Assembly (NCBI RefSeq): GCF_003946405.1
Contig: NZ_RHOG01000035.1
Coordinates: 1-32,001 of the forward strand
Direction: 5' to 3'
Source: Lacticaseibacillus yichunensis
GTDB lineage: Bacteria > Bacillota > Bacilli > Lactobacillales > Lactobacillaceae
Length of the DNA stretch: 32,001 nucleotides
Shown: positions 1 to 32,001 of the stretch, in pieces
Layout: the number at the start of each line of letters is the position of its first letter
Position numbering within the stretch: the stretch's first letter is position 1
Notes under the pieces: model-generated
What the model was told of the DNA's origin: nothing
Seen by the model: the letters and a program-made list of their open reading frames with translations, nothing else
The model's database searches: none
Program-made: the position numbers and the translations under genes

Positions 1-91
1 TGACACTATATTTGTCCGCGACCTCCTGTATGGTCCCTTGACGCGATATGAAGGCCTCAACGACTTCTTTCTTGAACGGGCGTGCGGACAA
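1..91 (-). pseudogene. Transposase-like helix-turn-helix N-terminus, cut by window edge
   Basis: The minus strand from a possible TTG at 91 down to the window edge reads without a stop. It gives a peptide containing PFKKEVVEAF, then GTIQEVADKYSV, the usual look of the first helix-turn-helix of an IS-type transposase OrfA (a short basic start, then a recognition region of the EVADKYSV kind). Only about 30 residues are visible, so the family and intactness cannot be judged. The frame also stays open upstream of the TTG, so the start is uncertain. It faces away from a second transposase-like fragment at 119, which suggests this end of the window is a junction of mobile-element debris. Confidence 0.4.
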
Positions 92-118
92 AAAGTTGGA
101 CTTCAGGTATGATATTAA

Positions 119-376
119 ATGTACTCACTAAAAGAGAAGCAGAGGGCCGTCGAGCTCTTTCACAAACATCACAGATCCGCTAGTCAAGTTGTCAGAGAAT
201 TGGGCTACCCGTCCACAACAATGCTGATGCACTGGGCAGCTGACTATCAGGAGGGACAGATGTCTGACCAAAGAAGATCTACAGAGTTCGGCGTGCGGCG
301 GTTCTTGTGTGACCCCATCACACTATTTTCATACGTCCCTTCGAAGGGCGTGCGGACCACGGGCCCCCGCGGCTGA
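119..376 (+). pseudogene. Truncated IS3-type transposase OrfA fragment
   Basis: The first 45 or so residues begin MYSLKEKQRAVELF and contain ASQVVRELGYPS. This is the helix-turn-helix start of IS3/IS150-group OrfA proteins common in lactobacilli, where a lysine-rich first helix is followed by a VIRELGYPS-like turn and a tryptophan a few residues on (here MHWAADYQ). A full OrfA would continue for roughly another 50 to 120 residues and be followed by an OrfB with a DDE domain. Here the similarity stops near residue 48, about position 262, and the rest reads into unrelated repeat DNA (the 240-bp duplication starts at about 308). No OrfB is present. It is therefore a remnant, and its residual open frame is probably meaningless. 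Confidence 0.6.
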
Positions 377-758
377 TGTCTTTCTGGACCAAAAGAGGAT
401 AATTCGCGGACCATGAGTCAGGAAACGCCGATGCTGTTGCAATCTCGTAATCTCTGAGATTGTCAATTTGATCCTTTTACGCTAAATCTTTGGAATTTCC
501 GATATCAGAGATCGCGGTATCCAAGTTTTCATGGGCGTGACCGCCATCTCAGTGTGATGCCGTTACACTATTTTCCACCAATATCTGGAACGATGCGGAC
601 CACGGGACCGCGGATCTTTGGTTTCAAGACTCAAAGATACAAATTTGTGGACCGTGAGTCCAACGATTGGACGGGGTCACAATCTCGTAATCTCTGAGAT
701 CGTCAATTTGATCCTTTTACGCTAAATCCTCGGAATTTTCGGTCTCAGAGATCGCGGT
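308..758. repeat. 240-bp imperfect tandem duplication with GGAC-N5-GTCC boxes
   Basis: Two copies (about 308-518 and 552-758) are offset by about 240 bp. Each holds, in order, a segment ending in acactattttc, a pair of 13-bp near-palindromic boxes (353-365 and 408-420 in the first copy; 597-609 and 649-661 in the second) and a highly conserved 79-bp block (440-518 and 680-758) that starts CAATCTCGTAATCTCTGAGA. The 79-bp block contains the palindrome ATCTCTGAGAT. The stretch between the boxes of the second copy (GGATCT...CAAAGATACAA) resembles the spacers of the large array at 22378-24370. The region has no plausible gene. Confidence 0.8.
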
Positions 759-871
759 GCGCTCAGGCTGAGGGCGGGATTAATGGCACGTCGCCGCGCA
801 GATTCAATCAATTGCTTTATAAAACAACGCGCGCTATGCTAAAAGCAAATGGTGATAAAGGAGACGCTCTC

Positions 872-1875
872 ATGGGTGGATTTGTTGGCTGGCTCAATGG
901 TGCTAATCAAAATATTCAGGCGGTGGCGGATGCGATTCAGGCATTAGTCGTCATCCTGTCGATCGGCTTTGGGGCGATTCGCTATTTTCAAGGCAAGCGC
1001 AGTAAGGCCCGACTGGCATTGATTCAGATGCTCAACCTGCTCGATGAGTTTCCGCTGCTGGTCAACGATGCGGAGCGCTTCAAATATAAAGAAAGTCAGA
1101 GCCAGCACGGGGATGATCGACTCGGCCAGGCGCAAGAGCCGAATTGGGCTGACATGGTCGAGGACGTCAAACGGTTTCGCGAAGAGTTTCGGACGATCTT
1201 GAATGAACTTTGGTCGACGCTGGACGCCAGCCAGGTCTTTTTCCACCGGACGGATACGGAGACGTTGACGGTGCTCAATAACTCGACCAACGTGATGCAG
1301 GCGTTGAGCGTGCTGATCTCCGACCTGACCGAGGGCAGTTATGACCATCTTCAAAATCAAAAGGAGCTGGTTCGCACCTATCTGACCCAATTCGCGGAGG
1401 CGCTATGCTCGCTCGCCGCGAAAAAGAAGGTGTTCCAGACTTCGGCGGAAGGGGCACAGTATTATCCGGTGTTGAGCGATTACAGCAAGTGGTTTGCCAT
1501 CGTGGCGGATGAGGTCACTAAGGCATTTGCGACCGATGCGAAGCCCAAAAGCTCTCCTTGTCGAAACTTTATACTGAGTACGCCAAGCGTCAGGAAGCGG
1601 ATCTCTCACAAGCCCAGCGTTTTTCGTCGTTTCGGATTCAGCAATATGCGGTCTATCATCCAACCAACAATATCACCGCGACTTCTTTTGCGACGTTGAC
1701 GACTGGGCAGCGCCGCGCGATCTATGGGGATGTGTTCCGTGATCAGGTCAAACGCCAATTTTTGACCAACAAGACCGCGCCATACAAGGTTGAGCGCAGC
1801 GAGTATACGCTCCCTGATGGCCCAGACAAAGGCAAAACAGTTTATCCATTCATGCTGGTGCGGCCCGAGCGGTAA
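872..1875 (+). pseudogene. Frameshifted gene for an N-terminally membrane-anchored helical protein
   Basis: Reading starts at ATG 872 behind an AAAGGAGA site. Residues about 15-32 (ALVVILSIGFGAIRYF) form one likely membrane segment, followed by a basic patch and a long charged, mostly helical soluble part. Near 1540-1550 the coding character moves to the minus-one frame. The first frame becomes arginine- and serine-rich nonsense, while the other continues sensibly from EAQKLS through RQEADLSQAQRF to a stop at 1873-1875. One missing base around 1540 would join both into a protein of about 334 residues. The local sequence AAG CCC AAA AGC is not a classical slippery heptamer, so a mutation or a sequencing error is more likely than programmed frameshifting. 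I recognise no family. It resembles single-pass proteins of unknown function. Confidence 0.6.
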
Positions 1876-1975
1876 GGCGGGGCGGCATCAGGAAAAAGCT
1901 TCAGTCACACCTGCGAACACCGTAGCTTGACTGGATCTTTTTTGATTCGCTGAACACCCCACCCAATCTTTTCGG

Positions 1976-1991
1976 GTTGCATATCTGCATC
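1976..1991 (+). promoter_or_regulatory. Operator-like site A (TGCA-TATC-TGCA) upstream of the AP2-like gene
   Basis: The 16-mer GTTGCATATCTGCATC is identical to the one at 8581-8596 in the divergent adhesin promoter region. Its core is an inverted repeat, TGCA-N4-TGCA. It lies about 38 bp upstream of a possible -10 hexamer (CATAAT, 2019-2024), where an activator overlapping the -35 region would sit. That it binds the nearby Rgg-family regulator is inference. Confidence 0.5.
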
Positions 1992-2056
1992 GTTTTCCGC
2001 TTTTGTACCTAACCCCTGGCATAATGACCATGGGGGGAACGGAAAGCGAGAAAGCA

Positions 2057-2566
2057 ATGACGAAACAAATCGACATGACGGGCCGCCGCATCGGTCGTTT
2101 GACAGTGTTGGCCGCAGCCGGCCGGATGAAAAATGGCAATCGGCGCTGGCTGTGCCGTTGCGATTGCGGCAATGAGGTCACGGTGGATGGCTATGCGTTG
2201 CGGGTAGGGACGGTGAAAAGTTGTGGGTGCCTGCGCCGCGATGCCAGCAAGCAGACCGCGCGCGCCAACCCAGCATTCTTGGCGAACGTGGGCAATTCCG
2301 CGCTGTGGGGCACTGTGGCCGGCACCAATCTACGCACGTTTGTCTCGATGCGCGCCACCAACCGCTCCGGCGTGACCGGGGTCTCCTACGACAACACCTG
2401 CGGCAAGTGGATTGCCCGGCTGTATTTTCGCGGCCGGCTGGTCTTGAACAAGAGCTTCTGGCGTTTCGATGAGGCGGTCCAGGCCAGGCGCCTAGCTGAA
2501 AAACATTATGTGACGCCACTACTTGAGCAGTACGAACCGCTGGTGAAGCAGTGGGGCACAAAATAA
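2057..2566 (+). CDS. Zinc-ribbon plus AP2-like DNA-binding protein
   Basis: A 169-residue protein, taking ATG 2057 as the start; the frame is open further upstream, but those residues do not look like part of the domain. Residues 5-60 carry a conserved module: GRRIGRLTVL, then cysteines at 33, 35, 37 and 56, 58 (CRCDCG and SCGC), a short zinc-binding arrangement common in phage and bacterial proteins annotated as AP2 or HNH-associated. Residues about 100-150 (RSGVTGVSYDNTCGKW... then ARLYFRGR) match the AP2-type three-strand DNA-binding fold. There is no HNH nuclease motif, so it is more likely a DNA-binding protein than a homing endonuclease. It stands alone. Operator-like site A upstream is shared with the adhesin genes, hinting at common regulation. 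It may derive from a phage or homing element. Confidence 0.7.
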   Translation: MTKQIDMTGRRIGRLTVLAAAGRMKNGNRRWLCRCDCGNEVTVDGYALRVGTVKSCGCLRRDASKQTARANPAFLANVGNSALWGTVAGTNLRTFVSMRATNRSGVTGVSYDNTCGKWIARLYFRGRLVLNKSFWRFDEAVQARRLAEKHYVTPLLEQYEPLVKQWGTK

Positions 2567-2616
2567 TGGCGGGGCGCTGCAATAACAGGCTGGCACCCAT
2601 TATTTTTCTAATATGC

Positions 2617-2678
2617 ACAAATATCTTTGTAAAACATGACAGAAGTGTCCGTGACATCTCCTGCAACTCTGTTACGAT
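2617..2678 (+). promoter_or_regulatory. Promoter region of the Rgg-type gene with inverted repeat D
   Basis: The inverted repeat ACAAATATCTTTGT (2617-2630) has the same TATC centre as sites A to C. A possible promoter follows, GTGACA (2651-2656) and TACGAT (2673-2678) with 16 bp between. The inverted repeat is centred about 50 bp upstream of the -10, a position like that of the other sites. Autoregulation by the Rgg-type protein is inferred. Confidence 0.4.
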
Positions 2679-2713
2679 GAGGATAGCTTATCTAGGAACA
2701 TGGAGGCGATGAC

Positions 2714-3628
2714 ATGAAGCAAATTGGGCCGGCAATCAAGCGCATCCGGGAAAACAAGGGCCTCACGCAGGTCAAGATCTACGACGGGGTCATGTCGCGG
2801 ACAAACTACGCGCGGTTTGAGGACGGGCAGATCGATTCGTCTGCCACGAACCTGATGGAGATGCTCAAGCGGCTGAATCTGTTGATGACGGAATTCGCCA
2901 ATCTTTACGACGGCGACACGGACACGGCAATCGCCGTTCAGCAGCAGGCTCTCAAGTTGGTCAATCAGGGCATGACCGAGCAGCGCCCCGAGCCGTTTTT
3001 GAAGGCGGCCGCGCTGATGGCGACGCAATATGAGGATTCGCATTACATCGCCGATCATCACACCCAGCTGACCTTGCAGATCTACGCGGATTACATGGCA
3101 AACGACGGCCATGTCGTCGATGCGGCGCCGCTGCTTCAGCAATTGCTCACGTATTTGGAAAAAAACGAGACGTGGTACTCCTATGAGGTGTCGCTTCTCA
3201 ACAACCTGATGCCCATGATGACGCCCAATCAGCTGCTGGTCTATCTGCGGATCTACATGCAGCGCGTGTCTAAGCTGACTCAAGTCGATCCCGGCGTGGC
3301 CAGCGTGGGCGAGGTGCTGGTTCAGGCGTTTGAAGTGGCAATCAATAATCGCGATTTTGAGATCTACCAGTCGCTCCTTGCGCTGTTTGACGCCCAGCAC
3401 TTGCAAGAGCGCCTCTTGTTCCCGCATCTTTTCCGCCAGGCGTTCGATGCCTTCGCCGCCTACACGCAGGACCAGGATGCGGCGGCGCTTCAGGGGAAAA
3501 TTGATCCGTTGTTGCTGCTCGTCAGCACACTTCAGATTCCGGTGAACGGCGCCCAACTGCGGCAAGACATCGCCCGGCTTCAGGCGTGGCTGGCCCCGAA
3601 CGTGAAATTCTGCGATCCGGCTGACTAA
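2714..3628 (+). CDS. Rgg/GadR/MutR-family transcriptional regulator
   Basis: A 304-residue protein starting at ATG 2714 behind TGGAGG. Residues 5-65 form an XRE-type helix-turn-helix (IKRIRENKGLTQ, then MSRTNYARFEDGQ), with the arrangement typical of the Rgg/MutR family in lactobacilli and streptococci. Residues about 80-300 are all-helical, as in the peptide-binding repeat domain of Rgg proteins, and the length fits the family (about 280-300). Family members usually respond to short secreted peptides and switch on adjacent operons. No obvious small hydrophobic peptide gene is visible next to it, so the ligand is unknown. The two adhesin genes beyond it, and the AP2-like gene before it, carry related operator-like repeats, which makes them candidate targets. 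A strong terminator at 3647 closes the transcription unit. Confidence 0.85.
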   Translation: MKQIGPAIKRIRENKGLTQVKIYDGVMSRTNYARFEDGQIDSSATNLMEMLKRLNLLMTEFANLYDGDTDTAIAVQQQALKLVNQGMTEQRPEPFLKAAALMATQYEDSHYIADHHTQLTLQIYADYMANDGHVVDAAPLLQQLLTYLEKNETWYSYEVSLLNNLMPMMTPNQLLVYLRIYMQRVSKLTQVDPGVASVGEVLVQAFEVAINNRDFEIYQSLLALFDAQHLQERLLFPHLFRQAFDAFAAYTQDQDAAALQGKIDPLLLLVSTLQIPVNGAQLRQDIARLQAWLAPNVKFCDPAD

Positions 3629-3646
3629 AAATATTTGCAATACAAA

Positions 3647-3700
3647 AACAGGCGCGACGCCCCAGTTCTTCAACTGGAGGGTCGCGCCTGTTTCGTTTGC
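3647..3700 (+). terminator. Strong hairpin between the Rgg gene and the convergent adhesin gene
   Basis: A 12-bp perfect stem, AACAGGCGCGAC (3647-3658) with GTCGCGCCTGTT (3681-3692), followed by a T-rich tail. A smaller stem (CCAGTT/AACTGG) sits in the loop. It ends the Rgg transcript. The minus-strand tail is A-rich in reverse, so it may also serve the convergent adhesin gene. Confidence 0.8.
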
Positions 3701-3808
3701 GTTACAGTATGGAATCACCGCGCCTCATTGACGGTGGGGTGCGCGATGCAAGTGGTTAATATTCAGAGCTAATACGCTGAGCTAATGTGCAACGCTAATG
3801 GGCAAAAC

Positions 3809-6800
3809 TTACGAGCGTTTCCGCCGGGTCGAGTCGAGCACATCGAGCCCTAATCCACCGAGCAGCAAGGCGCCTAGCGCTGTCAGAATCATCGTCTGCC
3901 CCTCACCAGTTTGTGGCAGGGTCTCCGCTTTGGTGGCCTTCGCCGTCGGTTTTGGCGAAACCGGCGCAATCGGCGTTGTGTCAGGTATCACATCCGGAAC
4001 TGGCTGATTCGGCGTGGTTGGTTTCGTTGGTGTGGTCGGCTTTGTCGGCTTTGTCGGCTTCGTTTCCTTCGCAGGCGTTTTCGCATACGTGAGCACGAGG
4101 TGTTGCGGATCGCCGAAGACGCCGGTCAACGGGCCATCGCTCCCAACAAAATCATAACCAGGGAAGGTCGGTGCGGTGATCGTAAATGGATCGCCCGCTG
4201 TGCCGATCAGGACCAGATCCTCGCGCAGTGTGTTGCCGGTCGCCTGATCAACGAATGAAACCGTGACTTGCCCCGCGACAGGCGGCACATCGGCTTTCGT
4301 GTAGCGCAGGGTGATCGTCTGCGGATTGCCGAACGCGCCGGTCAACGCGTGGTCCGCGCCGAGGTAGGTGTAGCCGTCGATCTCAGGAATCGTGACGGTG
4401 AACTGGGTACCTCGGGTATTGGTCAAAATCGTGTCCGCCCTCAGTGTGTTGCCGTTGTCGTCGACATATTTGACCGTGACTTGACCCGCGACAGGCGGCA
4501 CTTCGGCTTTGGTGTAGCGCAAGGTAATGGTCTGCGGATCACCGAATGTGCCAGTCAGTGCGTGGTCCGCGCCGAGATAGGTGTAGCCCGCGATCTCGGG
4601 TACCGACACAGTGAAGGCCTTGCCGACTGTATCGGTCAAAAATGTGTCTACCTGCAAGCTGTCGCCGTTTTCATCGACATACTTCACAGTCACTTGCCCG
4701 GCGATTGGCGCGATATCTTCCTTTCTGTAGCGGAGGGTGATTGTCTGCGGTTCACCGAATGTGCCAGTTAGACCGTGGTCCGCGCCGAGATAAGTGTAGC
4801 CCGCAATCTCGGGTACCGAAACAGTGAAGGCTTTGCCGACTGTATCGGTCAAAACAGTGTCTGCCTGCAAGCTGTCACCATTTTCGTCGACATACTTGAC
4901 GGTGACTTGGCCCGCAACTGGTGCGGTATCTTCCTTGGTATAGCGCAAGGTGATCGTCTGCGGCTCACCAAATGTACCGGTCAACGCGTGGTCCGTTCCG
5001 AGATAAGTGTAGCCCGCGATTTCAGGCACCGAAACGGTGAAGTCAGTCCCAACCGTATCGGTCAAAATTGTGTTTGCCTGCAAGCTGTCGCCATTTTCGT
5101 CGACATACTTCACGGTAACTTGCCCCGCGATTGGCGCGACGTCTTCCTTGGTATAGCGCAACGTGATGGTCTGCGGCTCACCGAATGTGCCAGTCAGCGC
5201 GTGGTCCGCGCCGAGATAAGTGTAGCCCGCGATCTCAGGTACCGAAACGGTGAAGGCAGTCCCAACCGTATCGGTCAAAACAGTGTCTGCCTGCAAGCTG
5301 TCGCCATTTGCGTCGACATATTTGACAGTCACTTGCCCCGCAACTGGTGCGGTATCTTCCTTTGTATAACGCAGGGTGATTGTTTCGGGCCCAGTGACAT
5401 CGAAGGTCAGATCATGGTCGGCGCCTTGGTAAATGTAGCCGGGCACATCGGGTGGGGTGATCGTATGGGTCTCGCCAATTGGGACGGTGACCTCGATCGG
5501 TGCGGCGATCGCGTCACCATTTTCATCCTCAATATTGACGGTCAAGGTCGCCTCGTCCTTTGCGTAAAGTAGGGTGACGGCGGTCGGGCCGGTCAGTGTG
5601 CCCGTCAAAGCGGCATTGTCGGCGGTGCCCACATAATGGTAACCCGTGATGTCGGGTGTTTCGATCTGGTAGGTATTGCCGACCTGGACCACGCGGACGG
5701 TCTCGTCGCGCAGGGTCGCGTGGGTCGTTTCGTCCTGGTAGCTGACGGTGATTGTGGCGGCGCTCGGCGGGGTTGGCGTGGCGGACTTGTTGCTGACGTA
5801 GCCGTAATCTGTGGCGTCGGTGATGTATGCGATCATGATGGACCAAATATTATAAGTCTGGTTATAGGCTGAATCCTTATAGGCGAAAAGCATGTAGTTC
5901 GTATACGGATTCTGAATGATTGTCTCGCCGTCTCCGTATGGGTTGGTCAACGGCCCAGGCATGACTTGATCTTTCAGGTTGGTGTAGCGAACCGTGAGAT
6001 CGTCGCCGGCGGGGTGGCTGATATTGCTTGACGTCGCGCCGTTATAGTAAACGCGCTCCGACTTACCCATATCGACATCAAAACCGAACTGTTTGCCGGT
6101 GCCATACAGTAGAGGATCGGTCAAGTCCATCCCCTGAGGCAGCTTGCCACTCATGGTGTAGGTATAGGTCCCATCCTCACTTTTCACCACAGGCAGGACG
6201 ACTTGTTGTTGAAAAATCGCAAATTTACTTGTGTACTGCGCGGCATTCAACGAACTGAAATCCAGAATGTTATCGTACTGAAGCCCAAGATCCGTCACAT
6301 TTGTCAGGCCAGCCAAGGCATCCACTTCACCAATGCGCTGCCCACTCATGTCGATGGTCGTCAGGTTCGTCAGATTCTGGAGTGGCCACAGATCAACGAG
6401 GCCACCATCCCAGGTCTTCTGCCCGTAATTGAGATCCGTGTCCATCTGAATGTTCGTCAGATTGGTCGCATACTGAATCCCATCTAGCAAATAGATCGTT
6501 GTCGGGTCGATATACGTGCCAAATTGATTGCCCGCGCGATAATCGACAGCCAGCTGCGTCAGCTTTAACAGGCTGTTTTTCGAGATCTGATCCACGGAAG
6601 TCCAATTGCCGGTCGGATCCTGTTGTTGCAGGTTATGCAAAACCAGTTGCTGGAGATACGTATTCGGCATCCATTCATCAATATAATTGTTGCCCGTGGC
6701 CGCATCGACCCCAGTCGCGTCGCTGGCGATCGCCGCCGCGGCCGCCTGACTGGTCCAAGCAGAATTGAGGCCGGTAATATATTGGTCGCCGATATGACTG

Positions 6801-8446
6801 CCGGAACTGGCGGCCAGCGTGCTATTTTTCAGATAAACGAAGGTCATCGTTTGCTCATCCGCGGAAAAAATGCCGGTCTGCGAACTTTCACTTTGCGATG
6901 TCGCGAGCGTGTAGCCGTCGATTGTTGGTGCCGTTTGGACAAACTGGCCGCCAATTTTGCCTTCCGACAGAGTGACAGCGGGGGAGATCTCCTCGCCCGT
7001 GTCGCCGTCGATGTAACGCACCGTCACATTTGCGGCGTCATTTAAAACCGTGTAAGGCGTGACGACATAGCCACTGAAGCCATTGCCGTTGTCAAAATAC
7101 ATCACGATCTGACCTTTGGCGACGCTCGCCGTGCTTGCCAGCGTGTAGTTTTGACTGGTTTGCCAATTGGCGCTGTCATCCGGCACCACAGTTGGGGCGT
7201 AGGTGACGCCGTTCACGGAAGCCACCTGATTGGGATCGGCCGAGGTGAACGAGATCGTCGCAACCGATGCGCCGTTCAAGCCGACCACCGGCGTTGCATA
7301 CGTGATCTGGCCGGAAGCATCGGGCGTGACGCCGATCGACTTGAGCACGCTGCCTTGCCCGGTCGCATTCATCGTGCCACCCGGGGCGAAGGTGATCATG
7401 CTGAGGTCGGTCACCGCGTTTTGCGGAATGAGAAGCGACGTGAGCTGCTTATTCGCGAGCGCGGAAATGTCACTCAGATGCGGTTGATAGGAAAAATTGA
7501 CACTGGTCAGCTGCGACAGATCGGCCAGCGCCGAAATATCGGTCAGCCCACCATAGTAGCCATCCGATGAAATTTTCAGCGTGGTCAGCCCAGTCGCGAG
7601 TTCCAAGCCCTTGAGTGACGTGATATTCACCCGGTCTGCGTTGGCCGTATTGTTGCCATCTGCGGGCAGGTTATCCGTGGTGAGCGTGGTCAGCCCGGCG
7701 ATCATTTCTTCGGTGATCTGATCGACACTGGTGAGTGCAGTCCCGTCCGCAGTGGTCACATGATCCGCCTGCAACTGGGCAAGAACCGCTGCCTGAAGAT
7801 GGCCATCCGGCATCACCGTGTCCAGGTCAAAAACAGTGTCCTGCGCCTGCAATGCCCGGGCGGCAGGGGCAGCTTGAGCGGTCGGCGCGGTTGGCGTGGC
7901 CTCGTCAGTATTTTCGGAAGCGGCTGGTTGCGTCTCGGAATCTGGCGAAGTCTGCGACGCCTCTGATGCCACATCATTTTGAGATTGATCGGCATCCGTT
8001 GCCTCGCCATCGCTGGTCTGATCTTGGCTCCCAGTTTGCGCAGAGGTCTCCGAATTGGCAATGACCTCGGCCTCCGCCGCTGCGTCATTCCCTGTGATCT
8101 TCACGATCTCCTGGGCATCCGCCCTCTCAGTTGTGCTCGTCTTCGCCGGTGTGTCGCTTGTTTCATCCGATGAAGCAGGGGCGGTCTCGGTCTGGCCGGG
8201 CTTGATCTGCTCCGACCCAGCTTGGTCCGAATTGCCCTGATCTGAATCCGTTGGCAACTCCTGTGCGTCTTGCCCCGCAGTTGCGGGACTTGTCACGTCA
8301 CCACTTGGCGCCGCATCGCTTGCCGCGGCATGGACAGGGGTGAGTTGGGCGGCGCCGAGGCTGAGGCCACCGACCGTGATCAACGCGGTGACCCAGCGGC
8401 GGCCGGCCTTATATAACTTTGCATGCGTCTTTGGTTCGCTGGACAT
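3809..8446 (-). CDS. Giant LPQTG-anchored adhesin with LRR-like and MucBP-like repeats
   Basis: A 1545-residue surface protein. The start is ATG at 8444-8446 behind AAAGGAGGAG; the 47 codons in frame upstream run through the promoter and are excluded. The signal peptide has a KxYKxGKxW-type motif (KLYKAGRRW) and probable cleavage after PVHA. Residues about 45-220 are a Ser/Thr/Ala/Asp/Glu-rich stalk. LRR-like, internalin-like segments lie near 270-350 and 590-730 (LADLSQLTSVNF, LQNLTNLTTIDM). One MucBP-like module lies near 470-535 and a series of MucBP-like modules from about 895 to 1470. Six of these are near-identical 71-residue copies starting AGQVTVKYVD. A Thr/Pro/Lys-rich wall-spanning part, LPQTG at about 1510-1514, a hydrophobic helix and a RRKRS tail complete a sortase A substrate. 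Probable role: adhesion to mucin or another surface glycan. It is divergent from, and paralogous to, the gene at 8690. Confidence 0.93.
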   Translation of the reverse strand: MSSEPKTHAKLYKAGRRWVTALITVGGLSLGAAQLTPVHAAASDAAPSGDVTSPATAGQDAQELPTDSDQGNSDQAGSEQIKPGQTETAPASSDETSDTPAKTSTTERADAQEIVKITGNDAAAEAEVIANSETSAQTGSQDQTSDGEATDADQSQNDVASEASQTSPDSETQPAASENTDEATPTAPTAQAAPAARALQAQDTVFDLDTVMPDGHLQAAVLAQLQADHVTTADGTALTSVDQITEEMIAGLTTLTTDNLPADGNNTANADRVNITSLKGLELATGLTTLKISSDGYYGGLTDISALADLSQLTSVNFSYQPHLSDISALANKQLTSLLIPQNAVTDLSMITFAPGGTMNATGQGSVLKSIGVTPDASGQITYATPVVGLNGASVATISFTSADPNQVASVNGVTYAPTVVPDDSANWQTSQNYTLASTASVAKGQIVMYFDNGNGFSGYVVTPYTVLNDAANVTVRYIDGDTGEEISPAVTLSEGKIGGQFVQTAPTIDGYTLATSQSESSQTGIFSADEQTMTFVYLKNSTLAASSGSHIGDQYITGLNSAWTSQAAAAAIASDATGVDAATGNNYIDEWMPNTYLQQLVLHNLQQQDPTGNWTSVDQISKNSLLKLTQLAVDYRAGNQFGTYIDPTTIYLLDGIQYATNLTNIQMDTDLNYGQKTWDGGLVDLWPLQNLTNLTTIDMSGQRIGEVDALAGLTNVTDLGLQYDNILDFSSLNAAQYTSKFAIFQQQVVLPVVKSEDGTYTYTMSGKLPQGMDLTDPLLYGTGKQFGFDVDMGKSERVYYNGATSSNISHPAGDDLTVRYTNLKDQVMPGPLTNPYGDGETIIQNPYTNYMLFAYKDSAYNQTYNIWSIMIAYITDATDYGYVSNKSATPTPPSAATITVSYQDETTHATLRDETVRVVQVGNTYQIETPDITGYHYVGTADNAALTGTLTGPTAVTLLYAKDEATLTVNIEDENGDAIAAPIEVTVPIGETHTITPPDVPGYIYQGADHDLTFDVTGPETITLRYTKEDTAPVAGQVTVKYVDANGDSLQADTVLTDTVGTAFTVSVPEIAGYTYLGADHALTGTFGEPQTITLRYTKEDVAPIAGQVTVKYVDENGDSLQANTILTDTVGTDFTVSVPEIAGYTYLGTDHALTGTFGEPQTITLRYTKEDTAPVAGQVTVKYVDENGDSLQADTVLTDTVGKAFTVSVPEIAGYTYLGADHGLTGTFGEPQTITLRYRKEDIAPIAGQVTVKYVDENGDSLQVDTFLTDTVGKAFTVSVPEIAGYTYLGADHALTGTFGDPQTITLRYTKAEVPPVAGQVTVKYVDDNGNTLRADTILTNTRGTQFTVTIPEIDGYTYLGADHALTGAFGNPQTITLRYTKADVPPVAGQVTVSFVDQATGNTLREDLVLIGTAGDPFTITAPTFPGYDFVGSDGPLTGVFGDPQHLVLTYAKTPAKETKPTKPTKPTTPTKPTTPNQPVPDVIPDTTPIAPVSPKPTAKATKAETLPQTGEGQTMILTALGALLLGGLGLDVLDSTRRKRS
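4262..5395 (-). repeat. 213-bp tandem repeats encoding MucBP-like modules
   Basis: About five to six copies with a 213-bp period (71 codons) can be followed by the recurring start AGQVTVKYVD on the coding strand. Central copies are nearly identical and the outer ones more diverged. Such in-frame repeats can change number by recombination, altering the length of the surface protein without breaking the frame. Confidence 0.85.
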
Positions 8447-8478
8447 GGTTTCTCCTCCTTTAGGCCTCCCCCTGACCA

Positions 8479-8541
8479 TTGATAACACACATTTTGCGGG
8501 CTTCGTTTCGCCAAAGACGAAAATGTTGCAGATATGCACAT
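8479..8541 (-). promoter_or_regulatory. Promoter region and operator-like site C of the minus-strand adhesin
   Basis: On the minus strand, ATGTGCATATCTGCAACA (8524-8541) contains the TGCA-TATC-TGCA core. About 48 bp downstream a possible -10, TTATCA preceded by TGTG, lies at about 8481-8487. The spacing resembles that at the other sites. Confidence 0.45.
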
Positions 8542-8580
8542 ATTCCGGCGTAAACCTCGCACTTTTTTGTTCGAAAATGT

Positions 8581-8631
8581 GTTGCATATCTGCATCATTT
8601 GTATCAGCTGAGACCGGTTGAAAGATACAAT
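8581..8631 (+). promoter_or_regulatory. Promoter region and operator-like site B of the plus-strand adhesin
   Basis: GTTGCATATCTGCATC (8581-8596) is identical to site A and in inverted orientation to site C. A possible -10, TACAAT (8626-8631), follows about 40 bp from the site centre without a good -35, as expected for an activator-dependent promoter. Ribosome binding site GAGGAGGA lies at 8675-8682. Confidence 0.45.
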
Positions 8632-8689
8632 CACCTCGTAATGTGGGGGTTACACTGACTGATCATCAACCATTGAGGAGGAATGGATC

Positions 8690-11600
8690 ATGGATCAACA
8701 GCGTAAGACGCATTTTAAGATGTACAAGGCGCACAAGCAGTGGCTCGTGGCCGGTGTGACGGCATTTTCACTGGTCGTCGGCGGCGCATTCGGCACCAGC
8801 CACGCGGTGTGGGCCGATGAGGGGACCCCGGTCGTTTCAGCTGAAAATTCTGCCGGGCAACAGGCCACCGACCAAGAGTCAGGCGACCTCACGCCAGCCG
8901 CCCAAACACCGGCCAAAGCAAATGGGGATGCGGGCCAAACGCCAACAACCGGCGAGGCGGCTCCGACCACGGATGGGACGCAGCCAACTGCCGCTTCCGC
9001 CCAGACTGGTGAACAGACGGCCCAGGTTTCGGACACAGATGGCACCAGTTCAAATGATGCGGATTCAAGCGTTACTGCTCAAGATGTCGCAAGCTCAAAG
9101 GGCACAGACTTGGATGGTGCCAATTCCAATAACGTCAATGACGAGGCCGAGTCCGCCGAGACACCCGCCACCGACCAGTCCCAGCAAGCCCGCCCCGAGG
9201 CTCGGTCCGCCCGCGCCCTCAGCGAAAGTGAAGACGGCAGCGACCCAGCCGAGACCCCGGCAGACGAGGATGCAGAGGAAGCGCCAAGCGATGGGGAGAC
9301 TGATCCGGCCAATGACCAACAGACGTCACCGCTTTTAGGCCTAAGCAACAATGAAGTCGATGGCGCGGATCTCGCCAATGTGATCGCCGCGACGAATACG
9401 TTCAACGTGTCGAAAACCAACGCGCTTCAGTACACGTATTCGCATCTGGATCGAGATGCCTCGCTCAAAAACATGAGCGGGGCGAAGATGTGGCAGTCGC
9501 AGGCCTTTGCGGATGCGATTCCGATGGATGCCGCTGGCTACTATCAAAACACGACGGTCTACAATATCGACCTCTGGATGCCGGATTACGCGCTCCAGTA
9601 CGTTTTGTGGCAATCGGCCTTCTCCAGCCAGTACGCGACGATCAATGATTTTCGGGCGAATTTTACGAAAAATGATCTGGCCGCACTGACCAATTTTACA
9701 ACGGACCAGGCCGCGCAAAATACGTATGGCAATAGTCAGACCCAAGGCGCACCGACGACCTACTACCAGGCGTTGATGAGTATGCAAAGTCTGGAAGGCC
9801 TGCAATACGCGACCAACCTCAAGACAATCAATCTGTCTCCGAACATCATTGTCAGTGAAAATGTCTATGGGACGCCAACGAAAAACGGGAATCTCTGGGA
9901 CATCAAAGCCTTGACGAACCTGACACAGCTGCAAAGCGTTCAGATGGTCATGTTTTCCATCACTGATGTCACCGCGCTGGGCGATAAACCGAGCCTGACC
10001 AATCTGTCGCTTTCCTATAATATGATCACGGACATTTCGCCACTGGCTAGTGACTCGGGACTGAATGGCAGTGCCGCGCTGGGTTTTCAGCACGTCTTGC
10101 TCGATTCGATCACAATTCGGGAAGGCACTGCGTCTTATACGACCCCGTCATTTATCGTGAAGGATCTGACTGACACCAACGTTCCTGTGCAGGGCTATGA
10201 TGGCAGCGGCCAAAGCGGTTATCCCGGCCTCTACCCAAGTTCCTCCAATGGGGGCAACATCGATCCGCAGACCCTGACCTGGTATGGCATGTTGCCGGAT
10301 ACGTCGACGAATTACGGCGCATTTTCCACAACTTGGAATGACGCGGCGACTGGGTTTGAAGGCTGGTTTATTCAGCCATACGCGCTCGACGCCAACGCCA
10401 GCAATATCGTCGTCAATTATCAGCTCCTGAAGGCGGATGGCACCCAGCTCACCCTTGCACCATCGACCGTGCTTTCCGCTGAAGTCGACGATACGGCCAA
10501 TCTGCTCAGCACAACCACCGTGGTCAATCGCATCACGAATCTTGTCAACGAGCAGGGCTTCACCTTTGCCGGCCGCCTGATCGATGGAACGGGCCTGTTT
10601 GCCGACGCCATGGCCAATAACGGGCTCGCCCATTTTCTGGCCACCGACGCCGTGACCTTCACGGAGGACCCGCAGAACTTCACCATCCTCTTTTTGCAAG
10701 ACTGGGATCTGACCGTTCACTGTTACGCCAAGACCATCGATGAAAATGGAGCTGAGGTGCTCACCGAAATGCCGGCCGCCATCGCGCCAAGCAAGACCAC
10801 GTCCACCAATCTGAACACCCCGGTCCTGATCACGGATATCGTCCCGGACCTCAGCGCGGACAAATACGCCTTCGACCGCGTCGACACCAGCCCAGAAGGC
10901 ATCAATTGGACCACGCTTTCGGCCGACGCAACGACCTTGCCGTTCCAGGATAACGACCAAGAAGTGCGCGTGATCTACCACGCTGTTCAGCAGGCCAAAG
11001 TCCAGTTCGTCGACGCCGATACGCTTGACGCAAACGGCGACCCGACTGTGCTTGAGACCCTCGATTACACCACCGACCCCGCGCTTCAAGGTGAGCTCGG
11101 CGCCGCGATCACCTATGACCCGGCCGCCAAGATCGCCGCCTATGAAGCCGCCGGATATCGCCTCGTCAGCGACGGCACCACCAGCGGTTACGATTTTCCG
11201 CTAGATCCGCTGGCCGACACGCCGATTTTCACCATCACCCTCGCGCACACCCAGTCGCTCAAGGACACCACGACCGTCGCCCAGACCATCCACTACACCG
11301 ATGGCACCGACCCGCTCGCCCCGGACGCGACTCAGCAAGTGACCTTCACCACCGTCGTTGACAACACCATCCCCAATGACCCGGGCACCGTGTACTTCAA
11401 GCTTGGGGAAAATACGCCGGCACTGGATGCGACCACCCAGCTGTTCGATTCCACTGGTTGGACGGTCTACGGAGACGATGCGAAACCGTCATTCACCGTC
11501 ACCGCCAATCCGGCCGTGCCAGGCTGGCGCGTCGACTTGATCAACCCGGCCCAGACCGGCCTGACCCAAGTCGACGAAACAGCGGTGACCCCAACGACAG

Positions 11601-13522
11601 CCGATTCCGAGATCACAGTGACGTATGTCCGCGCCTATGAAATTTCTGATATGTCGACGGTCACCCAGACCATCACGTATCAAAATAAGTATGGTGATAT
11701 CATTCATGAACCGGCGACTGCGACCAAGACCGTTTTGACCGTTTCCGATGGCCAAGGGGGGACCACCACATTTGTTGCGGATGGCGCTGTGACGGATCAG
11801 CCGACCCTTGACGAAAATGGCGTGCCGACAACTGGCAATTGGACGCAGGTACCGGCTGGGGAGACCCCACTTTTTGCCCCGGTCATCAACCCGACTATTG
11901 CGGGGATGCACGTCGTTTCGACCACGGATCCGGCCGGAGACCTCACCCGCATCACGGCCCAGCCCGTGACCGGCGACGCGAGCCAGGACTTCACCGTCAC
12001 CTACGACTACACCGAGGGCGTGGTCCCGCCAGAAGAAGCGGCGACCCTAACCGTGCAGTTTGTCGATGAAAATGGGAAGACCCTACTGCCGAGTGAGCGC
12101 AAAGCCTTTACGATTGGGAGCGGGTATGAGTACACCGCACCGGCGATTGGCGGGTATCATCTGGCGACTGCCGAATTGCTGGCGGATGCTTCTTTGACGA
12201 ATGGTGTGGCATCCGGCCACATCACGACTTCAAATGATATTTTGACCTTTGTCTACAAGATGAATGATGGGGTGGTCCCACCAGAAGAAGCGGCGACCCT
12301 GACCGTGCAGTTTGTTGATGAAAATGGGAAGACGCTGCTTCCGAGTGAGCGCAAAGCCCTTACGATTGGGAGCGGGTATGAATATACCGCACCGAAGATC
12401 GGCGGGTACCATTTGGAGACTGCCGAATTGCCTGCCGGGGGTTCCTTGACCGAGGGCGTTGCGTCGGGTCAGATCACGACTTCAAATGATATCCTGACGT
12501 TTGTCTATAAGATGAATGATGGGGTTGTGCCGCCAGAAGAAGCGGCGACCCTGACCGTGGAGTTTGTCGATGAAAATGGGAAGACGCTACGTCCCTCTGA
12601 GCGCAAAGCTCTTACGATTGGGAGCGGGTATGAATACGCTGCACCAGAGATTAGTGGGTACCATCTTGAGACCGCGCATCTGCCGGCCGGGGGTTCACTC
12701 TCGGATGGCGTTGCGTCCGGTCAGATCACAACTTCAAATGATGTCCTGACCTTCGTCTACAAGATGAATGATGGGGTAGTCCCACCAGAAGAAGCAGCGA
12801 CCTTGACCGTGCAGTTTGTCGATGAAAACGGGAAGACGCTGCTTCCAAGTGAGCGCAAAGCTCTTACGGTTGGGAGCGGCTATGAATACACCGCACCGGA
12901 GATCAGTAGGTATCACTTGGAATCAGCTGAATTGCCAGCGGATGGCACCTTCACTGATGGTGTCGCGAAGGGTCAGATCACAACTTCACATGCTGTGCTC
13001 ACCTTCGTCTATAAGATGAACGAAGGCGTGACGCCGACCCCGCAACCCGCGACGCTGGCCATCCATTTTGTTGACGGCGCAGGACATACCATCCAGCAGG
13101 ACACGGTTTTGACCCGGGCGGTCGGCAACGGTTACACCTTCGTCGCCCCGGCGCTCACAGGGTACACGTTTGATCACGCGATTTTGCCAGATGGCACGGA
13201 AAGCCGGAACCGGACGACGATCGGGACACTGACCGCAGATGCCCAGGAATTGACCCTGGTCTATCTGCCGAACCAGGCGCCGGTCGAGCCCTCCAAGCCG
13301 ATCACGCCGGTCAAACCGGAGACCAAGCCGACGACCCCAACCAAGCCGGAAGCCAAACCGCTGGCCAAGCCAATTGCGACGAAACCAGCTGCGACTAAGC
13401 CAGCTGAAAAATCGTTGCCGCAGACCGGCGACAGCCAGGATGGCTTGTTGGCAGCGATGGGCGCGTTGATGCTGGCGAGCCTCGCGCTTGTCGGAATTCG
13501 GCCGACGCGTAAAGAAAAATAA
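8690..13522 (+). CDS. Giant LPQTG-anchored adhesin, divergent paralogue
   Basis: A 1610-residue surface protein starting at ATG 8690 behind GAGGAGGA. The signal peptide carries a degenerate KxYKxGKxW motif (KMYKAHKQW) and is probably cut near residue 42 (VWA-DE). Residues about 44-217 are a Ser/Thr/Ala/Asp/Glu-rich stalk. An LRR-like region at about 283-457 (LKTINLS, LTNLTQLQSV, DISPLASD) is clearly related to that of the divergent protein, including the shared WMP and LQYATNL elements. MucBP-like beta modules fill about 570-1110. Four near-identical 84-residue modules (VQFVDENGKTL) lie at about 1111-1446, with a diverged fifth to about 1527. A Pro/Lys/Thr-rich part, LPQTG at 1576-1580, a hydrophobic helix and the tail RPTRKEK complete sortase anchoring. 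Probable role: adhesion. The ligand cannot be told from sequence. Confidence 0.93.
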   Translation: MDQQRKTHFKMYKAHKQWLVAGVTAFSLVVGGAFGTSHAVWADEGTPVVSAENSAGQQATDQESGDLTPAAQTPAKANGDAGQTPTTGEAAPTTDGTQPTAASAQTGEQTAQVSDTDGTSSNDADSSVTAQDVASSKGTDLDGANSNNVNDEAESAETPATDQSQQARPEARSARALSESEDGSDPAETPADEDAEEAPSDGETDPANDQQTSPLLGLSNNEVDGADLANVIAATNTFNVSKTNALQYTYSHLDRDASLKNMSGAKMWQSQAFADAIPMDAAGYYQNTTVYNIDLWMPDYALQYVLWQSAFSSQYATINDFRANFTKNDLAALTNFTTDQAAQNTYGNSQTQGAPTTYYQALMSMQSLEGLQYATNLKTINLSPNIIVSENVYGTPTKNGNLWDIKALTNLTQLQSVQMVMFSITDVTALGDKPSLTNLSLSYNMITDISPLASDSGLNGSAALGFQHVLLDSITIREGTASYTTPSFIVKDLTDTNVPVQGYDGSGQSGYPGLYPSSSNGGNIDPQTLTWYGMLPDTSTNYGAFSTTWNDAATGFEGWFIQPYALDANASNIVVNYQLLKADGTQLTLAPSTVLSAEVDDTANLLSTTTVVNRITNLVNEQGFTFAGRLIDGTGLFADAMANNGLAHFLATDAVTFTEDPQNFTILFLQDWDLTVHCYAKTIDENGAEVLTEMPAAIAPSKTTSTNLNTPVLITDIVPDLSADKYAFDRVDTSPEGINWTTLSADATTLPFQDNDQEVRVIYHAVQQAKVQFVDADTLDANGDPTVLETLDYTTDPALQGELGAAITYDPAAKIAAYEAAGYRLVSDGTTSGYDFPLDPLADTPIFTITLAHTQSLKDTTTVAQTIHYTDGTDPLAPDATQQVTFTTVVDNTIPNDPGTVYFKLGENTPALDATTQLFDSTGWTVYGDDAKPSFTVTANPAVPGWRVDLINPAQTGLTQVDETAVTPTTADSEITVTYVRAYEISDMSTVTQTITYQNKYGDIIHEPATATKTVLTVSDGQGGTTTFVADGAVTDQPTLDENGVPTTGNWTQVPAGETPLFAPVINPTIAGMHVVSTTDPAGDLTRITAQPVTGDASQDFTVTYDYTEGVVPPEEAATLTVQFVDENGKTLLPSERKAFTIGSGYEYTAPAIGGYHLATAELLADASLTNGVASGHITTSNDILTFVYKMNDGVVPPEEAATLTVQFVDENGKTLLPSERKALTIGSGYEYTAPKIGGYHLETAELPAGGSLTEGVASGQITTSNDILTFVYKMNDGVVPPEEAATLTVEFVDENGKTLRPSERKALTIGSGYEYAAPEISGYHLETAHLPAGGSLSDGVASGQITTSNDVLTFVYKMNDGVVPPEEAATLTVQFVDENGKTLLPSERKALTVGSGYEYTAPEISRYHLESAELPADGTFTDGVAKGQITTSHAVLTFVYKMNEGVTPTPQPATLAIHFVDGAGHTIQQDTVLTRAVGNGYTFVAPALTGYTFDHAILPDGTESRNRTTIGTLTADAQELTLVYLPNQAPVEPSKPITPVKPETKPTTPTKPEAKPLAKPIATKPAATKPAEKSLPQTGDSQDGLLAAMGALMLASLALVGIRPTRKEK
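12020..13027 (+). repeat. 252-bp tandem repeats encoding MucBP-like modules
   Basis: Four copies with an exact 252-bp period (84 codons) start at about 12020, 12272, 12524 and 12776, each with the TGGTCCCGCCAGAAGAAG-like sequence. The repeat length and sequence differ from the 213-bp repeats of the divergent adhesin, so the two arrays expanded independently. Confidence 0.88.
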
Positions 13523-13540
13523 TAATTTAACGGGTTAACG

Positions 13541-13585
13541 AAACGTTCCGCACCACCTGAGATTCAGGTGGGCGGGGCGTTTTTA
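13541..13585 (+). terminator. Terminator of the plus-strand adhesin gene
   Basis: The stem CCACCTGA/TCAGGTGG is extended by AACG..CGTT-type pairing and followed by TTTTT at 13580-13584. It starts about 18 bp after the stop. Confidence 0.85.
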
Positions 13586-13720
13586 GGTGGGCCTCTCGCG
13601 ATAAATATTTCATGTAACTCACTCAATTATATTGGGAGTAAAAGCCCGGAATATCAAAGTATCTAACCGGCTCAATTAACCCGATTGAAGTCCTATAACT
13701 GCCAATTGTATGCGTATTCA

Positions 13721-13767
13721 TGATATACTTAAGATGTTGATAAGGACAGTCGTATGAGAAACGGAGG
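13721..13767 (+). promoter_or_regulatory. Extended -10 promoter and RBS of the small WxL gene
   Basis: TGATATACT (13721-13729) is an extended -10 (TG-n-TATACT). No good -35 is visible 17 bp upstream. A GGAGG ribosome binding site lies at 13763-13767, 8 bp before ATG 13776. Confidence 0.5.
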
Positions 13768-13775
13768 TTATTTCT

Positions 13776-14384
13776 ATGAAGAAAAAACTATTGTTGACCG
13801 CCGCCCTTGTATTAAGTCTAGGCGCCGCATCAATTACGGCAAATCCGGTAAGCGCGGAAGAAACCACAGCCGAATTTACAGTTGAACCTGGCGCATTGAC
13901 ACTTGATGAAGTACCTGATCTGAACTTTGGCACAGTACCGATCAAGAATTTGATCGAAGGTGACGCAACCGCCGAACTTGTTGGGTACGAGAACGTGCTC
14001 CCTGGTGACGATGGTAACCAGACTGGTGATGTCCAGGTATCTGACTACCGCGGGTCAAATGCTGGGTGGTCTCTGTACGCCCAGATGACGCCATTTGCGC
14101 TTAGCACAGATGCGAACGTGACACTTGATGGGACAATGACCCTGACCGGTGCAGAGACAACAAGTACAGGTGTTGCGCCTGGCGCATTTGGCGGTGACAT
14201 TGCGACCGATAGTCAAAATGTCCTGGTCTGGAATGCTGCAGTGAATACTGGGACTGGGCAGAACAACGATGTAACTGAGGCTGGCGAAGATAACTATTTG
14301 ACGCTTGATCGGAATACAGGTGCTGTACCCGGCCGATATGATTCAGATGTGACCTGGACTTTGGCTCTGACACCAGACGCTTGA
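13776..14384 (+). CDS. Small WxL-domain cell-surface protein
   Basis: A 202-residue secreted protein. The signal peptide is KKKLLLTAALVLSLGA with probable cleavage after residue 27 (VSA-EE). Almost the whole mature part is a WxL domain: the N-terminal strand with LNFGTVPI near 49-56, the first WxL motif (WSL) at 98-100 and the second (WTL) at 194-196 inside the usual C-terminal YDSDVTWTL. WxL domains bind the cell wall non-covalently in low-GC Gram-positive bacteria. The next two genes supply the other typical members of such clusters (called csc in lactobacilli). Its codon use is visibly less GC-rich than that of the adhesins. A hairpin at 14402 separates it from the rest of the cluster, so it could be made in excess. 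Confidence 0.93.
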   Translation: MKKKLLLTAALVLSLGAASITANPVSAEETTAEFTVEPGALTLDEVPDLNFGTVPIKNLIEGDATAELVGYENVLPGDDGNQTGDVQVSDYRGSNAGWSLYAQMTPFALSTDANVTLDGTMTLTGAETTSTGVAPGAFGGDIATDSQNVLVWNAAVNTGTGQNNDVTEAGEDNYLTLDRNTGAVPGRYDSDVTWTLALTPDA

Positions 14385-14401
14385 CGTTAATGTACTAGAG
14401 A

Positions 14402-14431
14402 AAGGACCAGCCGACCCTGGTCCTTCTTTTT
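14402..14431 (+). terminator. Intra-cluster hairpin, possible attenuator
   Basis: AAGGACCAG (14402-14410) pairs with CTGGTCCTT (14417-14425) and CTTTTTC follows. It lies between the small WxL gene and the DUF916 gene, only about 25 bp before the next ribosome binding site. With no clear promoter after it, it probably lets some transcription through and lowers expression of the downstream genes. Confidence 0.75.
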
Positions 14432-14453
14432 CCGAAAAAAAGGGGGGAACACA

Positions 14454-15470
14454 TTGAAACGCAGACATCTGATCATCGCGTTGCTCGCATTTTTAGGCAT
14501 CCTATTTTCCGTTCCGCACTCGGCGCAGGCCGCGGATGGCGCCGGGTTCACCGTTGCCCCCGCGCTGCCCACGAACCAAATGTCTGACGCCTCGTATTTT
14601 GACCTGCTGGTGAAGCCCGATACCACTCAGCATTTGCGCCTCGCGCTCACCAACCTGACCGATAAGGAAAAAACGTTGACGGTGACGCCGACCAATGCGT
14701 TCACCCAGACCAATGGCGTAGTGAGTTACGCGCCAAATTCGGCGAAGGACGAGTCGGCGGAATACCAGCTCAACGACTTGTTGGGAAATAAACAGACGGT
14801 GAAGCTGAAGGCCGGCGAAACCCGGACCGTCGATTTCACCCTGACCATCCCCAAAGAAGGATTCAAAGGCCAGATTCTTGGCGGCCTTTACGTGACTGAC
14901 GAAAAGCACGTGGATAAAGGTAGCGGCAAGGGCATGACCATCAATAACAAATACGCGATGGTCGTGGCAGTCAACCTGCAGACTAGCAAGAAAAAAGTTG
15001 ACCCGGATCTGAAATTGAACGAGGTCTACCCCGGCGCCCAGACCAACAAGGCGGCGGTGATCGCAAACCTGCAAAATCCAACGCCGCGCCTGTTCGGCCA
15101 GGCGGAGGTCGTCAGCACGATCACCCGTTCCGGCTCCGAAGAAGTGGTGCTCGAACGGACAGTCAAAAATTTTGATTTTGCCCCGAACACCAATGTCGAT
15201 TTCGCCACCTATTCGAAGGACCCGCTCAAGCCTGGCAAATATGTGCAGGACCTCTTGATCACCACTGAGAATGACGAATGGCATTTCCGCAAAACATTTA
15301 CGATCAGCCAGGCCAAAGCTGACAAGGTCGAAAAAGAACTCGGCCATGATGTCAGCCGCTTCCCGTGGTGGATCGTCGTGGTCAGTGTGATCGCCGCGCT
15401 TCTGCTGGGCGGGCTGATCTGGTTCCTGTTGTGGCGCCGCAAGAAACGTCAAGACTCTGACGCTGCCTGA
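14454..15470 (+). CDS. DUF916/DUF3324 (WxLIP-type) cell-surface protein
   Basis: A 338-residue protein starting at TTG 14454 behind AGGGGGGAA. The signal peptide ends at SAQA (residue 26). Residues about 30-150 match DUF916 (FTVAPALPTNQ, then LRLALTN and a QTVKLKAGETRTVDFTL core) and about 160-295 match DUF3324 (KVDPDLKLNEV). These are the peptidoglycan-binding and host-binding halves of WxL-interacting proteins. One membrane helix at about 307-328 (WWIVVVSVIAALLLGG) is followed by a basic cytoplasmic tail. It is expected to anchor WxL proteins at the surface. The large WxL gene begins 19 bp after its stop, which implies one transcript. Confidence 0.93.
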   Translation: MKRRHLIIALLAFLGILFSVPHSAQAADGAGFTVAPALPTNQMSDASYFDLLVKPDTTQHLRLALTNLTDKEKTLTVTPTNAFTQTNGVVSYAPNSAKDESAEYQLNDLLGNKQTVKLKAGETRTVDFTLTIPKEGFKGQILGGLYVTDEKHVDKGSGKGMTINNKYAMVVAVNLQTSKKKVDPDLKLNEVYPGAQTNKAAVIANLQNPTPRLFGQAEVVSTITRSGSEEVVLERTVKNFDFAPNTNVDFATYSKDPLKPGKYVQDLLITTENDEWHFRKTFTISQAKADKVEKELGHDVSRFPWWIVVVSVIAALLLGGLIWFLLWRRKKRQDSDAA

Positions 15471-15489
15471 GGAAAGGAGGCCGTTGCAT

Positions 15490-17634
15490 ATGAAAAAGAA
15501 TAAAGTGAAACTCATTCTGCTGGGCCTGTTCCTCATGGCGTTGATCGGCGTCTTTCAAACGAGCCAGGTACGCGTGACCAAGACGGATACCGCTGCGTCC
15601 ATCACGATTCCCACGGAGCCACCGGTGATTGCGGGGACGGCCTTTCATGATCCGACTGATTCGGCAACAACTGTGATCGACACCCAACCGAATACATCAA
15701 GTTCCAATTTACCAGGGTTAGATCCGTCGAATAGTTTGACCAGTATTGCCGTTCAATCAGGGGATACAATTCGAATGTATGGCGGGACGTCAGGAACTAA
15801 CGATAACAAGAGAATTGAGATTGTATATCAGCTTGGTGCAAGTGCCCCCGTGCGTACAAACACTAATGATTCCGTTACCTTTGGACCTAACAACTCTATA
15901 AATCAGAATCAAAGGTATTGGCATGATTTGACGGTTCAAACCGTCACAGTCCCAACGTGGAACTATTATCAGGTGGTCTTGGTTAATACCTTTTTGGGAG
16001 TACCAACTTCGGAGGAGTATTCTCAGTTCTTCCGCGTCTTGGTCATGCCGGCTAACTATCAGATTAATCTCTCACCAAGTGTGCTGATTCTTTTCGAAGG
16101 TCAATCGGGGACAATCACGCCGACCAACCTTGATCAATCAATCATCCCATCCTACACGACCCCGAATGCTTCATACGTGACTCAGGGTGTGAGTGGAAAC
16201 CAGTCCGTGATCACTGCAGTAGGGGCGCCAGGTGCAACTAGCCAGCATGCCACGTTTGGTCTTTCAGATATCTCTGTAGGAGGTGAAAGCCTTGATCCGG
16301 ACAAAACCTATACGAGTAGTACCACATACATTTATACAGGGCGATTACAAGATCAATCTGTCAGCCTCGGGGAATCCGCAACGTTTACGGTTGAAATGCC
16401 GGCAGCCGTAGATGTCGAATCAGTCTCTTGGACTGTAGATGGTGCTCCACCGCCAGCGGATGCGGAGATCAGCGGGAAAACAATGGAGTTACTAAATGTG
16501 CAGGCCGATGCTGTAATCCAGGCAACTGTGACCGCCAAGACTGGTGCGAGCGGATCGACGGAAATTGTTGTGACAAGTAATACCGCGCAATTAACAGTCA
16601 CCGGCCCAACAGAAATTCAATTGACAGCCGATCGATATCTATTTTCCGGTGAAGCTGTAGCTGTCACAACAAATGAGACCCAAGTCTTAACTAATCTTCC
16701 AGAGGGAACTCCACTGACTTGGCACGTGTACCAGCCTGGGACACAGATCGAGTCACCACTTGCCACAGTTTCAGATACCGGATTAGTGCAGACAACAAAC
16801 TCTGGGACTGGATCAATTGATGTTGTGGCTGAATATTCGGGAAGTAACGGCATAGTGACAGGGACGATCACACTTCAGATTCTCTCTGTGCCAGATCAGA
16901 CGGTCGAGGCCGGATCGACGGCCACTTTCACGGTGCCGACATTGACGCTTTCGCCCGGACAGACTGTGGCGTATCGATGGTATATGCAGATTCCAGATGG
17001 GACAATGACCCCCATCGATGGCGCAACTTCTTCCACATACCAATTAACAGATGTTCAGCTAGCGCAGGAAGGGACGAAGTTTAGAGTTCGATACAGTGTC
17101 ACAACGCCAGGTCAACCGCCAAGTGTGACTACTTATGGCTCCAACGTCTTCACCCTCCACGTCACCGAACCTGGCGCACTGGCCCTAGAAGAAGCCCCAG
17201 CCTTCCAGTTTGGCAAAATGGGCTCCACAGCCTCCGCCATGATCAGTCCGACGATCGAGGACATGATGACCGGCTTTTCCGGCGCTGGCACGGTGGGGGA
17301 TGCGACCTGGATGACGGACACGACGAGCGGCACGCTGAAGATCGCGGACACGCGCTCAACGACCCAGCCGTGGAAGCTTACGGTCGGCCTGTCCACCTTC
17401 ACCAACGGCACGACCGCCGTGGCTGCGTCCTTGCAACTGGTCGACGGAGGCACGCTGTTGCCGATTATCGAGACCGGCGCATCTACTGAGCTGTACCCAA
17501 GCCAAGTCGCCACCGGGGGCGCATTTGAAAAACAGCTCCAGGCTTATCTTTCAACGCAGCCCTCAAGCGACGCATCGCTGGGCAGCTATTCCGCAGACGT
17601 GACCTGGACCTTGGAAGATACCCCAAACCCTTAG
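15490..17634 (+). CDS. Large WxL-domain surface protein
   Basis: A 714-residue protein. ATG 15490 is preferred over the TTG at 15484 because GGAAAGGAGG (15471-15480) lies at correct spacing only for the ATG. The N-terminus (KKNKVKLILLGLFLMALIGVF) is a signal peptide. The middle holds beta-rich Ig-like modules: RLQDQSVSLGESATFTVEM near 285 and VPDQTVEAGSTATFTV near 470 look like immunoglobulin-type repeats. A C-terminal WxL domain begins near 560 (PGALALEEAP) and has its motifs at W628 (WKL) and W706 (WTL). It fits the large WxL member of csc clusters and probably forms a surface complex with the two upstream proteins. The central part (about 15650-17130) is less GC-rich than both ends, suggesting an exchanged segment. 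Confidence 0.9.
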   Translation: MKKNKVKLILLGLFLMALIGVFQTSQVRVTKTDTAASITIPTEPPVIAGTAFHDPTDSATTVIDTQPNTSSSNLPGLDPSNSLTSIAVQSGDTIRMYGGTSGTNDNKRIEIVYQLGASAPVRTNTNDSVTFGPNNSINQNQRYWHDLTVQTVTVPTWNYYQVVLVNTFLGVPTSEEYSQFFRVLVMPANYQINLSPSVLILFEGQSGTITPTNLDQSIIPSYTTPNASYVTQGVSGNQSVITAVGAPGATSQHATFGLSDISVGGESLDPDKTYTSSTTYIYTGRLQDQSVSLGESATFTVEMPAAVDVESVSWTVDGAPPPADAEISGKTMELLNVQADAVIQATVTAKTGASGSTEIVVTSNTAQLTVTGPTEIQLTADRYLFSGEAVAVTTNETQVLTNLPEGTPLTWHVYQPGTQIESPLATVSDTGLVQTTNSGTGSIDVVAEYSGSNGIVTGTITLQILSVPDQTVEAGSTATFTVPTLTLSPGQTVAYRWYMQIPDGTMTPIDGATSSTYQLTDVQLAQEGTKFRVRYSVTTPGQPPSVTTYGSNVFTLHVTEPGALALEEAPAFQFGKMGSTASAMISPTIEDMMTGFSGAGTVGDATWMTDTTSGTLKIADTRSTTQPWKLTVGLSTFTNGTTAVAASLQLVDGGTLLPIIETGASTELYPSQVATGGAFEKQLQAYLSTQPSSDASLGSYSADVTWTLEDTPNP

Positions 17635-17668
17635 CCAACAATCGGCACCTCAAAAATAAGCACCAACC

Positions 17669-17731
17669 AAAAGCCTTCCAGCTTGATCAGCATGCCCGCC
17701 GGCCGCTGATCATCTGCTGGAAGGCTTTTTT
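17669..17731 (+). terminator. Terminator of the WxL cluster
   Basis: AAAAGCCTTCCAGC pairs with GCTGGAAGGCTTTT, with an inner TGATCAGC/GCTGATCA stem, followed by a T-run. It is very strong and, because of the flanking A-run, possibly bidirectional. Confidence 0.88.
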
Positions 17732-17973
17732 GCATCTCCAAGTTGAAACCAACACCTATTGCAGAATCGTCCATTCATAACATACCAACAAGCCAACCGA
17801 GGACAATCCTCCCCAAACGTGCGGCCCAACGCAAAATGAAATATTCACACCGAAATGAATATATGCAAACACCGACAAGACAAAATGAATCCAAAAACAT
17901 CCGGATAAACCGCATAACCGCGCAATCAGCGACGAGCCAGTGAAAATAATCCGAATAAAATGTGAATAAATAC

Positions 17974-18002
17974 TTGCACAACATTCGCGCAACGGTTATC
18001 AT
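17974..18002 (+). promoter_or_regulatory. Promoter of the OppA-type gene
   Basis: TTGCAC (17974-17979), exactly 17 bp, then TATCAT (17997-18002), 38 bp before the start codon. Ribosome binding site AGGGGGC precedes ATG 18040. Confidence 0.55.
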
Positions 18003-18039
18003 CATTCTCATAAACAAGAACAAGCAGGGGGCAACACTC

Positions 18040-19683
18040 ATGAAAAATACAAAAGCAATTATCGCCGGCACCATGGTCCTCGCCGCAAGTACACTTTTAG
18101 CCGCATGCGGGTCTAACAGCGCCAAAGCCGCCGACACCACATCTGCCAGCACATGGACCACAATGGTCGGGGACGGCATCCAGTCCATGGATCCAAGCGT
18201 TGCGCTGGATCTGGTTTCTGGACAAGTTTTAACCGACACCACCGAGACCCTGCTTCGATATGATGGCGCCGTGCTCAAAGAAGGCGTTGCGACCAGCGTG
18301 CCGACCGCGACCAATAATGGCCTGACCTACACCTACCACCTGCGTCATTCCAAGTGGGCGAACGGCGAGGCCGTCACCGCCAAGGATTTTGTCTACGGCT
18401 GGCAGCGGACCGTCGACCCCGCAACGAAATCTCAATACAATTATCTTTATTCCGGCATTAAAAACGCGGATGCGATCATGGCCGGCAAGAAGGATCCATC
18501 GACCCTGGGCGTCAAGGCCATCGATGATTACACCTTGGTCGTCACGCTCGAGCATGCGATTCCGTATTTTAATACCATGCAGGCCAACCCCGTCTTTGCG
18601 CCGCAAAATCAGAAGTTCGTCGAAGCCCAAGGCAGCAAGTACGGCCATTCCGCTTCCGCCTATCTCTCAAACAGCCCGTACATCTTGAAGGACTGGAGTG
18701 GCACCGGCGATTCCTGGACCGAAGTGAAAAACACCAACTACTGGGATGCCAAAGATGTGCACATCAAGACCCTGAAGACGCGCGTAGTCAAAGATAGCCA
18801 GACCGCGCTCAACCTCTACAATACCGGCAAGCTTGACGACTCCGTTTTGTCCGGCCAGCAAGCCGCCCAAGCCAAGACCAACAAAGATTACGATCCACTG
18901 AAAGTGTCGTACATCCAGTACTTACAATTGAATGAAAAGAAGGTCCCGGCCTTCAAGAACACCAAGATCCGTCAGGCGATCTCCATGGCCATCGATCGCC
19001 AGCAATTTATTAAAAAAGTGTTGAACGACGGCTCCATGCCCGCCAGCGCCGTCACCCCAGTTGGCCTTTTCGCCAATCCGGACAAGCCGAGCGAGGATTT
19101 TGCCACCGAGTCGACCAAAACGACCAAAGCGGTGACCACTTATAATAAGAAGAAAGCCGCCACACTTTTTGCCGAAGGGCTGAAAGAAGTCGGTGAAAGC
19201 AAGCTCAGCATCACCTTGCTCACCAGCGACACCAGCGCCGACAAGAGCCTCGGCCAGTACCTGCAAAACGCGCTCGAGCAAAACCTGCCCGGCCTGACCG
19301 TCGCCATCCAGTCCGTGCCCGACAAAGCCGCGCTGACCAAGAGTCAAAACGGGGACTTCGACATCACCGTTTCCGGCTGGTTCGCCGACTTCCCGGATCC
19401 AATCAATTACCTGAACCTCTTCACCACCGGCGCGGACGGCAACAACGGCAGCTGGAGCAACGCCGCCTACGACAAAGCCGTCAAACTCAGCGAGACCACC
19501 GACGCCAACAACGCCACCAAGCGGTACCAGGACCTTCTGACCGCCCAGACGATCCTCAACCAGGACGCCGGCGTCATCCCGCTGTACCAGCAAGTCCAGT
19601 CCCACCTCGTCAACGCCAAAGTCAGCGGCCTGAATTACGGCGCAAACAACATGTACAACTACGTGGGGGCCAAAGTGAAGTAA
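18040..19683 (+). CDS. oppA: Oligopeptide ABC transporter substrate-binding lipoprotein (OppA type)
   Basis: A 547-residue lipoprotein. The start is ATG 18040; the earlier in-frame ATG at 17962 overlaps the promoter. The lipobox LAAC gives lipid-modified Cys23 for membrane anchoring outside the cell. The body is the solute-binding family 5 fold: MDPSVALDLVSGQVL near the start, then AKDFVYGWQRTVDP, the family signature, and IRQAISMAIDRQQF in the second lobe. Length and motifs fit peptide-binding OppA or DppA proteins, and the symbol reflects the family rather than proven orthology. No permease or ATPase genes are adjacent, so it is an orphan receptor that probably feeds a transporter encoded elsewhere. 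OppA proteins can also import peptide pheromones, which would suit a genome with Rgg regulators. The terminator at 19803 closes it. Confidence 0.92.
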   Translation: MKNTKAIIAGTMVLAASTLLAACGSNSAKAADTTSASTWTTMVGDGIQSMDPSVALDLVSGQVLTDTTETLLRYDGAVLKEGVATSVPTATNNGLTYTYHLRHSKWANGEAVTAKDFVYGWQRTVDPATKSQYNYLYSGIKNADAIMAGKKDPSTLGVKAIDDYTLVVTLEHAIPYFNTMQANPVFAPQNQKFVEAQGSKYGHSASAYLSNSPYILKDWSGTGDSWTEVKNTNYWDAKDVHIKTLKTRVVKDSQTALNLYNTGKLDDSVLSGQQAAQAKTNKDYDPLKVSYIQYLQLNEKKVPAFKNTKIRQAISMAIDRQQFIKKVLNDGSMPASAVTPVGLFANPDKPSEDFATESTKTTKAVTTYNKKKAATLFAEGLKEVGESKLSITLLTSDTSADKSLGQYLQNALEQNLPGLTVAIQSVPDKAALTKSQNGDFDITVSGWFADFPDPINYLNLFTTGADGNNGSWSNAAYDKAVKLSETTDANNATKRYQDLLTAQTILNQDAGVIPLYQQVQSHLVNAKVSGLNYGANNMYNYVGAKVK

Positions 19684-19802
19684 GGCGTTGGGGCGCCCAA
19701 GCCTTTGGGGGAAATAGTTCCGTGGGGGATTCATTCAGTCGTCGCTGCCCGTGATCGTGGGGATCCGGGCCACGGCGCTAGGAAATAGCAACAAGGGGGA
19801 TT

Positions 19803-19851
19803 CCCTCAGACTTTTGCGGTTGATTTGGCGCAGGAGTCTGAGGGCGTTTTT
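19803..19851 (+). terminator. Hairpin downstream of the OppA gene
   Basis: CCCTCAGACT (19803-19812) pairs with AGTCTGAGGG (19835-19844) and a T-run follows at 19846-19851. The 22-nt loop is long for a terminator, but the stem is perfect. Confidence 0.75.
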
Positions 19852-19953
19852 CTGTGGGACAGTCCACGACTTCATCAAAAGGCGTGATGCTTCCTATCTG
19901 ATGCGCAACGCGGTAAATTTATATTAAGACGACTCAATCAGGGAGGACCCACC

Positions 19954-20820
19954 ATGTTTAATAGGAAGCTTTTCGATCAGGCCAATGAAGATCTGAAGCT
20001 GGCAGATGAACACTACCAGGAGCAAGGCACTATTCTCGCAGATCAAGTCAAGGACCTCTACCAACTTCGCCTCACCAGCATCGCGCTGATCAAAAAAGTC
20101 CAAGCGCATGTCTCCAAATTGGCAAAGACCCCAAAAGACTTTCAGGTGACCCAACACCAGATCATGCTCGAGATCGAGGCATTTGATTTGAAAGAAGAAA
20201 CAGTAAAACGCGCAGGTCACCAAACGACGCTCGGAGCCGGGGCTGCGGCGACCGGCACGACCCTCGCGGCGCTGGGCGTGGCGGTCGCGACGATGGGGCC
20301 AACTGCGGCCATGGGCATCGCGACGACCTTTGGCGTGGCCTCAACCGGCACCGCGATTGCGTCTTTGTCCGGGGCGGCCGCGAACAGTGCCGCCCTGGCC
20401 TGGCTTGGCATGGGCACCGTTGCCGCTGGCGGCGGTGGCATGGCGGCGGGCACGACACTTTTAGCGCTCGCCGGTCCAGTCGGCTGGACAGTCGCGGGCA
20501 TCGCTGGGACGGCCAGCGTCGTCACCGGCGTTTTGACCGCTCGGAAAAATAAAAGTGAAGCGGGCAAGCTGGTGGCGCAGCGCCTCGACCTGGAAAAGGC
20601 CAGCGTCAACATCGCACGCCTGATTGAAGAGGTCGCCGACCTAAATGTGGTGACCGAGCGCCAGCGCACCGCAGTCCGTGAGGCGAACAAGGCGGTGACC
20701 GGCACCGACTACGCGAGTTTTACCCATGACGAAAAGGCGCAGGCCGGCCTGCTCGTCAACGCGACCCTGACACTTGCGCAACTCGTCAACAAGGAGATGG
20801 CTTTGCATGAAGAAGACTAA
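19954..20820 (+). CDS. Uncharacterised protein with glycine-rich hydrophobic core flanked by helices
   Basis: A 288-residue protein starting at ATG 19954 behind GGGAGGAC. I do not recognise a named family. Residues 1-85 are charged and helical, likely coiled coil. Residues about 88-190 are a long Ala/Gly/Thr/Ser-rich hydrophobic stretch (LGAGAAATGTTLAALGVA, ALAWLGMGTVAAGGGGMA, LALAGPVGWTVAGIAG) with the small-xxx-small spacing of glycine-zipper membrane segments. Residues 190-288 are again charged helix. There is no signal peptide. Such architecture is seen in membrane-inserting or pore-forming proteins and in partners of dynamin-like GTPases, but no GTPase is present here. The next gene overlaps by 14 bp, so the two are translationally coupled and probably work as a pair. 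Confidence 0.8.
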   Translation: MFNRKLFDQANEDLKLADEHYQEQGTILADQVKDLYQLRLTSIALIKKVQAHVSKLAKTPKDFQVTQHQIMLEIEAFDLKEETVKRAGHQTTLGAGAAATGTTLAALGVAVATMGPTAAMGIATTFGVASTGTAIASLSGAAANSAALAWLGMGTVAAGGGGMAAGTTLLALAGPVGWTVAGIAGTASVVTGVLTARKNKSEAGKLVAQRLDLEKASVNIARLIEEVADLNVVTERQRTAVREANKAVTGTDYASFTHDEKAQAGLLVNATLTLAQLVNKEMALHEED

Positions 20821-22309
20821 ACAATCGCCGCTTGCGCATGATGCATCCCAGGGCGTGGCCTCTTATGTCGGCTTCTTGAATTACCTGCGCCTCAGCGAGC
20901 TACAAAAATCGCTGACCGCCATTCTTGAAAACGAATCTCGTGACCTAACCAAATGGGCCGCTCAAGTAGAATCTGCGTTGGCGGAAATGGATGGGGCTCA
21001 CGCAGATATTTCTGCACTGATCGATAGCGGTCGCGGTGGGCTGAAAGGTGTTCACGGGTTCATCGCCGAGCGAGCGGAAGTCGGTATTCGCAACGCTCGT
21101 GATCTTATAGCGGACCTTGAGCCAGGAACAGCTTGGCTGAACAACAACGGCCACGCGGACCTGTTGATTGGGGGCCGCGGCGTGCAGATGAAATTTTACC
21201 AAGACCTGAGCCGGGAAATTGCCCAGGCTCGAAACTATCCAGACCTCCAGATGATGATTCCGCGGGACCATTTTTCCGCGATCGAAGCCATCATGGCCGG
21301 TGAAAAGAATGTCAAGATGGGCGACAACTCGCTCCGGCTTTCGACGATCACGGAGATTCGCAGCGCCGTCACCCGCGAAAGCGAATTGCGCGGACAATCC
21401 TTTGAACAGTGGTTGCGCCCGTCTGTAGACGATTACGCCGGTGTGCAGCTCAAAACGATCGATGGGACCCTGAAAAATGAATCCGCAACTCTGCACGACA
21501 CCGCGACTGCCGGGAAAAAGGCGGCCCGCAACGATACCAAAAAGGCGCGTGCCACCGCGCAGCAGACCGCCCGACCGAGCATGGCGGAAGGCGTCAAATC
21601 CGCGGGTGTCGGTGCCGCGCTTCAAGGGGGCCTCGGCCTCGCTGGCTTTATCTATCAGAAGCACCGCAATGGCAAGGAAGTTTGGCAATTCGAGGCGGAT
21701 GATTGGGCTGCTGCTGGTGTAAAAACAGGAGCCGAATCGCTCAAAGGCGGCATCTCTGGGGCATCGATCTATGGCCTCACCAACGTCACGAAACTTGCTG
21801 CGCCAAGCGCTGGTGCTGTCGTGTCTGGCACATTTGGGCTGGCAAGCGCAACACTCCAGCTCAGGCAGGGAACCATCGATGCTGACGAGTTTTCCGATCT
21901 GGTTCTGCTCAACGCGATCGAGGCGACCGGCGCAGCGGTGGGTGCGGTGCTTGTGCAAACGCTGATCCCCGTGCCAGTGCTGGGCGCGCTGATTGGCTCG
22001 ATCGCCGCCTCCGCCGCGATGCAGATGGGCGAAGGCATTTTCGCAGATAGGGAAAATGCGCTGGTGGGGCAAATGAAACAGCGCGTCGACGCCGCAATCG
22101 CAGGAATGTCTGCCGACGCGCAAGTTTCACTGGCTACACTGAGGACGCAATTCGCGTCACTTGGCCGCTTGCAAGATTCTGCCTTTGATCTTGAGCGGAA
22201 CATCCAGCTACGATTTGACGCCTCCATTGATTTGGCCAGAGCCGCGGGGGTTTCTGAGAAGATGATTAGGCACCAAATAAGTGAAACGGATCAGTATTTC
22301 TTGAGCTGA
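20807..22309 (+). CDS. Uncharacterised partner protein with glycine-rich hydrophobic C-terminal half
   Basis: A 500-residue protein. ATG 20807 is chosen because AAGGAGATGG lies just upstream; it overlaps the preceding gene by 14 bp. Residues 1-100 are helical. Residues about 105-210 hold a compact module with a GHADLLIGGRGVQMKFYQD-like core, YPDLQMMIPRDHF and QSFEQWLRPS. It resembles a recurring module in large uncharacterised bacterial proteins, which I recall only loosely. Residues about 215-255 are Lys/Ala/Thr-rich. Three glycine-rich hydrophobic stretches follow at about 258-285, 311-348 and 366-410, the last containing LIPVPVLGALIGS. A final helical part runs to the stop. There is no signal peptide. 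It forms an operon with the previous gene, and the 2-kb palindromic array starts 68 bp after its stop. Possible roles are membrane attack or phage defence, unproven. Confidence 0.75.
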   Translation: MKKTKQSPLAHDASQGVASYVGFLNYLRLSELQKSLTAILENESRDLTKWAAQVESALAEMDGAHADISALIDSGRGGLKGVHGFIAERAEVGIRNARDLIADLEPGTAWLNNNGHADLLIGGRGVQMKFYQDLSREIAQARNYPDLQMMIPRDHFSAIEAIMAGEKNVKMGDNSLRLSTITEIRSAVTRESELRGQSFEQWLRPSVDDYAGVQLKTIDGTLKNESATLHDTATAGKKAARNDTKKARATAQQTARPSMAEGVKSAGVGAALQGGLGLAGFIYQKHRNGKEVWQFEADDWAAAGVKTGAESLKGGISGASIYGLTNVTKLAAPSAGAVVSGTFGLASATLQLRQGTIDADEFSDLVLLNAIEATGAAVGAVLVQTLIPVPVLGALIGSIAASAAMQMGEGIFADRENALVGQMKQRVDAAIAGMSADAQVSLATLRTQFASLGRLQDSAFDLERNIQLRFDASIDLARAAGVSEKMIRHQISETDQYFLS

Positions 22310-22377
22310 TCAGTGAGGCTCGGGTCGTGTAGATGGCTTGGGCCTTTTTCCGTTGAGTTAGGGTTGCCCCTTTCTCC
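22310..22377. other. Short leader between the gene pair and the array
   Basis: 68 bp without a recognisable gene or a convincing terminator. The transcript of the gene pair may therefore run into the palindromic array. Confidence 0.4.
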
Positions 22378-24370
22378 GGACTCGGGGTCCGTCGATGTCG
22401 AGGTTTTGACGTCAACAGGCATAATTCACGGACTGGTGGTCCATTTTTTTAAACGTTGAACTGCGGCGTGGCTTAGATCCGTGGACTCCCGGTCCATGGA
22501 TCTCGAGGTTTCGAGGTCACAGCGCGCAACTCGCGGACTGGGAGTCCACAGCTATAATCATTGCACCGTGAAACGTCATGTATCGGCGGACTCCCGGTCC
22601 ACGGATTTTGAAGTTTCAAGGTCAAAACGCGCAACTCGCAGACCGGGATTCCGGGGTTGCGCGTTGAATCGTGGAGCAAAGTAAATCTGCGGACTCAGGG
22701 TCTGCAGATCTCGAAGATTCGGCGTCAAAGTACACAACTTGTGGACCGAGAGTCCATGGATTAACTATTGAAACGTGGAAGGACTTATATCTGCGGACTC
22801 AGGGTCTGTGAATCTTGAAAATTTGGCGACAAAGCATACAACCCGCGGACCATGAGTCCATCGATTCCAAATATACGAGGTGCAAGCTAGCAAGTTGTGG
22901 CCCGGGAGTCCGTGGATTGACCGTTGAAACGTTGATCGGCTTATATGCGGACTCAGGGTCTGTGAATCTTGAAAATTTGGCATCAAAGCATACAACCCGC
23001 GGACCATGAGTCCATCGATTCCAAATATACGAGGTGTAAGCGGGCAATTCGTGGACCGAGAGTCCATGGATTGACTATTGAAACATTGAACGGCTTATAT
23101 CTGCGGACTCAGGGTCTGCGGATCTCGAAAATTTGGCCTCAAAGCATACAATTCGAGGACCAGGAGTCCATCAATTCCAAATATACGAGGTGCGAGCTAG
23201 CAAGTTGTGGACCGGGAGTCCGTGGATTGACCGTTGAAACGTTGACCGGCACATATCTGCGGACTCAGGGGCTGCGGATCTCGAAGATTCGTCGTCAAAG
23301 CACGCAATTTGCGGACTGGGAGTCCATAGACTTAATCTTTGAGCCTTGGCACAGAATTCATTGGCGGACTCGGGGTCCATGGATTTTTAAGTTTCGAGGT
23401 CCTAGTGCGAAACTCGCGGACCGAGAGTCCGTAGATTGACCGTTGAAACGTGGAACGGCTTATATCTACGGACTCAGGGTCTGCGGATCTTGAAAATTTG
23501 GGCGTCAAAGCATACCATTCGCGGACCGGGAGTCCATAGACTTGATTGATGTAATGTGACGTTGCATAAATCCGCAGACTCCTGGTCCGCCGATTTCAAA
23601 GCGTCGAGGTGCATGCGGGCAACTCGTGGACCGGGAGTCCGTTGATTGAGCGTTGAAGCGTGGAGCAGCTTATATCCACGGACTCAGGGTCTGCGGATCT
23701 TGAAAATTTGGCGTCAAAGCATACAACTCGCGGACCGGGAGTCCATAGACTTGATTGATGTAATGTGACGTTGCATAAATCCGCAGACTCCTGGTCCGTC
23801 GATCTCAAAGCGTCGAGGTGCATGCGGGCAATTCGTGGACCGGGAGTCCGTTGATTGAGCGTTGAAACGTGGAACAGCTTAAATTTGCGGACTCAGGTTC
23901 TGCGGATCTTGAAAATTTGGCGTCAAAGCATACAATTCGCGGACCAGGAGTCCGTCGATTCCAAATATACGAGGTGCAAGCTAGCAAGCCGTGGACCGGG
24001 AGTCCGTGGATTGAGCGTTGAAACGTGGAACAGCTTAAATTTGCGGACTCAGGATCTGCGAATCTCGAAATTTGGGCGTCAGAGCACACAACTTGTGGAC
24101 CGGGAGTCCATGAATTTGATTATTGAACTGTGGCGCGGACCAAATCTCGGACTCCGGGTCCGCCAATTACAAAGTTTCGAGCCCCAAACAGGCAAATTCG
24201 CGGACCGAGAGTCCATGGAGTGCGCGTGGAAGTGTGTAGTCGCATAAATCAGTGGACTCCGGGTCCGCTGATTTCAAAGTTTTGCCCTCAAAGCACAAAA
24301 CTGGCGGACTGGGAGTCCATGAATTGCGCGTTGAACGTTGTTGTACTCAAGCATAGTGGACTCAGAGGCT
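22378..24370. repeat. 39-box palindromic array with 52-bp period
   Basis: Thirty-nine 13-bp boxes of the form GGAC-N5-GTCC (with some mismatches) start at 22378, 22430, 22483, 22535, 22588 and so on to 24358. Successive starts are 50 to 53 bp apart, most of them 52, with a mean of 52.1. Two forms occur. Form F is GGACTCNNGGTCC or GGACTCAGGGTCT; form R is its complement type, GGACCGGGAGTCC. They alternate F-R, except at four places where R follows R (22847/22899, 23001/23053, 23157/23209, 23941/23993). The spacers of about 39 bp fall into a few recurring classes. One has AAATTTGGCGTCAAAGCATA after F, one has GTTGAAACGTGGAAC before F, one has CCAAATATACGAGGTGCAAG between two R boxes, and one has GATTGATGTAATGTGACG before F. 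Nothing in it looks coding. Confidence 0.95.
23470..23889. repeat. Recent 210-bp duplication inside the array
   Basis: The four-box blocks starting at 23470 and 23680 are nearly identical over about 210 bp, including all spacers. They differ by scattered substitutions and one length difference. The blocks starting at 22795 and 22949 (about 154 bp, three boxes each) are a second such pair. The array therefore grows by duplication of whole multiples of the 52-bp unit. Confidence 0.8.
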
Positions 24371-24382
24371 GAGCATATTTAT

Positions 24383-24410
24383 TGCTTTCCAAATTGTTTG
24401 GGTGTAAATT
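24383..24410 (+). promoter_or_regulatory. Promoter with internal palindrome upstream of the TetR gene
   Basis: TTGCTT (24383-24388) and TAAATT (24405-24410) are 16 bp apart. The spacer contains the palindrome CCAAATTGTTTGG (24389-24401). A palindrome between -35 and -10 is a classic place for a TetR-type autorepressor operator. It differs from the GGAC boxes of the array. Confidence 0.45.
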
Positions 24411-24458
24411 GACCGCAAAGAAAAGTGACTGTCAATGAGGGTAAAGGGGGAATCATTG

Positions 24459-25106
24459 ATGGATAACGCAAAGAAGCACGCTTCGAATTGGGCGAGCATG
24501 GGCACGGCCACCCGGCGAAAAATGATCCTAGATGAGTTTGAAACAGAGATGCGGCTCCAAGATTATCGCGATATAAATATTAGCGCTCTGGCCACGCATC
24601 TGAATATTGGCAAAACAATGATCTTTCGTAGTTTCCCAACCAAGGCCAACCTGGTTACAGCCCTAGTCCTGCGGGATCTTGAGGCATTCGGGCCGGCGCT
24701 GGTGAACGCGCTGGGTGCCACAAATCACCAGGTGCTCCAGAAATTTTTCGCGGAACAGGTCACGCGGCAGTTGCCGCTTCTCAAGAGTCTGGCGCTGGCG
24801 CGGAACCTGACGGAAAAAGATATGCCTGCAGCTGATCTGGCGGCGTTTCATGTGGGGCTGGTGAAGCAGTACCAACAGATCGCCGCGCAGCTGAAGGCCA
24901 AGCAGGGGTTTATGCATGAAAATGAAACCGCGCAATTGGTGCGGCTGGCGTTGGTGCTGTTGGTGGATGCGTGCGATGATACGCGGTATGATCAAACGCC
25001 GCTGCGTGCGGCCGATGCGGTGTGGGCGCAGTCGCGCGTTTATGTGAATCGCGCCTATGGTGGTTCGGCGCCAAATGGGCTGCGCCAGCCGCGGCGTCCG
25101 AGTTGA
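24459..25106 (+). CDS. TetR-family transcriptional regulator
   Basis: A 215-residue protein. ATG 24459 is chosen behind AAAGGGGGA; in-frame codons upstream are less well placed. Residues about 18-65 form the TetR DNA-binding domain: a first helix with MILDEFETEM, then INISALATHLNIGKTMIFR and the typical FPTKANLV continuation. The C-terminal 150 residues are a diverged all-helical ligand or dimer domain with no recognisable subfamily. It is the first gene after the array and stands alone in its transcription unit. The natural target is its own promoter palindrome. Whether it also affects the upstream gene pair or the array cannot be told. The last 15 or so residues are low-complexity and basic. 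Confidence 0.85.
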   Translation: MDNAKKHASNWASMGTATRRKMILDEFETEMRLQDYRDINISALATHLNIGKTMIFRSFPTKANLVTALVLRDLEAFGPALVNALGATNHQVLQKFFAEQVTRQLPLLKSLALARNLTEKDMPAADLAAFHVGLVKQYQQIAAQLKAKQGFMHENETAQLVRLALVLLVDACDDTRYDQTPLRAADAVWAQSRVYVNRAYGGSAPNGLRQPRRPS

Positions 25107-25157
25107 GGGATACGGCGTGGTGGCCCGCGCCATATTAACAGTTAGGCTGGTTATAAA

Positions 25158-25195
25158 AAGTTCGCAGGAGAAAAATTCCCCTGCGAGCTTTTTTT
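25158..25195 (+). terminator. Terminator between the TetR and dsdA genes
   Basis: AAGTTCGCAGG pairs with CCTGCGAGCTT (one G-U pair), followed by a T-run. It lies between two convergent genes and, with A residues upstream, may act on both strands. Confidence 0.82.
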
Positions 25196-25240
25196 ATCTC
25201 ACGAACAAAAACGCTCGTGGGATCTGCGGCTAAATTGCGC

Positions 25241-26545
25241 TCACTTGTATTTCAGTAACGCTTCGCCAATCGTATAATCGCGTTGATATTCGTCATCCGG
25301 CACCAGCATGCCGCCGGTCGCCCAAACGAGGTGGGTCGCGTTGGCCATGGGGTACTTGCTGGCGAGGAGCGGTTGGACGTCGTGGAGGGCGGCGAACCCG
25401 GCTGTCGCGCTTGGCTCGACGCGGATGTGCTCGGTGTCCATGAGCTCGGCGGTGTACGCCATCACGCGGTCGTCCTTGAACGTCGTGATGGCGTCCAGCA
25501 GGGTCCGCATTTCATGGCCGGCGAGACGGCTCGGGCGGCCGACCGCCAGCCCATCCGCTTCCGTCAGGCCGTCCAGCCCGATGTCGTAGACCGAGATCTG
25601 CTCGTTGAGCGTCGTCGCCATGCCCAGGACGACAGACGGGACGTGGGTCGGCTCGGCGAAGATCGCGTGGACCGCGTCGCCGAAAATCATTTTCAGCCCG
25701 AACGTTACCCCGCTCGGCGATCCGCCCACGCCAGCCGGCAGATACACGAACAGCGGATGCGTGGCGTCGACCGGAATGCCGGCGTCCCGCAGCTGCTTTT
25801 GCAGGCGAATGCCCGCGACCGCGTAGCCGAGGTACAGGTCAACGCTCCCTTCGTCGTCGATGAAAAAGACGGTGGGGTCCTGGTCAGCCGCGAGCCGGCC
25901 CGCCGTGATCGCCGAGGAAAAATCGGTGTCGTGCTCGATCACCGTCGCGCCTTTTTCGCGCAGGAGGTCCTTTTTCCACTGCTTCGCGTCGTGCGACATA
26001 TGCACCGTTGCCCTGAAGCCGAGTTTGGCCGCGACGATGCCGATCGACAGCCCCAGATTGCCGGTCGACGCGACGGAAATGCCGTAATGACTGAACAGAT
26101 CGTGGAACGCCGGCGTATCAAACGCTGCATAATCATCCATATACGTGATCAGTCCGGCTTCGACAGCAAGCTGTTCCGCAATTTTCAACACCTGGTAGAT
26201 TCCGCCGCGACTCTTGATCGACCCGCTGATCGGCAGCTGATTGTCCGCCTTGAGATACAGCGCGCCCGGCAGATCGTAGTGCTCGCGCGCCGTCACCGCC
26301 GCCTTCATCGCGGGCAGCGGCACCACCGGCGACTCAAGGATCCCGCCGCTCGTCGCCGTTTCCGGAAACGCGTGCACGAAATACGGCGCGAACCGATCCA
26401 GCCGCGCCGCCGCATCGAACAGATCCGCGCGCGTTTGCCGAAGCGTCGCCGCATTGCCATAATCCGGATTGGCCCACACGACCTCGCGCCCGGCCGCCAG
26501 ATCCGCAACGATCGGCGTGGACGCGGCTAATTCATCAATATTCAT
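25241..26545 (-). CDS. dsdA: D-serine dehydratase (D-serine ammonia-lyase)
   Basis: A 434-residue cytoplasmic PLP enzyme that converts D-serine to pyruvate and ammonia, close to the usual length of about 440. The start is ATG 26545 behind AAGGAGG. The PLP-binding lysine is K111 in SGSIKSRGG. The glycine-rich loop that holds the cofactor phosphate is GVGGSPSG at 272-279. STGNLGLS (160-167) and the family-specific FFIDDEGSVDLYLGYAVAG are intact. All expected catalytic elements are present. It stands alone, without the LysR-type regulator or transporter that accompanies it in enterobacteria. Likely roles are detoxification of D-serine or use of it as a nitrogen and carbon source. Confidence 0.96.
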   Translation of the reverse strand: MNIDELAASTPIVADLAAGREVVWANPDYGNAATLRQTRADLFDAAARLDRFAPYFVHAFPETATSGGILESPVVPLPAMKAAVTAREHYDLPGALYLKADNQLPISGSIKSRGGIYQVLKIAEQLAVEAGLITYMDDYAAFDTPAFHDLFSHYGISVASTGNLGLSIGIVAAKLGFRATVHMSHDAKQWKKDLLREKGATVIEHDTDFSSAITAGRLAADQDPTVFFIDDEGSVDLYLGYAVAGIRLQKQLRDAGIPVDATHPLFVYLPAGVGGSPSGVTFGLKMIFGDAVHAIFAEPTHVPSVVLGMATTLNEQISVYDIGLDGLTEADGLAVGRPSRLAGHEMRTLLDAITTFKDDRVMAYTAELMDTEHIRVEPSATAGFAALHDVQPLLASKYPMANATHLVWATGGMLVPDDEYQRDYTIGEALLKYK

Positions 26546-27007
26546 TATTATCCTCCTTGTATTTTGCCGGCTTTGGGAAAAATAGTGACGCGCTAATGTC
26601 GCTGGCGCCGCCTCCGCACTTCGCTTGAGCAGAAGGCGACGGCCCTGCGAAATTTGTCCAGTAGGAAGTGTACCATATTGTCACGGGCAATGCAGTGCAG
26701 ACGCCTCACGCGAAGACGGTGGAATCGCGGCCTATATAATAGAAGAAACACGTCTGAATTATCGCAGGAAAAATCGTGTAAGCCTTGGGGGACAATGGAT
26801 TCAGCGGTTTTTGGATGACGCAAAAGCGCGACTGGTATGTCTCGACGCGCAGCTTTTTCCTGTTTCGATTGCCGCCTTTTAGACCTTGATTTCTCAGCGC
26901 ACGCGGCGCCTGATCGCCCGCCGCACCGGATTTTCCAGCCCCCCAGATCTTCCATTCCGCCCGGGGTTTACGGTATGATCAACAAGTAGCTACTGGAGGC
27001 GGGAAAT
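26546..27007. other. Divergent intergenic region of dsdA and the Nudix gene
   Basis: 462 bp with no convincing gene; an open frame of 120 codons on the minus strand (26593-26955) is rich in Arg/Cys/Ser and has no ribosome binding site. A possible extended -10 for dsdA (TGGTACACT on the minus strand, near 26667-26675) would leave a leader of about 120 nt. For the Nudix gene, TATGAT at 26974-26979 is a reasonable -10 with a weak -35. Confidence 0.5.
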
Positions 27008-27409
27008 ATGGCGATCATTAAAGTTGTGGGCGCAATTATTATTGTGGATGGCACATTATTTGCTGGTAAACGAGCGGCTGGCCGGCATCTGGGCGGTACT
27101 TGGGAATTTCCAGGTGGCAAGATTGAGTCTGGCGAAACGCCGCAACAAGCACTGCGCCGTGAACTGAAGGAAGAATTTGGTGCCGACGCCACAATCTTGG
27201 GCCGCTTTGAGCAGGCAGGCGACCAAGAATATGAGTTTGGCGAAGTCGTGCTGGATTGTTTTTTCGCTAAGTTTGAGACGCCGGTGACCAAAACCGTTGC
27301 CCATGACGAGTTGCGCTGGCTCACCGCGGATCAGGCGCGCGTCTTGACCTGGGCGCCAACCGATCGCCCCGTCCTCGCGCAATTATTGAAAGATGGGTTT
27401 CGTCAATGA
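27008..27409 (+). CDS. Nudix hydrolase (MutT-like NTP pyrophosphohydrolase)
   Basis: A 133-residue cytoplasmic enzyme starting at ATG 27008 behind GGAGGCGGG. The Nudix box is complete: G37, E43, R51-E52-L53 and E55-E56-x-G58, in the GX5EX7REUXEEXGU pattern. Length and the start KVVGAIIIVDG, with later GGTWEFPGGKIE, fit the MutT/CTP-pyrophosphohydrolase group, which cleaves damaged or non-canonical nucleoside triphosphates to the monophosphate. The exact substrate is not predictable. Its stop overlaps the start of the helicase gene as ATGA, so the two are translationally coupled. This suggests a shared role in nucleotide or DNA damage, or in defence. Confidence 0.92.
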   Translation: MAIIKVVGAIIIVDGTLFAGKRAAGRHLGGTWEFPGGKIESGETPQQALRRELKEEFGADATILGRFEQAGDQEYEFGEVVLDCFFAKFETPVTKTVAHDELRWLTADQARVLTWAPTDRPVLAQLLKDGFRQ

Positions 27410-30309
27410 ATACTGAAGAAGAACTGCGCCGCGCCGCCGATTTTGGCTTCATCGACGACCAGACCGAGGCGCTGGAAGTATATCAGCCGATGCTGGTGAC
27501 TAACAAAAAGGACGAAAACGTGCTCGGCGCGTTGGAAGATGAGCTGCGCGAAAGTCAGACGTTTACGATTGCCGTGGCGTTTGTGACGCTCGGCGGCCTG
27601 CTGGACCTGAAGCCCGTGCTGGCGGACCTTGCCGCGCACGGCATTCGCGGCCGCCTGATCACCTCGACGTATCTTGGCTTCAACGATCCGCGCGTGTTCG
27701 CCGACCTGCTGCACATTCCCAATCTGGACGTGCGAATCGTTGAGGCGGAAGGCTTTCACACCAAGGCCTATTATTTTCAGCACCGCGATTTTCAAAGCGT
27801 CATCATCGGCAGTGCCAACCTGACGCAAAATGCGTTGAAGGTGAATTTCGAATGGAACCTCCGCGTCACATCCACGGCCCGCGGCGACGTGGTGAAAAAC
27901 GTGTCCCACCAGCTTTCGACTTTGTGCGAAAAGGCGGTGCCGCTAACTCCCGCGTGGATCGCGCACTACACCAGCACTTGGCAACCGCAGGCGAGCGCGA
28001 CGCAGGCGAAAGTGGCCGAAAGTCCGGTCGACTATTCGGTGATCAAGCCAAACCGCATGCAGCTGGATGCGCTCGCCGCGATTCAGGAATTGCGCGATCA
28101 GGAACATGCGCGTAAGGCCCTGATCGTTGCCGCGACTGGGACGGGCAAAACAATTCTCGCGGCGCTTGATGTGCAGCGGGTCCAGCCCCGCAAATTGTTG
28201 TACGTGGTCCACCGCGAACAGATTCTGCGCAAGTCCCTGGAAAGTTTCAAGGCGGTCTTGGGCGGGCCGGATCGCGATTACGGCATTCTCAGAGGGTCGT
28301 CGCGTGACACCTCGGCGAAGTACTTATTTGCGACCATCAATATGATTATCAAGCCCGAGATTTATGCGCAATTAGGACCCGACGCCTTCGATTATATTTT
28401 GATCGACGAGGCCCACCGCGTCAGCGAAAATGCGGCTGGTGAAAAAGAGACCATGTACCAGCGGCTGTTGCAGGATTATCAGCCTGCTTTTATGCTGGGC
28501 ATGACCGCGACGCCGGACCGCATGGATGGCCGCAATGTCTATGAATTTTTCGATTATAACCTGGCTTATGAGATCTCGCTGCTCGATGCGCTCGACGATC
28601 AGATGCTCGTGCCGTTTCATTACATTGGCGTGCCTGATTTTCAGCTGGATGGCCAGATCATCAGCGACACCACGCAGCTCAAGGACCTGGTCTCGGATGA
28701 GCGTGTCGATTATCTAATATCAAAGACCTTCTATTACGGACCGCGCGAGGGCGGCGTGCACGGATTGATCTTCGTCAGCCGTCTGGAGGAAGGCGCGCAA
28801 CTCGCGAAGAAGCTGACCGCCCGGGGCATTGGCGCCGAATTTGTTAGTGGCAGCGATTCGGTCGCGACCCGCGAAGACGCCGTCCGCCGGTTGGAAAATA
28901 GTGAGATTCAGTATATCGTGACCGTCGATGTTTTTAACGAAGGCATTGATATTCCATCATTGAACCAAGTGGTCATGATGCGCCCGACCCAGTCCAGCAT
29001 CATCTTCCTGCAACAACTCGGCCGCGGCCTTCGACGTGCGGCGGGGAAGGAATTTTTGACTGTGCTGGACTTCATTGGCAATTACAAAGAAAATTATCTG
29101 ATCCCGCTGGCGTTTGAGCGCAAGCAAAGCAGCAGTAAGGACACCCTCCGTCGCAAAGTGATCTCGCCGACGATCTCCGGTGTCTCCACGATCAGGTTTG
29201 AGGAAGTCGCGCGGAAAAATATTTTGCAGGCGGTCAATCACGCGAATATGCGCAGCGCGCTGCGATTCAAACAGGCCTACCAAAGCCTCCAAGCGAAGGT
29301 GGGACGGCCGCCGCTTCTGCTGGATTTTGCGAAGTTCGGCAACGTGGCGGTCGAAGATATTATTCGCGCGCATAAGACTGTTTATGATTTACGGACCAAG
29401 GTGACGCCGGATGATCCGCCAGTGCCGCTATCGAGGCAAGCGTATCAGTTTCTTGTTTTTCTCTCGCGGGAGATCGCCGTGGCCAAGCGTCCGGTGGAGT
29501 CTTGGGTGCTGGGGCAGCTGTTGGCTGGGGTGCGCGTGACCGACGCCGGTATCCTGGCCGCGATGCGCGCGCGGAATTGGTTTTGCGATGCGGAAACCGT
29601 GGCATCGGTGGCACGTGGGCTGACTGGGCAGTATTTTCTACTGAAAGCCAGCGTGCAGCGCTATGGGGCTGAGCCACTGGTGGTCATTCGCGATGGGGAA
29701 TGGACGCTGGCGCCCACCTTTGCCGCCGCGCTGACTGAGCCCAATTTTCGCCAATACGCCGCCGACGCGATCGCGGTCAATCAGTATGAGCTGCAAAACG
29801 GCGTGCTCGACCTCGCGGAACGCTTCACGCCGGGCGAGAAATATTATCGGAGCGACGTGATTCGCCTGCTGAACTGGGACCAGGAACAAAACGGGCAAAA
29901 CGTCGGCGGGTACATGATGCGCCGCGACCACCGTTTTGTGCCCGTGTTTATTGCGCTAGAAAAAACGGAGAAGTTCCAAAATAAAATGGCTTATGACGAC
30001 CAATTTATTGATCGCAGCACCATGCGCTGGTATTCCAAAAGTGGACGCACCACGACCAGCGCCGTGGAAAGCGTATTGATCGGGGCACACGACTTCGGCA
30101 TGATCCAGCTGTTCGTCAAGAAATCCGACCACGACAAGGGTGAAGGCACCGACTTCTATTATCTCGGCCCGGCGAAAGTGATCGATGCGACGAACGAGGT
30201 CAAGCATAACTCGGAGGGGAAAGCGACCAAGCTCGTCAACTTCAAGCTGAAGCTCGCGCATTCTGTGCCGGCGGGACTGTATCGGTCCTTGAATGACTTT
30301 GATTATTGA
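27406..30309 (+). CDS. PLD-type nuclease, SF2 helicase and DUF3427 fusion protein
   Basis: A 967-residue multidomain protein, ATGA-coupled to the Nudix gene. Residues about 30-180 form a phospholipase-D-like nuclease module with H118-x-K120 and GSAN at 135-138. The usual aspartate after HxK is displaced (HRD at 126-128), so activity is uncertain. Residues about 215-560 are a superfamily 2 helicase: Walker A with K248 (ATGTGKT), DEAH at 334-337, TAT at 367-369, then VDVFNEGIDIP and QLGRGLRR (537-544). The C-terminal 370 residues or so match the DUF3427-type region found in this family. Such proteins are common in Firmicutes and are thought to act on damaged or foreign DNA, but the function is unproven. 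A strong hairpin follows the stop. Confidence 0.92.
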   Translation: MNTEEELRRAADFGFIDDQTEALEVYQPMLVTNKKDENVLGALEDELRESQTFTIAVAFVTLGGLLDLKPVLADLAAHGIRGRLITSTYLGFNDPRVFADLLHIPNLDVRIVEAEGFHTKAYYFQHRDFQSVIIGSANLTQNALKVNFEWNLRVTSTARGDVVKNVSHQLSTLCEKAVPLTPAWIAHYTSTWQPQASATQAKVAESPVDYSVIKPNRMQLDALAAIQELRDQEHARKALIVAATGTGKTILAALDVQRVQPRKLLYVVHREQILRKSLESFKAVLGGPDRDYGILRGSSRDTSAKYLFATINMIIKPEIYAQLGPDAFDYILIDEAHRVSENAAGEKETMYQRLLQDYQPAFMLGMTATPDRMDGRNVYEFFDYNLAYEISLLDALDDQMLVPFHYIGVPDFQLDGQIISDTTQLKDLVSDERVDYLISKTFYYGPREGGVHGLIFVSRLEEGAQLAKKLTARGIGAEFVSGSDSVATREDAVRRLENSEIQYIVTVDVFNEGIDIPSLNQVVMMRPTQSSIIFLQQLGRGLRRAAGKEFLTVLDFIGNYKENYLIPLAFERKQSSSKDTLRRKVISPTISGVSTIRFEEVARKNILQAVNHANMRSALRFKQAYQSLQAKVGRPPLLLDFAKFGNVAVEDIIRAHKTVYDLRTKVTPDDPPVPLSRQAYQFLVFLSREIAVAKRPVESWVLGQLLAGVRVTDAGILAAMRARNWFCDAETVASVARGLTGQYFLLKASVQRYGAEPLVVIRDGEWTLAPTFAAALTEPNFRQYAADAIAVNQYELQNGVLDLAERFTPGEKYYRSDVIRLLNWDQEQNGQNVGGYMMRRDHRFVPVFIALEKTEKFQNKMAYDDQFIDRSTMRWYSKSGRTTTSAVESVLIGAHDFGMIQLFVKKSDHDKGEGTDFYYLGPAKVIDATNEVKHNSEGKATKLVNFKLKLAHSVPAGLYRSLNDFDY

Positions 30310-30337
30310 GCGTTGGCAAAAATGAACGTCTGGTCGT

Positions 30338-30375
30338 AAATAAACATCTGTCGATTGGAAGACAGATGTTTATTT
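30338..30375. terminator. 15-bp perfect hairpin, probably a bidirectional terminator
   Basis: AAATAAACATCTGTC (30338-30352), an 8-nt loop, then GACAGATGTTTATTT (30361-30375). The AT-rich base and U-containing tail suit termination in either direction. The stem is longer and more regular than the other terminators in the window. Confidence 0.65.
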
Positions 30376-30553
30376 GTGTACCGAGAGACAGTGCCAGACA
30401 CGTGTTCAGTCATTGACGGGTGACGGTCGCGTAGACCGAGTGGCACGCGTTTACAGCTTTCGGTGCCCAAGATTTTTCGCCTGCCTTCGCATAACTGTCA
30501 TATTATGTCGCGGTGATATGCTACACTGCTCCAATAAGAAAGAAGGGGCAGTT

Positions 30554-30844
30554 ATGTTTGGAATGACGCTTGTCTTTGGTGTGAAGGCCGTGTTGATGCT
30601 GATCTTGGCAATCGGCGTGATCGTAGGGTCACTTTGGTGGTTTGGCGAGACTGAGCACCTATTTTTAGTCTTCCTCGTTGTCGCCTTGCCGGTCTTTTGG
30701 GCCGCGATGTACATCTGGCTGTTCTTCAGCATGATGCACGGCTCCGCACTGCTTGGGGTCTTGGACTTTGGCAAGTGGATCGGGTACATCGTCCTGGCAC
30801 TTCTCGCAGGGGTCGTCTATATTTGGTGGCGCGACCGCTATTGA
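30554..30844 (+). CDS. Small three-helix membrane protein
   Basis: A 97-residue protein. ATG 30554 is chosen behind GAAGGGG; the open frame extends upstream but through the promoter region. A possible extended -10 (TGCTACACT, about 30519-30527) lies before it. Three hydrophobic segments are visible at about 8-28 (AVLMLILAIGVIVGSLWWF), 35-60 (FLVFLVVALPVFWAAMYIW) and 74-93 (IGYIVLALLAGVVYIWW), ending WWRDRY. I recognise no family. It lies between the helicase and the WYL regulator, on the same strand, with about 90 bp to the latter. It might be a small effector in that neighbourhood or an unrelated membrane protein. Confidence 0.7.
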   Translation: MFGMTLVFGVKAVLMLILAIGVIVGSLWWFGETEHLFLVFLVVALPVFWAAMYIWLFFSMMHGSALLGVLDFGKWIGYIVLALLAGVVYIWWRDRY

Positions 30845-30932
30845 GCACGGAAAATTAATTTGAAAATGTTATTATAACTTGCTGCCTCTCATCATTTCCG
30901 TCATACTAGGGAAAATGATGGGAGGCGTTTTG

Positions 30933-31892
30933 ATGCGCCAAAGTAGTCCGGAACGCACCGTTGACATGTTGGTTCGCCTGATGCAAGGCGATGCGCTGAC
31001 TTACGAAGACTGGTGTCGCCGCTATCACAAAGAAGCGGCGAGGCGCACCTTTCAGCGCGACCTCGCCGTTATCAAAAATACGTTGCTGGAATATGATTTT
31101 CCCGCGACTCTCGAGCGAGATGGCGAGATCATCACGCTGAAGAAAAACTCGTCCACCGAGGCTTTTTCGGCGGTGATCGCGTGCGCTCATATCCTTTTGG
31201 CGAGCCGCGGCCTGCCCAAAAACGAAATGATGGCCACCCTTGCGATGCTGGAGGATCAGCTGTCGCCGCGCCATCGAGAGCTAGGCCACGATTATCTCCA
31301 GATGGCCAAGGCCAGTTACGTGCCGCTGCCCAATGCAAAGGCACTGTTGTCGCGCTTGCTGGAACTCGCGCCCTTGATTCTGCGCCACCAGGAGATCGCC
31401 TTTAGTTATATGGGGAGCGACGGCGGGCCACAAACGATTCAGCATGGCCGCCCCGAAAGTTTATTTTTTGATAACTACTATTTTTATGTCGCGATGCAAA
31501 GCCGCGAACATCACGGCTACTGGACGTATCGCGTCGACCGCATCCTCGCAATCGATGACATTGCGTCTGCCGCGATGCCGGATCCCGCCAGCCGATTTTC
31601 CCTGCAAGACTACCGGAAAAATACGTACCTGCAGCGCAAAGGCGAGCTGATCACGCTGCAATTCAAGTGCTGGATCTACCCCCAGACCGCGCTGGACCGC
31701 TTTCCGGAGTCGAAGATCATTCGACCTTGCGAGCGCGGCGGGGTGGTGATCGAGGCGCGGGCGTATGCGGCGGGCGCGTTGATGTGGCTGCTCAGCGAAG
31801 GCGCGCAGGTGCAGCTGATTTCGCCGCCGACCTTGGTCGCCCAGCTCAAAGACCAGCTGCGACAGGCGGTGGCGCAGTACGATCAGGACTAA
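30933..31892 (+). CDS. WYL-domain transcriptional regulator
   Basis: A 319-residue protein. ATG 30933 is chosen behind GGGAGG. Residues about 5-70 form a helix-turn-helix (RTVDMLVRLMQGDALTYEDW, then RRTFQRDLAVIKNTL), the DeoR-like domain of this group. Residues about 145-225 form the WYL module: an Arg/Pro step before a hydrophobic strand (GRPESLFFDN), then YYFYVAMQ and YWTYRVDRI. The C-terminal part is a WYL-associated extension. WYL regulators sense nucleic acid or nucleotide ligands and often control DNA-damage or anti-phage genes. The nearby Nudix and helicase genes are suggestive partners, but the gene is separated from them by a hairpin and a membrane protein. It ends at a clear terminator. 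Confidence 0.88.
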   Translation: MRQSSPERTVDMLVRLMQGDALTYEDWCRRYHKEAARRTFQRDLAVIKNTLLEYDFPATLERDGEIITLKKNSSTEAFSAVIACAHILLASRGLPKNEMMATLAMLEDQLSPRHRELGHDYLQMAKASYVPLPNAKALLSRLLELAPLILRHQEIAFSYMGSDGGPQTIQHGRPESLFFDNYYFYVAMQSREHHGYWTYRVDRILAIDDIASAAMPDPASRFSLQDYRKNTYLQRKGELITLQFKCWIYPQTALDRFPESKIIRPCERGGVVIEARAYAAGALMWLLSEGAQVQLISPPTLVAQLKDQLRQAVAQYDQD

Positions 31893-31895
31893 AAA

Positions 31896-31921
31896 AGGCG
31901 GCACGGGGCCGCCTTTTTTTA
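31896..31921 (+). terminator. Terminator of the WYL regulator gene
   Basis: GGCGGC (31897-31902), loop ACGGG, GCCGCC (31908-31913) and a run of T residues. It lies directly after the stop codon. Confidence 0.9.
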
Positions 31922-32001
31922 GTGCCTCAATTTTCAAGTCAAGTGCAACGATGATAACGAATCCTTGATAGTGGTCTAGGTTGTTAAGCCATGCGTTGGT
32001 A

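Follow-up and report, generated by a model that had tools for sequence, protein, structure and literature searches.

The stretch of DNA considered here (the window, 32,001 nucleotides) is the whole of contig C29 in a Lacticaseibacillus genome assembled as 2.56 Mb in 73 contigs. Its most conspicuous feature is an array of 39 boxes of the form GGAC-N5-GTCC (the GGAC or A class), which stand on a 52-bp grid between positions 22378 and 24370. Upstream, on the forward strand, are genes for proteins of 288 and 511 amino acids (19954–22309), which match the PADLOC models PDC-M09A (E 1.8e-89) and PDC-M09B (E 5.6e-155), respectively, and are as such a candidate anti-phage defence pair; the pair is probably not part of the array element, and the 511-aa gene is present in two of 30 genomes of the genus. 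A terminator-like hairpin, called by consensus scan only, follows the upstream gene (22315–22346, forward strand), and the array starts 31 bp past it. On the other side of the array, and read away from it, is a TetR-like gene (24435–25106, forward strand), the product of which is put forward below as a candidate partner protein from its TetR_N and PDB profile matches and its distribution. Elsewhere in the window, ORFs of 1610 and 1592 aa contain tandem repeats of 252 bp (12020–13020) and 213 bp (4266–5383), respectively; these are probably repeat domains of surface proteins, the domain type being a guess.

Regularity of the array

The sequence-only reading had described 39 boxes spaced 50 to 53 bp apart with a mean of 52.1 bp, and a recount returns the same figures, the mean start-to-start spacing being 52.105 bp. 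The sequence GGAC-N5-GTCC is matched exactly by 25 of the boxes, with one mismatch by nine and with two by five, an off-grid site with two mismatches at 24137 having been left out of the count. Sites with at most one mismatch number 34, whereas 300 mononucleotide shuffles contain 0.75 on average and never more than 3. Autocorrelation, which had been proposed as a check, duly gives peaks of 0.39, 0.43, 0.43 and 0.41 at lags of 52, 104, 156 and 209, against a mean of 0.25 (sd 0.035) over lags 5–329. The further claim that the two reverse-complementary central sequences mostly alternate is borne out, since 26 of the 32 adjacent oriented pairs switch from one core orientation to the other (T..G and C..A), a value reached by none of 5000 label shuffles; the core is symmetric in four of the 39 boxes. 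Moreover, the spacers fall into a few recurring classes and the boxes themselves vary, in agreement with the earlier conclusion that the array is not CRISPR.

A covariance model of the wider repeat family described below (R1), which contains no row from the window array, parses the array into 17 pair elements, each with its boxes 52 bp apart, and five more boxes. The elements lie at 22377–22443 (E 2e-12), 22482–22548 (1.3e-10), 22587–22653 (2.5e-10), 22690–22756 (1.4e-12), 22794–22860 (2.5e-13), 22948–23014 (3.2e-13), 23104–23170 (3.2e-13), 23260–23326 (1.3e-11), 23365–23431 (1.3e-11), 23469–23536 (8.5e-13), 23575–23641 (2.8e-9), 23679–23745 (1.7e-14), 23784–23850 (3.5e-9), 23888–23954 (2.1e-12), 24044–24110 (4.5e-11), 24148–24215 (2e-13) and 24253–24319 (5.8e-15).

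In Lacticaseibacillus mingshuiensis the array has an ortholog (locus L024) of 24 boxes in the same gene neighbourhood and, because this version is assembled there, an assembly artefact in the window is unlikely. The two arrays are 95.1% identical over aligned positions, short flanks included. The window array has extra blocks of 503 + 15, 105 and 156 bp and, as these are about 10, 2 and 3 units long, whole units appear to have been gained or lost locally; the comparison of array length that had been recommended was in this way made between two species, in which the length differs by whole units. A protein-coding role for the array appears unlikely, given that a 52-bp unit is not a whole number of codons and that such gain or loss of units would shift reading frames.

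A palindrome-pair family in two sister genomes

The window array belongs to a family with many intergenic arrays, both in the window genome and in L. mingshuiensis. The family unit consists of two boxes of ~15 bp, CGnnCYCNGRGnnCG, placed 52 bp apart. Within the common form CG-nn-CYCNGRG-nn-CG several arm classes are found (GA/TC, AT/AT, TA/TA, GT/TC and rare others), the inner flanks of the pairs read GCRAAT...ATYYGC, and single boxes of a further kind, B boxes (GTGTGAYGNCRTCACAC), sit between the pairs. The sequence-only reading had overlooked both that the boxes fall into several classes over many loci and that the window contains another family array, at about 300–760. This second array (360–754) comprises four pair elements of the GGAC and GATC classes at 360–421, 448–514, 596–662 and 688–754 (R1, E 9e-7 to 1e-13); two B-like boxes, read from the sequence, lie beside it (307–323) and within it (552–568).

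The pitch of 52 bp is common to the classes. In the 30 loci fetched, 445 boxes belonging to three classes were located with no pairing criterion in the selection; 149 of the 156 box pairs at 52 bp are of the same class (label-shuffled mean 69, maximum 86), the distance between boxes of the same class peaks sharply at this value, and 55 of the 58 GATC-class pairs within 21–99 bp are exactly 52 bp apart. In a separate count, inverted pairs number 86 at 52 bp, as against nine at 53 bp and six at 51 bp. Distances from GATC to GGAC boxes of 41 and 93 bp recur, as do whole box orders, for example B-DD-AA and B-CC-B-AA, in which D is the GATC, A the GGAC and C the TAC class. At locus L038 of L. mingshuiensis (1223–1690), the B boxes are mostly 36–41 bp apart, not 52.

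For the analysis of individual elements, 145 pairs were found and 11 with weak cores dropped; 95 of the 134 left lie outside the window and L024 arrays, and the alignment comprises 66 non-redundant rows. The L. mingshuiensis loci were chosen for their B or GGAC-pair matches, which leaves out others, for instance on contigs C11, C18 and C19. In the 95 elements the choice of arm bases is stricter than pairing requires, with one position lacking C and the next lacking G or C. In addition, AT patches recur every 9–10 bp in the interval, with z of 24–35 in these 95 discrete elements and 4–8 in the window array, although these scores are no probabilities since the copies are related, as holds equally for the derivation of the base preferences. 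For the window array, the phasing of these patches is not significant when a period of 10.4 is taken (z 1.7).

The family was found in only two sister Lacticaseibacillus genomes among those searched. The search of related genomes that had been called for gives R1 matches in two of 60 related genomes under stricter filters, and the window array is not unique. The GGAC pair pattern occurs in two of 150 genomes, the GATC pair pattern in two of 301 genomes of the family Lactobacillaceae, and the B pattern in two of 30 genomes of the genus. In each of the two genomes there are at least 150 R1 matches, both strands counted, on scoring of 150 of 753 and 150 of 1044 candidates. One array of ~1.7 kb in L. 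mingshuiensis stands between genes that we take, from our own reading and a sigma-factor motif, to be rpoD and trmK. Among the other 28 genomes of the genus, none has an R1 match at this locus, and in the 24 of them in which it could be measured the distance from the putative rpoD stop to the trmK match is 75–805 bp (median 139). Of the proteins that flank other array loci, many are members of ordinary families (for example Ppx/GppA, thiamin pyrophosphokinase, HAD hydrolase, EF-Tu-type GTPase), and several have no family; one gene beside an array, at L032 1794–2600, has matches to DUF2399 and to the C-terminal domain of Wadjet JetD.

Candidates for relatives further afield were rejected. In a search for relatives outside the genus, a three-box pattern matched nine genome contigs, one of which is L. 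mingshuiensis, the other eight being without an R1 match at E up to 1. On viral contigs the GATC pair pattern gave five matches, which have one common sequence context and do not match R1, the B pattern gave seven single matches and the GGAC pair pattern none; R1 run over these 12 loci gave one match, at E 0.42. The window array and the array at L042 have no match in 72,556 plasmid records or among phages. The earlier reading had held that an exact match to a known repeat family with an assigned function would count against it; within the window there is no Rfam family at gathering score, and no description of a repeat of this design was found in the titles and abstract openings that searches of open-access literature listed.

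Comparison of the two species provides some insight into how the boxes have evolved. Over four aligned orthologous arrays taken together, 45 of 882 box sites differ, as opposed to 130 of 1372 in the intervals and 270 of 2837 in the linkers (P 1.4e-4 and 2e-5), such that the box divergence is half that of the surroundings, with the proviso that a site was scored as box if it is so in either species, which favours the boxes somewhat. In the window array alone the boxes (9 of 322 sites differing) are no more conserved than the linkers (5 of 210), but more so than the intervals (53 of 670). The nearest copy of an L. mingshuiensis element is in its own locus for 51 of 69 elements, in another locus for 16 and tied for two, and a copy of at least 90% identity exists in the same locus for 31 of the 69 and in another fetched locus for none of them. 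Amplification is for the most part local, and the loci that were fetched bear no trace of recent transposition.

Other observations concern the assembly and its mobile elements. In the window genome, ten or more contig ends have family elements no further than about 360 bp away (on C5, C25, C27, C29, C31 at both ends, C38, C44, C53 and C56), and because so many ends adjoin the elements the arrays of this genome are probably under-assembled. IS-like ends, in our own reading, follow the motif GGGCGTGCG, which recurs in the arrays, at window positions 1–300 and at the ends of L026, L027 and L028; two different end sequences are each seen twice, which suggests that insertion sequences insert at the repeats. 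Lastly, a 2.2-kb stretch of L. mingshuiensis (L036 1615–3854) that contains arrays and a 104-aa ORF of no clear family is absent from the window genome at L048 1415.

TetR-like genes and single-class arrays

The assignment of the gene downstream of the window array to the TetR family comes from several matches. The protein matches Pfam TetR_N at E 7.5e-4, under the family cut-off, and the Pfam scores of its subfamily, 19.7 and 23.8 bits against a cut-off of 24, are weak but consistent. A PDB profile search matches TetR-family chains, and Foldseek, run on a predicted structure of low confidence (mean pLDDT 58.9), also returns TetR-family chains, at E 4e-3 or worse. Among 30 genomes of the genus, strong matches to the protein occur only in the two that bear arrays, two further genomes matching at E 4–5e-4. 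This restriction is weak evidence of a connection with the arrays, since the two are sister species and the 511-aa neighbour is restricted too.

By sequence search alone a single paralog was found, which is from L. mingshuiensis (identity 32%, E 7.6e-28) and has the C-terminal GLRQPRRP in common with the window protein. The paralog gene sits within an array locus, L038, where a run of 12 B boxes lies upstream of it and a mixed cluster downstream. A profile made from the three sequences of the subfamily matches in 20 of the 30 genomes at E up to 0.001; matches other than the members are counted as general TetR relatives because the best of them scores 37.5 bits, as compared to 385 or more for the members. 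By the same profile, no further member that might correspond to the GATC or TAC class was found in the 30 genomes, nor was an ortholog of the paralog detected in the window genome. An ortholog of locus L038 is not among the 19 window-genome loci compared, and the TetR-like proteins have no match in plasmids.

In a subset of the fetched loci, 25 in number, the clusters of at least four sites were classified. Only two are of a single class, the GGAC array of the window and L024, where the only interruptions are single sites assigned to a different class, and the B cluster of L038; in any other cluster the longest run of one class is five. Each of the two single-class arrays stands upstream of one of the two distinct members of the TetR-like subfamily that were found. 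The association therefore consists of two loci, that of the window, which was given by the starting observation, and L038, which is an independent match. Decay of the B boxes, predicted for the genome in which the paralog was not detected, was not seen: perfect B boxes make up 4 of 42 in the window genome and 14 of 114 in L. mingshuiensis (P 0.78), or 3 of 24 and 7 of 67 at orthologous loci (P 0.72).

Proposed operator-like sites, possible hairpins and known systems

Our tentative reading, to which we would assign a probability of about 0.42, is that the REP-like palindrome-pair arrays serve as operator-like DNA-binding sites and that their TetR-like neighbours are the binders. Each pair of boxes would be occupied by two dimers of protein, both on the same face of the helix and with a bend in the 52-bp interval that separates them, the TetR-like protein next to the window array binding GGAC boxes and its L. 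mingshuiensis paralog binding B boxes. Each regulator gene would follow an extensive array of binding sites for its own product, the mixed arrays would spread the same sites around the chromosome, and units would be gained and lost locally via recombination or slippage. The pitch of five helical turns, the pairing within classes, the restricted bases and the slower divergence of the boxes fit paired dimer binding. Counting against it are the GATC and TAC classes, to which no subfamily member found corresponds, the B boxes, which are no more degenerate in the genome where the paralog was not detected, and the window array, whose boxes are as divergent as its linkers. The protein-binding array of the sequence-only reading is in this regard made more plausible by a pitch kept across classes, phased AT patches, slow box divergence, base choice and a TetR-like gene at both single-class arrays, the protein being a candidate binder only. 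Its more specific form, a partition or centromere-like site, gains no particular support, as the sites occur at many ordinary gene borders.

A close rival is that these are hairpin repeats of the REP or BIME kind with no dedicated protein, acting, if at all, through a hairpin or cruciform formed by each pair, and kept by local tandem amplification with occasional spread; this too has a reasonable, if lesser, claim to be right. Palindromic, extragenic pairs at a fixed distance with compensatory arm classes are the layout of REP doublets, and copy number changes by whole units. In addition, a hairpin fold is obtained for 63 of 66 pairs under RNA parameters (mean z −3.8) and for 59 of the 66 under DNA parameters (mean z −2.7), figures that are inflated, as are those for covariation, because the 66 rows were picked for palindromy and box similarity. 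The chained hairpins that had been envisaged may form, but the pairs fold as one long hairpin each, not as two small ones. Other features speak against hairpins as the purpose of the design: bases within the boxes are more restricted than pairing needs, and pairs changed on both sides are not in excess (7, against 7.3 in shuffles), even though the cells of this kind are (135 against 60). The mirrored asymmetry expected of an inverted repeat is not significant, the second box being closer to the first as an inverted copy in 32 cases and as a direct copy in 27, with seven ties (P 0.60); the boxes are nearly symmetric, and within the window array the alternation of orientations is clear. The GTAG tag occurs in none of the 132 outer and none of the 132 inner 8-bp flanks, and CGTC in four of 132 outer and none of 132 inner flanks, which is not above background. 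As for a RAYT as mobiliser, Y1_Tnp is matched five times in the two assemblies, which are fragmented, and two of these matches fall at contig ends; the loci read around the five contain neither a B box nor a pair of boxes, and such matches as there are to the boxes are loose and isolated. With regard to a MITE, the elements lie in arrays and no parent transposon was identified.

That the arrays are a neutral or selfish satellite of duplication-prone palindromes, with no present function and with TetR genes as neighbours by coincidence, seems improbable. It would accord with the confinement to one small clade (two of 60 genomes, or two of 301 by one class pattern) and with the close copies that are local in 31 of 69 L. 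mingshuiensis elements and in another fetched locus in none. Diverged copies nonetheless keep both the exact pitch and the matching of classes, and in the four arrays the boxes show half the divergence of the intervals and linkers, a difference to which box detection contributes somewhat and which in the window array does not extend to the linkers. We give still less weight to a transcribed structural RNA of chained hairpins, or a series of terminators. The folding z-scores of the pairs would be in keeping with it, as would six terminator-like sites in 22200–24500, five of which are in the array or at its end (shuffle mean 2.2, sd 1.6). On the other hand, promoter-like sites are near chance (three against 1.8, sd 1.2), the array begins after a terminator-like hairpin, no Rfam family reaches gathering score in the window, and an RNA role needs neither symmetric boxes nor a DNA-like phasing of 52 bp. 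Scarcely credible, finally, is a CRISPR array or plasmid partition site, for which the regular spacing is the only argument, set against spacers that recur in classes, boxes that vary, related arrays located between ordinary genes and the lack of any match to the window or L042 arrays in the plasmid records.

Returning to the operator-like reading, the bound arrays are favoured, by analogy, to be a chromosomal site system which in outline is of the SlmA or RefZ kind; autoregulation with titration, gene insulation and chromosome organisation may be other roles. A bolder extension, which we think rather unlikely, would see a natural operator-array system that spans the chromosome. The gene for each member of a small TetR-like subfamily would follow an extended, uniform array of that member's sites, and at gene borders these sites would be combined in orders that recur, such as B followed by a GATC pair and a GGAC pair, to give regularly phased platforms of several proteins by which the genome is organised or insulated. 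The role of extragenic palindromic repeats in bacteria is still debated and, with an exact pitch, several classes, two close genomes and a named candidate protein, the question of platform versus hairpin is directly testable in lactobacilli.

Operators of the tetO type, which lie close to a tetR-type gene, are 15-bp palindromes around one central base and to that extent resemble the boxes; the difference lies in the tens of copies per array here and in the mixed arrays elsewhere. SlmA is also a TetR-like protein with specific chromosomal sites, those of the present family being putative. The SBS sequence of SlmA differs from the boxes, and the window protein is not a SlmA, since it scores 17.7 bits with the equivalog model NF007015, the cut-off of which is 120.

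REPINs are REP doublets, i.e. palindromes paired at a fixed distance (PMC3116915), and the likeness of the present family to REP doublets, REPINs and BIMEs extends to extragenic palindrome pairs at fixed distance, a variable spacer, clusters, complementary arm classes and a hairpin fold (PMC3116915, PMC3733652). The earlier statement that no named bacterial element has this design is thus too broad in respect of the general layout, though the tests for tag and transposase failed. The family has not been filed as REP or REPIN because two defining features were looked for, a GTAG or CGTC tag and a transposase (RAYT) gene flanked by the repeats, and neither was found; it differs, too, in that several arm classes share one pitch of 52 bp, and its nearly symmetric pairs show no significant preference for the inverted arrangement. 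The phyla given for tagged REP families in one passage of a source do not include Bacillota, and its main text is without the words ‘Firmicutes’ and ‘Lactobacillus’ (PMC3733652). In Bacillus subtilis, RefZ is a TetR-family protein with nearly palindromic chromosomal sites (RBMs), each thought to be bound by a pair of dimers; the likeness is in a TetR-family protein and nearly palindromic chromosomal sites, with binding here only proposed, and the difference is that RefZ has five such sites in place of arrays (PMC6657595). What is new in relation to these systems is a palindrome-pair repeat of the Lactobacillaceae in which several classes of box share a 52-bp pitch and for which a TetR-like protein is a candidate partner.
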